From Bacillota bacterium (GTDB lineage Bacteria; Bacillota; Negativicutes; CTSoil-072): a stretch of 64,000 bases of DNA. A model generated the notes under the pieces. It ran no database searches and was not told the origin of the DNA. It was given only the letters and a program-made list of their open reading frames with translations. How positions within the stretch are numbered: the stretch's first letter is position 1; each line of letters begins with the position of its first letter. The translations under genes were made by a program, and so were the position numbers. The stretch spans positions 62,001 to 126,000 of the forward strand of contig JAGFZV010000004.1 of assembly GCA_017889545.1 (NCBI GenBank). Reading direction: 5' to 3'. Shown here piece by piece: positions 1 through 64,000 of this stretch.

Positions 1-1
1 G

Positions 2-496
2 TACGGTGTAAAAGAAAGTCGACATTTTATTAAACTCAATTTTATTGCCCTTTTGTCCACCATGGGTTTGACAGCCATGATCATATTTTCATTTTTCATG
101 ATCGTATTTGGGAGGATTATAGGGTCTTATGTCTTTGGGTTGATGGGAGCAAAAACTTTATTTTATAGTATCTGGTTGTTTTTGCGATATGGCATTTCTC
201 TTACCTTAATGTTAGTCACATTTTATTTAATATATAAGTATTTACCGAATAGAAAATTGAAATTTAACAATATTATGGTAGGCACTATTTTTACAACAAT
301 TGGTTGGGTTTCCGCCTCCTTATTATTTTCTTTTTACATCAATGGCTTTGTAAATTATGAAATAATTTACGGAAGTTTAGGTGGGATTTTTGCTTTAATC
401 ATTTGGCTCTACATGAGTACTTTAATCTTTCTTCTTGGAGGAGAATTAAACGCGATCAGCAGCAATGTAGAGAAAAAAAAGAACGTTGCAAAATAG
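2..496 (+). CDS. YihY/BrkB-family membrane protein, 3' part (cut by window edge)
   Basis: The reading frame is open from base 2, so the start lies outside the window and only the C-terminal ~165 residues are seen. The visible part holds about four hydrophobic helices (roughly MIIFSFFMIVFG, SIWLFLRYGISL, IMVGTIFTTIGW, IFALIIWLYMST) and ends in GGELNA followed by a short lysine-rich tail. The GGxxALIIWLYMSxxxFLLGGELNA pattern is typical of the YihY/BrkB (UPF0761) inner-membrane family, once annotated as ribonuclease BN; its true function is not settled. A TTG at 53 could be read as a start, but the upstream codons continue the same hydrophobic pattern. Confidence 0.8.
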   Translation, partial: YGVKESRHFIKLNFIALLSTMGLTAMIIFSFFMIVFGRIIGSYVFGLMGAKTLFYSIWLFLRYGISLTLMLVTFYLIYKYLPNRKLKFNNIMVGTIFTTIGWVSASLLFSFYINGFVNYEIIYGSLGGIFALIIWLYMSTLIFLLGGELNAISSNVEKKKNVAK

Positions 497-757
497 TAAG
501 CTGAACCGATTATTGTTGATATACGAAGAAAGAAAAGATGATGTTCTTTTAAACTTGCTTAGTTTGGTTGAGCGGATTTGTACCCAGTCAAACTGAAATA
601 TCGAGGCTAGTCTTGAATAATTCTAATAAGTCTATTAATTCTGAAAATAATGATGGACTTATTTTAAATTTAGTATAAAATTTAAGTAAGAGCAAATTTA
701 ATTGAGTTTTCAAAAAGATGAAATGTGCTAATCAGAAAAAGGGGAGGCGGAGTTCGT

Positions 758-970
758 ATGCAGGAAATCAAAGTCAAGGTTGAGGACATGAAGACCCCGG
801 AAAATGCTGACGCTATAAAGGAACATCTTCTTACAATGGAAGGAGTAACTGATGTTACAATTGATATTGAAGATAATATGGTCAGTATCAAAAGTACATG
901 TAGTCCTGATGATCTAGTGTGTTCAATAAAAACCCTGGGTTTTTTCAATGTAAATACCACTAGTTTATAA
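758..970 (+). CDS. Small HMA-fold protein lacking the CxxC metal motif
   Basis: This is a 70-residue protein. The ATG at 758 is preferred over the in-frame GTG at 725 because GGGGAGGCGG (741-750) lies just before it. The pattern of strand EIKVKV, helix ENADAIKEHLLTM, strand DVTIDI, strand MVSIKS, helix PDDLVCSIKTLGF matches the ferredoxin-like fold of heavy-metal-associated (CopZ-like) domains. The usual M-x-C-x-x-C loop between strand 1 and helix 1 reads M-K-T-P-E-N here, so the metal-binding cysteines are absent; the two remaining cysteines are in a later loop and helix. Metal chaperone activity is therefore doubtful. It stands alone with its own terminator. Confidence 0.7.
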   Translation: MQEIKVKVEDMKTPENADAIKEHLLTMEGVTDVTIDIEDNMVSIKSTCSPDDLVCSIKTLGFFNVNTTSL

Positions 971-1013
971 GACTGAAAGCTCCAAAAATAATAAGTGAAC
1001 ATAGGGATAACTT

Positions 1014-1050
1014 AAGCGGCCTTGGTTCGTCCATCGGACTAAGGCTGTTT
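1014..1050 (+). terminator. Rho-independent terminator after the HMA-like gene
   Basis: An 11-bp stem GCCTTGGTTCG / CGGACTAAGGC (two G-U wobbles) with a 5-nt loop is followed by TGTTTAATT. It lies 45 bases past the stop of the preceding small gene. Confidence 0.6.
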
Positions 1051-1206
1051 AATTATGAGTTCCCGTGGCTATAATACTCATTATGCAGCGCAGAAGGAAA
1101 AATTCACAATTATGTTTTTGCAATATTCTGTGATATTTGTGATAAAATAATTGTAGAAGACTGTATAGAAAGGTTCTTTTTAATTTTCAAGGAGGTTGTG
1201 TTATTG

Positions 1207-2052
1207 ATGGATGATATACGGACGATTCGTAAAATTGTAACCGGCCAACATGCTGTGGATGGCGCCGGTGTAAAACTGGTAAGAGTGATCGGTCACAAGG
1301 ATACGAGAGATTTTGATCCATTCCTCATGTTGGACGCTTTCGATTCGGTGGACCCTAACGATTATATAAAAGGCTTTCCCTGGCATCCGCACCGCGGCAT
1401 TGAAACAATCACCTATTTGATCCAAGGAGACATTGAACATGGGGATAGCCTTGGAAATAAAGGAAGTATCTTCGATGGAGAATGCCAGTGGATGACTGCA
1501 GGATCCGGGATCATTCATCAGGAAATGCCAAAGCCCAGTAATAGAATGCTTGGGGTTCAGCTATGGCTAAACCTGCCGGCCAAAGATAAAATGGTTCCCC
1601 CGAAATATCATGGACTAGTGAAAACAGATATTCCGGTGATTGATGAAGAAGGACTCAAGATACGCATTATTTCCGGAACCTATAATGGAAATGCTGGCGC
1701 AATGGAAGGAGACTATGTGAAAGCGTTATATTTGGATGTGGAAATAGATCCAGGGAACGCATGGTCTTTGAATACGAATAAGTTTGCAACCTTGTTTGTT
1801 TATATTGTGGAAGGTGATGGTTTTTTTGGTCCAGAAGAAGATGGGTTTGTTTCGGCAAAACATGCCATACTATTTAATGAAGGAACGAAATTTCAGGTAA
1901 AAGCTTCTGATAAGGGATTGCGGTTTTTGCTTATATCAGGGAACCCTCTTAGGGAGGCAATTGCCTGGGGTGGTCCGATTGTTATGAATACGAAAGAAGA
2001 ATTGGATCTAGCTTTCAAGGAACTGGACGAAAATAAATTTATCAAAAACTGA
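1207..2052 (+). CDS. Pirin family protein
   Basis: The protein is about 281 residues and has the two cupin halves of bacterial pirins (YhhW/quercetin 2,3-dioxygenase-like). The N-terminal cupin shows FPWHPHRGIETITYLIQG, IEHGDS and SGIIHQEMP, supplying the three histidines and one glutamate that bind iron or nickel in this family. The C-terminal half has the usual FVYIVEGDGFFG cupin strand without metal ligands. GGAGG at 1191-1195 supports a TTG at 1204 or the ATG at 1207; a GTG at 1198 is too close. Physiological substrate is unknown: some pirins degrade quercetin, others bind transcription factors or metabolic enzymes. Confidence 0.85.
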   Translation: MDDIRTIRKIVTGQHAVDGAGVKLVRVIGHKDTRDFDPFLMLDAFDSVDPNDYIKGFPWHPHRGIETITYLIQGDIEHGDSLGNKGSIFDGECQWMTAGSGIIHQEMPKPSNRMLGVQLWLNLPAKDKMVPPKYHGLVKTDIPVIDEEGLKIRIISGTYNGNAGAMEGDYVKALYLDVEIDPGNAWSLNTNKFATLFVYIVEGDGFFGPEEDGFVSAKHAILFNEGTKFQVKASDKGLRFLLISGNPLREAIAWGGPIVMNTKEELDLAFKELDENKFIKN

Positions 2053-2187
2053 AAATATCAATGGAACGAGCCGTAATTATTTCACGCCAAACAATTCCCA
2101 GAGCATTCTAAACGGTAGGCGCATATCGCTTTTTCTTCAAGGTGCGACCATTGACAAGCCAATTACAAGAATTGAGGTGTTGGCTGA

Positions 2188-2562
2188 ATGCTTATGAACA
2201 AAATATTGGCTGCAATTGATCAGTTTATCGGGGTCATGCCTATTTTGACAACTAAAAATTCTCTAGTCAGAGCTGCACGGGTTTTCTTCATTTTTGTTTT
2301 CGTGTGGATTGGCATAAATTGTCTGCCGATATCCGCAAGCGAACCTCAAAGGCAAACGAATCATTATATAATAGACCGTTTTGAAGGTGGCTTGGCAGTG
2401 TTGGAAAGGGAAGACTGTTCCACTTTTAATATACCCAGGGAACAGTTGCCCGCAGAAGCAAAAGAAGGTGATGTAATTACTGATAAATGGGAAATTGATC
2501 GATCGACTACTGAATTAATAAAAAAACAGATCACAGAATTATTTAAGACTATTAAGATATAA
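2188..2562 (+). CDS. DUF3006-domain protein with N-terminal membrane segment
   Basis: The 124-residue product starts with a short amphipathic region and a hydrophobic stretch (about residues 30-48, VFFIFVFVWIGINCLPIS) that may be a signal anchor. From about residue 60 it shows the DUF3006 pattern: YIIDRFEGGLAVLE, then I-P-R-E-Q-L-P, then A-K-E-G-D-V-I. DUF3006 proteins are short, predicted beta-rich, and of unknown role; they are common in Firmicutes, often beside secreted hydrolases. Here the domain would sit outside the membrane. The start is supported by GAGGTG at 2173-2178. Confidence 0.7.
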   Translation: MLMNKILAAIDQFIGVMPILTTKNSLVRAARVFFIFVFVWIGINCLPISASEPQRQTNHYIIDRFEGGLAVLEREDCSTFNIPREQLPAEAKEGDVITDKWEIDRSTTELIKKQITELFKTIKI

Positions 2563-2634
2563 TCAGTATGTGTGTTGAATTTGCCGCTATGAAGAAAATC
2601 GAAGATAAAGCAAGAGCTTTGTTTGAGAGCAAAA

Positions 2635-2671
2635 CAAATACTGCCAGCATGATAGATGCCGGCAGTATTTG
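2635..2671. terminator. Bidirectional terminator between convergent genes
   Basis: A 14-bp stem, CAAATACTGCCAGC / GCCGGCAGTATTTG with one mismatch, separates the DUF3006 gene and the convergent minus-strand ATPase gene. A-rich sequence on the left gives a T-rich run on the minus strand. Confidence 0.7.
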
Positions 2672-2703
2672 TTACCTTATTGGTAATGAATAATTTTATG
2701 CGG

Positions 2704-4167
2704 CTATCTACGCAAAAAAGATCCAAGGATGCCGCGTACTAGTTCGCGAGCAACCTGCCGTCCAACGGTAGTGGCAGCGGTTTTGGTTATTGTGTCCCAA
2801 AGCGAGTCTGGCTGTCTTCCTGCTTTTCGCGGCTGTGATACTTCTTCATTTCGGGCTTCTTCTTCCTGTCGTTTGGTTTCATTCTGCATTTCCGCCTTCT
2901 TTTGGAGAAGCTCGTAAGCGGAAACGCGGTCAACAGGTCTTTCATAGCGACCTCGCATAATGGACTGATCCATGATCTCTTTCCTGCGATCAGTGGAGAT
3001 GGGTCCGATCAAGCTGCATGGCGGCAGAACAAAAGCTTTCTCTACAATATTCGGGCGCCCTTTCTCATCGAGAAAGGAAATGAGAGCTTCGCCAGTACCC
3101 AATTCTGTGATGGCTTGTTCTACTGTGAATTTGGGATTCTGCCGGAAGGTTTCGGCTGCTGCTTTGATCGCTTTCTGATCTTTCGGTGTGTAAGCGCGCA
3201 GAGCATGCTGCACTCGGTTTCCCAATTGTCCCAAGACACTGTCCGGGATATCTATCGGGTTTTGTGTGATGAAATAGACCCCGACGCCTTTGGAACGTAT
3301 GAGACGGACAACTTGTTCAATGCGGTTCAGGAGGACTTTAGGGGCCTCGTTAAAGAGAAGGTGAGCTTCGTCAAAGAAGAAGACCATTTTAGGTTGAGGC
3401 AAATCACCGATCTCAGGTAATTCCTCAAAAAGCTCGGAAAGAAGCCAAAGCAAGAAAGTCGAATAGAGCGCAGGCGACTGGAATAGTTTGTCACAGGCCA
3501 GAATATTGATCATTCCTAAGCCATTGGAATCAGTTTTCATAAAATCCTGGATATTCAAGGATGGTTCGCCGAAAAATTGGTCTCCGCCCTGTTCTTCAAT
3601 GATCAAAAGAGCACGCTGGATCGCTCCGACCGACTGCTTCGAGATACTTCCATACTCAACGGTATATTGTGAGGCATTCTCTGCGACGAAAACCAATATG
3701 GCTTTAAGGTCCTTTAAATCGAGCAACAGCAAGCCCTGATCGTCTGCAACGCGAAAAACAAGATTAAGCACGCCGCTCTGCACCTCATTAAGATTCAGAA
3801 GCCGGGAAAGCAGCAGAGGACCCATTTCAGATATGGTTGTTCGCACAGGGAACCCCATCTCGCCGAAGACGTCCCAATATTGTACGGGGAAAGATTGGTA
3901 TCTGAAGTTTTTTAATTCCAAAAGTTTGATTCTTTCTTCGATTTTTGGATTATTACCACCTGGCGAACAAATTCCGGAAAGATCGCCTTTGATGTCGGAC
4001 AGAAAAACAGGAGTTCCGATGGCACTGAACGATTCGGCCATGCGTTGAAGTGTGATGGTCTTACCGGTACCAGTGGCACCAGTGATCAAGCCATGGCGGT
4101 TGGCCATTTTTGGCAAAAGATGCAGTTCAATGTCGCTTTTCGCTATGAATAACGATGGTTCCGGCAT
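2704..4167 (-). CDS. HerA-like/DUF853 family ATPase
   Basis: The 487-residue product has a Walker A motif ATGTGKT near residue 34, a DIKGDLSG motif near residue 58 and a Walker B strand MVFFFDEAHLLF near residue 265, followed by a YFITQNPIDIP sensor segment. This is the DUF853 (YjgR-like) branch of the HerA/FtsK-type hexameric ATPases. The C-terminal ~80 residues are charged and helical (ELLQKKAEMQNETKRQEEE) and end in a basic LVRGILGSFLRR tail. Function in this family is not established; DNA translocation is inferred from HerA kinship. The RBS on the minus strand (GGAAGGAGTG) lies just before the start. It is transcribed alone. Confidence 0.85.
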   Translation of the reverse strand: MPEPSLFIAKSDIELHLLPKMANRHGLITGATGTGKTITLQRMAESFSAIGTPVFLSDIKGDLSGICSPGGNNPKIEERIKLLELKNFRYQSFPVQYWDVFGEMGFPVRTTISEMGPLLLSRLLNLNEVQSGVLNLVFRVADDQGLLLLDLKDLKAILVFVAENASQYTVEYGSISKQSVGAIQRALLIIEEQGGDQFFGEPSLNIQDFMKTDSNGLGMINILACDKLFQSPALYSTFLLWLLSELFEELPEIGDLPQPKMVFFFDEAHLLFNEAPKVLLNRIEQVVRLIRSKGVGVYFITQNPIDIPDSVLGQLGNRVQHALRAYTPKDQKAIKAAAETFRQNPKFTVEQAITELGTGEALISFLDEKGRPNIVEKAFVLPPCSLIGPISTDRRKEIMDQSIMRGRYERPVDRVSAYELLQKKAEMQNETKRQEEEARNEEVSQPRKAGRQPDSLWDTITKTAATTVGRQVARELVRGILGSFLRR

Positions 4168-4357
4168 GAAATCACTCCTTCCAGTTAGACAATTCAGAAT
4201 ATTTATTACAAATATATTTCTGCGTCAGTTGATAAAAAACCTACAAATTAAAATGGAAAAGTAAACTTCTCGTTCGACAACTATTATTAGAAAATTCTTG
4301 ACATTTATTCGAGAATATGGTGCCATATAATTAGAAGATACACAAGGAGGGATCGAC

Positions 4358-4702
4358 ATGAAGATGAAGAAGCACGTGAAACCTTTAGCTGAAGCCACGA
4401 TCGGAGATTTTACGGATCGAAAATGCGGATTTTGCGGCCTGGATCTTCAGTTTGCAGAAGTTGATCCAGATGAAAAGAAAGCATGGCTTTCGTGTCCGGT
4501 TTTTATGGCTGAACGTGAATTTTCAAAAAATGAGCATTCCTCTTTTCCTGTTCCCTTAGAAGAAACGGGATACACGGAGGGGGACGAAAAGAAAGCGCAC
4601 CATCCGTTGAAGGAAGGCGTACATCCTAAAAAACTGCATCATGATAAGCCGGAAGTGACAGGACACCCGCCCGGTGCGTTCGGTAAACGCGGGAGCACCT
4701 GA
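4358..4702 (+). CDS. Hypothetical protein with CGFC zinc-ribbon-like start
   Basis: This 114-residue protein is not recognised. It has R-K-C-G-F-C-G near residue 24 and a further cysteine in LSCPVF near residue 47, which resembles a half zinc knuckle. The C-terminal half is rich in histidine, lysine and proline (KKAHHPLKEGVHPKKLHHDKPEVTGHPPG), which could bind metal or be disordered. AAGGAGGG at 4344-4351 fixes the ATG. Upstream are a TATAAT at 4326, a TTGACA at 4298 (22 bases apart, longer than usual) and a TTCGACAA sequence at 4273 like a Spo0A box. A strong terminator follows. Confidence 0.7.
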   Translation: MKMKKHVKPLAEATIGDFTDRKCGFCGLDLQFAEVDPDEKKAWLSCPVFMAEREFSKNEHSSFPVPLEETGYTEGDEKKAHHPLKEGVHPKKLHHDKPEVTGHPPGAFGKRGST

Positions 4703-4722
4703 ACGGCATACATAATCAATCA

Positions 4723-4765
4723 AAAAGTGCTGCGCTGAGAAATAAAGCTTCAGTGCAGCACTTTT
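4723..4765 (+). terminator. Rho-independent terminator
   Basis: A 15-bp stem AAAAGTGCTGCGCTG / CAGTGCAGCACTTTT with one mismatch is followed by TTTTG. It ends the transcript of the 114-residue hypothetical gene. Confidence 0.8.
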
Positions 4766-4917
4766 GTCTACAATCCGTTATGCATACTAACTCCAGACGG
4801 GAAGAAGATTTTTTTGATTTTGCAACACTTCATTGCTATCATTGTCTTATTAATCAGTCAATTGCGGCATGAAGTCTAACAAGAGCGGTGTAAATATTGT
4901 TATCGCAGGAGGTACTT

Positions 4918-6123
4918 ATGAGATTTTTTTATGCAGTAGTCATTGTATTGGCGATAACTACTTTTATTAGTTGGCTGAACTACTATTTGTTATCGCGCAT
5001 ATTCGCGTCTTATCGTAGCCGCATGGTAAAATACTCCTGTATATTTTTTGCCGTAGCGACAATTTTGGTTATGGATTACGGATGGTTAAGACGCTCGTTG
5101 TTTATCCTTCCGGAGATTGAGGGCGTCCAGTTTTACGTTTACGTGGCATTAGCGTGGACCTTTGGCCAGCTAATACTCTTGGCCCTCCAGCCGCTAATAT
5201 ATATCGGCCATCGATTAATTAAGGACCAGAAGGCAGAAGACACCGCAAAACATAGTTCTTCAGCTGCATCGATGACCCGTCGCCAGTTGTTGCATAATGC
5301 GTTGGCCATCACGCCGTTGTTTGCTTTCGGGATCAGTACAAAAGGCATCTATGGAGCGCAAACCGATATGGCTGTACAAAGATTTTTGCTGACTATGCCC
5401 CAATTACCACCTAATTTGGCAGGCTTCAAAATTGGTCAGATTAGTGATATCCATTTGGGACCATATTTTGATTTAGAGAGACTTGATATGGCCATCCAAT
5501 TACTTGCGCAAGAAAAACCTGATCTGGTGGTGATCACCGGTGACCTTATTGACGATCTGGCTTTGCTGAAACCAGCAATTGATCGATTCAATGACCTTCA
5601 AACGGCAATTCCACACGGAGTCTATTTTTGCATGGGAAACCATGATTATTTCGAGGATGCTGAATTGGTTCGATCCGAATTGAATCATAGCCGAATCGTT
5701 CTTTTGGATAATAGTATTCGTCAGATCGTACCGGGGCCTCAACCCTTCTATCTCATAGGGGTGGACTACGCTTGGGCAGGCCTTTTACGCAGGGGAATTG
5801 AGGTTAGCGACAGCAAACGGCAGCAATATTTTGCGGCAGCTATTCAGGGCGTTCCGCTCAACTCCTTCAGCGTTTTAATCGGACATCATCCAGACGTTCT
5901 TTTTGACGGATTTAACGCAAAAATACCGTTGACTCTAGCTGGGCATACACACGGCGGTCAGGTGGTTATAGGTGGAAAAACATTTTTGTCCTCCTATTAT
6001 TATATCCGTGGATTGTACAGTGAGAATGGGGTTTACGGGTATGTAAGCAGCGGTGCAGGGCATTGGCTTCCTTTCCGTCTTGGCTGTCCGCCCGAAATTA
6101 GTATGTTTACCTTAAAAGGTTAA
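4918..6123 (+). CDS. Membrane-anchored metallophosphoesterase
   Basis: The 401-residue protein starts with about three transmembrane helices (residues ~5-130), then a TRRQLLHNAL segment followed by a hydrophobic stretch that resembles a Tat-like signal inside the protein. The catalytic calcineurin-like domain follows, with all five metal motifs: GQISDIHLG, GDLIDD, GNHDYF, GHHPD and GHTHGG. The arrangement matches the YkuE/YaeI group, some of which act on UDP-2,3-diacylglucosamine-like or other phospho-substrates at the envelope; the substrate here is unknown. GCAGGAGG at 4905-4912 sets the ATG at 4918. The gene stands alone. Confidence 0.85.
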   Translation: MRFFYAVVIVLAITTFISWLNYYLLSRIFASYRSRMVKYSCIFFAVATILVMDYGWLRRSLFILPEIEGVQFYVYVALAWTFGQLILLALQPLIYIGHRLIKDQKAEDTAKHSSSAASMTRRQLLHNALAITPLFAFGISTKGIYGAQTDMAVQRFLLTMPQLPPNLAGFKIGQISDIHLGPYFDLERLDMAIQLLAQEKPDLVVITGDLIDDLALLKPAIDRFNDLQTAIPHGVYFCMGNHDYFEDAELVRSELNHSRIVLLDNSIRQIVPGPQPFYLIGVDYAWAGLLRRGIEVSDSKRQQYFAAAIQGVPLNSFSVLIGHHPDVLFDGFNAKIPLTLAGHTHGGQVVIGGKTFLSSYYYIRGLYSENGVYGYVSSGAGHWLPFRLGCPPEISMFTLKG

Positions 6124-6216
6124 GTTTTTTTGTTCATTATGCATTAAAATGGCAGGAGTTTTATCGTATGATCAGAAAAAAGTAGTTGTGCATGAAGTTG
6201 AAAAGATCCTAAAATG

Positions 6217-6224
6217 TTCGACAA
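6217..6224. promoter_or_regulatory. Possible Spo0A box upstream of the FAD/molybdoenzyme operon
   Basis: TTCGACAA, the reverse complement of TTGTCGAA, matches the known 0A box core TGNCGAA. It lies about 55 bases before the first gene of the operon. The motif is short, so chance is possible. Confidence 0.3.
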
Positions 6225-6275
6225 TGAATGAATGTGCAAGACCACCCGATCAGTATATATTTTTTGAGAGGATAG

Positions 6276-7550
6276 GTGGTGAGAGAATTGTCAAAAATGG
6301 TCAAAAATATTGCTATTATTGGTAATGGATGTGCGGCGGTAGAATGCATAAAAGCCTTACGGGAGTGCGGGTGCAACGATACTATACACTTGTTTTCTGA
6401 CCACAGCTACCCAGTGTATAATCCGATGCTCACAACTTATTACGTAGCAGGCAAGATTGATTTTTCGAAGCTTTTTCCTTTTGGGACGAACGATGAATTG
6501 GCGAGGACATTTAATGTCCGTTTTCATACCAGATCACCTGTTATGACTTTGGACACAACAGAGAAAGTGATTGTTACTGCCGATGGTTTAGCCGTATCGT
6601 ATGATCGCTGTCTCATTGCCAGCGGAGCTTCGCCAGTGCGGCCGCCCATAGAAGGCATTCACTCGGGTCGAGTCTACACGATGCGTACGGTTGAAGATGC
6701 CATAGGTCTAAAAACTGCTCTTGAGCAAAAGCCAACAAGGGTATTGGTAGTGGGAGCTTCCATGGTGGGAATTAAACTGGTTGAGCTATTTCGCGCAGCA
6801 GGAATAGACGTCTGTCTGGCTGACTTGGCAACTCATCTTTTTCCAGCGGCCGCTCATCCTGATTGTGCTGCGGTGCTTGCTGAACGACTAAGGGAAAACG
6901 GGGTTGATTTGCGCTTTGGAACTTCTTTGACTAGGTTGGAAGAAAGCGGAGCAGGACTTCTTGCCTATTTTGCCGGCGATACTATGCCGGAACGTGTCGA
7001 TTTGGCGGTTATTTGCATTGGTGTGCGGGCCAATACGGCTTTTGTTGACCGAAACTGTATTGATACCGCCGCTGGCGTATTGGTCAACGAGCGCATGGAG
7101 ACCAACGTGCATGGTGTATATGCAGCTGGTGACGTAGCTCAAGGCCGAAACTTGCTGACAGGGCAGCCTCAGATTGTTGGTCTTTGGAGCAATGCCCGCT
7201 ATCAGGGGAGGACAGCAGGAAGAAACATGGCAGGAGAACATGACGTTTTTCCCGGGAATATTCCTCACAATATTACTCACTTTATGAATATGGACTTTAT
7301 CGGTATTGGGGATGTCAAGAACTATGACAAGATGCGTAAATATTGGGACGGCAATCATTTTATACAACTTTTTTGGCAAGAAGGACTGATTACCGGCGCG
7401 AACTTGGTTGACAGCTATACTTCTTCCGGTGTTATCAGACAAGCTTTAATCAAAGGGCTCCAACAAAGCTGCGTTCATAATCAGGGAACAATGCCGTTGG
7501 TGCAAGACTTACTCATTAGAAAAATCATAATGGAGGTAGAGCAAGCATGA
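6276..7550 (+). CDS. FAD-dependent pyridine nucleotide-disulfide oxidoreductase
   Basis: The ~424-residue flavoprotein has an FAD-binding GNGCAAVE Rossmann motif near the N-terminus, a second NAD(P)H-binding fold (VLVVGASMVGIKLVE) near residue 155 and the FAD-contacting AAGDVAQG near residue 285. This is the NirB/rubredoxin-reductase-like class without a redox-active CxxC pair. The stop overlaps the ATG of the molybdopterin oxidoreductase (ATGA, 7547-7550), so the two are translationally coupled and it probably passes electrons between NAD(P)H and the molybdenum enzyme through the ferredoxin encoded next. GAGAGG and GGTGG precede the tandem GTG codons at 6276/6279; a TTG at 6288 is another option. 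Confidence 0.85.
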   Translation: MVRELSKMVKNIAIIGNGCAAVECIKALRECGCNDTIHLFSDHSYPVYNPMLTTYYVAGKIDFSKLFPFGTNDELARTFNVRFHTRSPVMTLDTTEKVIVTADGLAVSYDRCLIASGASPVRPPIEGIHSGRVYTMRTVEDAIGLKTALEQKPTRVLVVGASMVGIKLVELFRAAGIDVCLADLATHLFPAAAHPDCAAVLAERLRENGVDLRFGTSLTRLEESGAGLLAYFAGDTMPERVDLAVICIGVRANTAFVDRNCIDTAAGVLVNERMETNVHGVYAAGDVAQGRNLLTGQPQIVGLWSNARYQGRTAGRNMAGEHDVFPGNIPHNITHFMNMDFIGIGDVKNYDKMRKYWDGNHFIQLFWQEGLITGANLVDSYTSSGVIRQALIKGLQQSCVHNQGTMPLVQDLLIRKIIMEVEQA

Positions 7551-9712
7551 GCGATGTGCAAAGATTGCTGCAAGGCAAGATTCCTGGTGCGGCGACAGGA
7601 ATTGAGGTTAAAAAGTCCATATGTGCGATCTGCGATCCCTTGACCCAATGCGGTCTCGACTTATATATTCAAGATGGCCGTATCATTAAAGTGGAAGGCA
7701 GTAAGGAAAACCCTTACAGCAAAGGCACATTGTGTTCCAAGGGAGCATCCACCCGTCAGTATGTTTATAGTGACGACCGAATCCAAACACCGCTAAAACG
7801 GGTTGGTCCCCGGGGTGAAGGTAAGTTTGAACCGATCACTTGGGATGAAGCGCTTGACACTATTGCCAGCCAGCTCAAGCAAATTAAAGAACAGGCGGGT
7901 CCTGAGACGGTTGGCTTTTTTGCCGGTTATGCAAAGTTCTTCCGTCCCTTCCTTAAACGTCTGGCTCATTCCTTTGGATCGCCTAATTATATGACGGAAT
8001 CCAGCTCTTGCTATCAAGCGATGTCTATGGCGCAAAAGTTGGTTTTTGGACGTCCGGGTGGACCTGACATTATGCGTGCCGACTGCCTGCTGGTATGGAG
8101 CGCGAATCCTTTCCATGCCAATCCAGGTAATGGCCGGGCAATTCAGAACGCCAAGGAACGAGGGATGAAACTCATTGTCGTTGATCCGCGCGTTACACCA
8201 ACTTCCGCATTGGCTGATCTTCATCTGCAACTGCGTCCTGGTACCGACGGCGCCCTGGCGCTGGCAATTGCCCATGTGATTATTAAAGAAAAGTTGCATG
8301 ACCAGGACTTTGTTGCCAGCTATACTTATGGATTTGATGAGTATAAAGAATACGTACAAGCCTTTACACCGGCGAAGGGCGAAGAATTGACCGGTGTGCC
8401 AGCCAGTAAGATTCAAGAAGCAGCCCGAATGTATGCTTCTGTTAAACGGGCTGCAATCTTGCCAAGTGCATCTTCGGTAGTACATCACACCAATGGGGTG
8501 CAAAATTATCGCGCTGTTTTTGCTTTAGCTGGACTGACAGGCAACTATGATGTACTGGGCGGCAACCTTGTAAATCCGCCCAGCTTTATCCATACTCCAG
8601 GTCTGATACCAACCCGTGAACATGATTTCGTCCAGTCGCGGCCCTGGAGCGATATGCCTCCGCGCATCGGCGCGGACCGCTTTCCTGTCTGGATGGACAT
8701 TATTGATGAAGAAGCGCAAGCAATGCATTTGCCGGAACAAATCCGTACCGGCAGTCCATACCCGGTCAAAGCTTTGCTGGGATTTGGGCTAAACTATCGT
8801 ATGTGGCCTGATTCGGAAGGCTTCCGCAAGAGTCTGGAAATGCTTGATTTCTTTGTTAATGTCGATATTTTCATGACGGATACTTGCAAGTATGCTGATA
8901 TTGTTTTGCCGGCCTGTACTTCGGTGGAACGGAGCGAATTGCGCTGTTATGGCGCCGGCTACATTGTATTCACTCAACCGGCGATCGCACCACGCTATCA
9001 GTCACGTTCTGATATCGATATCATTTACGATCTGGCCTCCCGCCTTGGGCTTGATGATCCTCTATTTCAGGCCGGACTTGATGCAAGCATTGATTGGATA
9101 CTTGAGCCGAGCGGCATCACTGCAGCCGAATTAAAAAAACATCCGGCTGGAATGTTTGTGCCAAATCCAATCAAACCCCAGGAAAGAAAGTACCGCGAAA
9201 TCGACTTTGCTACTTTGTCAGGTAAAATGGAATTCAAATCGAAAGTGCTGGAAAAATATGAGGATAAATCTGGTCACGCAGCACTGCCTGTCTATACGCC
9301 ACCGAAGTATAGTCTTGAAGCAACACCGGAATTGGCAAAAGACTATCCGTTTATCCTCAACACCGGTTCCCGGCTTCCAATGTTTGTTCATACCCGAACC
9401 TTCCGGTTAAGCTGGACGAGCAGCCTTCGGCCAAACTTCCCCTCCGCAGACATGAATCCCACTGATGCCGTTCGCCTTGGCATCAGGCAGGACGATACTA
9501 TCCGGATCATTACTCCTAAGGATGCTGTCAGCGTTAAAGCGAATCTTACCGGCATGGTTCAGCCCGGGGTGATTCACATGTATCATGGACACCAAGCTGC
9601 CGATGTCAATCGCCTGTTTGAAGAGGACTATCTTGATCCGCTGTCGGGTTTTCCGGGTTTCAAATCAGCGCTATGCAAAGTGGAGAAGGCCGACGAAAGG
9701 GTGGTGCTGTAA
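7547..9712 (+). CDS. Cytoplasmic molybdopterin oxidoreductase (DMSO reductase family)
   Basis: The 721-residue protein has the full domain order of the family: N-terminal [4Fe-4S] domain, molybdopterin-binding domains and a C-terminal dinucleotide-binding domain (about 600-715). It has no Tat signal, so it is cytoplasmic. The cluster ligands appear to be C26, C29, C35 and C63. The spacing C-x2-C-x5-C is two residues longer than the usual C-x2-C-x3-C. The likely molybdenum ligand is C155 in SSSCYQAMS. It lies between the FAD subunit and the ferredoxin subunit, and the ferredoxin start follows its stop directly. The substrate cannot be read from the sequence. Confidence 0.85.
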   Translation: MSDVQRLLQGKIPGAATGIEVKKSICAICDPLTQCGLDLYIQDGRIIKVEGSKENPYSKGTLCSKGASTRQYVYSDDRIQTPLKRVGPRGEGKFEPITWDEALDTIASQLKQIKEQAGPETVGFFAGYAKFFRPFLKRLAHSFGSPNYMTESSSCYQAMSMAQKLVFGRPGGPDIMRADCLLVWSANPFHANPGNGRAIQNAKERGMKLIVVDPRVTPTSALADLHLQLRPGTDGALALAIAHVIIKEKLHDQDFVASYTYGFDEYKEYVQAFTPAKGEELTGVPASKIQEAARMYASVKRAAILPSASSVVHHTNGVQNYRAVFALAGLTGNYDVLGGNLVNPPSFIHTPGLIPTREHDFVQSRPWSDMPPRIGADRFPVWMDIIDEEAQAMHLPEQIRTGSPYPVKALLGFGLNYRMWPDSEGFRKSLEMLDFFVNVDIFMTDTCKYADIVLPACTSVERSELRCYGAGYIVFTQPAIAPRYQSRSDIDIIYDLASRLGLDDPLFQAGLDASIDWILEPSGITAAELKKHPAGMFVPNPIKPQERKYREIDFATLSGKMEFKSKVLEKYEDKSGHAALPVYTPPKYSLEATPELAKDYPFILNTGSRLPMFVHTRTFRLSWTSSLRPNFPSADMNPTDAVRLGIRQDDTIRIITPKDAVSVKANLTGMVQPGVIHMYHGHQAADVNRLFEEDYLDPLSGFPGFKSALCKVEKADERVVL

Positions 9713-10240
9713 ATGGACAAAACTATTTACCTTGATGTAAAACGCTGTGTTGGCTGCGGGGCCTGTGTCGTTGCTTGCATGGACCAGAACGATATTTATC
9801 CTGAAAAGGGTCAGCCGGCTAACCGGCGAGTTTATCAAATTGAAGAAAATCAGGATCAAGGTATTGACATTTGCTATCTTTCCGTTGCCTGCCAGCATTG
9901 CGAAGACAGTCCGTGCACGATGGCCTGTCCAACCGGTGCGATTAGGAGGGATGCTGCCACTGGTGGCGTAGCCGTCAACAAAAGCCTCTGTATTGGCTGC
10001 CATAGTTGTGCCATAGCCTGCCCCTTTGGCGTGCCCCGGTATGATGCCGAAGGGAAACTGCAAAAATGCAATCTTTGCAGTGAACGGGTAGAGGCTGGAC
10101 TTGAGCCTGCCTGCGTAAGGGTGTGCCCCCAGGGAGCACTTATCTTTGACAATGCCAACAGTGTGCAGTCATTAAAAGAAGCAGCTGCCGCAAATAATAT
10201 TGCCCGAATTATCCGGACTCAAGGGGATGGTTGCAATTAA
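9713..10240 (+). CDS. Four-cluster ferredoxin subunit (DmsB/HybA type)
   Basis: The 175-residue protein carries four [4Fe-4S] motifs: CVGCGACVVAC near residue 12, CQHCEDSPCTMAC near 60, CIGCHSCAIAC near 93 and CNLCSERVEAG..CVRVC near 119. This is the electron-transfer subunit of a complex iron-sulfur molybdoenzyme. There is no Tat signal or membrane anchor, which agrees with a cytoplasmic complex. Its ATG follows the molybdoenzyme stop with no gap, so the three genes form one operon. Confidence 0.9.
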   Translation: MDKTIYLDVKRCVGCGACVVACMDQNDIYPEKGQPANRRVYQIEENQDQGIDICYLSVACQHCEDSPCTMACPTGAIRRDAATGGVAVNKSLCIGCHSCAIACPFGVPRYDAEGKLQKCNLCSERVEAGLEPACVRVCPQGALIFDNANSVQSLKEAAAANNIARIIRTQGDGCN

Positions 10241-10411
10241 GTGGAAGTTATCGGTATTCCTTAACGGAAATATATAAATAACCGAAGTAATGAAGGATTT
10301 TGTGTAACAATATGGAAGATTACAACAAACGGCATCCTTTGCGTTCGGCACGGGAACAAAATTCTTTTCTTCCATGTTTGCCAATTTTTCAGGTGAGGGT
10401 GGGGCGAAAGC

Positions 10412-12523
10412 ATGAGGGCTCTATTGAGGGGCTTGCTCAAATTGCTGTTCAGAACCAGATTGATCGGCAGCGAAGAACTTAAATTTAATGGACCGTCCAT
10501 CATACTGCCCAATCATGTATCGTTTCTTGATGCGATTTTTTTGTATGCTTATTTACCCGCTGATACCTATTTCATTATCAATACGGCGATTGCTGCCAGG
10601 ATGAGTTACATTTTGCGTTGGGTTAATCATTTCACTGTTGATTCGCTTAACCCGTATTCGCTCAAAAAAATCGCTGGAGTTATTAAAGAAGGCCGAACAG
10701 TAGTCTTTTTCCCCGAAGGCCGTATTACAAGAACCGGCAACTTAATGAAGATATATAACGGTGCTGGTTTTATTGTCATGAAAACGGGAGCGGTTTTATA
10801 TCCAGTGATTTTTTGCGGCCCGGAGTTATCCAGGTTTTCCAGGATCAAAGACAAGGTAAAATCCCAATGGTTTCCCCAGGTAAGTATTTTTATCGATGAA
10901 CCGGTACAACTTGGCGCTCCAAGGGCTGCGAGCTTCCGCCTGCAAAGAAAAGAGATCAGCGACCGAATCCTTGCTTTGCTGCAGCAAAGCATATTTAGGG
11001 CCCGGCAGCGCCAGGAAAGCAGCGCTAACTTATTTGATAAGCTGCTCGAGGCGAACAGGATACATGGCAGCAGCAAAATCATGGCTGAGGACATGACCGG
11101 CACTGCTAGTTACCGGCAGGCGATTGTTGCAAGCTATATCCTGGGGAGAAAACTGCAGCCTCTTTTAGCGAGCGAAGAAACGGTTGGGATCATGCTGCCC
11201 AATTCCATCGCTCATGTATTGACTTTGTTTGCTTTGTTTTATCTTAGCAGGACGCCGGCCATTCTCAATTTTAACGCCGGAACAGAAAACAACTTGGATT
11301 GCAGTGAATTCGCCGGTGTCAAAACCATACTGACGTCCCGTGCTTTTATCGAAAAAGGCAAGTTCGAGAAGCTCGAAGCTAGTTTGGCAAAGAAATTCCG
11401 GCTTGTCTATCTGGAAGATATCAAACTTCAGATCGGATTGGCTGATAAACTAACCGGCCTGTATAAATATCTGTTGGGAGAACGGGCAGAACGGGATGGA
11501 AGTTTAATTCTGTTCACAAGCGGTACCGAGAGCAAACCCAAAGGAGTAGTACTCAGCCACAAACATATTCTCGCCAATATTAATCAGTCGTGCAGTGTGA
11601 TCGATTATACCCACAGGGATAAAATGCTAAACGCATTGCCGATGTTTCATTCTTTCGGCTTAACGGCGGGTACGTTGCTGCCGGTTTTAAAGGGTGTTGA
11701 AGTATTTCTTTATCCAAGTCCGCTGCATTACAGAACTTTGCCGGAAATTTCTTATGATCGAAATATCACCATTTTTTTGGGCACGCCTACTTTTCTGTAT
11801 GGCTACGCTAAGTATGCGCATCCCTACGATTTCTACAATTTGCGCTACGTCCTTGCAGGCGGCGAAAAACTCAAGGATGAGGTACGGCAGTTATGGCAGG
11901 ACAAATTCGGGATCCGCATATTGGAAGGCTATGGAACTACTGAGACGGCGCCGGTACTCAGTTTAAATACGCCATTGTTTCATAAGACCGGTACAGTGGG
12001 ACGGTTTTTGCCTGGCATCGAGTACCGTATTGAAGCAGTGCCAGGCATCGAAGATGGCGGCAACCTGTGGGTGAAGGGTCCTAACGTCATGGCCGGATAT
12101 ATGTTATATGGAAAAGGCTTCGTTCCGGCCGCCGAATGGTATGATTGCGGCGACGTTGTCAGCATTGACAGCGAAGGATACCTTAGTATCAAATCACGGC
12201 TCAGGCGTTTTGCCAAAATTTCGGGCGAAATGATTAGTCTTGACGCCGTTGAAGAAGCCGCCGAAAAATGTTTCGGTACGAATCGGAATGCCGCTGTCAA
12301 CCTTCCGGATGTCAAGAAAGGAGAGAAGATCCTGCTTTACACAATGTATAAAAATGCTTCCAGACAGATGTTGATAGATTTTATGAGTCAAGGCCGCCAG
12401 AGTATGTTGTCTATGCCTGCGGAAATTATCATAGTGGATAAGCTGCCTTTCTTGGGCAGTGGTAAAATTGATTACGTCACACTGAAGGGGCTTGCACAAA
12501 AGGAGACTGAAAAAAGGGATTAA
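10412..12523 (+). CDS. Bifunctional acyltransferase / AMP-dependent acyl ligase
   Basis: The 703-residue protein is a fusion. Residues ~1-200 are a PlsC-type acyltransferase with NHVSFLDAIF (NHx4D variant) and FFPEGRITR. Residues ~240-700 are an acyl-adenylate-forming domain with FTSGTESKPKGVVLSH near residue 370 and EGYGTTETAP near 505. The order matches bifunctional 2-acyl-glycerophosphoethanolamine acyltransferase/acyl-ACP synthetase (Aas), which recycles lysophospholipid at the membrane. Aas proteins of this size usually also carry an MFS half elsewhere (LplT); none is adjacent. GAGGGTGGGGCG precedes the ATG. It starts 171 bases after the ferredoxin gene, probably under separate control. 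Confidence 0.85.
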   Translation: MRALLRGLLKLLFRTRLIGSEELKFNGPSIILPNHVSFLDAIFLYAYLPADTYFIINTAIAARMSYILRWVNHFTVDSLNPYSLKKIAGVIKEGRTVVFFPEGRITRTGNLMKIYNGAGFIVMKTGAVLYPVIFCGPELSRFSRIKDKVKSQWFPQVSIFIDEPVQLGAPRAASFRLQRKEISDRILALLQQSIFRARQRQESSANLFDKLLEANRIHGSSKIMAEDMTGTASYRQAIVASYILGRKLQPLLASEETVGIMLPNSIAHVLTLFALFYLSRTPAILNFNAGTENNLDCSEFAGVKTILTSRAFIEKGKFEKLEASLAKKFRLVYLEDIKLQIGLADKLTGLYKYLLGERAERDGSLILFTSGTESKPKGVVLSHKHILANINQSCSVIDYTHRDKMLNALPMFHSFGLTAGTLLPVLKGVEVFLYPSPLHYRTLPEISYDRNITIFLGTPTFLYGYAKYAHPYDFYNLRYVLAGGEKLKDEVRQLWQDKFGIRILEGYGTTETAPVLSLNTPLFHKTGTVGRFLPGIEYRIEAVPGIEDGGNLWVKGPNVMAGYMLYGKGFVPAAEWYDCGDVVSIDSEGYLSIKSRLRRFAKISGEMISLDAVEEAAEKCFGTNRNAAVNLPDVKKGEKILLYTMYKNASRQMLIDFMSQGRQSMLSMPAEIIIVDKLPFLGSGKIDYVTLKGLAQKETEKRD

Positions 12524-12563
12524 ACCTTTAATGATAAAATGGTAAAGACAGTGAGGGATGACG

Positions 12564-14006
12564 ATGAGAAATCTTACATTACTAACAGACCTATATCAAC
12601 TTACGATGATGCAGGGATGGTATTTTGCCGGGAAGTCAAATCAAAAAGCAGTATTCGACCGTTTCTATCGCAACAATCCATATCATGGCGGGTATACGAT
12701 TTTTGCCGGATTGGAGCATGTGATCCGTTACATAAAGGAATTGTCTTTTACGGAAGAAGATATCGAATATTTGCGTTCTCTCGGAATTTTTAAAGAGGAT
12801 TTTTTGAATTATTTATTGCATTTTCAATTTACCGGTGATATGTGGTCAGTTCCGGAAGGAACCGTAGTTTTCCCAGGAGAACCATTGTTGATAGTGCAAG
12901 CAAATTTTATGGAAGCACAACTTATTGAAACTGCTTTGTCGATGTTTCTTAATCATGAAAGTCTTATTTGCACGAAAGCCAGCCGTATGAGGACCGTAGC
13001 CCCTGAGGATATTCTAATGGAATTCGGCCTTCGTCGTTCTCATGGTGCTGATGCAGGGATATATGGGGCCAGAGCTGCAGTAATCGGTGGCTTTGATGCT
13101 ACATCAAACGTGATCGCCGGTAAAATGTTCGGCATTCCTGTTGCCGGGACAATGGCTCATAGCTGGGTCATGAGTTTTTCGTCCGAATTGGATTCTTTTC
13201 GTGAATATGCGCGGCAATATCCTGGCAATGCTATATTGTTGGTAGATACCTATAATTCGTTGCAAAGTGGTGTGCCTAACGCGATCAAAGCGTTTAAAGA
13301 GCTGATGGCCAGCGGCGTCAAATTTGGCAAATATGGCATCCGGTTTGATAGCGGTGATTTAGCTTATTTATCGAAGGAAGCAAGAAAAATGCTTGACCAG
13401 GCTGGGTTGAAAGAGGCTGTTATCAGCGGATCCAATGATTTGGATGAACATATTATCCGGGATTTGAAGATGCAAGGGGCGAAAATAACCGTTTGGGGAG
13501 TAGGCACGAAATTGATTACCTCTGAAGGCAGTTCGTCTCTGGGCGGAGTATATAAACTTGCTGCTGAATATGATGAAGGAAAAATCATTCCGAAGATGAA
13601 AATCTCTGATAATGTGGAAAAAATTACAAACCCAGGAATAAAAAAACTTTTTCGCATATACCAACAGGGGAAAATTAAAGCTGATTTGATTACTCTTGCT
13701 GACGAAACGATCGATGGCAAACACGATCTGCTTTTATCAGACGAAACTCACATATGGAAAAAGACGGTTCTTTCAAAGGGATCATATACCGTAAGAGAAA
13801 TGTTGGTTCCTATTTTTACAAACGGAAATTGCGTGTATAAACAGCCTTCTTTACAAGAAATCAAAGTATATGCTCACTCGGAAATGGAGACGCTGTGGGA
13901 CGAATTCAAACGGTTAACCAATCCTGACAAAATAAAAGTTGATTTGAGCGAAAAGTTAGTAGCACTGAAAAAACAGTTATTATATGAAGCCAAACAAGAA
14001 TGGTGA
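12564..14006 (+). CDS. pncB: Nicotinate phosphoribosyltransferase
   Basis: The 481-residue enzyme makes nicotinate mononucleotide from nicotinate, PRPP and ATP in NAD salvage. It shows the family's N-terminal LLTDLYQLTM, EFGLRRSHG, GGFDATSNV, GTMAHSWVM (with the catalytic histidine region) and IRFDSGDLAYLS. GTGAGGG at 12551-12557 fits the ATG at 12564 better than the ATG at 12558. It starts 40 bases after the acyl ligase gene. Confidence 0.92.
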   Translation: MRNLTLLTDLYQLTMMQGWYFAGKSNQKAVFDRFYRNNPYHGGYTIFAGLEHVIRYIKELSFTEEDIEYLRSLGIFKEDFLNYLLHFQFTGDMWSVPEGTVVFPGEPLLIVQANFMEAQLIETALSMFLNHESLICTKASRMRTVAPEDILMEFGLRRSHGADAGIYGARAAVIGGFDATSNVIAGKMFGIPVAGTMAHSWVMSFSSELDSFREYARQYPGNAILLVDTYNSLQSGVPNAIKAFKELMASGVKFGKYGIRFDSGDLAYLSKEARKMLDQAGLKEAVISGSNDLDEHIIRDLKMQGAKITVWGVGTKLITSEGSSSLGGVYKLAAEYDEGKIIPKMKISDNVEKITNPGIKKLFRIYQQGKIKADLITLADETIDGKHDLLLSDETHIWKKTVLSKGSYTVREMLVPIFTNGNCVYKQPSLQEIKVYAHSEMETLWDEFKRLTNPDKIKVDLSEKLVALKKQLLYEAKQEW

Positions 14007-14026
14007 TCAAGGGGTAACTTGTGGTA

Positions 14027-14055
14027 TTGACAATGTTTTTATGTAATTATATAAT
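14027..14055 (+). promoter_or_regulatory. Perfect consensus sigma-A promoter
   Basis: TTGACA (14027-14032), a 17-base spacer and TATAAT (14050-14055) match the housekeeping consensus exactly. Transcription would start near 14062, upstream of the amidohydrolase gene, and meets a terminator-like hairpin within about 35 bases. Confidence 0.8.
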
Positions 14056-14093
14056 TTTAACAACTAATGTAACGGTTGGGATCTTTGTAAGCG

Positions 14094-14135
14094 ACTTTTG
14101 ACCTGCCATGGGTTAAAAGTTTTCTTTTTGTTTTA
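14094..14135 (+). terminator. Terminator-like hairpin in leader of the amidohydrolase gene
   Basis: ACTTTTGACC / GGGTTAAAAGT forms a stem with loop TGCCAT, followed by TTTCTTTTTGTTTT. It lies between the consensus promoter at 14027 and the start codon at 14174. It may end the pncB transcript, act as an attenuator, or end a short RNA of ~65-70 nt. Confidence 0.65.
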
Positions 14136-14173
14136 AAGAAAGATCACTATTTTATGCTTTATAAAAGGAAGGA

Positions 14174-15388
14174 ATGGTTTCATTGTTGACAAAGTCGTTT
14201 CCTCTATCAAGCGGGCCTCATTCCTATTTAATTAAAAACGCTAATTTAATTGATGTAAACAACGGTAGTCTTGTCCAAGGAGTATCATTGCATATTCAAG
14301 ATGGTCGCATTGCAAAGATCTATACGGGACCTGAAATTCCCGCCATGGTTGATACCTTCGATGCAACAGGACTATTTTTGATGCCGGGCCTTATCGATAT
14401 GCATGTCCATTTGGTTTGGGATGGCAGCCCGGATCCACTGGGTGCCATGAAAGCAGAGGGCCCCAATATTGCGATGGCCAGAGGGATTGCCAATGCTCGC
14501 AAGTCGTTGGCTCAAGGCGTAACGACAATACGAGATGTTGGATCAGTTGATGACGTCGGAATTGACATCGCAAAAGTTTTTGCTTCAGGGTTGCTTTTTG
14601 GGCCGACCGTTGTTGCAGCTGGCCGGATTATTCAGCCTACCGGCGGACATGTTCCTGATCTTGGTTATATCGCTGATTCCCATGACGAATTAGTTAAGGC
14701 GGTTCGTTATCTCAAAATGCGGGGAGCCAGTGTGATCAAGGTGGCTTCTACCGGTGGCGCGTATGGACCGGAAGAAATAGGTCCATCTGTATATCCGCAG
14801 AAGGATCTTGAGATCGTTGTTAACGAAGCCCACCGTTTAGGACTCCGAGTGGCTTCCCATTCTCTCGGGAAAATCGGTATTGAGAATGCGGTACGAGCTG
14901 GGATTAACACTATTGAACATGGGGCTGACATATCAATGGAGATTCTCAGGGAGATGAAACAGAAAGAAACCTGTTTAATTCCTACATTGGCTGTATATAA
15001 AAAGTTGTCTGAAAGTTCGGGAGTGATTCCAGAATTGTATGTAGTTAAATCAAAGACGGTTGTTGGCTGGCATAAAGAAACCTTCCGCAATGCGATGGAC
15101 ATTGGCAGCCCGATTGCGCTTGGCACCGATGCCGGTTCACCAAACTTTGGACCACATCCATCTGTATTTCTTGAGATGGTTACTATGGTGGAATACGGCA
15201 TGAAACCAAGCGATGTTCTAAAAGCGGCAACGAAAACTGCGGCCGAAGCGTTGGGTAGGGAACATGAGATTGGTACAATTGAAACAGGCAAAAAAGCGGA
15301 TATTTTACTGCTGAAAGAAAACCCTTTAGAGGATATTACGAAAATGCAGAATATTTGCCAGGTAATAAAATCCGGGATCATGCTCTAG
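14174..15388 (+). CDS. Metal-dependent amidohydrolase (imidazolonepropionase/Xaa-Pro dipeptidase-like)
   Basis: The 404-residue protein has the amidohydrolase metal set: GLIDMHVHL (HxH), a lysine in VIKVASTGG, VASHSLG, TIEHGADI and LGTDAGSP. It opens with the small beta-sandwich IKNANLIDVNNG that is typical of this superfamily. The closest groups hydrolyse dipeptides or cyclic amides; the substrate is not determinable. The neighbouring MFS transporter may supply it. AAGGAAGG at 14166-14172 is close to the ATG at 14174 and better spaced for the TTG codons at 14183/14186, so the true start may be three or four codons downstream. Confidence 0.82.
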   Translation: MVSLLTKSFPLSSGPHSYLIKNANLIDVNNGSLVQGVSLHIQDGRIAKIYTGPEIPAMVDTFDATGLFLMPGLIDMHVHLVWDGSPDPLGAMKAEGPNIAMARGIANARKSLAQGVTTIRDVGSVDDVGIDIAKVFASGLLFGPTVVAAGRIIQPTGGHVPDLGYIADSHDELVKAVRYLKMRGASVIKVASTGGAYGPEEIGPSVYPQKDLEIVVNEAHRLGLRVASHSLGKIGIENAVRAGINTIEHGADISMEILREMKQKETCLIPTLAVYKKLSESSGVIPELYVVKSKTVVGWHKETFRNAMDIGSPIALGTDAGSPNFGPHPSVFLEMVTMVEYGMKPSDVLKAATKTAAEALGREHEIGTIETGKKADILLLKENPLEDITKMQNICQVIKSGIML

Positions 15389-15467
15389 CGTTTTCACAGA
15401 GCGATCCACAACGATTGCTAGTATGTCCAGCGATGTCTATGATGTTTATCGGAAGGGGTATAAAAAT

Positions 15468-16772
15468 ATGGAAGCTAGTTATGCAAAAACTTTACCGCCG
15501 GTCAAATCCTCGATGGCGAAAGCAGTGCTTGCCGGCTCGGTGGGCAACGCATTGGAGTGGTTTGACTACGGATTGTATGGTTATTTTGCCGCGATCATCT
15601 CCTCACAGTTTTTTCCTTCAAAGGACCCAGTCACAGCGCTCATGTTAACTTTCATCGTCTTTGGCGTTGGCTTTGTAATGCGTCCCATCGGAGGGCTGAT
15701 TTTTGGTCATTATGCGGACAGGGTTGGACGCCGGAATGCCTTGACATGGACAGTAATTTTGATGGGAATTAGTACGTTTGCCATCGGCTGTCTGCCTACC
15801 TATGCCCAGGTAGGTATTTTAGCCCCCGTTTTGCTCGCGACTTGCCGGCTTCTGCAAGGGGTTTCCACAGGTGGAGAATGGGGAAGCTGCATGTCATTTT
15901 TGGCAGAATATTCTACTCCCCATAATCGTGGTTTCATTGTAAGCTGGTCGCAGTTTAGTATTGCAGTAGGTCTTCTTCTCGGATCGGGATCCGGAGCTCT
16001 TTTAAGTTCATTACTTTCACCCGAGGCGATGAATGCATGGGGTTGGCGGTTGCCGTTTTGGAGCGGGATGTTAATCGCCATGTACGGTTTTTATGTGCGC
16101 CGCAAGGTAGATGAAACGCCTGTGTTTAAACAGTGTGAAGAGAATCATACATTAGCCCAAACCCCCCTCATGGATGTTTTAAAAAATTATCGGCGCGAAA
16201 CAATCTTGAGTTTCGGTATTGTGATCGGCTGGACCATTTCTTATTGGATTATTATGGCCTATATGCCAACTTATATTTCGAAAGTGTTGAAATTCCCATT
16301 GGCAGTTGGCTTATCCTACAATACTTTTTTGATTATCGTATTTATGATTGCCATTCCGTTTACTGGTATTTTAGCGGATAAAGTCGGGAGAAAGCCAGTT
16401 ATGATTGGCGCAGCTCTTGGATTTATCATTCTTGGTTATCCGCTGTTTTACGTCCTTAGCACCACACAAAATCCGGTTGTTTTGTTGTCGGTCATGGCGG
16501 TTTTAGCCATTTTAGAAGCACTTGTTTGTGGCGGAGCTACTGTTGCGATGACTGAAATATTTCCCACCAATGTCCGCTGTAGTGCTATTGCTATCGGTTA
16601 CAATATTGCAGTTGCATGTTTTGGCGGAACGGCACCGTTTGTTTCAACTTGGCTAATTTCTACCACCGGCAACAACTTGGCTCCTACTTATTATTTGATA
16701 GCGGGCTCAGTTGTTTCCTTATTAGTTTTGATATTCATGGCAAAAGAAACCTACAATAAGCCGCTGAAATAA
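15468..16772 (+). CDS. MFS transporter, metabolite:H+ symporter type
   Basis: The 434-residue protein has about twelve transmembrane helices. ALEWFDYGLYGYFA in helix 1 and the GHYADRVGRRNALTWT loop between helices 2 and 3 are characteristic of the metabolite:H+ symporter group (citrate, alpha-ketoglutarate, proline/betaine or shikimate permeases). GLLADKVGRKPVM-like sequence repeats in the second half. GGAAGGGGT at 15451-15459 fixes the ATG at 15468. It lies 80 bases after the amidohydrolase gene and is probably co-transcribed, suggesting uptake of that enzyme's substrate. Confidence 0.88.
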   Translation: MEASYAKTLPPVKSSMAKAVLAGSVGNALEWFDYGLYGYFAAIISSQFFPSKDPVTALMLTFIVFGVGFVMRPIGGLIFGHYADRVGRRNALTWTVILMGISTFAIGCLPTYAQVGILAPVLLATCRLLQGVSTGGEWGSCMSFLAEYSTPHNRGFIVSWSQFSIAVGLLLGSGSGALLSSLLSPEAMNAWGWRLPFWSGMLIAMYGFYVRRKVDETPVFKQCEENHTLAQTPLMDVLKNYRRETILSFGIVIGWTISYWIIMAYMPTYISKVLKFPLAVGLSYNTFLIIVFMIAIPFTGILADKVGRKPVMIGAALGFIILGYPLFYVLSTTQNPVVLLSVMAVLAILEALVCGGATVAMTEIFPTNVRCSAIAIGYNIAVACFGGTAPFVSTWLISTTGNNLAPTYYLIAGSVVSLLVLIFMAKETYNKPLK

Positions 16773-16773
16773 C

Positions 16774-16827
16774 AAAAATAAACAAAAACTTCTGGAATTT
16801 CTTCCAGAGGTTTTTGTTTATTTTTAT
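16774..16827 (+). terminator. Strong rho-independent terminator after the MFS gene
   Basis: A stem of more than 18 bp (AAAAATAAACAAAAACTTCTGGA paired with TTCCAGAGGTTTTTGTTTATTTTTA, allowing a mismatch) with a short ATTTC loop closes the amidohydrolase-MFS transcript. Confidence 0.85.
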
Positions 16828-16828
16828 A

Positions 16829-16944
16829 TCAATTGACAAAAAAATGCTGTTTCTTGTGTCAATTGATCAGCGCAGCGCATAGCTGTGATTGCTTGGAGAC
16901 AGGCAGGAATAATCATGCATAATCAGGAATTACTCATGATTATG
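16829..16944. promoter_or_regulatory. Two inverted repeats upstream of the EFR1-type gene
   Basis: TCAATTGACA (16829-16838) and TGTCAATTGA (16857-16866) form a perfect 10-bp inverted repeat 18 bases apart. A second perfect 8-bp repeat, CATAATCA (16918-16925) / TGATTATG (16937-16944), lies closer to the gene. Both look like operator sites for dimeric regulators; the regulators are unknown. Confidence 0.45.
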
Positions 16945-16979
16945 GATTGATTTACTTCATAGTAGCGGGAGGTTAAGTT

Positions 16980-17822
16980 GTGAATAGAAAAATTACTGCA
17001 ATGTATTTTAGTCCAACTGGAACAACGCAAAAAATAGTATATGAGATGGCAAAGAATATATCGGAAAAGCTAAATGGAGACACGAATATAAGCGTTGCTG
17101 ATTTCACATTGCCAAACGGTAGACGTCAATTGCTAAGTTTTACAGAACGAGATGTTGTTGTCATTGGAGTTCCGGTTTATGCCGGCAGGGTTCCCAATGT
17201 TTTATTGCCGTATTTAAATTCACTCACTGGTGACGGCGCATTAACAATAGCAGTGGTTGTTTATGGAAACCGGAATTATGATGATGCTTTAATTGAATTA
17301 ACGGATATTCTCAATTCAAAGGGATATAGAGTTGTGGCAGGCGGTGCTTTTATTGGAGAACATTCGTTTTCAAAAAAATTGGCGCAGGGTAGACCTGATG
17401 ATAAAGATATGGCTATAGCACATGAGTTCGCCAAGCGGGTGTCCGAAAAAATATTAAATCAAGAAAAAGTTGAGCTTGCATCAATAAAGGGCGATAGACC
17501 TTACCGGAAGTACTACATGCCGAAAAATAAAAATGGCGAACCTGTTGATATTAGAAAAGTGACTCCCAAAACAAGCCATGCATGTATTCATTGCAAATTG
17601 TGTGTAACTGTGTGTCCAATGGGGTCAATTGATAGTGAAGATGTTTCAAAAATACAAGGAATCTGCATTAAATGCGGGGCTTGCAGTAAAAAATGCCCTG
17701 TGCAGGCAAAATATTATGATGATGAAAATTATTTAAGGCATAAATACGAGCTGGAAGTCGACTTTGCAAGGCGAAAAGAGCCAGAAGTGTTCGGACTAAA
17801 TGGGACGATTCCCATTCTATAA
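16980..17822 (+). CDS. EFR1-type flavodoxin-ferredoxin protein
   Basis: The 280-residue protein joins an N-terminal flavodoxin-like domain (FSPTGTTQKIV phosphate loop near residue 10) to a C-terminal 2[4Fe-4S] ferredoxin with CIHCKLCVTVCP near residue 200 and CIKCGACSKKCP near residue 226. EFR1-family proteins are thought to shuttle electrons in anaerobes. The GTG start is placed by CGGGAGGT at 16966-16973. Two inverted repeats upstream suggest specific regulation. Confidence 0.88.
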   Translation: MNRKITAMYFSPTGTTQKIVYEMAKNISEKLNGDTNISVADFTLPNGRRQLLSFTERDVVVIGVPVYAGRVPNVLLPYLNSLTGDGALTIAVVVYGNRNYDDALIELTDILNSKGYRVVAGGAFIGEHSFSKKLAQGRPDDKDMAIAHEFAKRVSEKILNQEKVELASIKGDRPYRKYYMPKNKNGEPVDIRKVTPKTSHACIHCKLCVTVCPMGSIDSEDVSKIQGICIKCGACSKKCPVQAKYYDDENYLRHKYELEVDFARRKEPEVFGLNGTIPIL

Positions 17823-17925
17823 AATGGGATAAAATTACTTCGTTTACAATTACATTCGATAATTTGCAGAAAATGAACGAGATATCAGGGGGAAGTCTAT
17901 GGATGCCGCAAGGAGGTAGCTCATA

Positions 17926-18195
17926 TTGATGCCAATAAAAAAAGTGGCCATTTTTCTTATGATTATTGGCATAGAAAAAGGCCAAAGCGTCATTGCATTA
18001 ATGGATAACGGTGAAATCAAAGCGATTATACCTGAAATTCGGAATTTAACAGCGATTTCGCCGGAAATACAAGAAAATATCTGGAAAGAATTCACAGAGT
18101 TAGGGTATGAGGACACGATGAACCCTTCTGAAACATTAACGATGATACGATTTTTATTTAATGGCAGTAAGATTAGCGATCGGGGCAGGAAGTGA
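17926..18195 (+). CDS. Orphan FliG N-terminal-like domain protein
   Basis: This 89-residue protein starts KVAIFLMIIGIEKGQSVIAL and continues EIKAIIPEIRNL..ISPE, which is the helix pattern of the FliG N-terminal domain (K-x-A-I-L-L-x-x-L-G, then EI..I..EI..L..V..E). A full FliG has about 335 residues, so the middle and C-terminal motor domains are missing. No other flagellar gene is in the window. AGGAGG at 17911-17916 fits the TTG at 17926 (spacing 9) or the ATG at 17929. The next gene's ATG overlaps its stop by one base, so the two are coupled. The FliG link is my reading of the pattern and needs a profile search. Confidence 0.6.
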   Translation: MMPIKKVAIFLMIIGIEKGQSVIALMDNGEIKAIIPEIRNLTAISPEIQENIWKEFTELGYEDTMNPSETLTMIRFLFNGSKISDRGRK

Positions 18196-18485
18196 TGGTT
18201 TACAATTGTTTTGCACCAGAAATGGTCTTGTTTATCCTTTGGAATCTTACTGGTTTTACGATGGTATTGTTGGATAAGCGGCGGGCCAGGCGAAACGAGT
18301 GGCGCATAAAGGAGCGTACTTTCTTTCTTTGGGCCTTGATTTTTGGCGCCGTTGGTATTCTGATAGGGATGTATGTGTTTCGCCACAAAACCCGCCATTG
18401 GTCGTTTAGTGTTGGCATTCCAATAATATGCATCGTCAATCTTGTTTGTGGTTATGTATTGTGGCGGCAGGGTTTTCTTGGTTGA
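18195..18485 (+). CDS. DUF1294 membrane protein
   Basis: This 96-residue protein has three predicted transmembrane helices. Between them it carries the DUF1294 signature: DKRRARRNEWRIKERTFF, then GAVGILIGMYVFRHKTRHWSF. The family is of unknown function and is sometimes fused to cold-shock domains. The ATG shares its first base with the stop of the FliG-N-like gene, indicating coupled translation; AGGA at 18186-18189 is the RBS. Confidence 0.85.
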   Translation: MVYNCFAPEMVLFILWNLTGFTMVLLDKRRARRNEWRIKERTFFLWALIFGAVGILIGMYVFRHKTRHWSFSVGIPIICIVNLVCGYVLWRQGFLG

Positions 18486-18553
18486 ATATCTGCACGAAAA
18501 CGGAATAGTCCTAAAAAGGACATTGGAATGAATAGCAATGGGGGTAACAAACG

Positions 18554-19297
18554 ATGAATGATATTGTTAAACTTGCCGATTATTTGCTATCAAGCAACAA
18601 TGTTATGGCTCTTACTGGCGCTGGAATGAGTACTGAAAGCGGAATACCAGATTTTCGATCTGAATTTACAGGTATCTGGAATACGATGGATCCGGGACTG
18701 ATTTGTTACTCTGTTCTAAAAGATGATCCAGAAGTTTTTTATAAGCATTTTAAGCTATTGGCGCAAATGGGCAAAGGAACGAAACCGAATGCCGGACACT
18801 ATGTGCTCGCCGAGCTTGAGCATATGGGGATTATCAAAAGAGTGTTGACACAAAACATAGACGGATTTCATACCATGGCAGGCAGCAAGAATGTACTTGA
18901 AGTACATGGCAATTTTAATCATGCGATTTGCATGAACTGCGGCGAAAGATATGTATATCAACTGATCCAAGATGAATTGGACAAAGAAAATTATCACCCG
19001 TTGTCGACATGCTGCAAAGCAACTTTGCGCCCCAGTGTCGTTGTTTTTGGCGATAGTTTGCCTATGGAATACCATCAATTTTTGCGTGACGAACTGGGTA
19101 AGGTGGATTTTTTACTTGTTATGGGGACGAGTTTGGAGGTGTATCCTGTCGCCGATCTGCCATCGGCGGTTGGACGGTATGCGATGATCAACAAGAAAAA
19201 AACGAGAAAAGATTTTGGGGCGAAAATTGTTATTCACGATTCCATAAGCCATGCGTTAAATCAACTGCTTTATGAAATTAAAAATAGAAATAAATAA
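18554..19297 (+). CDS. Sir2-family NAD-dependent protein deacylase
   Basis: The 247-residue sirtuin shows TGAGMSTESGIPDFRS (NAD binding), TQNIDGFHTMAG and the catalytic histidine in EVHGNF. The zinc module has CMNC as the first pair, but the second reads S-T-C-C-K-A before LRPSVVVFGD, instead of the usual C-x2-C. One ligand position is therefore shifted or lost. MGTSLEVYP completes the NAD site. It removes acyl groups from lysines, releasing nicotinamide, in the cytoplasm. GGGGGTAAC precedes the ATG. Confidence 0.9.
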   Translation: MNDIVKLADYLLSSNNVMALTGAGMSTESGIPDFRSEFTGIWNTMDPGLICYSVLKDDPEVFYKHFKLLAQMGKGTKPNAGHYVLAELEHMGIIKRVLTQNIDGFHTMAGSKNVLEVHGNFNHAICMNCGERYVYQLIQDELDKENYHPLSTCCKATLRPSVVVFGDSLPMEYHQFLRDELGKVDFLLVMGTSLEVYPVADLPSAVGRYAMINKKKTRKDFGAKIVIHDSISHALNQLLYEIKNRNK

Positions 19298-19458
19298 GCG
19301 AGACAATATAAGGTAGCCGACAGAAGGTGAATATTTTCAATCCGTAAAACAATTTTTCTGTGCAATCAAAAATGTTTTAACAAGTATAAAAATTTCATAG
19401 AATTTTCTGATAAAATAGAATTGAAATACCATGACAAGAAGGTGAAAGGAGCGGTTTG

Positions 19459-20496
19459 ATGAAAATGGAACTTATCCAAGTAGACCAGGAAAAATGCGTT
19501 CGATGCGGGGCTTGTGCGGCTGTATGTCCGAGGGTAATCATCAAGATGGGCAAGGAATGGCCGGAATGCAATGAGCCAGAAAGCTGTATCGCATGCGGGC
19601 ATTGTGTCGCCGTATGTCCCTATTCGGCATTAAGCAATATCCGCTCGCCGCTCGCGGGGCAAACTTCTATGGTGCGTTTTCCGGTAATAGATGGCGAAGC
19701 AGCATATCAATTTCTTAGATCTCGGCGATCCATCCGTTGCTATAAAAAAACACCAGTTTCAAGAGAACAATTACTTCAGCTGATGGATATTGCCAGATTT
19801 GCTCCAACGGGGAGTAATCTGCAAGGTCTGTCTTATATGGTCATTGAAGACCATGAAACGTTACAAAAAATCACTGCACAAACAATTGATTGGATGGAAA
19901 AAAATAACTCCTATGCAGTTTATGTTGCAGCCTACCGCAATGAGGGAAAAGATGTAATACTGAGAAATGCGCCATGCTTGGTCGTAGCTTTGGCTCCGAA
20001 AGACTTTTCACGCGGGCGTGATAATACTCATTTTTCTCTCGCCTATACTGAACTCTATGCTCCGTCGCTTGGGTTAGGAAGTTGCTGGGCCGGTCTTTTT
20101 GAGGCGTGTGCGTCTTCTGGTTATCGCCCCGTGCTTGAAACATTGAAATTGCCTGAAGATAAAGTTGTCACTGGCGCTATTATGGTCGGTTATCCGCAAT
20201 ATCGGTATCATAGGCTTGTCGATAGAAATCCTCTTAACCTCACCTTTTTCTCTCCGGCAGAGGAAAAAAAGGGATATGAATATTACGTCCGGGACAGTAT
20301 CCGGGGAACTGTGGAAACCTATGATGAAGCAGTGAAAATTATGGAAGCACACCGACTGCAAAGAACACATCGCAACACGAATGACGGGAGAACAGAGTAC
20401 TGGACCGAAACCGGCGAAATTGAGGAAGAGGATGAGGGGATTTATACCCCGTCCATAACAAGGCTTTCTCGCGGGGGAACGTTTTTTAATGAATGA
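19459..20496 (+). CDS. Ferredoxin-nitroreductase fusion protein
   Basis: The 345-residue protein begins with a 2[4Fe-4S] ferredoxin domain (CVRCGACAAVCP near residue 12 and CIACGHCVAVCP near 41). A nitroreductase-family FMN domain follows from about residue 75, starting SRRSIRCYKKTPV and ARFAPTGSNLQ. The ferredoxin would pass electrons to the FMN. Such fusions are common in anaerobes and reduce nitro or ene substrates; the substrate here is unknown. AAAGGAG at 19445-19451 supports the ATG at 19459 over the TTG at 19456. Confidence 0.9.
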   Translation: MKMELIQVDQEKCVRCGACAAVCPRVIIKMGKEWPECNEPESCIACGHCVAVCPYSALSNIRSPLAGQTSMVRFPVIDGEAAYQFLRSRRSIRCYKKTPVSREQLLQLMDIARFAPTGSNLQGLSYMVIEDHETLQKITAQTIDWMEKNNSYAVYVAAYRNEGKDVILRNAPCLVVALAPKDFSRGRDNTHFSLAYTELYAPSLGLGSCWAGLFEACASSGYRPVLETLKLPEDKVVTGAIMVGYPQYRYHRLVDRNPLNLTFFSPAEEKKGYEYYVRDSIRGTVETYDEAVKIMEAHRLQRTHRNTNDGRTEYWTETGEIEEEDEGIYTPSITRLSRGGTFFNE

Positions 20497-20511
20497 TAAG
20501 CTAATGGCAAA

Positions 20512-20560
20512 ATAGAAAAGAGCGAGCTGCCCTTGCAATGGGAAGCTCACTCTTTTCTAT
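20512..20560. terminator. Terminator between convergent genes
   Basis: A 17-bp stem ATAGAAAAGAGCGAGCT / AGCTCACTCTTTTCTAT with one wobble closes the nitroreductase transcript. Its A/T-rich arms let it work for the convergent small gene at 20653-20835. Confidence 0.75.
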
Positions 20561-20652
20561 ATATAAGAAAGCATAAGACGAAAGGCGCTGCAATCAATAT
20601 AATTCAAAGATATGTTGCAGAAACGAAAAACTGTTCCGAGGCGGCTTCTCTG

Positions 20653-20835
20653 TTATCTGCATTTGTGAGAAGCAATGACGGTGGCTATTTCAGCATCAAT
20701 TGCCTCCTGAGGGTCGCTGTCCAGGTAGTCAACTTGTTCTTGAGCACCACATTTGGGGCATTCCAACAAAATGTATCCATCATAATCGTCATCGAGAAGG
20801 TATCGATTGTCGGTAATGATCCAATTGGTATTCAT
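20653..20835 (-). CDS. Small zinc-ribbon-like protein
   Basis: This 60-residue acidic protein has LECPKCGAQEQVDYL in the middle and a terminal SHKCR. The CPKCG knuckle and the distant cysteine could bind zinc or iron. It is taken as a real gene because GAGGAGG on the minus strand (complement of CCTCCTC at 20844-20850) sits seven bases before the ATG. It is not recognised. The opposite-strand open frame here is not coding. Confidence 0.65.
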   Translation of the reverse strand: MNTNWIITDNRYLLDDDYDGYILLECPKCGAQEQVDYLDSDPQEAIDAEIATVIASHKCR

Positions 20836-21009
20836 TTTGCGTTCCTCCTCATTTTCAAGTCTTGGAATTTCTTTAGAGAATGCGTATATAAACTCATTTT
20901 GACAAATTCTTTGTAAATCCTGCTGAATATTGAAAATTCAGAACATATAACCGATTAGACGATTGTATGCACTAAGACATGCAGGGAAATATGCGAGGGA
21001 GGGTTAAGC

Positions 21010-21756
21010 TTGACTTCGAAAACAACCAGAAGAGGGTTTGATCCAAAAGATTGCAAATGGTTTTCCGAACAGGCGATAGAAAAAATCAAACTTGCCCAGC
21101 AGGAAGTTCAGTGGTTGTTGGACAAAGGATATAAAATGGGAGCGATTATCGATTTCGTTGGGGGACATTATCAGCTTTCTTCCAGGCAAAGAATGGCACT
21201 GCAAAGAGCAACCGCTTCCAAATTGCAATATAGTAAAAGAAAATCGACCATGCTTTCCTTAGAGTCTGCGAAAGACAGCTGTATTTATATCGATGGATTT
21301 AATCTGATTATCACTCTTGAAGTGGCACTTTCCGGCAGTATACTTATCCTTGGAAATGATGGAGTTTTAAGAGATTTGGCGGGATTAAGGGGAACGTATA
21401 GTATTATCAATCATACGAATACGGCGTTGTATTTTATCGGGAAATCATTTGCGCAGCTTGCGGTACCTGAAGTTAAATTTTTTCTTGATGCGCCAGTTTC
21501 AAATTCTGCCAAACTAAGAAGCCGGATTTTAGAACACGCAGCCGAATGGGCAATACCTGTTGAAGTCGAACTGGTACCTAATGCAGATATTGTCCTTGCG
21601 AAAAGAGCAAGAATTGTGACGGGAGATTCTATTCTACTGGATGAATGCAGCAGTTGGCTCAATATATCGAGAAAAATAGTTGACGATTATATAAAGGATG
21701 CTTGGCTTGTGAACCTCATGGTTCATGAGGACGGTTCCGGTTGCAATTACGGATAG
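21010..21756 (+). CDS. DUF434-domain protein
   Basis: The 248-residue protein has a DUF434 region at about residues 20-75: EVQWLLDKGYKMGAIIDFVG followed by YQLSSRQRMALQRA. The C-terminal part (about 90-240) begins YIDGFNLIITLE and includes KFFLDAPVSNS and IVTGDSILLD, a pattern with acidic residues like a PIN/NYN-type nuclease fold, commonly annotated as DUF5616. Nuclease activity is inference. TTG at 21010 follows GAGGGAGGG. A small coiled-coil gene follows and is probably co-transcribed. Confidence 0.75.
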   Translation: MTSKTTRRGFDPKDCKWFSEQAIEKIKLAQQEVQWLLDKGYKMGAIIDFVGGHYQLSSRQRMALQRATASKLQYSKRKSTMLSLESAKDSCIYIDGFNLIITLEVALSGSILILGNDGVLRDLAGLRGTYSIINHTNTALYFIGKSFAQLAVPEVKFFLDAPVSNSAKLRSRILEHAAEWAIPVEVELVPNADIVLAKRARIVTGDSILLDECSSWLNISRKIVDDYIKDAWLVNLMVHEDGSGCNYG

Positions 21757-21773
21757 TGAAAGGAGGGGTAGAA

Positions 21774-22031
21774 ATGGAGCAAATTCGACGCAGCATTTCC
21801 ATGTTGAAGAAAATGTTGGCGAAAGACCAGCTGGAGGCTGAAGAAATTGAGCAGGCGATTGATAGCCTCGAAGAAGCGAAGAGTTCTTTTGTTATGGAAG
21901 ATGACGAAGCAATTGATAAGATGGACGAGCTGCAAGATTATTTTGAGTACCTGCTAACGGCGAATAAGCCGTTTGACAGCTTAGAAATAAAGCAAGAAAT
22001 TACCAGTTTGCTAAAAACATTGGAGAAGTGA
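21774..22031 (+). CDS. Small acidic helical protein of unknown function
   Basis: This 85-residue protein is rich in glutamate, lysine and leucine with heptad-like spacing (MLKKMLAKDQLEAEEIEQAI), so it is probably an all-helical or coiled-coil protein. No family is recognised. The ATG at 21774 is preferred over a start at 21741 because AGGAGGG (21761-21767) lies seven bases before it. It starts 18 bases after the DUF434 gene and precedes the bacterioferritin promoter. Confidence 0.65.
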   Translation: MEQIRRSISMLKKMLAKDQLEAEEIEQAIDSLEEAKSSFVMEDDEAIDKMDELQDYFEYLLTANKPFDSLEIKQEITSLLKTLEK

Positions 22032-22079
22032 TTAAGGAAAATAGCGATCAAGCCTTTAGTTTGTGCAAAGTTCACGTTA

Positions 22080-22108
22080 TTGAAATATTATGAAAATTAA
22101 TCTATAAT
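22080..22108 (+). promoter_or_regulatory. Sigma-A promoter of the bacterioferritin gene
   Basis: TTGAAA (22080-22085), a 17-base spacer and TATAAT (22103-22108) lie 60 bases before the start. The -10 region is embedded in ATTAATCTATAATTAATAT, an AT-rich near-palindrome that could be a PerR- or Fur-like operator, though the match is loose. Confidence 0.65.
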
Positions 22109-22167
22109 TAATATCATACTCTCGCTAATAGGGATAGAAAAGCAGAGAAGAAAGGGGTAATGTCAAA

Positions 22168-22638
22168 ATGAAAGGAAATCCGAAACTTATTGAAACCCTG
22201 AATGCGCTGCTGTCTGACGAATTAACGGCTATCAATCAATACATCGTGCACGCGGAAATGTGTGACAACTGGGGTTATGGAAAACTTCATGACCATTTCG
22301 AAAAACGGGCCATTGATGAAATGAAACATACCGGGATGCTGATTGCCCGGATCCTGTTTCTTGAAGGACGGCCTATTGTCAGTAAATTGAATCCGATCCA
22401 TATTGGCAGCGATGTGACCCAAATGTTTCAATTTGACCATGCGGCGGAAGAAGGCGCAATTACCGGGTATAATGAGGCAATCAAACTGGCCGGTGAAGTA
22501 AATGATTTCGCTACGCGCGAAATCTTGGAACACATTCTCAGCGATGAAGACGCCCACATCGACGCCATCGAGGAGAATCAAGATCAAATTGGCCAAATGA
22601 CGTTGGGAATATATTTAACGACAAAAGTTGGTGAATAG
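22168..22638 (+). CDS. bfr: Bacterioferritin
   Basis: The 156-residue four-helix protein stores iron by oxidising Fe(II) in a 24-subunit shell. All canonical ferroxidase ligands are present at the E. coli positions: E18, E51, H54, E94, E127 and H130. The haem-ligating methionine is M52 (AIDEMKHTG). GAAAGGGG precedes the ATG. It has its own promoter and terminator. Confidence 0.95.
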   Translation: MKGNPKLIETLNALLSDELTAINQYIVHAEMCDNWGYGKLHDHFEKRAIDEMKHTGMLIARILFLEGRPIVSKLNPIHIGSDVTQMFQFDHAAEEGAITGYNEAIKLAGEVNDFATREILEHILSDEDAHIDAIEENQDQIGQMTLGIYLTTKVGE

Positions 22639-22671
22639 TTTCTGAACTGAAAGGGATGACAGTCCTTTTTG

Positions 22672-22727
22672 CAAAGCAAGGTCCTCATCTTTTGTTCCGT
22701 GATAAGATGGGGCCTTTGCTTTTTTAT
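22672..22727 (+). terminator. Terminator after bfr
   Basis: An imperfect stem AAAGCAAGGTCCTCATCTT / AAGATGGGGCCTTTGCTTT with G-U pairs is followed by TTTTT. It separates bfr from the convergent CAP-domain gene. Confidence 0.7.
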
Positions 22728-22749
22728 GCAATACCGTTAAAAGAAACAA

Positions 22750-23307
22750 TTAACGTCCGATGAAGCATTGGACGACATAGAGTGTTCCTTGAGAGTTGTA
22801 GCGTATGCCGATACCAACTTCGGTATAATCAGGACTTAAGATATTGGCCCGATGACCGGGGCTGTTCATTAGGGCTTGTTGTGCTGCGGTAACATCTTGG
22901 TTGATGGCAAGGTTTTCGCCGCCATAACGGAAGGAGATACCGGCCGCATGCATCCGGTCAAAGGGCGATAAGCCATCGGGATTGTTGTGAGCGAAGAAGT
23001 CACGGTTGATTTCATCTTGCGCATGACGCTGCGCAACGGCGGTGACGGCAAGGTTGAGTTTCAAGGGAGCTAAACCATTCGTAGTACGGTCGGCATTTAG
23101 AAGATCAAGGGCAAGTTGTTCCTCTGCAGTAAGGCTGGTTGTTTCAGCTGCCAGTGGGCCGTTGGACACGATATTCCATGTGTTTTGCTCCTTGTGAGGC
23201 GCAGCATAAGTCAGCGTGGTGAAGATGTTGCCCCATGAAGTGGCGATAAGGAACGATAAAGTAAGTAATCCTAGTGTTCGCTTCATATAAAACCTGGTTT
23301 TCAACAT
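22750..23307 (-). CDS. Secreted CAP-domain (YkwD-like) protein
   Basis: The 185-residue protein has a signal peptide (MKRTLGLLTLSFLIATSWG) and a C-terminal CAP/SCP domain. The domain starts EEQLALDLLNADRTTNGLAPL, then AQRHAQDEINRDFFAHNNPDG with the characteristic histidine, GGENLA, and NSPGHRANILSPDYTEVGIG. This is the bacterial YkwD/SafA-associated branch, often in spore or cell-envelope contexts; no enzyme activity is established. The minus-strand RBS AAGGATAGGA precedes the start at 23307. Confidence 0.9.
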   Translation of the reverse strand: MLKTRFYMKRTLGLLTLSFLIATSWGNIFTTLTYAAPHKEQNTWNIVSNGPLAAETTSLTAEEQLALDLLNADRTTNGLAPLKLNLAVTAVAQRHAQDEINRDFFAHNNPDGLSPFDRMHAAGISFRYGGENLAINQDVTAAQQALMNSPGHRANILSPDYTEVGIGIRYNSQGTLYVVQCFIGR

Positions 23308-23355
23308 TTTATCCTATCCTTCTTATGTTTTTTTAAGTAAAAATACTTTTCCGTG

Positions 23356-23514
23356 ATTTATCCTTCACACAGCCTGTAAGACCCCGCCCTCTTAGGTCGG
23401 GGAGCCTGTACCCGGAGGGTGAAACAGGCTGTAGCTCGAAGTAAATTCGACTAAACTTAAGGTGGAGTTGCACCAAAAAGGCACAGGCAACTCCATCTTA
23501 AGTAAGTCTACATT
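23356..23514. repeat. Two-hairpin repeated element, copy A
   Basis: This 159-bp element recurs at 44416-44557. It starts ATTTATCCTTCACAC and ends AAGTAAGTCTACATT in both copies. The left hairpin is CAGCCTGT/ACAGGCTG enclosing CCCCG/CGGGG; a short TCGAA/TTCGA hairpin follows; the right hairpin is a 17-bp ACTTAAGGTGGAGTTGC / GCAACTCCATCTTAAGT. There are no terminal inverted repeats or obvious target duplications. The layout resembles non-autonomous IS200/IS605-type palindrome-ended elements, but a structured RNA is also possible. It fills most of the 23308-23540 gap. Confidence 0.75.
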
Positions 23515-23638
23515 CATTATTCGGGCTAACCAGCGGCAAACCCTTTGGCAAAGTTTTCCGGAGTGTGCATCAGAAATGTTTGCTCGTTGCCCCAATGTTT
23601 ACCAAATGCTTACCGAAGAGTTCTTCGATTAGAAATCA

Positions 23639-23667
23639 TTGACATCTGGCTGAAACTTTGATATACT
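23639..23667 (+). promoter_or_regulatory. Near-consensus sigma-A promoter
   Basis: TTGACA (23639-23644), a 17-base spacer and TATACT (23662-23667) lie about 180 bases before the 60-residue gene at 23848. The long leader contains a terminator-like hairpin. Confidence 0.7.
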
Positions 23668-23760
23668 TAATAAGATTATTGACCGAAAATTACGTCTTAA
23701 TTGACGATTGGCACGAATTTAAGTGACGCCCTAATTTTTACTTCTGCCCTTGTACATGAT

Positions 23761-23827
23761 TGGTAATAGTCTTAAGGTAATTAACGGCTGATAACGCCCC
23801 GAAGCGGGTGTTATAATTACCAATTTT
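23761..23827 (+). promoter_or_regulatory. Leader hairpin with two competing arms (possible attenuator)
   Basis: ATAACGCCCC / CGGGTGTTAT with a GAAG loop is extended by GGTAATT (23776-23782) pairing AATTACC (23815-23821), followed by AATTTTTA. A second copy of the left arm, TGGTAAT at 23761-23767, can pair the same ATTACCA. The hairpin ends about 10 bases before the RBS of the next gene. It may be an attenuator or the end of a separate ~150-nt RNA. Confidence 0.5.
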
Positions 23828-23847
23828 TACAGGATGGAGGACAAAAA

Positions 23848-24030
23848 ATGGAACAACGTACGAACCGACTCTTTAAGCAGTTGGCATTTTTGGGATATGG
23901 CTTATTTGAAATTAAGCGTATCGTTCAAGATGCTGCCGGTAGTGATGATATCGATCAGGTCGATATAACTCCTGCTTTGGAGAAATATGTAATGCTTGGA
24001 TCTGCTTATTTGAATTTATATAGCAAATAA
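23848..24030 (+). CDS. Small protein of unknown function
   Basis: This 60-residue protein (starting MEQRTNRLFKQLAFLGYGLF) is not recognised. It is predicted to be mainly helical, with an acidic middle (GSDDIDQVDIT). It is taken as real because ATGGAGG lies eight bases before the ATG, a near-consensus promoter is upstream, and a clean terminator follows. The long structured leader suggests controlled expression. Confidence 0.65.
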   Translation: MEQRTNRLFKQLAFLGYGLFEIKRIVQDAAGSDDIDQVDITPALEKYVMLGSAYLNLYSK

Positions 24031-24037
24031 GCATTGG

Positions 24038-24073
24038 AAAAGCACCTTACTCAAAACGTAAGGTGCTTTTTTA
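24038..24073 (+). terminator. Perfect rho-independent terminator
   Basis: A perfect 13-bp stem AAAAGCACCTTAC / GTAAGGTGCTTTT with a 7-nt loop and a T-run ends the 60-residue gene. Confidence 0.9.
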
Positions 24074-24075
24074 TA

Positions 24076-24101
24076 GACTCACGGGGACGGTTCCTTTTGA
24101 G
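24076..24101. repeat. REP-like short sequence, copy 1
   Basis: GACTCACGGGGACGGTTCC followed by TTTTGAG resembles the short element at 53091-53117. The second copy has the full GACTCA/TGAGTC ends; this one is truncated on the right. Confidence 0.45.
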
Positions 24102-24138
24102 GCCGTCAATCTAAACCAGAAAGAGTTGAGGGGCAATG

Positions 24139-26205
24139 ATGAAATCACTTGTACTAGCAGAAAAACCGAGTGTGGCACGCGAAATTGCACGTGTTTTAAA
24201 ATGCAATACGAAGGATAAAAGTTATCTGGAGGGTTCGGCCTATGTTGTGACATGGGCGTTAGGGCACTTGGTTACCTTGGCGGAACCGGAAGATTATAAC
24301 GCAAAATATAAAGAATGGCGTTTGGAAGATTTGCCGATGATGCCAGTCAATCTGGAATTAAAGGTCATTAAGAAAACGGCGCATCAGTTTTATGCGATTC
24401 ACCAATTGATGAAACGGCCGGATATCAAAGAACTAATTATTGCCACGGATGCGGGGCGCGAGGGAGAACTGGTTGCCCGCTGGATTATGGCTGCGGCAAA
24501 ATGGAAAAAACCGTTTCGGCGATTATGGATTTCTTCCCAAACCGACAATGCGATACGTGAGGGGTTTGCCGCATTAAAACCCGGGAATGCCTATAATAAT
24601 CTCTATGATGCAGCCGTATGTCGGGCAGAGGCAGACTGGCTGGTAGGACTTAATGTTACTAGAGCATTGACTTGTAAATTTAATGCGCAGTTAAACGCCG
24701 GACGGGTTCAGACGCCGACATTAGGGATGATTGTCAATCGAGAAGCAGAAATTCAAAAATTTGTCCCAAAAGATTATTGGACGATACGAATCAATTTTGG
24801 CGATTATTTTGGCGATTGGCGTGATTCCGGAGGAAATAACCGGTTGTTCGACGTCGCTCAGGCGACAGTGATTGCGGATAAGATCAATAGCCAGACTGGA
24901 ATTATCAAAGAAATTCGAATGGAATCCAAGAGTGAACTGCCGCCTCTTGCTTATCACTTAACGGAACTGCAAAGAGATGCAAATAAACGGCTTGGTTTTT
25001 CAGCGCAAAAAACACTTTCTGTTTTGCAAGGGTTGTATGAAAACCATAAAGTGGTGACTTATCCTCGTACAGATTCCCGTTATATTTCTACTGACATCGT
25101 GCCCACTCTGCCTTCCAGATTGAAGAGCATTGCTGTCGGACCGTATGCCGAACTGGTCAAGCCGCTATTTCAAAAACCATTAGTGACAACAAAGCGGTTT
25201 GTTGATAATACCAAGGTTTCTGATCATCATGCAATTATCCCGACTGAGCAACCGCTTCAATTAACCGCGCTGAATGTGGATGAGAAAAAACTCTATGATT
25301 TGATTGCCAGACAATTCATTGCCGTATTATCCTCACCACATCGGTATAAACAAACTACCATAGTTACTAACGTTCAAGGGGAAACCTTTTACTCTGTGGG
25401 CAAGGTGGTTATCGATCAGGGATGGAGAGCGATTACTTCCCGCCAGGTTGAGCGCGATGAGACAACCGCCGACGCACTGCCTGAACAGAATCTTAGGAGC
25501 CATGAAAAAGAAGACAAAGTCCAAGTAGAAAACTGCAGGGTAAATAGAGCGAAAACCAAACCGCCGGCCCGTTATAATGAAGCGACGTTGCTCACGGCAA
25601 TGGAAAGCCCCGGCAAGTTTATTGAGGACGAAGAATTGCGGGAATCGATCAAACAAGGTGGCTTGGGAACGGTGGCAACCCGGGCTGAGATTATTGAAAA
25701 ATTGATTCATGCAAGCTATATCGAACGGCATGGGAAAGAGTTGGCGCCCACGTCCAAAGGAAAACAATTAATCAGCCTTGTTTCCAGCGACCTTAAAACG
25801 CCAGAATTAACCGCCCAATGGGAACAAGTGCTGGCCAACATTGCCAAGGGAAAAGACAGTAAGGCCGACTTTATTGCCCGGATCCGTGAATATACTATGG
25901 ATTTAGTCAAAGAAACGATTGCAGATACTGCCATCTATAAAGCGGATAACATTTCAAAAGTGAAGTGTCCATTGTGCAAAAAATATATGTTATTGGTAAA
26001 CGGTAAGCGTGGAAAGATGCTAGCCTGTCCGGATCGGGCCTGTGGTCATCGGCAACCCGAAAAGGAGAATGCCTTCGGGGGAATGCGAACATCGAAACAT
26101 GAAAGTCGCATGAACCAAAAATTGATTTCCGAGTACAGTGACAACAGTACTGTCGGCAGCAATCTTGGTGAACTGTTAAAGGCCGCCTTGAACAAAAAAG
26201 AATAG
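24139..26205 (+). CDS. topB: DNA topoisomerase III
   Basis: The 688-residue type IA topoisomerase relaxes or decatenates DNA through a tyrosine-DNA link. It begins KSLVLAEKPSVAREIARVL (Toprim domain), has TDAGREGELVARW, AGRVQTPTLGM and the active-site tyrosine in VVTYPRTDSRY, and ends with a zinc module CPLCKKYM..CPDRACGH near residue 620. Length and order fit the TopB group. The ATG at 24139 fits GAGGGG better than the ATG at 24136. The next gene starts 21 bases after the stop, so the two are probably co-transcribed. Confidence 0.93.
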   Translation: MKSLVLAEKPSVAREIARVLKCNTKDKSYLEGSAYVVTWALGHLVTLAEPEDYNAKYKEWRLEDLPMMPVNLELKVIKKTAHQFYAIHQLMKRPDIKELIIATDAGREGELVARWIMAAAKWKKPFRRLWISSQTDNAIREGFAALKPGNAYNNLYDAAVCRAEADWLVGLNVTRALTCKFNAQLNAGRVQTPTLGMIVNREAEIQKFVPKDYWTIRINFGDYFGDWRDSGGNNRLFDVAQATVIADKINSQTGIIKEIRMESKSELPPLAYHLTELQRDANKRLGFSAQKTLSVLQGLYENHKVVTYPRTDSRYISTDIVPTLPSRLKSIAVGPYAELVKPLFQKPLVTTKRFVDNTKVSDHHAIIPTEQPLQLTALNVDEKKLYDLIARQFIAVLSSPHRYKQTTIVTNVQGETFYSVGKVVIDQGWRAITSRQVERDETTADALPEQNLRSHEKEDKVQVENCRVNRAKTKPPARYNEATLLTAMESPGKFIEDEELRESIKQGGLGTVATRAEIIEKLIHASYIERHGKELAPTSKGKQLISLVSSDLKTPELTAQWEQVLANIAKGKDSKADFIARIREYTMDLVKETIADTAIYKADNISKVKCPLCKKYMLLVNGKRGKMLACPDRACGHRQPEKENAFGGMRTSKHESRMNQKLISEYSDNSTVGSNLGELLKAALNKKE

Positions 26206-26225
26206 TGTGGAAAGGAGAAGTTTTC

Positions 26226-26582
26226 GTGGATCAAAAATTGCAGCAGGCGAATGAACTGATCGTGCTTTGGACGAGCGGAGACCGTGAAGTAGCGTTAAAA
26301 ATGGTTTTTATGTACACTTTTAATTCAAAAGCAAAAGGTTGGTGGGATGATGTATGTCTGATCGTTTGGGGACCATCAAGTAAACTTTTGGCAGAAGATC
26401 AGGAATTACAGGATTATTTGGTAAGGATGCTTGAGGCCGGAGTCACAATCCAGGCCTGCAAAGCGTGTGCAGACAGTTACGGGATTTCGGATGTTTTAAC
26501 GAACCTTGGTATTGAGGTGAAATTCATGGGGCAGCCGCTTACCCAAATGTTGAAACAGAACGCAAAGTTGATTACGTTTTAA
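26226..26582 (+). CDS. DsrE-family protein
   Basis: The 118-residue protein has the DsrE/YchN alpha-beta pattern: LIVLWTSGDREVALKMVFMYTFN at the start, VCLIVWGPSSKLLA in the middle and AGVTIQACKACADSYG toward the end. C-x2-C sits in the region where active members carry the sulfur-relay cysteine. The role may be sulfur transfer or redox; it is not determinable. A GTG at 26226 with AAAGGAG at 26211-26217 is the best start. It follows topB closely. Confidence 0.82.
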   Translation: MDQKLQQANELIVLWTSGDREVALKMVFMYTFNSKAKGWWDDVCLIVWGPSSKLLAEDQELQDYLVRMLEAGVTIQACKACADSYGISDVLTNLGIEVKFMGQPLTQMLKQNAKLITF

Positions 26583-26599
26583 TCAAGTATCTGATTAGG

Positions 26600-26957
26600 A
26601 AAATTTGCATAGAATCAGGAAATCCTAAAAAAACGGGTTATGTAAAACGACCATTGAAGCCGCTAAAGGAGGTGCCATCGATGGCGGTGCGGAGGTTGAC
26701 GAAATATGACTGTGTGATTTGACGCTTATCTGCTGCCAAGTATGCGGCGGTGCGAGGTTTCCCTGCCGGAATGAAAATTATTGCACGTATGGAGTAGATG
26801 AGTTTATGGAATAGTAAGTTGTCTTGAACAGCTGGACCATTTTTCCCGTCATACTGGCGCTGTTATTTTTGACTATTTTGGAATTAATCGCTGAAATAGC
26901 GATTATAAGAAGGCGGCAGTCAAAGCTGCCGCATACGCAATGGCGAATGTTCACGTA
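26600..26957 (+). pseudogene. Decayed NADPH-dependent FMN reductase pseudogene
   Basis: The sequence can be followed codon by codon against the intact gene at 28650-29219: SGNPK near the start, GGAIDGGAEVDE, a CQVC region, NENYCTYG, then EQLDHF..HTGAVIFDYFGINR and SDYKKAAVKAAAYA. It has frameshifts, in-frame stops and an internal deletion of about 200 bases that joins the YG-x-DEF segment to the LEQLD segment. It accounts for most of the 465-base gap here. It is a paralogous copy in decay. Confidence 0.85.
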
Positions 26958-27046
26958 AGTTTTCCGAAGGGGAAATGAAACCGTATAGTTAGAAGATCAA
27001 TGACTTATACAGCAAGACGCCATAGAATAAAAAGGAAGTGATAAGC

Positions 27047-27472
27047 TTGTTAGCAGAAAAGACAAAACAAGAGACTTCCATTGGTTTGCTGAAGTTTTTT
27101 TTTATTATGCATTTTTTTGTTGATGTTATTGTGGCCATACCGCTCTTTTTGTGTCCAGTATTTTTTTTGACGAAACTAGGTTGGCAAATCGTCGATCCGG
27201 TTGCGGCCAGGTTAGTAGCTGCAGCTTTGTTTGGGATTGGAATTGAGTCGTATTTGGGGCGCAAGGCAAGTAAAGATACATTTATTAGCATGCTAAACCT
27301 TAAAATTATTTGGTCCTTTGCAGCTGTTATTGGTCTTGGATTATCAATGTTGCAAAATGCGCAAGGAAGCCCATTGGCCTTACAGGTGATGTTTATTATT
27401 TTTCTGGCATTTCATTTGTTGTGGGTTTATTGGCGATTTCATTTAGGAGAACTCTTGAAAAAAATAACTTAG
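27047..27472 (+). CDS. Hypothetical four-helix membrane protein
   Basis: This 141-residue protein has four predicted transmembrane helices (roughly residues 18-42, 55-75, 87-105 and 115-133) with short basic loops and a basic tail. No family is recognised with confidence. AAAGGAAG at 27031-27038 fits the TTG at 27047; a GTG at 27038 overlaps that RBS. It is convergent with the fasciclin gene. Confidence 0.7.
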   Translation: MLAEKTKQETSIGLLKFFFIMHFFVDVIVAIPLFLCPVFFLTKLGWQIVDPVAARLVAAALFGIGIESYLGRKASKDTFISMLNLKIIWSFAAVIGLGLSMLQNAQGSPLALQVMFIIFLAFHLLWVYWRFHLGELLKKIT

Positions 27473-27557
27473 AGATGCGTTCCTGTTAAATTTGACCAGA
27501 TGGAATATCGCTATTAATTGCAGCGAGTTACAATTTGCCTTTGCGAGGAAAAAAACA

Positions 27558-27619
27558 ATACGCTGCTTTTGTGCCAGGCAGTTGAAATAATAAAACTGTC
27601 TGGCACAAAAGCAGCGTAT
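27558..27619. terminator. Long hairpin terminator for the fasciclin gene
   Basis: A 26-bp nearly perfect stem (27558-27583 with 27594-27619, one G-U) has a 10-nt loop. On the minus strand it is followed by ATTGTTTTTTT, a proper terminator for the fasciclin gene; on the plus strand the T-run is weak. Confidence 0.75.
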
Positions 27620-27644
27620 ATGTTTAACGTCAACCCCGTTGCGG

Positions 27645-28154
27645 TTATTCTGGCAGAAGAACCGAATCAATTACATGAATAACCCCATTGCTGGCCATAA
27701 TGTCAGTTCCTGTAACAAGGGCGTTTTTAACCATTACTTTACCGTCCATGACATTGATCTGTACCTTGTGCATATTACACGTCAGAAACGATTTAGAGAC
27801 CATAACATCAGCTGCCATGAATTTTCCCGGCACGACATGATACTTTAAAATAGATATCAGTTGATCTTTATTTTCTGGACGCAGCAGAGTGTCAACAGTT
27901 CCAGGCGGCAATTTTGCAAAAGCTTCATCGGTAGGTGCGAAAACGGTGAATGGACCAGGCCCTTTTAGGACGTCAATCAGGTCTGCCGCCGTAAGGGCCG
28001 CCGCTAATGTTTGGAAAGTACCCGCTGATACCGCTGTTTGTACTATATCGGGTTTCATTTCAGTGTTATGGTGACTGGCCATTGCAATAGGGGAAAGACT
28101 AACTAAGAAAAGCGCCAAGAGAAGGATGCTCAATGGAAACATTTTTTTACTCAA
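27645..28154 (-). CDS. Secreted fasciclin-domain protein
   Basis: The ~169-residue protein has a signal peptide ([22 protein letters not shown]) and one complete FAS1 domain. Typical stretches are [51 protein letters not shown] and [18 protein letters not shown]1 proteins mediate adhesion or lie at the cell surface. The ATG at 28163 directly abuts the GGGAG, so a TTG at 28154 with nine-base spacing is the better start. Confidence 0.88.
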
Positions 28155-28277
28155 ACTAATCATCTCCCTTTCTGTTTTCTTGCAACCAGGCTATACGTAA
28201 ACGGCACACATAGGGTCTGTTCTCAAAATGAAAACAGACTAAAATCAGAAAAAACTGAAAATTAAATCTTTGGTTAC

Positions 28278-28306
28278 ATTGTATAATAGTTCATACAGTA
28301 TTGCAA
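28278..28306 (-). promoter_or_regulatory. Probable promoter of the fasciclin gene; gap 28164-28649
   Basis: On the minus strand TTGCAA, a 17-base spacer and TACAAT precede the fasciclin gene by about 115 bases. The rest of this 490-base gap holds only small palindromes (GACTCA/TGAGTC at 28516-28542 and CAGGAT/ATCCTG at 28550-28572) and no gene that I can support. Confidence 0.5.
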
Positions 28307-28649
28307 GATAAGACTTTTTGTAATGATTGCAAATTAATCATTACAAAATAATGAGAAAAACAAAATGGAACAATGTTTGCCAAAAGATGATTGGTTATTT
28401 GCAATTCCTCATGTTTTATCGTTGCGTTTCAGATGTTTTATTTCAGTATTTCCATAAGTAAATATACTCAGAAAACTCACCGTCCTTTTGCTGATCACCT
28501 GAAGTTCTTGAACAGGACTCATAAAAGGATTATTATTGAGTCTTTATGGCAGGATGTGATATGATTATCCTGAATAAAAATTCAATAAAATCAAAGTAAA
28601 ACTCTTCCAGACCCACGGATTATTTGAATAAAAAGGAAGGATTTGAATT

Positions 28650-29219
28650 ATGAAAATATGTATTCTGTCAGGGAATCCGAAAAGAAGTGGACTATGCCAG
28701 TCTGTAATCGATTCTGTCAAGCTTGGCGCCATTGATGGCGGAGCCGAGGTGGATGAGATAAGGCTTTGCGATTTCAAACTGCTTCGCTGCCAGGTCTGCA
28801 GTGATGGGTGGGGGCCGTGCAGGGATGAAAATTATTGTACATATGGCGAAGATGGATTTAATGAAATAAAAGCCCGTATCCAATTGAGCGATGCGATCGT
28901 TATTGTATCGCCTGTATATTGGGGAGAAACTACAGAAGCGCTGAAAAGTTTTCTTGATCGGTTGCGCAGATGTGAATTCAATGGGAAAGACACGCTGCGC
29001 AATAAACAAGTTTTGCTTATTGCTTCGGCGGGAGGAACCGGTAATGGTTTGTTAAGTTGTTTGGAACAGATGGATCGGTTCTGCCGTCATACCGGAGCAA
29101 TCATTTTTGACTATATTGGCATTAATCGCTGGAATAGCGATTATAAGCAAGCAGCAGTCAAAACTGCCGCATATGCAATTGCGAACGGCAGAAAAAATGG
29201 TGAGACGGTTAAAGTTTAA
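28650..29219 (+). CDS. NADPH-dependent FMN reductase / flavodoxin-family protein
   Basis: The 189-residue protein starts MKICILSGNPKRSG, a flavodoxin-like FMN phosphate loop. It has CQVCSDGWGPCRDENYC around residue 50-66, a cysteine-rich insert seen in iron-sulfur flavoproteins and related NAD(P)H-dependent FMN reductases. IVIVSPVYWGETTEALKSFLDR and IASAGGTGNG complete the FMN pocket. The C-terminal half has no further cluster motif. A decayed paralogue lies 1.7 kb upstream. AAGGAAGGA precedes the ATG. Confidence 0.85.
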   Translation: MKICILSGNPKRSGLCQSVIDSVKLGAIDGGAEVDEIRLCDFKLLRCQVCSDGWGPCRDENYCTYGEDGFNEIKARIQLSDAIVIVSPVYWGETTEALKSFLDRLRRCEFNGKDTLRNKQVLLIASAGGTGNGLLSCLEQMDRFCRHTGAIIFDYIGINRWNSDYKQAAVKTAAYAIANGRKNGETVKV

Positions 29220-29229
29220 AGAAAATCAT

Positions 29230-29290
29230 AAATCTGGGCATAAAAAAAGCATCACCATGAACAGGGGATGCTTTTTTTATGCCCAGATTT
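29230..29290. terminator. Bidirectional terminator between convergent genes
   Basis: A perfect 24-bp stem (29230-29253 with 29267-29290) contains internal A7 and T7 runs, so it can stop transcripts from both sides. Confidence 0.9.
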
Positions 29291-29305
29291 AAAAGGACGG
29301 TTCGA

Positions 29306-29593
29306 TCAATTCCATTGACGGAAATTTCTCGCTGTGTAATAAATTTGCGTCAGGATATAAGTCCCACAGGCAAGTTTGAAATGGAAAATGAAAAGATAGT
29401 ACGGAAATACTACATAAAAGATAGCAGCGAAGAAAAACATGAAGATCGCTAAAAAAATCCCCCCGGATCCTTCGCGTAATGTGATTCCCCGTCGAATAAT
29501 CGTCAATGATAATAAGGCAGCTTTGCCAAAGACCATTAACACCAGGACCATCATGATCAAAGCAGCGGCAATATCCAGTATCCAAGGGTTCAA
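29306..29593 (-). CDS. Small hypothetical membrane protein
   Basis: This 95-residue protein has two hydrophobic helices (residues ~5-30 and ~45-70: ILDIAAALIMMVLVLMVFG and IFLAIFMFFFAAIFYVVFP) separated by a basic loop. It is not recognised. A TTG at 29593 is favoured because GGGAGG on the minus strand lies nine bases before it; longer readings into 29638 lack an RBS. The other open frames here are not coding. Confidence 0.55.
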   Translation of the reverse strand: MNPWILDIAAALIMMVLVLMVFGKAALLSLTIIRRGITLREGSGGIFLAIFMFFFAAIFYVVFPYYLFIFHFKLACGTYILTQIYYTARNFRQWN

Positions 29594-29753
29594 AATGTCA
29601 TTCCTCCCATATGCCAAAAGTACGCAGCGAAGCTGCAATGGATTGGTAAACTATAATAGCTCGCAGCGTGGTTTCCTATAATGGTTTTATTATACCATTG
29701 CAACTGCAAAAAATTATACTAAAAAAACAAAATAATAATATTTTTCGTCATTA

Positions 29754-29783
29754 TTCGACAGGAAAACGTTGTGATATGTCGAA
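29754..29783. promoter_or_regulatory. Paired Spo0A-box-like inverted repeat at the hydrogenase operon
   Basis: TTCGACA (29754-29760) and TGTCGAA (29777-29783) form a perfect 7-bp inverted repeat immediately before the maturation protease start. Each half matches the 0A-box core. The position, overlapping the region just upstream of the start, would suit repression. Confidence 0.4.
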
Positions 29784-29794
29784 CAATGTCTAAC

Positions 29795-30277
29795 ATGAGA
29801 AAAATTATTGTGATTGGTTTTGGAAATATTTTGATGAGCGATGACGGAGCCGGTATTTGCGTTATCAAACGTCTTTCGGAATATTCTTCATTGGAAAATG
29901 TGCAACTGATTGACGGTGGAGTGGCGTCGTTCGAAGCCCTTGATGCAGTTCGTCTGGCTGATCATATTATTGTGATTGACGCTTTGGCTGGTGGCGGGGT
30001 CCCGGGTGATATTTACCGGCTTACAGATGAGAATATGACAGAGGATGCTTCGTCGCTCCCGCTCTCTTTGCATGACGGCACATTGCTGCAATCCCTAAAA
30101 CTTGCGCGATGCGCCGGTTCCATGCCGCCAGTGACGATTTACGGAATTGAACCTGGCAATCTTTCATTTGGAATGACGCTGACCCCTGCTGTTATGAATG
30201 CGGTTGATCGTTTGACCGATATCTTGGCTGCCGAGTTGGCTGACGGCCATCCGATCATCGCCAGGAAAGAGGAATAA
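29795..30277 (+). CDS. Hydrogenase maturation endopeptidase (HyaD/HybD family)
   Basis: The ~160-residue peptidase M52 protein begins MRKIIVIGFGNILMSDDGAG, with the family's GxGNxLxxDDGxG nickel-binding motif, and has VIDALAGGGVPG and LSLHDGTLLQSL carrying the other metal ligands. It removes the C-terminal peptide of the [NiFe] large subunit after nickel insertion. The large subunit encoded 4 kb downstream has a cleavable tail. Candidate starts are 29771 (GTG), 29786 and 29795 (ATG); none has a good RBS. Confidence 0.88.
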   Translation: MRKIIVIGFGNILMSDDGAGICVIKRLSEYSSLENVQLIDGGVASFEALDAVRLADHIIVIDALAGGGVPGDIYRLTDENMTEDASSLPLSLHDGTLLQSLKLARCAGSMPPVTIYGIEPGNLSFGMTLTPAVMNAVDRLTDILAAELADGHPIIARKEE

Positions 30278-30319
30278 AAGTTGCTAAAAGGATAATGCTA
30301 AAGGAGGAATACTACAAGT

Positions 30320-32500
30320 ATGGCGGCAAAACCATTTTCCCGACGGACTTTTTTGAAGGCGGCAGGTGTTACGCTGGCGGCAGCAACCGGTGATATTTTT
30401 GCTTTCAACGACTGGCTGGCCAAGGCGAAAGCCGCAGAAGTCAGCAAAATACCCTCCATTTGCGGCACTTGTTCTGCGTGGTGTGGTATGTGGATCTATG
30501 TTAAGAATGGCCGTATCTGGAAAGCGACTGGTCAGAAGCAGCATCCGGCCAGCAAGGGAAAACTTTGTGCCCGGGGTCATGCCGGTATCATGTGGGCTTA
30601 TAATAAAGACCGCATTACTCATCCAATGAAACGGATGGGTGATAACTGGTTTGAACCCATATCGTGGGATGATGCTTACAGTGAGATTGCGGCAAAGCTG
30701 CAAAAAGTTCTCACTGATTATGGTCCGCAAACCGTGTTTTACAGCCAAAATGCAAAACCGACCAGTCGCTATTATATGCAGCGGTTTATGCATGCCATTG
30801 GCGCTCCAACAATTCACTCGCATCATTCGATCTGCAGCACGGCGCGCGATGTGGCCAACAAATGGACAACAGGCGCCATGGCTACTGCTGATATGGCCAA
30901 TGCCAAGTGCATACTGTTTTTAGGGCGCAGCTATGCGGATGGCATTTCACCTTCTGCCACGGCTAATTTGGCAGACGCCAGAGAACGTGGTACAAAAGTA
31001 ATCATTGTTGATCCGCGGTACAGTTCTTCTTGTATTTTAGGCGACCAATGGGTTCCTATTCGCCCCGGAACAGACTTGGCTTTGCTGCTGGCTATGGCTC
31101 ATGTTCTTTTGGAAGAAAATCTTTATGATCCCGACTTCATTGAACAATATACGGTTGGTTTTGATGAATTCAAAAAGACTATGCTTTCATACACACCGGA
31201 ATGGGCAGCCGGAATCACGGACATACCTGCTGAAACCATTCGTACTATCGCCCGCGATCTAGGGAAAAATCGCCCGGCATCCTGTATCGAGCAAGGCTAT
31301 AAGGCCCCGAACGGAGCGAATTATGTTAATGGGACCCAGACGTTCCGCATGATGATCTGCATCAATGCGCTTTTGGGGAATTATGGTAAAAACGGTGGCA
31401 TGAAATTTCCCCTTAATCCGAAACTGGGGGAATTGGATCCGAAACAGTACCCTGTCCCGCCCAAACCCAAGGTACCACGCTGTGATGGGGTCGGTATCAA
31501 AGGCGAATACCCACTTTGTCAGACCAGTCAGGGAATACCGCATCTCATGCCGAAAAAAGCGATGGAAGGAAAAGCGAAAGCTGGTTTTATCTATAGTTTT
31601 AATCCAGCACGCAATTCTCCTGATCCCAAATTGATGGTTGATGGTTATAAAAAACTGGAGTTGCTGGTGGTTTGCGATATCCAGTGGTCGGAAACAGCTA
31701 TGGCAGCCAGTTATGTCTTGCCGGAATGCAGCTTTGTGGAGCGGGAAGATTTGCCAACAGGAATAGCGGGAGGTAAACCCGCAGTCACGATGCGTTGTCA
31801 GGCCATTGATCGAATTCATTCCCAAACGAAACCTTTTGAAGAGATTGTCACCGGCCTGGCTGGAAAAATGGGACTCCAAAAATATTTTGACTTTAGCCGG
31901 GAAGAAGTCGCAACCGCCATGCTCAAACCCTTGAAACTCACGACGGAAGATTTACGCCAGAAAGGGACAATTGTGTTGGACGGTAAAGCCAAGGAACTGT
32001 CCTTTGCCACCGAATCCGGTAAGGTAGAACTTTATTGCAAGGCATTTGCCGACAATGGATACGATGCGGTTCCAGTCTGGCAACCGCCACTGGCGAATGC
32101 CGGTAAAAACAGTTTTGTGTTAATTCACGGAAAACAGGGCATTATGTCTCATACGGCGACGGCCAATATTCCAGGATTATTGCAAATCGCGAAAAATTAT
32201 AATTTGGAGCGGATCTGGATTAACCCCGCGAAAGCCAAACGACTGGGAATAAAAGACGGTGAATTGGTTGAGGTATCCTCGCCTTATACTTCAAAACAGG
32301 TTCGGGTAAAAGTAACTGAGCGGGTACATCCTGATGCCGCTTTTCTTCCGGCGGGTTATGGCAACTTGTCGCCTTGGCTGAAAACAGGTTACGGCTTTGG
32401 GATCAATCCGAATGATTTCTGCCCCCACCGTGTTGAAGCCATCTCCGGTCACGCCATGATGATGGAAGTCGTGGTAACAATCCGAAAGGTAGGTGAATAA
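30320..32500 (+). CDS. Tat-exported molybdopterin oxidoreductase (PsrA/PhsA-like)
   Basis: The 726-residue protein starts with a Tat signal (SRRTFLKAAGVTLAAATG, RR at 8-9). The [4Fe-4S] ligands are C48, C51, C55 and C83 in normal spacing. The likely molybdenum ligand is C172 in HHSICSTARD, the arrangement seen in polysulfide and thiosulfate reductases. The C-terminal dinucleotide domain is intact. It is followed three bases later by a ferredoxin subunit and then by the hydrogenase subunits, so H2 is the probable electron donor. The acceptor is unknown; polysulfide or thiosulfate is a guess from the motif. Confidence 0.88.
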   Translation: MAAKPFSRRTFLKAAGVTLAAATGDIFAFNDWLAKAKAAEVSKIPSICGTCSAWCGMWIYVKNGRIWKATGQKQHPASKGKLCARGHAGIMWAYNKDRITHPMKRMGDNWFEPISWDDAYSEIAAKLQKVLTDYGPQTVFYSQNAKPTSRYYMQRFMHAIGAPTIHSHHSICSTARDVANKWTTGAMATADMANAKCILFLGRSYADGISPSATANLADARERGTKVIIVDPRYSSSCILGDQWVPIRPGTDLALLLAMAHVLLEENLYDPDFIEQYTVGFDEFKKTMLSYTPEWAAGITDIPAETIRTIARDLGKNRPASCIEQGYKAPNGANYVNGTQTFRMMICINALLGNYGKNGGMKFPLNPKLGELDPKQYPVPPKPKVPRCDGVGIKGEYPLCQTSQGIPHLMPKKAMEGKAKAGFIYSFNPARNSPDPKLMVDGYKKLELLVVCDIQWSETAMAASYVLPECSFVEREDLPTGIAGGKPAVTMRCQAIDRIHSQTKPFEEIVTGLAGKMGLQKYFDFSREEVATAMLKPLKLTTEDLRQKGTIVLDGKAKELSFATESGKVELYCKAFADNGYDAVPVWQPPLANAGKNSFVLIHGKQGIMSHTATANIPGLLQIAKNYNLERIWINPAKAKRLGIKDGELVEVSSPYTSKQVRVKVTERVHPDAAFLPAGYGNLSPWLKTGYGFGINPNDFCPHRVEAISGHAMMMEVVVTIRKVGE

Positions 32501-32503
32501 TCT

Positions 32504-33034
32504 ATGCCGCGCTATGCCCTATTGGTTAATTCTGAAAAATGCGTGGGCTGTTTTGCCTGCCTGGTAGCTTGCCAGCAGCAAAATCAATTGCCGCCTGAAC
32601 AGGCTCTAATCCGTTTTGAAGACCGTGAAAAAGGAAAATTCCCGAATGTTTCTTACAGAATAATTCCCTTGCAATGTCAGCACTGCAGTGATGCGCCCTG
32701 CGTGCCGGTTTGCCCTACGTCTGCATCGCACAAAGATAACACTGGAGTCACATTGATTGATGATGAGAAATGTATGGGCTGCCGCCGTTGCATGGCGGTT
32801 TGTCCATACAATGCCCGCGTCTACCGGCCGGAGGAAGGAATTGTCGCTGCATGTAACCTCTGCCTGTCACTTGTCGCCGCGGGACAAGAGCCTGCTTGCG
32901 TTGCTACCTGTCTTACCAAAGCCCGTTTATTCGGCGACTTGGATAACCCTCAGGGAGACTTTGCCCGTTTACTGGCGAAAGCTGCTCCATTGCGACCGGA
33001 TTTCGGCACAAAGCCAACCGTGCTGTATATTTAA
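32504..33034 (+). CDS. Four-cluster ferredoxin subunit of the H2-linked molybdoenzyme
   Basis: The 176-residue protein has four [4Fe-4S] motifs: CVGCFACLVAC near residue 12, CQHCSDAPCVPVC near 59, CMGCRRCMAVC near 91 and CNLCLSLVAAG..CVATC near 117. It resembles PsrB/DmsB. It has no Tat signal of its own and would be exported with the catalytic subunit. It links the molybdoenzyme upstream with the hydrogenase small subunit downstream. Confidence 0.9.
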   Translation: MPRYALLVNSEKCVGCFACLVACQQQNQLPPEQALIRFEDREKGKFPNVSYRIIPLQCQHCSDAPCVPVCPTSASHKDNTGVTLIDDEKCMGCRRCMAVCPYNARVYRPEEGIVAACNLCLSLVAAGQEPACVATCLTKARLFGDLDNPQGDFARLLAKAAPLRPDFGTKPTVLYI

Positions 33035-33058
33035 TGATGGGGTTAGGAGGAAAAGAGG

Positions 33059-34036
33059 ATGCGTTCATTAGATCGTCGTGAATTTTTGCATTTGTGCGGC
33101 GCGACCGGTACTGCTTTGGGATTATCGCAGATCTTGATGCCGGATATCATTGAAGCCTTTAGCGGTCCTGCAGCCGGCCACCCGCCGGTAGTCTGGCTTC
33201 AGGGAGGTTCCTGCAGCGGCTGTTCCGTTTCGCTGTTAAACAGTGTTGGGCCGGAAATCGGCGAAGCATTGACCGGGGTCATTAGTCTTAAATTTCATCA
33301 GACCTTGATGGCTGCCGCCGGAGATCAAGCCATGGATGTTTTGGGCCAAGTCCGCAAACAATATGCCGGCCAATACTATCTAGTCATTGAGGGAACCATT
33401 CCTGTTGCAGCGGATGGAAAATTTGCCACATTGGGCGAAGAAAATGGACGGGCAGTACCATTCGTTGTCCGAGTAAAAGAAATGGCACGCGATGCTAAAG
33501 CGGTTATGGCTGTAGGTTCCTGTGCCGCGTTCGGCGGGATACCCGCTGCCTATCCCAATCCGACCGGTAGTAAATCAGTCGGAGAAATCATTCGTGGTGT
33601 TCCGCTGGTTAATGTTCCCGGTTGTCCGACTCACCCAGACTGGGTGTTGGGAACTCTGCTGCACCTTATCCATTATGGAGTGCCGGAGCTGGATGCGCTG
33701 AAGCGGCCTAAGCTGTTTTATAACACGTTGATCCACGACATATGTGAACGCCGTCCGGCTTTCGATGAAGGACATTTCGCTCACCGCTTGTCGGAGCGAG
33801 GCTGCCTTTATAAACTAGGCTGCAAAGGGCCGATGACCTATGCCGACTGTCCGAGCCGCAAGTTTAACAACAACGTCAACTGGTGCGTGGGTGCCAATTC
33901 TCCCTGTCTTGCTTGCGTTGAACCGTCTTTTCCGGACGACAGTGAACCGTTCTTTATTAAGATGAAAGAGTATGGTCCGGCCGGTACTGCAACTCCTCAG
34001 CCGCATACTGGCAGAATCACCGGAGGTGGTAATTAA
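33059..34036 (+). CDS. [NiFe] hydrogenase small subunit, Tat-exported
   Basis: The 325-residue protein has a Tat motif at the N-terminus (LDRREFLHL). The proximal cluster ligands are C52 and C55 in GGSCSGCSVSLL, plus cysteines in VGSCAAFGG and PGCPTHPDW. The medial and distal cluster ligands lie in LIHDICERR, GCLYKLGCKGP, ADCPSRKF and NWCVGANSPCLAC. It is shorter than HyaA/HybO and ends in a polar tail with no C-terminal transmembrane helix, so the enzyme is not anchored in the usual way. It overlaps the large subunit gene by one base. AGGAGG precedes the ATG. Confidence 0.93.
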   Translation: MRSLDRREFLHLCGATGTALGLSQILMPDIIEAFSGPAAGHPPVVWLQGGSCSGCSVSLLNSVGPEIGEALTGVISLKFHQTLMAAAGDQAMDVLGQVRKQYAGQYYLVIEGTIPVAADGKFATLGEENGRAVPFVVRVKEMARDAKAVMAVGSCAAFGGIPAAYPNPTGSKSVGEIIRGVPLVNVPGCPTHPDWVLGTLLHLIHYGVPELDALKRPKLFYNTLIHDICERRPAFDEGHFAHRLSERGCLYKLGCKGPMTYADCPSRKFNNNVNWCVGANSPCLACVEPSFPDDSEPFFIKMKEYGPAGTATPQPHTGRITGGGN

Positions 34037-35436
34037 TGCGCCAAATCGTCATTGATCCAGTCACTAGATTGGAAGGTCACTTGAAAGTAATGGTAACGGT
34101 AGATAAGGGCGTGGTCTGCGATGCCCAAATTGCCGGAACCTTATATCGAGGTTTTGAAACGATCCTCGCCGGTCGCGATCCCCGCGACGCTGTGTTTCTA
34201 ACTCAGCGCATCTGTGGTGTTTGTCCGGCAGATCATGCTACTGCTGCAGCATTGGCCCTTGACGTTGCCTGCGAGATCGAAGTCCCCGCCAATGGCCGTT
34301 TATTACGCAATATTATTCTTGGCGCCAACTACTTGCAATCGCATATTACGCACTTCTATCATTTATCCCTGGCTGATTACGTTGTGCTGCCGGAAACAGC
34401 GCCTTTTATTCCTCATTACCGAGGAGATTTTCGCTTGAACCAAGCGGCAACAGACAAACTCGGCAGCCATTATTTCACTGCTCTGGCCATTCGACGCAAG
34501 TGCCACGAATTGATCGCTCATTTTGCCGGGAAGATGCCGCATCAAGCAGCGATTGTCGCAGGCGGAACTTCTCGGAATGCCTCACCGGAACGGATCCAGG
34601 CGGCCAAAAGTCTATTGGAAGAAATCGCTGCCTTTATCAATAATGAATACGAGGAAGACGTCCGTCTATTGGCCCGCGCTTATGATGATTATTTTTCAAT
34701 GGGAAAAGGATGCGGCAATCTACTGACCTATGGGGCTTTCCCCCTGAATGACGCATCAACTGAGATGCTCTTTAATAGCGGTATTTTCCTCAACGGACAA
34801 GTTGAAAAGATGGATCCTGCGCTAATTACAGAAGATGTTTCTCATGCTTGGTATGCAGCTGGTTCAGAAGGAAGTCCGGACGCAGTCCATACTGTAGCCG
34901 ATCCGGCGAAATCAGGCGCCTACAGCTTTGTTAAAGCGCCGCGTTATGGAAATGCCGTATGCGAAGTCGGTCCACTGGCGCGCATGTGGTTATCAGGAAT
35001 TTACACAAATGGCATTTCGGCCATGGACAGGATCGTTGCTAGGATGCTGGAAGCAAAAGTCATGACCCGCAGTCTGGAACGTTGGCTGAGAGAAGTAAAC
35101 CCGGAAAATGCCTGTGAAGCCGAAGTGCATATTCCCTGGGAAGCAAATGGAGTTGGCATGACGGAAGCGGCACGCGGCGCTCTCGGTCACTGGGTTAAAA
35201 TCAACCGGGGTAAGATTGAACGTTACGAGGCTGTTGTTCCGACTACCTGGAACGCATCTCCACGTGATAAGAATGGCCGCATGGGAGCAATTGAAAGCGC
35301 TCTTATTGGTCTGCCGGTACCGGATGAAGCCAATCCTCTCAGTGTAGTTCGAACCATCCATTCGTTTGATCCCTGCCTTGCCTGTGCTGTGCACCTAATT
35401 ACGCCGGACAAACCACTTGGACAGTTTATCGTCTAA
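34036..35436 (+). CDS. [NiFe] hydrogenase large subunit
   Basis: The 466-residue subunit holds the NiFe(CN)2CO centre. The L1 motif RICGVCPADH gives C60, C63 and H67, and the L2 motif DPCLACAVH gives C447, C450 and H453. After H453 a 13-residue tail remains, which the M52 protease encoded at the head of the cluster would remove. DPVTRLEGHLK at the N-terminus is also diagnostic. All four nickel cysteines are present, so it should be active. It belongs with the group 1 (exported) hydrogenases. Confidence 0.95.
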   Translation: MRQIVIDPVTRLEGHLKVMVTVDKGVVCDAQIAGTLYRGFETILAGRDPRDAVFLTQRICGVCPADHATAAALALDVACEIEVPANGRLLRNIILGANYLQSHITHFYHLSLADYVVLPETAPFIPHYRGDFRLNQAATDKLGSHYFTALAIRRKCHELIAHFAGKMPHQAAIVAGGTSRNASPERIQAAKSLLEEIAAFINNEYEEDVRLLARAYDDYFSMGKGCGNLLTYGAFPLNDASTEMLFNSGIFLNGQVEKMDPALITEDVSHAWYAAGSEGSPDAVHTVADPAKSGAYSFVKAPRYGNAVCEVGPLARMWLSGIYTNGISAMDRIVARMLEAKVMTRSLERWLREVNPENACEAEVHIPWEANGVGMTEAARGALGHWVKINRGKIERYEAVVPTTWNASPRDKNGRMGAIESALIGLPVPDEANPLSVVRTIHSFDPCLACAVHLITPDKPLGQFIV

Positions 35437-35466
35437 GGTTTAGTAGAACAGGGAGGTAAAACAATA

Positions 35467-36105
35467 ATGGAAGATATCACAATAAATGCAGAAAGATATC
35501 GGATTGCTATTTACCATATGTTGTCTGATGCATTGAAAGAACCTGGAAAAGACTATGAAGGAGTACAACAAAAAAATGTAGATTTTCTGGAAACGGCTTT
35601 TCAGACGCTGCAGTATTCTATCGATCGGGCAAATTATCAATCCTGGCCCGAATTAGCCAGTGATGTAAGCGCACTCAAAAATGACTATCGTCTTAGTTTT
35701 ATTTACCCGGTAGAAAAAAGAGTATTGCCGGTAGAATCAATTTATCGACAATGGACATTCGATCCAACTGTTGAAGTTCCTTTTGCCAAAGAAAAAGGCT
35801 ATTTAATGAGCGATTTTGCGCTGCATATGCAGGCATTATACGTCCAATACAACTTGAGTATTCCGCAAGAATACGACAGCATGCCTGACCACTTGTGCCT
35901 GGAACTGGAATTTTGCGCTTTTTTGCTTGCGCATGAAAGCAAAGAACGCCAGGCTGTTTTCATCAAAGAACATCTTAGTTGGGTGGAAGAACTCTATCAG
36001 GATGCGGTCAAACAAGATATCCCGATGTTTTATCAGCAAGTGATCAAGGTAATCGCTGAATTTTTAAAGTATGAGATGCATTCGAGTGAAAAACAAACAG
36101 CATAA
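35467..36105 (+). CDS. TorD-type molybdoenzyme chaperone
   Basis: The 212-residue all-helical protein has the TorD/DmsD-family signature PDHLCLELEFCAFLL near residue 140, preceded by YVQYNLSIPQEY. Such chaperones bind the Tat signal and help insert the molybdenum cofactor. Its place at the end of the cluster fits service to the exported molybdoenzyme at 30320. GGGAGG precedes the ATG. Confidence 0.85.
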   Translation: MEDITINAERYRIAIYHMLSDALKEPGKDYEGVQQKNVDFLETAFQTLQYSIDRANYQSWPELASDVSALKNDYRLSFIYPVEKRVLPVESIYRQWTFDPTVEVPFAKEKGYLMSDFALHMQALYVQYNLSIPQEYDSMPDHLCLELEFCAFLLAHESKERQAVFIKEHLSWVEELYQDAVKQDIPMFYQQVIKVIAEFLKYEMHSSEKQTA

Positions 36106-36214
36106 TTTTCAGGTCTAGGAACCAAAAGGAGAGTGATAAAGCGAATTAAAAACAGGAATAATCAGGGCTTCTAGCGGAAAATAAAAATAAAAATAATTCA
36201 GGAGGTATGAAAAT

Positions 36215-37579
36215 ATGGCAGGAGCACCACAATCCAGTCTACCGTTTGTAAAAAGGGACGATACTTGGGCGATTATTATCGCTTTATCGTTGACGGTAGG
36301 GATAACATTTACTTTTTTGTATGGAGGGTATGACTTTTTTAAAAGTCTGGCCGTAAGCGTTCCGAGCTGGTCGAATGATTTTGGGAAAGTGACGACTGCT
36401 CTTGGCAAAAATCCCATGGGACTCTTTAACTTATTTGCATTTTTTATAATCACATTTTCGATCGGCGCGAAAGTAATGGGCTATAATGTAAAACGGTTCT
36501 TGGTTGGATTTACAGCTCTTTACATTTTATCGGTGTTAATTACGATCCTCGGCTCTAATCAATTCATGAAAACATACCAGTTGGAAACACCTTTATTGGC
36601 ATTGGTGTTTGGTATGCTTGTCAGCAATACAGTTAAACTGCCGGCATGGTTCCAGGAAGCATTGCGCACTGAATTTTACGTTAAGACAGGGATTATTTTG
36701 ATGGGTGCGACATTGCCGTTTACCATTATCATGAAAGCTGGTCCTTTGGCTATGCTGCAAGCGACCATCGTCTCGGCGATTACTTTCTTTACTATTTTCA
36801 TGGTTGCTACCCGGGTCTTCAAAATGGATCCACGGTTTGGCGCCACTTTAGGTGCAGGCGGTTCTGTTTGTGGAGTTTCTGGTGCGATCGCAGTCGGAGG
36901 TGCGTGCCGCGCTGAGAAAGAACATGTGTCGATTGCTATTTCGATGGTTGTTATTTTTGCTGTGATTATGATTGCAATTTTGCCAATTGCTGCGAAACAG
37001 CTGGGAATGGAACCAGGGCCTGCCGGCGCGTGGATTGGTACTTCAGAGTTTGCTGATGCTGCTGGATTTGCCGCGGCTGAACAGTATAATTCAATGGTCA
37101 ATTTACCGGCTGGCGATGACCGGGCCGTTAAGACATTTACATTAATGAAGGTTGTTGGCCGTGATATGTTCGTTGGTTTGTGGGCGTTAATGGCAGCCAT
37201 TCTATCCGTTACTGTATGGGAAGTGAAAACGGCAGTTCAAGCGGAACGGATTGACTACGGCGAAGTGTGGCGGAGGTTCCCCAAATTTGTAATTGGTTTT
37301 TTTGTAGCATCCATCTTTACAACGCTGGTTGTTGCGAGTCTGGATCCAAAAACGGGAGCCGCGTTTTCAAAAGATGCGTTGGGAACGATTAAAACTTTGC
37401 GCGGCTGGACGTTTACCTGGACGTTCTTGAGTATTGGTTTTACAACCAGGTTCCGGGAGCTTACCTCATTTGGCTGGAAGCCGCTCTTGGCGTTCCTGAT
37501 CGGGGTTCTTATCAACGTACCGCTGGGATACTATTTGTCGAATGTAGTCTTTATTGATTACTGGCTAAGTGTGAAGTAA
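36215..37579 (+). CDS. YeiH/UPF0324-family transporter (putative sulfate exporter)
   Basis: The 454-residue membrane protein has about eleven transmembrane helices. YVKTGIILMGATLPF and GAGGSVCGVSGAIAVGGA are hallmarks of the UPF0324/YeiH family, annotated as putative sulfate exporters, though the substrate is not proven. It follows the H2-linked molybdoenzyme cluster by 110 bases with its own RBS (CAGGAGG). If that complex acts on sulfur oxyanions, a sulfur-anion transporter next to it would make sense. Confidence 0.85.
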   Translation: MAGAPQSSLPFVKRDDTWAIIIALSLTVGITFTFLYGGYDFFKSLAVSVPSWSNDFGKVTTALGKNPMGLFNLFAFFIITFSIGAKVMGYNVKRFLVGFTALYILSVLITILGSNQFMKTYQLETPLLALVFGMLVSNTVKLPAWFQEALRTEFYVKTGIILMGATLPFTIIMKAGPLAMLQATIVSAITFFTIFMVATRVFKMDPRFGATLGAGGSVCGVSGAIAVGGACRAEKEHVSIAISMVVIFAVIMIAILPIAAKQLGMEPGPAGAWIGTSEFADAAGFAAAEQYNSMVNLPAGDDRAVKTFTLMKVVGRDMFVGLWALMAAILSVTVWEVKTAVQAERIDYGEVWRRFPKFVIGFFVASIFTTLVVASLDPKTGAAFSKDALGTIKTLRGWTFTWTFLSIGFTTRFRELTSFGWKPLLAFLIGVLINVPLGYYLSNVVFIDYWLSVK

Positions 37580-37603
37580 CTTAGGATTTAGAATAGTTGA
37601 CAT

Positions 37604-37651
37604 AAATGATGGGACGTGCGAAAAGGATGATTTTAGCATGTCCCATCATTT
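37604..37651 (+). terminator. Terminator after the YeiH-type gene
   Basis: A 16-bp stem AAATGATGGGACGTGC / GCATGTCCCATCATTT with one mismatch has a 16-nt loop. The T-run is short. Confidence 0.65.
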
Positions 37652-37809
37652 GTGTGTTGTCCGGGGAAAATTTGATTCCGCTTAGAAAAATATAGTGAAT
37701 ACTTGACAAGGATCATTCGGGCGATTGACAGGGAAGGCTGAGTAGCTTAGAATTAAAATATTACATATCAAACCCAAAAATAAGATAGATGCGCAGGAGG
37801 CACGGACTA

Positions 37810-39054
37810 GTGACAGAAAAGAAATTGCCATTCAACCAATCACAGTTGGCAGAAATCATTCGCCAATATCCTACCCCGTTCCACATTTATGATGAAGAAG
37901 CAATCCGGAAAAATGTCCGGCAATTGCTGGCGGCTTTTTCGTGGGCGCCCCAATTTAAAGAATTTTTTGCCGTCAAGGCGACCCCGAACCCAACAATTTT
38001 GAAGGTCTTAAGAGAAGAAGGCGTTGGCGCGGACTGCAGTTCTTTGCCTGAACTCATTTTGGCGGAAATGAGCGGTATTTCCGGCGAAAATATCATGTTC
38101 TCGTCGAACGATACGCCGGCTGAAGAATACCGGAAGGCTCGGGAAATGGGAGCGATTATTAATTTAGATGATATCAGCCATATTGATTTCTTGGAGAAAC
38201 ATGCCGGAATTCCCGACATTATTTCGTTTCGCTACAATCCCGGCCCGTTGATGCAAAGCGGTAATACGATTATTGGTTACCCGGAAGACGCAAAATATGG
38301 TTTGACCCGGGATCAGATTATTGCAGCTTACCGTATTATGCAGCAGAAAGGTGTCAAACGCTTTGGCATCCACACCATGGTGATTTCGAACGAATTGAAT
38401 CCCGATAGTTTTATTGCTACGGCCAATATGATGTTTGATCTTATTGTGGATATTCATAAAGAAGTGGGCATCTCGTTCGAATTTGTCAATTTGGGTGGCG
38501 GCATTGGCATTCCGTATAAACCGGAACAGCAAGCGGTAGATTTGTTTTATGTCGGACAGGGGATCAAAAAGGCTTATGAAGATAAAATTATTGCCAATGG
38601 TCTTCATCCGCTGCGTATTGCCATGGAATGCGGCCGTATGATCACCGGCCCATATGGGTATCTGGTATCAACAGTTCTCCATAAAAAAGAGATTTATAAG
38701 AATTATGTGGGACTCGATGCCTGCATGACGAACTTGATGCGGCCGGCGCTGTATGGCGCGTATCATCATATCACGGTTGTCGGCAAAGAAAATCTCCCAG
38801 CGGATCATGTTTACGATGTGACCGGATCACTGTGTGAAAATAATGATAAATTCGCCGTTGACCGCGAACTTCCCGTCATCGATGCCGGCGACATTGTTGT
38901 TATGCATGATACGGGGGCACATGGGTTCGCCATGGGTTTTAACTACAACGGCAAACTGCGTTCGGCTGAATTGCTCCTGAAGCCTTCTGGTAAGGTAGAG
39001 TTGATCCGCAGGGCCGAAACTGTAGCTGATTATCTGGCGACATTGGATATTTAG
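37810..39054 (+). CDS. PLP-dependent decarboxylase (diaminopimelate decarboxylase-like)
   Basis: The 414-residue alanine-racemase-fold enzyme has the PLP lysine K56 in FFAVKATPNP, the glycine loop NLGGGIGIPY, MECGRMITGPYG, and VTGSLCENNDKFA with the active-site cysteine. This resembles LysA but also related carboxynorspermidine- or unusual amino-acid decarboxylases; the CEN(N)D region differs somewhat from typical LysA (C-E-S-x-D). AGGAGG at 37795-37800 with nine-base spacing selects the GTG at 37810. It stands alone, not with lysine genes. Confidence 0.82.
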   Translation: MTEKKLPFNQSQLAEIIRQYPTPFHIYDEEAIRKNVRQLLAAFSWAPQFKEFFAVKATPNPTILKVLREEGVGADCSSLPELILAEMSGISGENIMFSSNDTPAEEYRKAREMGAIINLDDISHIDFLEKHAGIPDIISFRYNPGPLMQSGNTIIGYPEDAKYGLTRDQIIAAYRIMQQKGVKRFGIHTMVISNELNPDSFIATANMMFDLIVDIHKEVGISFEFVNLGGGIGIPYKPEQQAVDLFYVGQGIKKAYEDKIIANGLHPLRIAMECGRMITGPYGYLVSTVLHKKEIYKNYVGLDACMTNLMRPALYGAYHHITVVGKENLPADHVYDVTGSLCENNDKFAVDRELPVIDAGDIVVMHDTGAHGFAMGFNYNGKLRSAELLLKPSGKVELIRRAETVADYLATLDI

Positions 39055-39136
39055 GCAAGGCGGGTTTCCTGCCGACAGAGCAACCGAACTGTTTTAACTA
39101 TTATAATGCAAAAAATAATGCCTTTTCGGCATTGCG

Positions 39137-39172
39137 GCCTTCGCGGAGAAATCGGCGAGGGCTTTTTGTTTT
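39137..39172 (+). terminator. Terminator after the PLP decarboxylase gene
   Basis: GCCTTCGC / GCGAGGGC with a G-U pair and a 10-nt loop is followed by TTTTTGTTTT. Confidence 0.7.
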
Positions 39173-39277
39173 ATATTGGTTGGTTAAAAAATACTCCAAT
39201 TAGTGGTTTTATTTGTTAATTAATCTGATAAAATAGTGATTGATAGGCTAAAGCGAAAAGAGCAGGAGGCGGATTTC

Positions 39278-40168
39278 ATGGGAATTGTCAGAATTAAACA
39301 GGTGGATGCCTTTACGACAGAACTGTTTGGCGGCAATCCGGCGGGGGTTGTAACGGATGCCAAGTGCTTGACTGATGAACTTAAACAAAAAATTGCGAAG
39401 GAAATGAATTTATCGGAAACAGCTTTTGTTTCGCATTCTGATGCGGCAGATGTTAAAGTGCAGTTTTTTACACCGAATGCGGAAGTTGATTTATGCGGCC
39501 ATGCTACGATTGCCACCTTCGCTACCTTGTACGAAGAGGGAAGACTTAGTCCGGCCAAGAAAGTTTTTTATCAGGAAACCAAAGCTGGCATTCTACCGGT
39601 TGAGATCATAAAAGAAAACGACCAGACGATATTTATGATGACGCAGGCAGCGCCGCAGATGCAGGAAGTGGATCTCAGCCGAGCGGATATTGCAGCTGGA
39701 TTGGGGCTTACAGTCAATGACCTGCTGTCAATGCAGCCGATGAAGGTGTCGACAGGACTGTGGTGGCTGGTGGTTGGGATTAACAGTTTGACCAGGCTGA
39801 GCAGTACAAAACCTGATTTTTCCGCCATTGAGATCATGAGCAAGAAAAGCGGAGTCGTAGGTTTTGTGCCGTTTTGTTTGGAGACTGCTCAGCCTAACCG
39901 CAGTTTTCATATGCGGGCGTTTGCTCCGTTGGTCGGTGTTAATGAAGATCCGGTGTGCGGGACTGGAACTGGCTGTATTGCCGCTTATATTGCTGCCAAT
40001 CAGTTAATTGCCGTCAATGGGGAAACTGCTTTCGCTGCTGAAGCGGGTCTGGAGGTAGGGCGTCCGGGTTGCGTGCATATTATTGTCAGCAAGCAAGCAG
40101 AGGAAATCAGTACAATTAAAGTTGGTGGCGCAGCGGTGACTATTTTGGAAGGAGAAATGCGATTTTGA
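39278..40168 (+). CDS. PhzF-family isomerase/epimerase-like protein
   Basis: The 296-residue protein has the PhzF/YddE twin-barrel pattern: IKQVDAFTTELFGGNPAGVV at the start, NLSETAFVS (with the catalytic glutamate), CGHATIATF near residue 75 and DPVCGTGTGCIAAY near residue 230. Phenazine genes are absent, so it is one of the many PhzF relatives of unknown substrate. AGGAGG precedes the ATG. Its last bases overlap the TTG start of the racemase gene, so the pair is coupled and may handle the same amino acid. Confidence 0.9.
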   Translation: MGIVRIKQVDAFTTELFGGNPAGVVTDAKCLTDELKQKIAKEMNLSETAFVSHSDAADVKVQFFTPNAEVDLCGHATIATFATLYEEGRLSPAKKVFYQETKAGILPVEIIKENDQTIFMMTQAAPQMQEVDLSRADIAAGLGLTVNDLLSMQPMKVSTGLWWLVVGINSLTRLSSTKPDFSAIEIMSKKSGVVGFVPFCLETAQPNRSFHMRAFAPLVGVNEDPVCGTGTGCIAAYIAANQLIAVNGETAFAAEAGLEVGRPGCVHIIVSKQAEEISTIKVGGAAVTILEGEMRF

Positions 40169-40857
40169 AAACAATAGGGTTGATCGGCGGATTGAGCTGG
40201 GAATCTTCACTCGAATATTACCGTTTGCTTAATGAAGGAGTGAAGCAAAAATTAGGAGGGCTGCATTCAGCACAGTGTTTAATGTACTCGGTTGATTTTG
40301 GACCAATTGAAGAATTAATGCGACAAGGCAATTGGCAGCAGATAGACAAACTGCTGGTTGAAGCAGCTTTGCATTTAAAGCGGGGCGGGGCAGACTTTAT
40401 TCTTATTGGCTCCAATACGATGCATAAGTCTTTTGACAGTATAGCGGAAAAGACGGGCATGTCTCTGATCCATATTGCCGATGCGGCTGCCCGGGAAATT
40501 AAAGACCGGAAAATTAAAAAAGTAGGGCTGTTGGGTACGAAATTTGCTATGGAAGGAGATTTCTACCGAAACCGCCTGAAAGAAGAACATGGGATTGAAG
40601 TAATTATACCGGAAGAAAGTGCACGGGAGATGATCAATACAATCATTTTTCAAGAATTATGCGCCGGTATCCTCAGCCAAGATTCGAAAGAAAAGTTCCT
40701 TGCGATTATCAACAGGTTATTGTTGCAGGGGGCCGAAGGAATTGTTCTGGGGTGTACTGAAATTCCGTTATTAATAAAACAGGCTGATGTTGAGGCCCCG
40801 GTTTTTGATACAATGGGTCTTCATGCAGCAGCGGCGGTTGAGTATGCAATTGGATAG
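40165..40857 (+). CDS. Aspartate/glutamate racemase-family protein
   Basis: The 230-residue protein has LIGGLSWESSLEYYR at the N-terminus, GSNTMHK at 82-88 and LGCTEIP near 195-201. Two-base racemases use two cysteines; here the first position is S83 and the second is C197. Family members with one cysteine replaced are known and can act mainly in one direction, so this is either an asymmetric racemase or a different lyase. The TTG start overlaps the stop of the PhzF gene. GGAAGGAG precedes it. Confidence 0.85.
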   Translation: MKTIGLIGGLSWESSLEYYRLLNEGVKQKLGGLHSAQCLMYSVDFGPIEELMRQGNWQQIDKLLVEAALHLKRGGADFILIGSNTMHKSFDSIAEKTGMSLIHIADAAAREIKDRKIKKVGLLGTKFAMEGDFYRNRLKEEHGIEVIIPEESAREMINTIIFQELCAGILSQDSKEKFLAIINRLLLQGAEGIVLGCTEIPLLIKQADVEAPVFDTMGLHAAAAVEYAIG

Positions 40858-40872
40858 TTTATACGGGATATT

Positions 40873-40904
40873 ATCCGCTTGAACTTATGTTCAGGCGGAT
40901 TTTC
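40873..40904 (+). terminator. Terminator after the PhzF-racemase pair
   Basis: A 12-bp stem ATCCGCTTGAAC / GTTCAGGCGGAT with one G-U pair is followed by TTTT. Confidence 0.75.
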
Positions 40905-41027
40905 CATTCGGATTTCTTGCATTTTTGTGCATAATGCAGAAATCTGCAAATGAAAATGGGCAGGATTTTGTATCACCGCATGGAAGAAATAGAACAATAA
41001 AGAGCGGATGTGAGGGGAGAATCGGTG

Positions 41028-42584
41028 ATGAGAGTGGGATTAATCCAAGCGCAAGCGAATGACATTCAAGATTATCAAAATGCGGCTGACAAACTCATGA
41101 TTATGATTCGGCAAACGGCAAAAGCACATGATTTGGTTCTTGTTCCGGAGTGCGCATTCCCAGCTTATTATTTAGAAAAACGGGAAGCGGATATTGCAGC
41201 GATTTTGGAAAAAACCACAGTTTTGTTGAATGAAGTGAAAATGATTGCCAGGGAAAACCGTTCTTATGTCGCGTTTGGTTATGTTGAAAGAGAGGACAAC
41301 CGCTTATATAACACAGCGTTATTGATTGATCGAAACGGCAATGAGCTGGTAAAGAAACGGAAGTCATACCTGTGGCATATTGATCGTCTGTGGTTTTCCG
41401 AAGGAGAAGATCTTGCTGTAGCCGATACGGACTTCGGAAGGATTGGTCTGGTTATCTGCTGTGATGCAAGATCGCCGGAAATAGTCAGATTAGCGGCTTT
41501 AGAAGGAGCAGCTTTAATTATTGATTTGGCCAACTTAACTGCTACCGGTCCGGATATTGCGGCGCTTCATAATGCACAGAGTGCGTATTTGCTGTCTGTC
41601 CGTGCATTGGAAAATAAAGTATGGCTGGCGATGGCGGATAAATGGGGCGTGGAGACTCATAGTATCACATATGCTGGTCGATCCGCCGTGTATGGGCCGG
41701 ACGGAAGTTGTCATTACCAGGCAGGGTCTGATGCGGATGAGATTGTTTCAGTTGACATCCCGACTGATAAGAATGGAAAGATTTTACGCGAAACCAACAA
41801 CCTCATCCCAAGCCGCTGTCCTGATCTATACAAATTGCTTGTTGAACCGACTGACTCATTACCTATAAAAAAAGTGATTGAACAACCGGTAATTATATCT
41901 GAAATAACGCCGTATATTTCAACGGCAGCCGGCGACCTGTCGGCGGTGGATTATATTTCCATGATCCGAAGATTGAGTGTGCATGGAAGCCGTTTGATTT
42001 GCATGCCCCCCAGCCATTTGGCTATTGAAGACCTTCGAAATGATCTTTGCGCAGAAATTCCTGTTGAGGGCATGGTTATTGCTACGATGATTGAAAAAGG
42101 GGAAAGCAAAAGTTATGTTTTTAATAAAAATGGATTGATTTCGATCTATCAAAATGCTCATAAAAATGGTGGCAAGCCTTTTGTTCTTGAAACCTCATGG
42201 GGCAATGTAGGAATTTTGCACGACGAGGAGGGTCTAATTCCGGAATGGGGCAGGGCCATTATGCTGGCAGGAGCTGATTGCCTGGTTTGGCCCAACCGTC
42301 TTTCCGCATCCATAGTTACTCCGGTTGCCAAGACAAGGGCTGCGGAAAATCGCATGTTTGTTGCCGTTGCACAATCCGGAACATCTCCTTCCATGGGTCA
42401 AATTATTGATCCAAATGGTATAGTTGTGGCTTCTACATTGCAAGAACAGAGCAAGCAAGCGTGTGGAACGTATACTTGTTTTGCCAACAGCCGAATGAAA
42501 AACTTGGTACCGGGAACGCATGTTGTATATGATCGCCATCCTGCAGCTTACAAAAAATTGATATGTGAAGAACAAGGTTGTTAA
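41028..42584 (+). CDS. Tandem nitrilase-superfamily protein with degenerate second domain
   Basis: The 518-residue protein has two carbon-nitrogen hydrolase domains. The first (about 1-260) keeps the catalytic set: E41 in VPECAFP, K112 in KKRKSYLW and C144 in VICCDARSPE. The second (about 285-510) aligns by eye with the same fold: ICMPPSHL, YQNAHKNG, GILHDEEGLIPEWGR and RAAENRMFVAVAQSG. It has lost glutamate, lysine and cysteine at all three catalytic positions. The first domain is likely an amidase or nitrilase of unknown substrate; the second may be structural or regulatory. GAGGGGAGA favours the ATG at 41028. Confidence 0.85.
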   Translation: MRVGLIQAQANDIQDYQNAADKLMIMIRQTAKAHDLVLVPECAFPAYYLEKREADIAAILEKTTVLLNEVKMIARENRSYVAFGYVEREDNRLYNTALLIDRNGNELVKKRKSYLWHIDRLWFSEGEDLAVADTDFGRIGLVICCDARSPEIVRLAALEGAALIIDLANLTATGPDIAALHNAQSAYLLSVRALENKVWLAMADKWGVETHSITYAGRSAVYGPDGSCHYQAGSDADEIVSVDIPTDKNGKILRETNNLIPSRCPDLYKLLVEPTDSLPIKKVIEQPVIISEITPYISTAAGDLSAVDYISMIRRLSVHGSRLICMPPSHLAIEDLRNDLCAEIPVEGMVIATMIEKGESKSYVFNKNGLISIYQNAHKNGGKPFVLETSWGNVGILHDEEGLIPEWGRAIMLAGADCLVWPNRLSASIVTPVAKTRAAENRMFVAVAQSGTSPSMGQIIDPNGIVVASTLQEQSKQACGTYTCFANSRMKNLVPGTHVVYDRHPAAYKKLICEEQGC

Positions 42585-42711
42585 AGGAAGTTTCCAATAT
42601 TAGGACGAACCTATATTAGACTGGGCTATTGGTTTTAAGGAGCATGAAATTCAACCATAACCGGTGAATGGCATGTTTTTTACCTAACGCTTGTGTGCAA
42701 GGAGGAGGGGT

Positions 42712-43356
42712 ATGGATAACATTGTTCTTTTCGATGAAAATGCAGAGCAATATGATCAGTGGTTTGAACGAAATCAACATATTCTGGCTTCTGAAATCGC
42801 AGCAATCAAGCTGGTAATACCGAATTTTAGCAAAGGGATCGAAATTGGTGTGGGTACAGGGGTCTTTGCGGCGCAACTTGGTATTCAACATGGCGTTGAA
42901 CCGGCCAAACACATGCGTGAGAAAGCTTCAGCAAGAGGAATACAGGTTATTGATGCGCTGGCCGAGCACTTGCCGATTGAGAATGAAGTCTATGATTTTG
43001 TTATGATGGTTACTGTGGATTGCTTTTTAAAGGATATTTTACAGGCATTCAAAGAGGTTTGGCGGATTTTAACAGTCAATGGCTATTTTATTGTTGCCTT
43101 TATCGATAAAAATGCACCATTGGGCAGAATTTACGATCTGAAAAAGCACACCAGTGAATTTTATAAACCGGCAGTTTTCCATTCGGCGTGTGAGATCAGG
43201 GCTTATTTGCAGAAAGCTGGTTTTGCCGTTGTGGGTGAGCGTCAAACGATTTTTGATTTGGAAAATAAATTGCAAGAAAGTAAACCTGGTGTTGGTGAAG
43301 GCGTGTTTGCCATAATGAAAGCAAGAAAAATATCGATGCAGTGCGACCGGGCCTAG
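42712..43356 (+). CDS. Class I SAM-dependent methyltransferase
   Basis: The 214-residue protein has the methyltransferase Rossmann motif GIEIGVGTGVFAAQLG near residue 45, an acidic loop HGVEPAKHM, AEHLPIENEVYDFVMM (motif III) and a post-motif helix. The layout is that of the Methyltransf_11 (UbiE/small-molecule) group; the substrate is unknown. GGAGGAGGGG precedes the ATG at 42712. It is followed 38 bases later by a dehydrogenase gene. Confidence 0.85.
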   Translation: MDNIVLFDENAEQYDQWFERNQHILASEIAAIKLVIPNFSKGIEIGVGTGVFAAQLGIQHGVEPAKHMREKASARGIQVIDALAEHLPIENEVYDFVMMVTVDCFLKDILQAFKEVWRILTVNGYFIVAFIDKNAPLGRIYDLKKHTSEFYKPAVFHSACEIRAYLQKAGFAVVGERQTIFDLENKLQESKPGVGEGVFAIMKARKISMQCDRA

Positions 43357-43393
43357 GAAGGGTATTCAATAGTATAAGAATGGGAGGGTAATT

Positions 43394-44350
43394 ATGAGAA
43401 ACACAATATTCCTTAACGTGGAAAAACTGGACTTTGATCACAAGCTTGATTTTTCGCTGCTTAACAGAATGACGAATGTTACAAAGTATGACGAAAGCAG
43501 TAATGAAGAGATTTTGCAAAGAGTTCAGGATCAGCACATTGTCATTACGAAAGAATTACCTATAGGGGCGGATATTATTCGTCAGCTGCCAGCATCTGTA
43601 CAACTGATTTGCGAAGCCGGGACCGGATATAACAATATCGATATTGCCGCTGCAAGAGAAAAGAATATTGCTGTTTGCAATGTTCCCGGTTATAGCAGCG
43701 AAGCAGTTGCGCAATTGGCAATTTCCGGAATACTAAACCTATGTTCTTCAATGAAGTTACAGCAAGTGATGCTTCAACGAAACAACTTTGATAATTTCAC
43801 CAAGCACCTAATGGTGCCGCATATCGAAGTGCAAAATAAGACACTGGGAATCGTGGGCAGTGGCGGGATTGGGCGTCAGGTGATTAAAATTGCTCTGGCT
43901 TTGGGGATGAAGATTCTTGTGCATAACCGTACGCCAAAACAATGGGATGATCTTAGAATACAGTCTGTCAATCTGGAAGATTTACTCAAACAAAGTGATT
44001 TTGTTACGCTTCATTGTCCGCTTACTGTCGATACAAAGCACCTCATTAACAAAGAGAGATTGAATTTAATGAAGCCATCCTCCTTCATTATTAACACGTC
44101 CCGCGGTGCGCTTATCAAAGAAGCGGATTTGATTGAAGCTTTACAAAACGGAAAAATCGCCGGTGCGGCGCTTGATGTTCAGGATCCTGAACCTCCTGAC
44201 ATGAAAAATCCTTTATTTTCCATGGACAACGTCATTCTGACACCGCATATCGGGTGGAAATGCCTTGAGTCAAGGCAAAGGCTGATTGATTTATTGACAG
44301 GAAATATTGATGCTTTTATTCAGGGCAAAGCAATCAATGTGATTAATTAA
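43394..44350 (+). CDS. D-isomer-specific 2-hydroxyacid dehydrogenase
   Basis: The 318-residue NAD-linked enzyme interconverts 2-hydroxy and 2-keto acids. The NAD fold is GIVGSGGIGRQVIKIALALGM near residue 155. The catalytic triad is seen as the arginine in NTSRGALI, the glutamate in DVQDPEPPD and the histidine in LTPHIGW. The precise substrate (glycerate, lactate or phosphonate-like) is not determinable. GGGAGG precedes the ATG. Confidence 0.9.
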   Translation: MRNTIFLNVEKLDFDHKLDFSLLNRMTNVTKYDESSNEEILQRVQDQHIVITKELPIGADIIRQLPASVQLICEAGTGYNNIDIAAAREKNIAVCNVPGYSSEAVAQLAISGILNLCSSMKLQQVMLQRNNFDNFTKHLMVPHIEVQNKTLGIVGSGGIGRQVIKIALALGMKILVHNRTPKQWDDLRIQSVNLEDLLKQSDFVTLHCPLTVDTKHLINKERLNLMKPSSFIINTSRGALIKEADLIEALQNGKIAGAALDVQDPEPPDMKNPLFSMDNVILTPHIGWKCLESRQRLIDLLTGNIDAFIQGKAINVIN

Positions 44351-44370
44351 ACAGGTATTGTTCCTTAAAG

Positions 44371-44394
44371 AAAACTTGGCTAACGCCAAGTTTT
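44371..44394 (+). terminator. Terminator after the dehydrogenase gene
   Basis: A perfect 10-bp stem AAAACTTGGC / GCCAAGTTTT with a TAAC loop lies 20 bases after the stop. Confidence 0.85.
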
Positions 44395-44415
44395 CGTCAT
44401 TCTGAGGCAAGTCAT

Positions 44416-44557
44416 ATTTATCCTTCACACAGCCTGTAAGCCCCCGCCCTCTTATGTCGGGGACTAACAGGCTGTAGCTCGAAGTAAATTCGACTAAACT
44501 TCAGGTGGAGTTGCACCCAAAGGGTACAGGCAACTCCATCTGAAGTAAGTCTACATT
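44416..44557. repeat. Two-hairpin repeated element, copy B
   Basis: This 142-bp copy of the element at 23356-23514 has the same ends. It lacks about 17 bases within the left hairpin loop. In the right stem one pair has changed on both sides (ACTTCAGG with CTGAAGT, against ACTTAAGG with CTTAAGT in copy A), so pairing is kept. It fills much of the 320-base gap before the DUF2339 gene. Confidence 0.75.
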
Positions 44558-44670
44558 TATCGCATGGGTCCTTTAGAAAAAATGGGAAGAAAATAAGAAT
44601 GATTTAGATGTCTTCATGGCGAAATACACATATGCTCCACTTAACCATTCAAAGAATAGGAGACAAAGAA

Positions 44671-46485
44671 ATGGAGAAACAGCTGGAAGAATTAATTGTT
44701 GAAGTCCGGCAACTGAAAGAAAGGGTTGCCTATCTGGAACAAAAAACTGGATTTTCCGCTGATATTGGTTCTAAACCGCAAGTAGGAGAGCAATTTATCT
44801 CGACGGCAGAAAACCCGAGCCCCCAACGAATGAAAATTATTTTGCGGCCGAAAAACAAATTTTCTTTATCAGGAATGAGTGAAGAAAAGTTGGCGGGAAC
44901 CTGGTTTAACCGGGTTGGTATTATCGCTATTATGCTGGCGGTAGCCTTTTTTCTTAAATGGTCGTTCGATAATCATCTTATTGGAGAGCTTGGAAGAATC
45001 GTGATCGGTATTGTCATCGGATTGAGTTTTCTGGGCGGGGGCGAATATTTTCAACGCCGCAAATTTTTCGTCTATGGGCAAGGGTTTACCGGGGGCGGAA
45101 TAGCCATTCTTTATTTTTCCATTTTCGCAGCTTTTGTGTTTTACCACCTAATTTCCCAGCCGGTTGCTTTCCTGCTGATGGTTTTGATTACAATGGCGGC
45201 CTCTTTGCTTGCTGTCCGTTACGATTCTGTGGTTATAGGGGTTATGGGGATCGTCGGAGGGTTTGCCACCCCGTTTTTATTAAGCAGCGGTCAGAGCAAC
45301 CGCATAATTTTGTTTACCTATATTGCTATTTTGGATCTTGGGGTTTTAGTGGTTGCTTACTACAAAAAGTGGCCGGTATTTAATTATCTGACATTTTTCT
45401 TTACTTATATTTCATTTGCAGCCGGATTAGCCGGGATCCGGACACCCTACTATTATGCGACTTTTGATACGGTTTCTTTCAGTTATCTGACGTTGTTCTT
45501 TTTAATTTATTTAGCAGTTCCCTTTTCGCGCAATATACGGCTTAAAGAAAGTTTTCTCTGGACGGATATCAAGCTCATTCTGTTGAATGCAGTCATTTAT
45601 TTTGCTTTATCGTACACATTGTTAAATCCTCACATCCATGATTGGATTGGGTTTTGGGCGGTTTTTCTAGGAACGATGTATCTTTTATTGGGATTGTTTA
45701 TTTACCGTCGCCATTTGGAAGCCAAAAACCTCAGCCTGACTCTTTTGGCGATAGCCGCAGGCTTTATGACAGTGGCTATTCCTTTGCAATTTAACGGTTA
45801 TTGGATTTCAATGGCCTGGGCAATGGAAGCTGTGATTGTTTTTTATCTTAGTTTTAAAATCAACCCTAATAAAATCCCAGCTGTCGGATTTTTGATTTTG
45901 ATCCTGACATTCCTTTCTTTAACCATTCAACCCTTTCGGATTACCGGCAATGAACCATCGGTTCTATTAAATAAAGCAGCGGTCGCCTACCTCGTCTTTA
46001 TATTGGCTATGGCGCTGATTTCCTGGCTTTATCATCGGCAAACCAAAGAGGCCAAAGTTTTTCGCAACTTTGACTTCATGCTTTTCATGCTCGTCAGCTT
46101 AAATTTGGTGATCATTCTATTTTTCACACTGGAAACTAACGCATATTTCGATTATTTGAGGCGATTGGCGCAACGTCAGGAAGCATATTCATTACTGAAT
46201 ACTCAAAAATTGGCAATTTCTATTATTTGGGGATTGCACGCTGCGACATTGATTGTTCTGGGGTTTTGGCGTCGGATGAAAGGGATCCGGTGGTTTGGAC
46301 TCGGTTTCTTGGGCGTTGTTGTTCTCAAAGTATTTTTTTATGATTTGTCGAACCTTTCTACTCCCAACCGGATTATGTCGTTCATGGGATTAGGCGTGAT
46401 CTTGCTTGCGATTTCCTGGCTTTACCATCGTTACAAAAATCAAATTCGGGGAGGGAATGATGATGAAAGCCAATCCGGGCAATAG
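44671..46485 (+). CDS. DUF2339 membrane protein
   Basis: The 604-residue protein starts with a short coiled coil (MEKQLEELIVEVRQLKERVAYLE). A KLAGTWFNRVGIIAIMLAVAFFLKW segment follows, the DUF2339 hallmark, and then about fourteen or more hydrophobic helices to the C-terminus. Function is unknown. The ATG at 44671 follows AATAGGAG; an upstream start at 44608 has no RBS. It overlaps the DUF3999 gene by 23 bases, a pairing that recurs in other bacteria to my knowledge and suggests a joint envelope role. Confidence 0.85.
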   Translation: MEKQLEELIVEVRQLKERVAYLEQKTGFSADIGSKPQVGEQFISTAENPSPQRMKIILRPKNKFSLSGMSEEKLAGTWFNRVGIIAIMLAVAFFLKWSFDNHLIGELGRIVIGIVIGLSFLGGGEYFQRRKFFVYGQGFTGGGIAILYFSIFAAFVFYHLISQPVAFLLMVLITMAASLLAVRYDSVVIGVMGIVGGFATPFLLSSGQSNRIILFTYIAILDLGVLVVAYYKKWPVFNYLTFFFTYISFAAGLAGIRTPYYYATFDTVSFSYLTLFFLIYLAVPFSRNIRLKESFLWTDIKLILLNAVIYFALSYTLLNPHIHDWIGFWAVFLGTMYLLLGLFIYRRHLEAKNLSLTLLAIAAGFMTVAIPLQFNGYWISMAWAMEAVIVFYLSFKINPNKIPAVGFLILILTFLSLTIQPFRITGNEPSVLLNKAAVAYLVFILAMALISWLYHRQTKEAKVFRNFDFMLFMLVSLNLVIILFFTLETNAYFDYLRRLAQRQEAYSLLNTQKLAISIIWGLHAATLIVLGFWRRMKGIRWFGLGFLGVVVLKVFFYDLSNLSTPNRIMSFMGLGVILLAISWLYHRYKNQIRGGNDDESQSGQ

Positions 46486-47776
46486 AAAAATTCCAACAAG
46501 GTTTTTTACTCATTTCTTACTCCTGTTTTTGTTTGTTCTAGCAGTTCTCTTTCCTGTTCCGGTATGGGGCGCTGAAAGTGATTTCCGCACCCGCGCTTAT
46601 ATCAGCCTGGATGCTTCTTCACCTGCCTATCACTTTTTGGAACTTCCCGATGAAGTAGTAAGTCAAACCCAACCAGGACTTCCGGATTTGCGAATTTACA
46701 GCAATGAAGAAGAGATCCCTTATGCATTGATAACGGATCAAGAGTTGTTGGCATCCGCAAGACGGGAACGGGTTCAAGTACTCAACAAGGGAATAGACTC
46801 AGCAGGGAACTTGAGTTTCGAGATCGAGATCCCTCAAAATAGATGGATTCATCAAATCAACTTTATGAGTCCGGATAAAAATTTTATTTACCAGGTTCAG
46901 GTGGAAGGCAGCAGGGACGAGCGCGAATGGGTGAATTTACTATCGGATAGTACGATTTTTGATTTGACGAAAGAGCAAAAGAGCCGTCATATGGAAGTGA
47001 ATCTCCCGAAGACAAACTTTCGTTATCTGCGTGCCACTGTATTTCGCGGTGTTAAGGGAACTTTAAATCTTGAAGGGATCGAATTGGCTTATGTCAATCC
47101 AACATTAATGGTGGCAGGGCTCAAAGAGCGTCCCTATGAGTTCCGTCTTGAAACCAGCAAAGACGGTATGCAAGAATGCATTTTTGATTTATATCATTCT
47201 CGTCTTCCCAGTAGAGAGTTGGAGATTATCACGGGTGCCGAAAATTTTAATAGAATGGCAGAAATATATGATAGTGAGAATAACAAAGATTGGAACTTTG
47301 TTACGAAAGGAGAATTATATTCTTATCAGTTGGACAAACTTGCGGCCAAACAACTGATTATCAAATTCAAAACAAATCGCCGCTATCTCAAGTTGAAAAT
47401 CTATCATCAAAATAACCCTCCCTTATCGATCCGGGAGATCAAGATTCGAGGCATTAATCCGGCGGTAGTTTTTGAGGCTGATCCGGCAAAAAAATATTTC
47501 TTGTATTGGAACAGTAACCAAATTAAAGCTCCGATCTATGACATTCAAAAATTTAAGGATAATCTGGATTACAGCAAAATGCCCCGTGTATCCATGGGAC
47601 CGGAAGAAGAAAACAAGGCGTTCCAGTTTAAAGATATCCGTCCTTGGACAGAACGAAATTCATGGCTGTTGCAGATTAGTCTGGTTGCTATTGCGGCAGT
47701 CCTTCTGATAGTTATTTTCCGCAGCATTCGCAGCATATCTTCCGGTAAAGGCAACGAAAAGAACAGAAAAGAATGA
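46463..47776 (+). CDS. DUF3999 secreted/membrane-anchored protein
   Basis: The ~437-residue protein has an N-terminal signal (FFTHFLLLFLFVLAVLFPVPVWG), a long beta-rich extracytoplasmic region starting ISLDASSPAYHFLELPDEV, and a C-terminal transmembrane helix (LLQISLVAIAAVLLIVIF) with a basic tail. The domain is of the DUF3999 type and has jelly-roll-like repeats (INFMSPDKNFIYQVQVEGSRD). GGGGAGGG favours the third of three consecutive ATGs (46463). It is translationally coupled to DUF2339 upstream. Confidence 0.8.
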   Translation: MKANPGNRKIPTRFFTHFLLLFLFVLAVLFPVPVWGAESDFRTRAYISLDASSPAYHFLELPDEVVSQTQPGLPDLRIYSNEEEIPYALITDQELLASARRERVQVLNKGIDSAGNLSFEIEIPQNRWIHQINFMSPDKNFIYQVQVEGSRDEREWVNLLSDSTIFDLTKEQKSRHMEVNLPKTNFRYLRATVFRGVKGTLNLEGIELAYVNPTLMVAGLKERPYEFRLETSKDGMQECIFDLYHSRLPSRELEIITGAENFNRMAEIYDSENNKDWNFVTKGELYSYQLDKLAAKQLIIKFKTNRRYLKLKIYHQNNPPLSIREIKIRGINPAVVFEADPAKKYFLYWNSNQIKAPIYDIQKFKDNLDYSKMPRVSMGPEEENKAFQFKDIRPWTERNSWLLQISLVAIAAVLLIVIFRSIRSISSGKGNEKNRKE

Positions 47777-47785
47777 CTGATCATA

Positions 47786-47814
47786 TTGCTTTATTTGGAA
47801 ATCATTGTTATATT
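47786..47814 (+). promoter_or_regulatory. Promoter of the TetR-type gene
   Basis: TTGCTT (47786-47791), a 17-base spacer and TATATT (47809-47814) lie about 110 bases before the TetR gene. This is a moderate match to sigma-A. Confidence 0.45.
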
Positions 47815-47923
47815 AAAAGTAGAATGACTTATAATGAAAATTCCATCGATAATACAAAAAACGTTGAGATACGAAGTATTGCACTTTAATTTAAAGATAT
47901 AATGTCAGGAGGACACAATTTTG

Positions 47924-48487
47924 ATGAAACCTAAGGCGTTAAAGACAAAAAATAAAATTATTGGTGTAGCTTTTGAACTAATGCAGCAACAAGGCTACGA
48001 AGGTACAACAGTGGAAGAAATTATTAAGTATGCAAATATTTCGGTCGGAACGTTTTATCACTATTTCAAGTCGAAGGCGGAGATTCTCCAAGAGGCTTAT
48101 AAAACGCTGGACAAATACTTTGAAGAATATGTTGCAGATCGATTGCTTGCTGTATCTTCGCCAACAGAACAGATTGTCGCTTTTTTTCATCATTATGCCT
48201 TACACACTGCCACCGTTGGAGTGGAAAATATCCGGTCAATTTATAGCATGAATAATCCCATGTTCACCAAAAGACGGCAGATGGAAATCATTTTAGAAGA
48301 TATTATAAGAAATGGGCAAGCGAAGGGTGAAATCATCACTGCGATGAGTGCCGAAGAAATCAGAATGTACTTTTTCGTCTTAATGAGAGGTCTTGTAAAT
48401 GATTGGTGTATTCATAACGGCAACTATGATCTTGAAGAAACGACCGATAAATTTATAAAAACACAAATTAGGGCATTTAAGCCGTAA
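47924..48487 (+). CDS. TetR/AcrR-family transcriptional regulator
   Basis: The 187-residue protein has the TetR helix-turn-helix at residues ~10-55: TKNKIIGVAFELMQQQGYEG, TTVEEIIKYANISVGTFYHYF and KSKAEIL. The C-terminal part is the variable ligand-binding domain. AGGAGG at 47907-47912 suits a TTG at 47921 (spacing 8) or this ATG (spacing 11). It is monocistronic with its own terminator, and no target operon is obvious; the DUF2339/DUF3999 pair or itself are candidates. Confidence 0.88.
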   Translation: MKPKALKTKNKIIGVAFELMQQQGYEGTTVEEIIKYANISVGTFYHYFKSKAEILQEAYKTLDKYFEEYVADRLLAVSSPTEQIVAFFHHYALHTATVGVENIRSIYSMNNPMFTKRRQMEIILEDIIRNGQAKGEIITAMSAEEIRMYFFVLMRGLVNDWCIHNGNYDLEETTDKFIKTQIRAFKP

Positions 48488-48506
48488 TCCTACGCCGATC
48501 ATATCA

Positions 48507-48540
48507 AAAGCCTTTATTGCTGAAGGCTTTTTCTTTTTAT
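48507..48540 (+). terminator. Terminator after the TetR gene
   Basis: AAAAGCCTT / AAGGCTTTTT with loop TATTGCTG is followed by CTTTTT. Confidence 0.8.
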
Positions 48541-48757
48541 CGAGAAATGCAGTGTATATTAGCATGAAATACGGGAAGAAGTGTATGGAGTACATTTTTT
48601 TAAAAAAATGGAGGATATTCCCTTATGCATATAGAAAATAGAGAATAATAAGATAATTCTTTCTGTTAGAACATAAGGAGAAATAGCCAATTGTCATAGG
48701 CGTAATGTCAGTCGGAGTCAGGGAAATTATTCTAATGGCTTAGGAGAGGACAATACT

Positions 48758-49762
48758 GTGAGTGACAATGTCGTTTTTGAACAGGAAGTTCGAATCGCAT
48801 TTGAAAATTATTTACACACATTTTTTGTTGAACGGGATTATAAGAAAACGGTTCGTTTATTTCATCCCCAAATATGCGGATTTGGCACCGCCGGTGATGA
48901 AACCGCATTTTCGTATGAAGACAGTCTTTCTTTATCTGCTCGTGATATTGCACAGTGTCCGGATCCAATTGTCTATGAACTGGCTTTTGCGAAAGTGATT
49001 GAGTTAACGGATCATGTCGGGGTTGTCATGGCTGGAATGAATATCGCAGGAAGTATTAGTGACGTGCCGTTTAGAGTTGATCATTTACGGACTACTGCAA
49101 TTTTCGTTAAAATGGGACGGCGATGGTTGATCCAGCATTTGCATTTGTCTCAAGAACAAACTAATTTAAGTAAAGGGGAAGCGTATCCTTTAAAAGAACT
49201 TGCGAATAAGACTCAGCTGTTGGAACAGATGGTTAGCGAACGAACGCAAGAATTGACGAAGGCTCTTAAGAAGATTGAAATGATTGCCATTACCGATAAC
49301 TTGACAGGGATTTATAATCGCCGAAAGTTTGATGAGGTCTTGGCATATGAAATACAGCGCACTAAGCGATTTGGGGAACCGATGTCGATTATTTTGGGAG
49401 ACATTGATCGCTTTAAAAAGGTAAATGATAGACATGGACATTTGGTGGGCGATGAAGTGCTAAAAATTATTAGCCGCCTTTTTCAGAATAACTTGCGGCA
49501 AGTGGATGTATTGGCTCGTTGGGGCGGAGAAGAATTTATTGTTTTGTTACCGGGAACAGCAGGGGCTGAAGCGGTAACGACAGCGGAAAAACTTCGACAA
49601 TTGGTGAAAAAATCTCAAAATGAGTATCAAGTATTTCTTACCATGAGTTTTGGCGTTGCCGAGTATTTGTCGGGAGATAGTGTGGATACCTTGCTCAAAA
49701 AGGCGGACTTGGCTTTATACAGAGCAAAAGGAAAGGGTCGAAACAGGGTTGAAATGGAATAA
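48758..49762 (+). CDS. Diguanylate cyclase with N-terminal NTF2-like (SnoaL) domain
   Basis: The 334-residue protein has a C-terminal GGDEF domain with the active motif GGEEF at 256-260 and an I-site RQVD at 247-250 spaced five residues before it, so product inhibition by c-di-GMP is likely. The N-terminal ~130 residues resemble the NTF2/SnoaL fold (LHTFFVERDYKKTVRLFHPQICGFG, HLRTTAIFVKMGRRWLIQHLH), which may bind a small ligand. A coiled-coil linker (about 145-175) joins them. GGAGAGG precedes the GTG. The protein is soluble. Confidence 0.9.
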   Translation: MSDNVVFEQEVRIAFENYLHTFFVERDYKKTVRLFHPQICGFGTAGDETAFSYEDSLSLSARDIAQCPDPIVYELAFAKVIELTDHVGVVMAGMNIAGSISDVPFRVDHLRTTAIFVKMGRRWLIQHLHLSQEQTNLSKGEAYPLKELANKTQLLEQMVSERTQELTKALKKIEMIAITDNLTGIYNRRKFDEVLAYEIQRTKRFGEPMSIILGDIDRFKKVNDRHGHLVGDEVLKIISRLFQNNLRQVDVLARWGGEEFIVLLPGTAGAEAVTTAEKLRQLVKKSQNEYQVFLTMSFGVAEYLSGDSVDTLLKKADLALYRAKGKGRNRVEME

Positions 49763-49765
49763 CAA

Positions 49766-49808
49766 AAAACTCCTGTCAAATCAAGCTGCATGCTGACAGG
49801 AGTTTTTT
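49766..49808 (+). terminator. Terminator after the diguanylate cyclase gene
   Basis: AAAAAACTCCTGTCA / TGACAGGAGTTTTTTT forms a strong stem with a central loop. Confidence 0.85.
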
Positions 49809-49850
49809 TGGTTGCTTTTTATGGTAATGGTGTGAGAAAAACGGTATATG

Positions 49851-50285
49851 TTATCCGATATTGGAATCGATGATAAAGTCTTCGCCAAATTTTCTCTGAT
49901 GAGCTTGCGCATATGCATCGACAAATTCTTGATCCGAGCACGGTTCAAGCTCTATTCGCAGCTCTTCAATCAGATCCTGATCCATTAATTGTATCGCCAA
50001 CGCGAAATCAATCATTTTGCCATTTAGACTAACAAAATTGAAATCTTGCTCAGCTTCGCGAAAATAATTTTTCAGCTCGGGCGACATGGCGTCGGGGGCT
50101 GACGCGATCCATTCATAAACGATATCACCTTGTTTTGTCAATTCACTATTGTACGGAGAAATATCGTCCGCACTTAATTCGGACGGCTTTCCAAGGTTGT
50201 TTTCCCAATCACTGATCGCGTTTTCTAACGAATCGCCTACGCCAAGAATGCCTTTCCCTACGTGGATGAGGTAATATTTTTCCAT
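49851..50285 (-). CDS. Hypothetical acidic protein
   Basis: This 144-residue protein starts MEKYYLIHVGKGILGVGDSL and is mostly helical and acidic, with no signal peptide, cysteine motif or recognised family. The minus-strand AAAGGAGGA seven bases before 50285 fixes the start; the open frame continues upstream to 50372 but lacks an RBS there. Confidence 0.65.
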   Translation of the reverse strand: MEKYYLIHVGKGILGVGDSLENAISDWENNLGKPSELSADDISPYNSELTKQGDIVYEWIASAPDAMSPELKNYFREAEQDFNFVSLNGKMIDFALAIQLMDQDLIEELRIELEPCSDQEFVDAYAQAHQRKFGEDFIIDSNIG

Positions 50286-50478
50286 AAAGATCCTCCTTTT
50301 TTGCGTGTCATGCAGCGGTAGACCTTCTAACAGCAAAATGATCTCTGCAATAGTGTCATCGTAGGAAACCATAACTCACTTATATTATACAATTATAGTC
50401 AGAAAATTACAAAAATAACTTCAAGCAAACTTGTCTCGTCGGTTAGATCTACGTTCGTGAAACGTCCCGCGTTTGTTT

Positions 50479-51615
50479 TTACTTTATTACCGTGATCGAA
50501 ACACCATTTTTTATTTCCTGGATGTTACTTGTTATGACCATTCCTTCTTGAGGCAAGTTCGAGGTGATTTCGGTTAACTCGCCAATGGTTTCTCCGGGGG
50601 TTATTTGTTGGAGGACAGCTTTGCCTTCCATTGCAATATATACAAAACTTCGATTTTGGTTATCTTGGAATATTGATACAGTGGGGATTGCAAAGACCAA
50701 TGCGGATTGGTCTGTATCTATGCGGACGGCAACCGGCATTCCCAGTTCCAATAATCCAGGAGTAGAATTTCCGAGTTTGATATGGGCGCGGAAAACGGAA
50801 ACTTGGTTATCTTTTATCTCTGGATAGATTGCCGATACCTGACCTGCTATGGTTTGCGATGATAGCTCAATTGTCGCTTGTTTGCCCAAATGAACCAGGT
50901 ATAGGTCTTGTTGGTCAATCGGTAGGACCACTTCCATTTCATGGCCGCTTCCCAAAGATAGTAACTGTTGTTCCGCTTGTACCGTTTTTCCCGGAGTGAC
51001 CGATAGCCCTGTTACAATGCCGTCGATTGGCGCCTTCACTGTAACAGGGCCGACGAATGGTTCCGTATTGCCGCTGCCGGCAGAAAGGTATGGGTCATTG
51101 GACAGATTTCTTTGTGCTTCCTGCAAGCGAGCCGCGGCGGTCTCCAACTGCCGTCGCGGGATGCCGCCGATTTCATATAATTTTTGGTAACGGTTAAACT
51201 CTTTCAAGGCATTTTCATAATTGGCTTTTGCTTGTTGAGAGGCCTCCGTTGTCTGGCTTATTTCACCTTCGCTGGCCGTAAAGGGTTTTGCTGATACTTC
51301 AACAGTAAATAAAGGCTGGCCGGATTGAACTGCTTGCCCTTGAATCACATATATTTCACTTAGTGTGCCGGAAAATTCGGTTTTAACAGGGACGGTGTTT
51401 GCATTTTCCACTGAACCGGCAAAAACAATTTTTATCGGCTTATGTAACGACGCAATGGGGGCAGCAGTAACAGCAAGAGGAGTCTTCAACCCGATTTGCT
51501 GGATAGGAAATGTAAGCGGGAACAGGTTATAACTGGCGACGGACAGTAAGCCCGCGATGAATAAAAAAAAGGTTATAATAAAAATTATGCGATTTTTCCG
51601 GCTCAACTTTTTCAT
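50479..51615 (-). CDS. HlyD/RND-type periplasmic adaptor (membrane fusion protein)
   Basis: The 378-residue protein has one N-terminal transmembrane anchor (IIFIITFFLFIAGLLSVASY), a lipoyl half-motif (GTLSEIYVIQGQAVQSGQPLF), a helical hairpin (ASQQAKANYENALKEFNRYQKLYE), the second lipoyl half (VKAPIDGIVTGLSVTPGKTV) and a beta-barrel domain (IDQQDLYLVHLGKQATIEL). This is the MFP architecture of efflux systems. No inner-membrane pump or ABC permease gene is next to it. GGAG with nine-base spacing favours 51615 over an ATG at 51624. Confidence 0.85.
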   Translation of the reverse strand: MKKLSRKNRIIFIITFFLFIAGLLSVASYNLFPLTFPIQQIGLKTPLAVTAAPIASLHKPIKIVFAGSVENANTVPVKTEFSGTLSEIYVIQGQAVQSGQPLFTVEVSAKPFTASEGEISQTTEASQQAKANYENALKEFNRYQKLYEIGGIPRRQLETAAARLQEAQRNLSNDPYLSAGSGNTEPFVGPVTVKAPIDGIVTGLSVTPGKTVQAEQQLLSLGSGHEMEVVLPIDQQDLYLVHLGKQATIELSSQTIAGQVSAIYPEIKDNQVSVFRAHIKLGNSTPGLLELGMPVAVRIDTDQSALVFAIPTVSIFQDNQNRSFVYIAMEGKAVLQQITPGETIGELTEITSNLPQEGMVITSNIQEIKNGVSITVIK

Positions 51616-51690
51616 ACAGTTCATCTCCATCATGATCACCTGGCAGTTCTTATATTGTCACTTTTCGATTTGTGCGTCAAGTGTTATTGC

Positions 51691-51705
51691 GTGTGAAGGA
51701 TAAAT
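51691..51705. repeat. 15-base match to the left end of the two-hairpin element
   Basis: GTGTGAAGGATAAAT is the exact reverse complement of the first 15 bases of the element copies at 23356 and 44416. The rest of the element is absent. It may be a decayed end, a target site or chance. Confidence 0.35.
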
Positions 51706-51808
51706 GAGAATAATAAGAAAGAAAAATGAGCGGATTTATTGTATAATAGAAGAAAGACTTGGTCCAAATGAAGGTTTAGCCCAGTGTGTGCTGTCCAAAG
51801 GAGTCGGT

Positions 51809-52456
51809 ATGATAATGCATGGTCTGAATGAAACAAATCATAAAATGAAAACCGCCGGTAATCGAATCCTAATGATTTTCAATAAATGGATTAGTTCTCT
51901 GTTGTGCTTTTTGTTATTATTTTCAATTGGGATTTTTGCAAATACTCATCAAACACTCAGTGCAAGCGGCCTTGCAGTAACAGAGGTGCAGACGGTACGG
52001 CAGAATGAGGCTGCACAGAGACAAGAAATGATCAAAATCGCGAGAGCTACGGATAAACTAGCGGTTATTCCATCGATCTGGCCGATTAGCGGAACGGTTA
52101 CTTCCCGTTTTGGCTGGCGTAACTCCCCTTGGGGCGGCGGCAGTGAATTTCACGCGGGAATTGATATCGCTAATAGTAGCGGTACGCCTGTTGTTGCCGC
52201 TGCCGACGGCAAGGTTGTGCAAAGCACATGGTCGGAAGGGTATGGCAATATTGTGCAAATTGATCATGGGAATGGCATGGTGACCGTTTACGGGCATAAT
52301 TCGCGAAACATTGTCAATGCCGGGCAAAATGTACAAAAAGGACAAGTGATTTCTTATGTGGGAAGTACCGGCAGAAGTACGGGTCCCCATCTTCATTATG
52401 AAGTCAGGATAAATGACAAGGCTGTTGATCCCATTCGCTTCATGGTTCTTTACTAA
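51809..52456 (+). CDS. M23-family metallopeptidase (LytM-like), secreted
   Basis: The 215-residue protein has a signal anchor (LLCFLLLFSIGIFANT) and a C-terminal M23 peptidase domain. Zinc ligands are seen in FHAGIDIA (HxxxD) and GPHLHYEVR (HxH). It cuts peptidoglycan peptide bridges outside the membrane. The start at 51809 is chosen because AAGGAG (51798-51803) lies five bases before it; a longer in-frame reading from 51704 has no RBS. Confidence 0.88.
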   Translation: MIMHGLNETNHKMKTAGNRILMIFNKWISSLLCFLLLFSIGIFANTHQTLSASGLAVTEVQTVRQNEAAQRQEMIKIARATDKLAVIPSIWPISGTVTSRFGWRNSPWGGGSEFHAGIDIANSSGTPVVAAADGKVVQSTWSEGYGNIVQIDHGNGMVTVYGHNSRNIVNAGQNVQKGQVISYVGSTGRSTGPHLHYEVRINDKAVDPIRFMVLY

Positions 52457-52581
52457 TTGCTGGCAACACGCTTGGTATAGTGATAGAATAATACTGTAAG
52501 TGTCTTATCATACAACACATTGATACTTAGAAGCATTCAATGTGATCCATCGAGAGCAAATCGCATAAGGGGGGCAAGGAT

Positions 52582-53019
52582 ATGGAGAATGTCACTTTAG
52601 AGAAGATTGACATTATACGCGACCGGGCAGGAGTAACTTACAAAGAAGCCAAAGAGGCGTTGGAGCGCAGCAATGGCGATGTGATTGAAGCCTTGATTGA
52701 ATTGGAAGAAGCAAAACAAGGCACCTGGACCGACGAAATTTCATCCCGTTCCTCACAGGTTATTGAGAGAGTCAAAAAGCTGATTTATGAAGGCAATGTC
52801 ACCAAGATTCGTGTCAAGAATGAAGGCAAGGTCCTAGTGGAAATCCCTGTGGCGATCGGTGCTCTTGGCGCAGTGATGCTGCCGCATCTGGCAGTATTAG
52901 GTGTGCTTGTCGCTGTTTTCAAACGCTGCACGATTGAAATCGTTCGCACAGATGGCGACACGGAAACGATTGAAACAGAAGTGGAACACAGTGAAGAAGA
53001 AAAGAAGAAAAATCTCTAA
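52582..53019 (+). CDS. DUF4342 protein with UBA-like N-terminus
   Basis: The 145-residue protein has an N-terminal UBA/TS-N-like helix set (EKIDIIRDRAGVTYKEAKEALERSNGDVIEALIEL). A beta segment follows (VTKIRVKNEGKVLVEIPV), then a hydrophobic stretch (GALGAVMLPHLAVLGVLVAVF) and an acidic tail. This is the DUF4342 layout, of unknown function. GGGGGGCAAGG precedes the ATG. Confidence 0.85.
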   Translation: MENVTLEKIDIIRDRAGVTYKEAKEALERSNGDVIEALIELEEAKQGTWTDEISSRSSQVIERVKKLIYEGNVTKIRVKNEGKVLVEIPVAIGALGAVMLPHLAVLGVLVAVFKRCTIEIVRTDGDTETIETEVEHSEEEKKKNL

Positions 53020-53048
53020 GACTATCCTGAGCTAATTTGAAATTGCGG

Positions 53049-53083
53049 AAAAATATCCTGTCTTTGCGTGACAGGATATTTTT
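53049..53083 (+). terminator. Terminator after the DUF4342 gene
   Basis: AAAAATATCCTGTC / GACAGGATATTTTT is a perfect 14-bp stem with a 7-nt loop. Confidence 0.9.
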
Positions 53084-53090
53084 GTTTGTG

Positions 53091-53117
53091 GACTCATGCG
53101 ACGGTTCCGTTTGAGTC
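53091..53117. repeat. REP-like short palindrome, copy 2
   Basis: GACTCATGCGACGGTTCC followed by GTTTGAGTC has GACTCA/TGAGTC ends and an ACGGTTCC core shared with the sequence at 24076-24101. Confidence 0.5.
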
Positions 53118-53299
53118 TTTATCCAGATGAATTTTTTATGATCAAATATGGCATTTTAAAGATGCGATGTGTTACGATAGAGTTGAATAGTTAGTAAATT
53201 TAGAAAAGTCAGTTCTATTTACATCCCGAACGAAATTGCATTTGCCGAACGATGTTTTGAATTTTGGGGAAATTACAGACAGAGAGAGGGGACCAGAGA

Positions 53300-54481
53300 A
53301 TGAATAAATGGTTTTTTACTTCTGAATCTGTTACGGAAGGTCATCCTGATAAAATTTGCGATCAAATATCGGATGGTATTTTGGATGCAATTCTGGCAAG
53401 AGATCCGGAGGCAAGAGTCGCTTGCAACACGTCTGTATGCACAGGATTGGTCTTGATTACGGGACAAATTACAACGACCTGCTATGTGGATATCCCTAAA
53501 ATTGCAAGGAATATCGTTACAGAAATTGGTTACACAAAATCTGAATTTGGTTTTGAAGGAAATAGTTGTGCGGTTCTCACCGGAATTGATGAGCAATCGC
53601 CCGATATTGCTGTTGGCGTAAATACATCAGTTGAATATAAAGAAGGTTCAGTTGATGAGTTGGATCGGCTTGGAGCAGGCGATCAGGGAATGATGTTTGG
53701 CTTTGCCTGCAATGAAACTCCGGAGTTGATGCCGATGCCCATCATGCTTGCTCATAAATTAGCAAGAAAGTTAGCTGAAGTGAGAAAATCAAAAGAACTT
53801 CGGTATTTGCGGCCGGACGGAAAAACTCAAGTCACTGTGGAATACCTTAAGCATCAAGCCGTTCGTGTTGAAACCATTGTCATTGCTTGTCAGCATGATG
53901 AAACTGTGATGCAGGAACAGATTAAAACGGACATCATTGAAAAAGTTATCAAAGCTGTCATACCGGCAGAATTATTGGATGACCAGACAAAATATTATGT
54001 GAATCCAACAGGCCGGTTTATCATAGGCGGCCCGCAGGGAGATACGGGCTTAACAGGAAAAAAAATTATTGTGGATACGTACGGCGGTTATTCACGGCAT
54101 GGCGGAGGTTCGTTTTCCGGTAAGGATCCAACTAAAGTTGACCGTTCGGCAACTTATGCGGCAAGGTATGTTGCCAAAAATATCGTAGCGGCAGGGTTGG
54201 CGGACAAGTGTGAAATTCAGCTGGCGTATGCGATTGGCGTATCCCATCCTGTTTCCATCATGGTAGATACGTTTGGAACGAATAAAATAAAAGAAAAGAA
54301 AATAAAAAAACTCATAAAAAAATACTTTGATTTAAGGCCGTCAGCTATTATTGAAACTTTTGATTTAAGACGGCCGATATATCAACAAGTGGCGGCGTAC
54401 GGACATTTTGGAAGAGATGATCTCGATCTTCCTTGGGAAAAGACGGACAAAGCGGAATTGCTACGGCAAGAATTATTTTGA
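53300..54481 (+). CDS. metK: S-adenosylmethionine synthetase
   Basis: The 393-residue enzyme makes S-adenosylmethionine from methionine and ATP. It starts with [20 protein letters not shown] (ATP-binding histidine and aspartate), has [10 protein letters not shown], and [22 protein letters not shown] in the C-terminal half. The length is normal. GAGGGGA precedes the ATG. It lies just upstream of the AmmeMemoRadiSam genes, whose radical-SAM enzyme consumes SAM. No SAM riboswitch is seen in the 280-base gap before it. Confidence 0.95.
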
Positions 54482-54547
54482 TCATGGCGAAACCCTTTGA
54501 AAAGATCAACTGAGCCTATCTAAAAAAGCTAAGGAGTGATGTAGCAG

Positions 54548-55420
54548 ATGAAGGAAGCCATTTTATATCATAAAAAAGAAAATGGTAATGTTCAATGTGT
54601 CGTCTGCAATCATAGATGTACGATTGCAGACGGGAAAAGAGGGATTTGCGGCGTTCGGGAAAATATCGCGGGAAAACTCTATGCCTTGAACTATGGCAAA
54701 GCAATCGCTGTCCACATCGATCCAATCGAAAAAAAACCTCTGTATCATTTCTTGCCAGGAACAAAAACGTATTCCTTTGCTGCCGTTGGGTGTAATTTCC
54801 GTTGCTCCTGGTGTCAAAACTGGGAAATATCGCAAAGCCCAAAACCAAACAAGCCAATTGAGGGCATTGATATTTCTCCGGCTGAGCATGTGAAGCGAGC
54901 TCTTGAATATGTATGTCCTTCCATTTCTTATACATATTCTGAGCCGACAATTTTTGTAGAGTATGCACTGGAGACGATGAAGTTAGCCAAAGAGAAAGGA
55001 TTGAAAAATATTTGGGTGACGAACGGGTACATGTCGCGAGAAACGCTTGATGCGATTACCCCCAGCCTGGATGCTGCGAATGTAGACTATAAAGGACCAA
55101 ATGACGGTGTTTATGAAAAATATTGCGGTGGTAAGGCCGAACCGATTATGGAGAACCTCAAGTACCTTCATGCTGCGGGAGTACACATTGAAATTACAAC
55201 GTTAATTGTACCGGGTGTAAACGATAAAGCCGGCCAATTAGAAAAAATCGCCCAATTCATTGGTACGGAACTCAGCAGAGATGTACCGTGGCATGTAACT
55301 CGATTTTTTCCTAATTGGAAAATGATGGATGCCGAAATTACTCCTCTGGAGACGTTGGAAATGGCTGAAAAAATCGGCGAAGAAGCCGGAATAAAACATA
55401 TCCATGTGGGCAATGTATAA
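54548..55420 (+). CDS. amrS: AmmeMemoRadiSam system radical SAM enzyme
   Basis: The 290-residue protein has an N-terminal cysteine cluster (C17, C20, C24, C34) and the radical-SAM motif C82-x3-C86-x2-C89 in VGCNFRCSWCQNW. This is the AmrS-type member of the pyruvate-formate-lyase-activase-like group. The reaction of the system is not established to my knowledge. It starts 66 bases after metK and is followed 15 bases later by the Memo-like gene. Confidence 0.88.
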   Translation: MKEAILYHKKENGNVQCVVCNHRCTIADGKRGICGVRENIAGKLYALNYGKAIAVHIDPIEKKPLYHFLPGTKTYSFAAVGCNFRCSWCQNWEISQSPKPNKPIEGIDISPAEHVKRALEYVCPSISYTYSEPTIFVEYALETMKLAKEKGLKNIWVTNGYMSRETLDAITPSLDAANVDYKGPNDGVYEKYCGGKAEPIMENLKYLHAAGVHIEITTLIVPGVNDKAGQLEKIAQFIGTELSRDVPWHVTRFFPNWKMMDAEITPLETLEMAEKIGEEAGIKHIHVGNV

Positions 55421-55435
55421 AGGGAGGCGTAGATC

Positions 55436-56056
55436 ATGCTCGTTTTAGGCGCTGTTAGTCCCCATCCCCCTATCATTATTCCGGAAATTGGCGGAACCGA
55501 GATTGAAAAGGTAAAACAAACAATCTCAGCCCTGGAGTTGGCAGCATCTAGATTGGCCGCGGCAAAACCGGATAAAATAGTCATGATTTCACCGCATAGT
55601 GAGCACGGGTATCAAGTGCCGCTTTATTATCTTGCGAAAGAGCTGCCCCCGGATACGGAGTTGGAGAAAATATTGGTCACCAATCCTTCTTATACATATT
55701 ATTTTGAGCTCGGAAAACAGTATGGTGAAAAAATCGATCAGTCAAGCAAACGTATTGCAGTTATCGCTTCCGGAGATTTATCGCATGTATTAAAACCCGA
55801 CGGTCCATATGGGTATGATCCGTCAGGACCAAAACTGGATGAGGCGATTGTTAACGCGATCACGAATAAAGACGTAACCAGTTTGATGGAGATTGATGCC
55901 GAAATTCTTCAGAATGGAGCAGAATGCGGTTTAAGGTCGATATTGTTCTTGTTCGGCGTATTTGCGGGGAAAGACTATGCGACAGAAGTGCTATCATATG
56001 AAGGTCCTTTCGGAGTCGGATACCTGGTGGCTGTTTTCACGATAAAGCTGCTATAG
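55436..56056 (+). CDS. AmmeMemoRadiSam-associated extradiol dioxygenase-like (LigB/Memo fold) protein
   Basis: The 206-residue protein starts LVLGAVSPHPPIIIPEIG and has VMISPHSEHG and VIASGDLSHV, the histidine and aspartate positions of the class III extradiol dioxygenase/Memo fold. In many relatives this domain is followed in the same chain by an AMMECR1 domain; here the protein ends without it, and no AMMECR1 gene lies nearby. AGGGAGGCG precedes the ATG. It is probably co-transcribed with the radical SAM gene. Confidence 0.85.
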   Translation: MLVLGAVSPHPPIIIPEIGGTEIEKVKQTISALELAASRLAAAKPDKIVMISPHSEHGYQVPLYYLAKELPPDTELEKILVTNPSYTYYFELGKQYGEKIDQSSKRIAVIASGDLSHVLKPDGPYGYDPSGPKLDEAIVNAITNKDVTSLMEIDAEILQNGAECGLRSILFLFGVFAGKDYATEVLSYEGPFGVGYLVAVFTIKLL

Positions 56057-56107
56057 CAGGATAGGCTCGTCGACTGTTGACGAAGATAAAATGGGGGGAA
56101 TCGACAA

Positions 56108-56509
56108 GTGAATGAAATTATAAAATTTCTACAAGACAATAGTATGGGATTTTTGGCAACCATTGCGGATGGCAAACCCAAAATCAGACCTTTTCAATTC
56201 GCGGTGGAAGAAAACGGAAAATTATTTTTCTGTTCCAATAATACCAAAGATCTGTTTGAACAGTTAAAGGCTAATCCATATGTAGAATTTTCTAGTTTTT
56301 CACCTCGATTTGCCTGGATTCGCATTAACGGGGAAGTGAAATTTAGTAATGATTTGAAAATTAAAGAAAAGATTTTTATTGCAAATGGGTTGATAAGATC
56401 AATTTATCACACACCGGATAACCCTATCTTTGAAATATTTTATATTGAACATGGAACAGCTATACTTTCCGATTTTTCTGGCAAACCGCCGGAAAGAGTA
56501 GATTTTTAA
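56108..56509 (+). CDS. Pyridoxamine 5'-phosphate oxidase-like FMN-binding protein
   Basis: The 133-residue split-barrel protein begins IIKFLQDNSMGFLATIADGKPKIRPF, a flavin-binding strand pattern of the PNPOx-like superfamily, and has KLFFCSNNTKDLFEQLKANPYVEF. It lacks the residues specific to PdxH as far as can be judged, so it is a general FMN-dependent reductase of unknown substrate. GTG at 56108 follows GGGGGGAA. Confidence 0.85.
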   Translation: MNEIIKFLQDNSMGFLATIADGKPKIRPFQFAVEENGKLFFCSNNTKDLFEQLKANPYVEFSSFSPRFAWIRINGEVKFSNDLKIKEKIFIANGLIRSIYHTPDNPIFEIFYIEHGTAILSDFSGKPPERVDF

Positions 56510-56529
56510 TTGTACTGTTAAGATGAATC

Positions 56530-56562
56530 GGTCCGTATCTCTGAAGGATACGGACTGTTTTC
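56530..56562 (+). terminator. Terminator after the PPOX-like gene
   Basis: GGTCCGTATC / GATACGGACT with a 7-nt loop is followed by GTTTTC. Confidence 0.8.
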
Positions 56563-56696
56563 ATGTTGTGCAAAGTATGATTTAAAATAGTTCGAAAAAA
56601 GTGATATTTTATAAGATGAGCAGAAATGGATCTGATATAATATAATGAGAATTGGATTGTGTGGGCTCTAAAACATGCAGAATGCGAGCGATAGAA

Positions 56697-57167
56697 ATGA
56701 AAAGTATATTTTTTTATCAAACAGTCATTGGAAAAATTGGGATTGCCGATAACGGAGAAGCGATCATCCAACTTACTTTTGACGATGGAAAAATACCAGT
56801 AGACGCTTTGGTTAAAGAAACGCCATTAATAAAAGAAGCGGCGCAGCAAATCAAGGAGTATTTGTCCGGAAAACGAAAAGTTTTCGATATCCCGATTGCA
56901 GCAAATGGGACTGTCTTCCAACAGAACGTATGGGAAGCCCTGAAAGCGATCCCTTATGGGGAAACGAGAAGCTATAAGGACATTGCTGAGAGTATCGGTC
57001 AACCCAAGGCTTGTCGTGCTGTTGGTATGGCCAACAATAGAAATCCGATTGCGCTCATGGTTCCTTGTCATCGTGTTATCGGCGCAAACGGGAAATTGGT
57101 TGGTTATGGCGGCGGTCTTGATATTAAGGAAAAACTTCTTAATTTGGAAAAAACGCATAGGAACTGA
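56697..57167 (+). CDS. ogt: Methylated-DNA--protein-cysteine methyltransferase
   Basis: The 156-residue repair protein transfers the methyl group of O6-methylguanine to its own cysteine in VPCHRVI. The family's FQQNVWEALKAIPYGETRSYKDIA and CRAVGMANNRNPIALMVPCHRV are complete, and the short RNase-H-like N-terminus fits the Ogt group. ATG codons at 56682 and 56697 are candidates with weak RBS; the second places IFFYQTVIG at the N-terminus as in relatives. Confidence 0.92.
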   Translation: MKSIFFYQTVIGKIGIADNGEAIIQLTFDDGKIPVDALVKETPLIKEAAQQIKEYLSGKRKVFDIPIAANGTVFQQNVWEALKAIPYGETRSYKDIAESIGQPKACRAVGMANNRNPIALMVPCHRVIGANGKLVGYGGGLDIKEKLLNLEKTHRN

Positions 57168-57259
57168 TCTAATGAAGCGATGCGAAGGCTGATTGGAAGA
57201 AACGCCTCTGTGCTAGTATTAGAGGTCGTATATGCGCGGTTGCGAAGGGGGGAATATCA

Positions 57260-58852
57260 ATTAATAACATCAATCAATTTGAAAAAATCCAAGATTTTGA
57301 ATGGGGTACTTTGTTATGGTTCTTTGAACCTAATAATCTTGATATAGAGCGCTTGAGCGTTGGGTTGGTAACGTTTAAGCCGAATACAATACAAGGGGAA
57401 CACCTTCACTCCGGTGATGAACAAGTGATCTATGTCATTTCGGGTAAGGGTCTTCAAACAATAAATGAAACAACTGAAACAATCAGTGCAGGCGATATTA
57501 AGCATATTCCTCCCTACGCCAGACATAAGGTTGTTAATCTGTTGGATACAGAGTTAAAACTGATTATTGTGTATACGCCATCGAAATTCCAGCAGTTGCT
57601 TGCCAGACCGAATGCAGAACATCAAAGTAATACGAAAAACTTATTCGGGTTTCTTGATACGGAAGCATTATGCAGTCTCTTGAATAAATTAGCGGATGCG
57701 ACTGACTTTAGCTTGGCAGTACTAAATTCTGCCGGTGAATTGTTAGTTACTACGGACAATTACCCGCCTTTCTGTACAATGCTGCGCAATGCCAGCAATG
57801 GAAAACATTGCAGGGATCATGTCCTTCCGGCCTGCCAGAGCGCAACCTTATCAAATGACCGGCATTTATTCTTTTGTTGTCACAATATCGCCAGTATTAT
57901 GGTTCCGATATTTAATGGTGACGTGCCGATCGGTTTTATTAAATGCGGTCAAATTTTTATTTCTAAACCGGACCTTGAACAAATAAAGCATGAATTCATC
58001 AAACTATGTTCAGAGTATGGGTTAGGTGTCGATGCTCTTACAACTGAATATCTGCGCACAAAGCTTCAACCCAAAAGCAGGCTTTATGCAGCGGCCGAAG
58101 CGACGTTTGTGATTGCTAACTATATCAATGAAATGGCGACTGCTTCGCTTCGACAAACAGAGCTCACAAACAGCCGCATTTCTTTAATTAAAGAACAAGT
58201 CGCGAAAGCGCAATTGGAAAAAGCCTTGAAAGAGGCTGATTTTAAATTGCTGATTTCGCAAATCAACCCGCATTTTTTATTCAATACCTTAAGTACAATT
58301 GCCCAACTCGCTTATATTGACGGAACGGAACGGGTGGCCAATTTGGTTTGGAACCTTTCGGATTTGCTCCGCTATACGCTGCGGAAAACAGAACAGCTTA
58401 TTCCCCTGCAGGAAGAATTGGAAATGATTAATAATTATGTTGCTATTCAGACTGCCCGGTTTGGCGAACGCTTAAGCGTATCTACCGATGTGGAGCCGGG
58501 TTTGTCGGATGTGCCGATACCCGGTTTGCTGCTTCAGCCTTTGGTCGAAAATGCAATTATTCATGGCCTCGAGGGGAGTAAAAATAAAGGAATTATAAAA
58601 ATATGCGTAAGAAAACAGGATCAAGACATTCAAATTGAAATTAGCGATAATGGTGTTGGGTTTAACCCTGAAGCCATAAAGTGGCAGGAAAAAGAGAAAA
58701 AGAGCGGTATAGGCATTGAGAGTGTAAAAAACCGCCTTCAATATTATTATGGCGACAGACAGTCTTTTCATATTTTCAGTAAACCGGGGAAAGGCGCACA
58801 AATTGTTTTGTCTTTTCCTATTGCAAATGGTGATAGCTATGCAGAAACTTAA
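57260..58852 (+). CDS. Cupin-PocR sensor histidine kinase (LytS-type), probable ATT start
   Basis: From an ATT at 57260 the product has 530 residues. An N-terminal cupin (about 30-110: GEHLHSGDEQVIYVISGKG) is followed by a PocR-type ligand-binding domain (about 125-250, with several cysteines), a helical linker, a His-kinase domain with the phosphoacceptor histidine in ISQINPHFLFNTL, and an ATPase with LVENAIIHG and ISDNGVGF. No transmembrane helix is present. AAGGGGGG (57245-57252) lies seven bases before the ATT, and no ATG, GTG or TTG occurs in frame until a TTG at 57311, which would cut into the conserved start of the cupin. The response regulator overlaps it by 14 bases. Confidence 0.82.
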   Translation: MNNINQFEKIQDFEWGTLLWFFEPNNLDIERLSVGLVTFKPNTIQGEHLHSGDEQVIYVISGKGLQTINETTETISAGDIKHIPPYARHKVVNLLDTELKLIIVYTPSKFQQLLARPNAEHQSNTKNLFGFLDTEALCSLLNKLADATDFSLAVLNSAGELLVTTDNYPPFCTMLRNASNGKHCRDHVLPACQSATLSNDRHLFFCCHNIASIMVPIFNGDVPIGFIKCGQIFISKPDLEQIKHEFIKLCSEYGLGVDALTTEYLRTKLQPKSRLYAAAEATFVIANYINEMATASLRQTELTNSRISLIKEQVAKAQLEKALKEADFKLLISQINPHFLFNTLSTIAQLAYIDGTERVANLVWNLSDLLRYTLRKTEQLIPLQEELEMINNYVAIQTARFGERLSVSTDVEPGLSDVPIPGLLLQPLVENAIIHGLEGSKNKGIIKICVRKQDQDIQIEISDNGVGFNPEAIKWQEKEKKSGIGIESVKNRLQYYYGDRQSFHIFSKPGKGAQIVLSFPIANGDSYAET

Positions 58853-59573
58853 AATATTGGTTGTTGATGATGAAGTCGTGGTCCGTTCTTTTATTAAATC
58901 GGTCATTGAAAAAGAAAATTTGCCGGTAAAGCTTCTTTTACAAGCGGATAATGGTCGTGATGCCATAACCATTACTGCGAAATACAAGCCCGATCTTGTA
59001 TTTATGGACATACGCATACCGGAACTTGACGGGATTCATGCAGCAGAAAAAATTTTGATTGATTATCCGGAGACCAAAATCATTATTGTTTCCGCCTATG
59101 ATGATTTTGATTACGCCAGGACGGCTTTTCGCGCCGGAGTATGTGATTATCTTTTAAAACCGGTCAAACCGATTGATATTGTTGACGCTGTTCGCAAAAT
59201 ATCAGCGTATATGGAAGATCATGATGATGAGGCTGGTCCAACTTTGCACAAGTCTGACATTGTAAGAAAAATAGACGAATACGTCAGAGCAAACCTTGAT
59301 AAGCCGATACACCTCGATGATTTGGCGAATACTGTTTATTTGAGTCCGTCCCATCTGAGCCGGACGTTTAAGCAGCTTACCGGAATTTCTATAGTGGATT
59401 TTATTCAAGAACAAAAACTGAACGCAGCAGCAAAACTATTGATTTCGTCAGAACGGACAATTACCGAAATTGCCGGGTTGGTAGGGTTTAATGACGGCAC
59501 CTATTTTGCCACCTGTTTTAAAAACAAAATGGGACTGTCACCCAAGCAATATAGAAAAACGCATAATATTTAA
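58839..59573 (+). CDS. Response regulator with AraC-type DNA-binding domain
   Basis: The 244-residue protein has a receiver domain with LVVDDE, the phospho-acceptor aspartate in LVFMDIRIPELDG, and the conserved lysine in LLKPVKP. Its C-terminus is a double helix-turn-helix of the AraC type (LDDLANTVYLSPSHLSRTFKQ and ITEIAGLVGFNDGTYFATCFK..GLSPKQYRK). It overlaps the histidine kinase gene by 14 bases and is its partner. The IlvD and BASS genes that follow the terminator are the nearest likely targets. Confidence 0.92.
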   Translation: MQKLKILVVDDEVVVRSFIKSVIEKENLPVKLLLQADNGRDAITITAKYKPDLVFMDIRIPELDGIHAAEKILIDYPETKIIIVSAYDDFDYARTAFRAGVCDYLLKPVKPIDIVDAVRKISAYMEDHDDEAGPTLHKSDIVRKIDEYVRANLDKPIHLDDLANTVYLSPSHLSRTFKQLTGISIVDFIQEQKLNAAAKLLISSERTITEIAGLVGFNDGTYFATCFKNKMGLSPKQYRKTHNI

Positions 59574-59592
59574 TATAAGCAGCAATAAATCT

Positions 59593-59630
59593 AAACTTGC
59601 GCCTACAGTGTTTTTAGGCGCAAGTTTTTT
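59593..59630 (+). terminator. Terminator after the two-component genes
   Basis: A perfect 13-bp stem AAACTTGCGCCTA / TAGGCGCAAGTTT is followed by TTTATTATT. Confidence 0.9.
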
Positions 59631-59725
59631 ATTATTTGGCACAAATAATTGCAGGAAAATAATAGATAAATCATTTATGCTGAATATAGAATTCTCAAAG
59701 AATAAAATTTTTAAGGAGTGGTACT

Positions 59726-61378
59726 ATGCGCAGTGATATCGCGAAAATTGGTTCTACCCGAGCAGCTCACAGATCCTTGTTCTATGCTATGGGGTATACG
59801 CCGGATGACTTGAAAAAGCCAATGATCGGAGTAGTCAATGCTTTTAATGAAATTATTCCCGGACATTTTCATCTCCGCTCGATTGCCGACGCAGTAAAGA
59901 TCGGCGTCGCCGGCGCTGGCGGCATGCCTGTAGAATTCCCTGCAATCGGCATTTGCGATGGGATCGCAATGGGTCATGACGGGATGAAATACCCGCTTGC
60001 CAGCCGGGAGCTTGTTGCTGATTCAATAGAAGCGGTAGCCAACGGTCACGCTTTTGACGGCTTGGTTCTAATTCCTAACTGTGACAAGATTGTTCCCGGA
60101 ATGTTAATGGCTGCTGCTAGACTGAACATTCCTTGTATCGTAGTCAGCGGCGGACCGATGATGGCGGGACGTTACGCAGGAAAAGATATTAGTGTCAGCA
60201 ATATGTTTGAAGCTGCCGGGTTGTTTGAAGCTGGTAAAATTTCTAGTGAAGAACTTGATACGATGGAAAAAGCAGCTTGCCCGGGTTGTGGCTCTTGCGC
60301 CGGTCTGTTTACTGCAAATTCCATGAACTGCTTGACAGAAGCTCTTGGAATGGGTATTCCCGGAAATGGTACGGTTCCGGCGGCAAACTTTGGCGCTCGC
60401 ATTATGCTCGCAAAACAGGCAGGTAAAATTATTCTTGACTTGGTAGCGAAAGATATTAAACCGCGAGACATTCTTACCGTGGAAGCCTTCGAAAATGCAA
60501 TTGCTGTTGACATGGGGATCGGCGGTTCGACGAATACGGTGCTGCACTTACCGGCAATTGCATACGAAGCAGGGATTGAATTGCCGCTGACGTTATTTGA
60601 TAAAATCAGCGCAAAAACACCTTATATTACCAAATTAAGCCCCGGCGGTACCCACCACATGCAAGACTTAAATGAAGCAGGCGGGATTAACGCTGTAATG
60701 AATGAATTGGCGAAAGCAGGGGTTATTCATACTGACGCCATTACTGTGACGGGCACGGTAAAAGAACGGATTGCCAATGCCAAAATCATGCGGTCGGATG
60801 TAATTAAAAGTGTGGAGGCGCCTTATCGCAGTCGTGGTGGCATCGCGATCTTGACAGGCAACATTGCACCTTTTGGTTCGGTTGTTAAAGAAAGTGCGGT
60901 TGAGGACAATATGTTGGTCTTAGAAGGACCGGCCAAGGTTTTTGACTCGGAAGAAATTGCTATTGAGGCAATCATTGGCGGCAAAATTAAAGACGGTGAT
61001 ATTGTAGTTATTCGTTATGAAGGACCGAAAGGCGGTCCGGGGATGCGTGAAATGCTCAATCCGACTGCAGTGATTACGGGTATGGGGTTAAAAGTGGGTC
61101 TGCTTACGGACGGCCGCTTTAGCGGAGCCAGCCGCGGCGCCTGCATCGGACATATTTCGCCGGAAGCGATGGATGGAGGTCCAATTGGTTTAATTCAAGA
61201 AAACGACATTATCTCAATCAATATTCCCGAACGCAAACTCAATGTGAACATAAGCGATGAAGAAATGGCCAAACGCAAAGCTGCCTGGGTACAGCCTCAA
61301 CTGAGAGTGACTACGGGTTATTTGGGCCGTTATGCAAAATTGGTTACTTCTGCCAACACCGGCGCAGTTTTGAAGTAG
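59726..61378 (+). CDS. ilvD: Dihydroxy-acid dehydratase
   Basis: The 550-residue IlvD/Edd-family enzyme dehydrates 2,3-dihydroxy-isovalerate (or a sugar acid in related paralogues). Iron-sulfur ligands appear in [13 protein letters not shown] and [31 protein letters not shown] and [19 protein letters not shown] are conserved. Length matches IlvD rather than Edd (about 600). No other branched-chain gene is nearby; the gene is 10 bases before a BASS transporter. AAGGAG precedes the ATG. Confidence 0.9.
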
Positions 61379-61387
61379 GAGGAAATG

Positions 61388-62341
61388 ATGAATACTTTTG
61401 AAAAAATTATTCCATTTATTACTAGATTGTTTCCTTTATGGGTGATTGTTTTTTCGTTGACGGCATTCTTTTTTCCGCCTCTATTTGCACCGTATAAAGG
61501 CTGGATCACTTACTTGCTGGGAATTATCATGCTGGGCATGGGTCTTACCATGAGTCTAAATGACTTTAAGCTGGTACTTAGCCGGCCGAAAGATGTTTTT
61601 TACGGAATTGTCCTGCGCTATCTTATTATGCCGGTAGTTGCGCTCCTTGTTACCAAAATTTTAAATTTACCGCCTGCATTAGCTGCCGGTGTGATTTTGG
61701 TTGGCTGCTGTCCAAGTGGAACGGCTTCCAATGTAATGACGTTTTTGGCCAAGGGAGATACGGCTTTATCGGTCACTGTGTCGAGCTTTAATACCGTTTT
61801 GGCACCGTTTGTTACTCCTTATATCTTTTTGCTTCTGGCCGGATCAATTATCCCGATTAACGCCGAGGCATTGTTGCTTGATATTTTGAAAATCGTTCTT
61901 GTCCCGGTAATGTTAGGGATTGCTTTACGTGCTTTAGCGGGTTCGATTGTTGATAAGTTTATCAAGCTAGTACCGCTGGTTTCTGTAGGGGCGATCGTAT
62001 TTGTTATCTCCATTGTTATTGCACTCAGCGCCGCAAAATTAGTTACAGTTGCATTGATTGCTTTCGTTGCCGTTGCTTTGCATAACGGTCTTGGCCTGGG
62101 GTTGGGTTACGGAGCTTCTCGTGCTGTAGGCATGAACTTTCATAAGTCGAAGGCGATTTGTTTTGAAATCGGGATGGAAAACTCAGGGTTGGCTGTTGCA
62201 CTGGCTATGGCTCACCTTGATCCAATCGCGGCAATTCCCGGAGCGATTTTCAGTGTCTGGCATAATCTTACCGGATCGCTGCTAGCCGGTTATTGGGGTG
62301 CGAAATCGGATAAAAAGACCGACGTGGAAGTTGCCGGATAA
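61388..62341 (+). CDS. BASS-family (bile acid:Na+ symporter-like) transporter
   Basis: The 317-residue membrane protein has nine or ten transmembrane helices and the family patterns GMGLTMSLNDFKLVL, GCCPSGTASNVMTFLAKGD and EIGMENSGLAVALA. Known relatives carry bile acids, pyruvate or ketopantoate. Its start lies 10 bases after the ilvD stop, so transport of a 2-keto acid such as ketoisovalerate or ketopantoate is plausible. AGGAGG at 61377-61382 favours the ATG at 61388 over 61385. Confidence 0.88.
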   Translation: MNTFEKIIPFITRLFPLWVIVFSLTAFFFPPLFAPYKGWITYLLGIIMLGMGLTMSLNDFKLVLSRPKDVFYGIVLRYLIMPVVALLVTKILNLPPALAAGVILVGCCPSGTASNVMTFLAKGDTALSVTVSSFNTVLAPFVTPYIFLLLAGSIIPINAEALLLDILKIVLVPVMLGIALRALAGSIVDKFIKLVPLVSVGAIVFVISIVIALSAAKLVTVALIAFVAVALHNGLGLGLGYGASRAVGMNFHKSKAICFEIGMENSGLAVALAMAHLDPIAAIPGAIFSVWHNLTGSLLAGYWGAKSDKKTDVEVAG

Positions 62342-62395
62342 AAGAAAGTTTTAAAAATTGATTTAAGCAAATGCAGAATTTTCAAAAAATATCTA

Positions 62396-62424
62396 TTGAA
62401 ATTTACGACGGACTATGGTATAGT
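62396..62424 (+). promoter_or_regulatory. Strong sigma-A promoter of the structured RNA candidate
   Basis: TTGAAA (62396-62401), a 17-base spacer and TATAGT (62419-62424) predict a start near 62431. Confidence 0.7.
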
Positions 62425-62430
62425 AACATT

Positions 62431-62740
62431 ACCAGAAGGAACTGTTCGGTAGGCGCTGGTGAGGCGCCGAAAACCCAGAGGGGAAGTTCGGATGGTTCCC
62501 TCTGTAAAAACTATCTTTCTATACTTTACTTGGCTAATGAGAGCTAAGGCGCTAGTAGAAGGTAGTTCAAAAATTGGCATTGGTAGCGTGTTGATTTGTA
62601 AACTAGAGAGGTTCTGCCCCTCGAAAAAGTTAAGTGATAATCTGCGATTTAGCGGAAAAAGCTTAACAAAAATGAGACAAGTCAAAAAAAGTGAAGTGCC
62701 AAGAAGGCCCGCAAAAGAGAAATCTTTTGCGGGTTATTTC
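62431..62740 (+). ncRNA. Candidate structured non-coding RNA, family not recognised
   Basis: A ~300-nt region with its own promoter contains a series of hairpins: GGCGC/GCGCC at 62452-62468, CAGAGGGGAA/TTCCCTCTG at 62476-62504, CTT-GCT/AGC-AAG at 62529-62548, GAGAGG/CCCCTC at 62606-62622, GTTAAG/CTTAAC at 62629-62666, and a perfect CCCGCAAAAGA/TCTTTTGCGGG terminator at 62708-62733. The open frame through this region has no RBS or family resemblance. I do not recognise tmRNA, RNase P, 6S, SRP or a known riboswitch. It could be a long leader of the gene at 62873 with attenuation, or a free-standing RNA. Confidence 0.55.
62708..62733 (+). terminator. Terminator of the structured RNA candidate
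   Basis: A perfect 11-bp stem CCCGCAAAAGA / TCTTTTGCGGG with a GAAA loop is followed by TTATTTCTT. Confidence 0.85.
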
Positions 62741-62872
62741 TTATTGGGGTATCCGTGTGAACAGTTTTGCATCATTTCGTGGCTAAATAGGATTGTGCAA
62801 AAAGGATTTACCATGCAAAGTTGGAATATTGATAAGGGAGCTTTACTATTACTAAAAAGGAGATTTTCCGTA

Positions 62873-63295
62873 ATGACTAAAAATGAAATGGTTGAACAGA
62901 ACCCAACTGGCGCAGAAGATAGGAAAGGCCAGCATTCACAAGAAAAGACGGCTGTTGCGCCTCTTGCGCCGCAGATTACTTTAGATGATTTTAGTAGGAT
63001 TGACTTGCGGGTTTGCCGAGTCATGAAATGTGAAGCGCTGAAACGATCGAGAAATTTGCTGCGTTTGGAGTTGGATGATGGACTTTGCGGACGAGTTATT
63101 GTTTCCGGTATTCATCCTTGGTATGAACCGGAGGAGCTAATAGGTAAAAAAATTGTTGTGATTGCTAATCTTGAGCCAGCTAAGTTTTCCAACGTTACAA
63201 GTCAAGGCATGCTATTGGCCGGAGATACTTCAGATGGTGAGTGCAAAGTACTTTTTGTTGACGAAGCGATACCGGTCGGATTCCGTATTCACTAA
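62873..63295 (+). CDS. tRNA-binding-domain protein (MetG C-terminal / EMAP-like)
   Basis: The 140-residue protein has a charged N-terminal ~35 residues and a tRNA-binding OB-fold: ITLDDFSRIDLRVCRVMKCEAL, LLRLELDDG, RVIVSGIHPWYEPEELIGKKIVVIANLEPAKFSNVTSQGMLLAG. This is the domain found at the C-terminus of methionyl-tRNA synthetase and in the free protein CsaA. The protein may bind tRNA or structured RNA. AAAAGGAG fits the ATG at 62873; a further in-frame ATG at 62813 with AAAAGGA is an alternative giving 20 more residues. The structured RNA region is directly upstream. Confidence 0.85.
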   Translation: MTKNEMVEQNPTGAEDRKGQHSQEKTAVAPLAPQITLDDFSRIDLRVCRVMKCEALKRSRNLLRLELDDGLCGRVIVSGIHPWYEPEELIGKKIVVIANLEPAKFSNVTSQGMLLAGDTSDGECKVLFVDEAIPVGFRIH

Positions 63296-63351
63296 TTATC
63301 AATTTTTGCGGTCACTTCCAAATCAAAAGCGAACAGAGAGGTGGGGGCGCA

Positions 63352-63807
63352 ATGAGTAAAAATAGTGTGATTAGAAGAGCTGAAATACGAGATATCGGTG
63401 CTTTAGTGGACCTAATAGGCGTTTTATTTGCGATAGAAACTGATTTTACTGTTGATGTCCAAAGACAGAGGCAAGGTCTTTTTCTCATGTTGGAACAACC
63501 GGAACGATGCTGTATTATGGTGGCTGAGTTTGATGGACGGATTGTAGGAATGTGCACAGGACAATTACTTGTATCTACTGCTGAAGGCGGCGCAAAAGTC
63601 ATTGTTGAAGATTTAGTCGTAGCAGAAAAACAGCGCGGCCATGGGGTTGGTTCCGGACTGGTTGATGCAGTTGAAAAATGGGCTAAAGGATGTGGGGCTA
63701 AACGAATGGATTTATTGGCCGATCAGCGTAACCACTTGGCATTGGATTTTTATTGCCGGCGGGAATGGCAGAGGACCGAATTGGTTTCTTTGCAAAAACG
63801 ACTTTAG
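63352..63807 (+). CDS. GNAT-family N-acetyltransferase
   Basis: The 151-residue protein has GNAT motif A (VEDLVVAEKQRGHGVGSGLVDAVEKWA, with the acetyl-CoA loop RGHGVGSGL). The C-terminal NHLALDFYCRREWQRT is also typical. The substrate is unknown. GAGAGGTGGGGGCGC precedes the ATG. The next gene starts 18 bases after the stop. Confidence 0.88.
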   Translation: MSKNSVIRRAEIRDIGALVDLIGVLFAIETDFTVDVQRQRQGLFLMLEQPERCCIMVAEFDGRIVGMCTGQLLVSTAEGGAKVIVEDLVVAEKQRGHGVGSGLVDAVEKWAKGCGAKRMDLLADQRNHLALDFYCRREWQRTELVSLQKRL

Positions 63808-63825
63808 AAGGGAGAAAAGCCATTC

Positions 63826-64000
63826 ATGTTGAATATTGGCTGTCATTTATCTGCATCCAAGGGTTATGAACATATGGGACGGGAAGCTTTAAGCATAGGA
63901 GCCAACACATTTCAGTTTTTCACCCGTAATCCGCGCGGCAGCAGCGTAAAAAAAGTAAGTGAAAAAGATGTGGCTGCAATGATTGCTTTAGGCCAGGAAC
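63826..64000 (+). CDS. Endonuclease IV-like protein, 5' part (cut by window edge)
   Basis: The frame from the ATG at 63826 runs to the window end (58 codons). It starts [20 protein letters not shown] and continues [16 protein letters not shown], the N-terminal pattern of endonuclease IV/deoxyribonuclease IV (Nfo) TIM-barrel enzymes, including the first zinc-binding histidine in the IGxHxSxxxG strand. AAGGGAG at 63808-63814 is 11 bases upstream. It probably repairs abasic sites; the rest lies beyond the window. Confidence 0.75.

Follow-up and report, generated by a model that had tools for sequence, protein, structure and literature searches.

A conserved gene cluster of Negativicutes encodes an exported [NiFe] hydrogenase and a polysulfide/thiosulfate reductase-like molybdoenzyme without a membrane anchor

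Results

Organization of the gene cluster

The window, that is, the whole stretch of 64,000 nucleotides that was analysed, contains at positions 29771-36105 six genes on the plus strand, which encode a maturation protease (HycI), a molybdopterin oxidoreductase (MoA), a ferredoxin (FeS), the small and large subunits of a hydrogenase (HysS and HysL), and a TorD-type chaperone. Domain and family profiles recovered every part named in the original prediction, which was made from the sequence alone, and all genes have the predicted common direction. The description of the hydrogenase as "merged" with the molybdoenzyme was too strong, as the two are separate polypeptides encoded in one operon. The six genes are spaced by -1 to 42 nt, and all but the first have a purine-rich ribosome site upstream; scans for promoters and terminators gave a yield not above chance.

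The first gene (29771..30277, plus strand) encodes a protease of the HycI/HyaD family of hydrogenase maturation proteases (PF01750, E 8.6e-21; TIGR00072, 120.7 bits versus a cut-off of 47.45); its GTG start is uncertain, and homology starts about nine codons in. The last gene (35467..36105, plus strand) encodes the TorD-type chaperone (PF02613, E 5.8e-17), which is presumed to serve MoA. Genes of both types also adjoin the four core genes for MoA, FeS, HysS and HysL in the related genomes G021, G029 and G102, but there the TorD-type gene lies on the opposite strand. The next gene of the window (36215-37579) encodes a strongly hydrophobic transporter of the YeiH family, which is not an anchor family. 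It was considered as a hint to the substrate and rejected, because the relatives that were inspected showed no such gene next to the core.

The hydrogenase

HysS (33059..34036, plus strand; PF01058 and PF14720; TIGR00391, 289 bits versus 179.5) is a [NiFe] hydrogenase small subunit with cysteine sets for three [4Fe-4S] clusters, the ligand cysteines of which are invariant in 10 homologues. Its best PDB match is HysB of Desulfovibrio vulgaris (2wpn). The large subunit HysL (34036..35436, plus strand) contains the motifs RICGVC and DPCLACAVH followed by a cleavable tail of 13 residues, in agreement with the predicted complete active site and cleavable tail. The cysteines of its two complete CxxC nickel motifs (C60/C63 and C447/C450) are invariant in 11 homologues.

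HysL can be assigned to group 1a, the periplasmic group that includes the NiFeSe variants, since it scores above the cut-off of the NiFeSe_hydrog model (NF033181, 613.4 bits versus 600). Its best PDB match is HysA (5jsu), and the best PDB matches are all [NiFeSe] enzymes. It is nevertheless not a [NiFeSe] hydrogenase proper but a cysteine version of that clade: the DPCLAC motif has cysteine, not selenocysteine, in the window and in all 10 relatives, and the H2_NiFeSe models score HysL under their cut-offs.

The molybdoenzyme and its ferredoxin partner

The best NCBIfam match of MoA (30320..32500, plus strand; PF00384, PF01568 and PF04879) is PhsA with 461.7 bits, which is under the equivalog cut-off of 694 that a paralogue on contig C40 of the same genome passes with 968. 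The best PDB match is PsrA of Thermus (2vpw, E 2e-100). C172 of MoA aligns with the molybdenum ligand Cys173 of PsrA, and this residue as well as the cysteines of the FS0 cluster (48, 51, 55 and 83) are invariant. R81 of PsrA is conserved as R85, and R332 is Tyr in MoA but Trp in PhsA too, so that it is not diagnostic. PsrA positions 130 and 144, also considered as substrate-binding, were dropped, as the chain has other residues there than those expected.

FeS (32504..33034, plus strand; PF13247) is a ferredoxin subunit for four [4Fe-4S] clusters, all 16 cysteines of which are invariant in nine homologues. Its best PDB match is PsrB (2vpw_B), with which it is colinear over residues 1-176. A structure model of MoA-FeS is of good quality (pLDDT 87) and resembles PsrA best; a joined model of FeS and HysS, made from an in-frame read-through of the operon, was unusable (pLDDT 48, pTM 0.41). 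Thus, the cysteine molybdenum ligand and the PsrB-type subunit of PsrABC/PhsABC are both present, but the window holds no NrfD-type membrane subunit in the operon.

In the phylogeny, MoA falls within a Psr/Phs-like lineage, the rest of which is without a hydrogenase and mostly has NrfD. MoA is closest to Psr/Phs, and not to nitrate or arsenate reductases, an assignment that concerns the acceptor class only. Of the acceptors originally proposed, polysulfide and thiosulfate are in line with this placement, in contrast to nitrate and arsenate. It should be noted that the complex might also run in the reverse direction, forming H2 from formate or another donor, or reduce selenite, arsenate or metals. 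Hydrogenases are reversible in principle, the Psr/Phs/Srr family includes the selenite reductase SrrA (PMC10100899), and 16 positions of MoA are invariant in its clade and absent from every outgroup row, including V600, where most sequences have Arg, so that the pocket may differ. However, the scores of MoA are far under the cut-offs of the models for Fdh-alpha (291.7 versus 666) and ArrA (144 versus 1600). Formate dehydrogenases have a Cys or Sec at the molybdenum site that is followed by His, whereas in MoA a Ser follows (C172-S173). Taken together, the reverse direction or another substrate is very unlikely, and a role of MoA as a formate dehydrogenase or in an H2-dependent CO2 reductase is likewise judged unlikely. 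The same holds for a non-catalytic molybdenum subunit similar to QrcB or OmeA, which was also considered.

Conservation and distribution

Among 300 genomes of the class Negativicutes, the same 11 hold both the HysL clade and the MoA clade, and none of the other 289 holds either (Fisher p 3e-20, a value that ignores relatedness and overstates the significance because the carriers are related). The 11 carriers represent six family-level groups. MoA, FeS, HysS and HysL adjoin in all nine carriers with contigs that span the site, and their order is kept at 60-73% identity; the fragments in G029 and G102 are consistent with it. This arrangement is conserved far beyond chance, and the idea that the genes form one functional unit was supported. 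Both clades are monophyletic (support 100/100 for MoA and 98/99 for HysL), and the two trees share the split of the window and G021 versus f3 and f26.

The nearest relatives of MoA in other classes have no hydrogenase alongside; most have NrfD and one has cytochrome b. These lineages do have FeS, which suggests that a MoA-FeS unit came first and later gained the hydrogenase. This bears on the possibility that the operon encodes two enzymes, a soluble HysSL and a soluble MoA-FeS, which would exchange electrons via a diffusible periplasmic carrier without direct contact. The closest structures, those of the Desulfovibrio [NiFeSe] hydrogenases, are of heterodimers that use cytochrome c3. HupSL of Dehalococcoides mccartyi readily separates from HupX-OmeAB (PMC6005880). 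However, no carrier gene such as cytochrome c is seen in the conserved core, and in all genomes that span the site the FeS gene is placed between those of MoA and HysS; FeS also occurs without any hydrogenase in the near-MoA lineages. Two enzymes without contact are therefore distinctly improbable.

To look beyond Bacillota, contigs were scanned with a pattern; this insensitive scan found three carriers and one distant Desulfobulbaceae hydrogenase, and a plasmid search gave only matches of less than 60% identity (the best among the matches listed, 28-29%). The cluster is so far known from one clade of Negativicutes, and given the insensitive scan, carriers in other phyla are possible. This cluster was not described in the literature searched. 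A survey of 2025 reported molybdopterin genes near many [NiFe] hydrogenases and interpreted them as formate dehydrogenase subunits (PMC12727194), so that co-location as such is not new.

Export and the missing membrane anchor

The predicted Tat export of MoA and HysS is reflected in the motifs RRTFL and RREFL, respectively; FeS, which is encoded between them, has no signal peptide. Membrane helices are absent from all four core proteins: no stretch of 19 residues exceeds a Kyte-Doolittle mean of 1.6 (the maximum, 1.58, lies in the cluster region of FeS), and the C-terminus of HysS is hydrophilic and forms no C-terminal helix, exactly as had been proposed.

An anchor conserved with the cluster, which would have contradicted the original prediction, was not found in the contiguous flanks of the window or of its relatives, with the exception of G102, in which a separate rhodanese-PsrA-PsrB-NrfD-rhodanese operon lies directly upstream on the same strand. 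Together with the PsrB-like nature of FeS and the presence of at least one NrfD and at least one cytochrome b gene in every carrier (11/11), this operon would fit a membrane-linked variant, in which the four subunits dock on an NrfD or cytochrome b encoded elsewhere and electrons pass to or from menaquinone, as in Hyd-2, or via the anchor, as happens in the OHR complex of Dehalococcoides. However, the other carriers have no anchor contiguous to the core, and in the window's own genome every NrfD gene is accompanied, within its operon, by separate catalytic and FeS genes. G029, although only a 92% complete draft, has a sole NrfD, which likewise belongs to a different operon that supplies Tat and FeS proteins of its own. 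At E 1e-120, searches of G002, G022, G090 and G134 gave no homologue of the C23-type Psr catalytic subunit. Docking on a remote anchor is therefore considered unlikely.

Discussion

The best explanation, which we regard as somewhat probable, is a soluble H2:sulfur-compound oxidoreductase composed of HysL, HysS, FeS and MoA; the complex as such, the electron path, its direction and the substrate are all deduced from the sequences. HysL would split H2, and a chain of eight [4Fe-4S] clusters (three belonging to HysS, four to FeS and one to MoA) would carry the electrons to the Mo-bisMGD centre; all ligands for this relay from NiFe to Mo are invariant. The Mo-bisMGD centre would reduce a sulfur compound, most likely polysulfide or thiosulfate. 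FeS and HysL, which have no signals of their own, would be exported together with the Tat-bearing HysS and MoA. HycI would trim HysL, and TorD would proof-read MoA. In the simplest reading, the electrons that PsrABC/PhsABC receive from a quinol-oxidising NrfD anchor are here supplied by the [NiFe] hydrogenase, which has taken the anchor's place.

Some points count against the soluble complex, among them the unusable model of FeS joined to HysS. FeS belongs with PsrB, whose family usually makes contact with NrfD, and all carriers encode NrfD elsewhere. In addition, both half-reactions would take place outside the membrane, so that the reaction itself would build no proton gradient, and the benefit to a cell of a soluble H2:sulfur reaction that conserves no energy is puzzling. 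One speculation is that the external reaction draws off H2 made inside, for example by the group 4-type hydrogenase that contig C31 encodes. The full scenario, a quinone-free and membrane-free H2:polysulfide/thiosulfate oxidoreductase of one Negativicutes clade that has a hydrogenase in place of NrfD and, as an external H2 sink conserving no energy itself, pulls an internal energy-converting hydrogenase, is tentative and somewhat less probable than the soluble complex alone.

The cluster would work like HupXSL-OmeA of Dehalococcoides or like a PsrAB head, yet it fits the definition of neither. The OHR complex of D. mccartyi (HupXSL-OmeAB-RdhAB; PMC6005880) also combines an outward-facing group 1 [NiFe] hydrogenase with a four-cluster ferredoxin that links it to a molybdopterin protein, and a quinone-free transfer has been proposed. 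In contrast to the present case, it has the anchor OmeB and the terminal reductase RdhAB, HupX and HupS are each predicted to have a single membrane helix, its hup and ome genes are at separate loci and not in one operon, and the cofactor of OmeA is of uncertain role, whereas MoA has kept the molybdenum-ligand cysteine. No OmeB, RdhA or RdhB gene was found in or beside the cluster. With PsrABC/PhsABC the cluster shares catalytic and FeS subunits that are homologous over their full length, the cysteine ligand and the Tat export of the catalytic subunit, but a hydrogenase takes the place of the quinone-binding subunit C, and the PhsA cut-off is missed.

Desulfovibrio HysAB (group 1a) provides the closest PDB subunits and is similar in the three expected [4Fe-4S] clusters and in having no transmembrane anchor; it differs by Sec in place of Cys, has no molybdoenzyme partner and works through cytochrome c3. 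Supercomplexes for H2:sulfur respiration in Aquifex and Acidianus likewise couple a [NiFe] hydrogenase to a Psr/Sre-type molybdoenzyme, but both enzymes are membrane-anchored and linked via quinone. Escherichia coli Hyd-2 (HybOABC) also joins a hydrogenase heterodimer with a four-cluster ferredoxin, but uses the NrfD-type anchor HybB and quinone as acceptor (PMC8076601), and has no molybdoenzyme.

If the complex exists, it would show that a respiratory molybdoenzyme can exchange its module for electron input, with a hydrogenase taking over from an anchor that oxidises quinol. Four soluble proteins would then form a minimal H2-driven sulfur reductase, which should lend itself better to purification and study than the membrane-bound supercomplexes that are thought to perform such chemistry in Dehalococcoides and Aquifex. 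Oxidation of H2 could then proceed with an acceptor outside the cytoplasm and bypass the customary membrane carrier of electrons, which would raise the question of what the cell gains from a respiration-like reaction without charge separation.

Results

The + strand carries six head-to-tail genes at 29771-36105, and Pfam and NCBIfam identify their products as a HycI protease, a molybdopterin oxidoreductase (MoA), a 4Fe-4S ferredoxin (FeS), the small (HysS) and large (HysL) subunits of a hydrogenase, and a TorD-type chaperone. Tat motifs are present in MoA and HysS, and FeS and HysL have no signal sequence. The C-terminus of HysS is hydrophilic, and in none of the four core proteins does a 19-residue stretch exceed 1.6 on the Kyte-Doolittle scale. 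The family assignments, Tat motifs and hydropathy bear out each tested point of the original prediction of an exported hydrogenase and molybdoenzyme without a membrane anchor, except that the two are not merged; the proteins are neighbours. A YeiH-family putative sulfate exporter is encoded on the same strand 109 nt 3' of torD (36215-37579); no such gene was found next to the core in relatives.

The nearest PDB structure to MoA is Thermus PsrA, and its top-scoring NCBIfam family is PhsA, yet the score is under the cut-off. MoA Cys172 aligns exactly with the Mo ligand Cys173 of PsrA and is kept in all homologues aligned; it is directly followed by Ser, where formate dehydrogenases have His. FeS can be aligned with PsrB over its full length, and the joined MoA-FeS structure model is good (pLDDT 86.6, pTM 0.78), with PsrA as the best structural match. 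The membrane anchor that characterizes Psr/Phs systems is lacking from the operon. Elsewhere in the window (6276-10240), a pyridine-nucleotide-type oxidoreductase precedes a molybdoenzyme without Tat signal (30% identity to MoA) and a four-cluster ferredoxin, suggesting an NAD(P)H-linked molybdoenzyme in the cytoplasm.

HysL scores 613 for the NiFeSe_hydrog family, above the cut-off of 600, and its nearest solved structures are Desulfovibrio [NiFeSe] enzymes; its terminal ligand is Cys, not Sec, and the terminal DPCLACAVH is followed by a normal processing tail of 13 residues. As in HysB, the fourth medial-cluster Cys is present in HysS (VNWC), and therefore three [4Fe-4S] clusters are expected. 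The nearest known class is group 1a, which has been described as periplasmic and as including [NiFeSe] variants (PMC5037454).

Searches of 300 Negativicutes-class genomes with HysL and MoA retrieved both clades from the same 11 genomes (HysL 63-71% identity) and neither, at that level, from any other; the MoA of G029 and G102 is cut short by a contig end (69% and 60%, respectively). The order MoA-FeS-HysS-HysL is found in all nine carriers with contigs spanning the site. Clade support is 100/100 (MoA) and 98/99 (HysL), and both trees separate the window and G021 from families f3 and f26. HycI ahead of MoA, with TorD close by, occurs in subclade A (window, G021, G029 and G102), whereas subclade B (f3 and f26) has the four core genes with neither adjoining. 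No MoA lies beside the other hydrogenases of the superfamily in the class (37-46% identity), at least five of whose examined loci adjoin a cytochrome b gene.

The Negativicutes HysL paralogues at loci L066-L075 and L115 are an unusual hydrogenase class, with an N-terminal FPVTRVHEPL or close variant versus DPVTRLEGHL, and His at the usual Glu. Several of these large subunits appear to stop at or a few residues after DPC..CAVH, and their HysS at L114/L115 has an extra 90 or so residues. A third hydrogenase is highly divergent (36-38% identity to HysL) and is represented by a small plus large subunit pair in G029 (L056, 6335-8660) and a large subunit in G002 (L114, 13417-14805).

Across the phylum (398 genomes), the closest relatives of MoA (46-53%) are arranged as MoA-FeS-NrfD-TorD, FeS-cytochrome b-MoA-TorD or TorD-FeS-MoA, and their sister group mostly as rhodanese-MoA-FeS-NrfD-TorD. 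No hydrogenase adjoins either group. The tree therefore indicates that the link to a hydrogenase was acquired within a single clade, most simply by a swap in which the hydrogenase would have taken the place of the quinol-facing anchor.

Discussion

An anchor encoded elsewhere might nevertheless act in trans, which is possible because every carrier has some NrfD and cytochrome b genes. The source genome encodes four NrfD proteins in four separate operons: PhsABC (contig C40; PhsA 968 bits, above cut-off), rhodanese-Psr-rhodanese (C23), one on C50 and a DmsC-like one on C7. It also encodes a Hyd-1-like hydrogenase with cytochrome b (C28). The strongest evidence for a possible NrfD partner comes from G102 (L109, C222 1-9000), in which a C23-type operon, rhodanese lipoprotein-PsrA-PsrB-NrfD-rhodanese lipoprotein, immediately precedes HycI-MoA in the same orientation, which also hints at sulfur chemistry. 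Four carriers gave no match to the C23-type catalytic subunit, and the single NrfD of G029 lies within an unrelated operon.

The nearest analogue of the anchorless operon is the Dehalococcoides OHR complex, in which HupX bridges hydrogenase and OmeA and quinone-free transfer has been proposed (PMC6005880). Its anchor, its dehalogenase and the membrane helices of HupX and HupS are missing here, and the hup and ome genes lie apart, unlike those of the present operon, which is best called a new variant among hydrogenase-molybdoenzyme systems.

H2 would be split at HysL, and electrons would reach Mo via eight [4Fe-4S] clusters (three in HysS, four in FeS, one in MoA); the Cys ligands of this path are invariant. 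The relay would include direct contact between FeS and HysS, for which joint modelling gave no usable structure. Polysulfide or thiosulfate is the most likely acceptor, given the Psr/Phs-like character of the nearest lineages and the association of some of them with rhodanese. Both reactions would take place outside the membrane and would therefore generate no proton gradient. One benefit, speculatively, might be that H2 is kept low for the group 4-type energy-converting hydrogenase encoded in an operon on contig C31 of the same genome (L077), the large subunit of which has both CxxC motifs.
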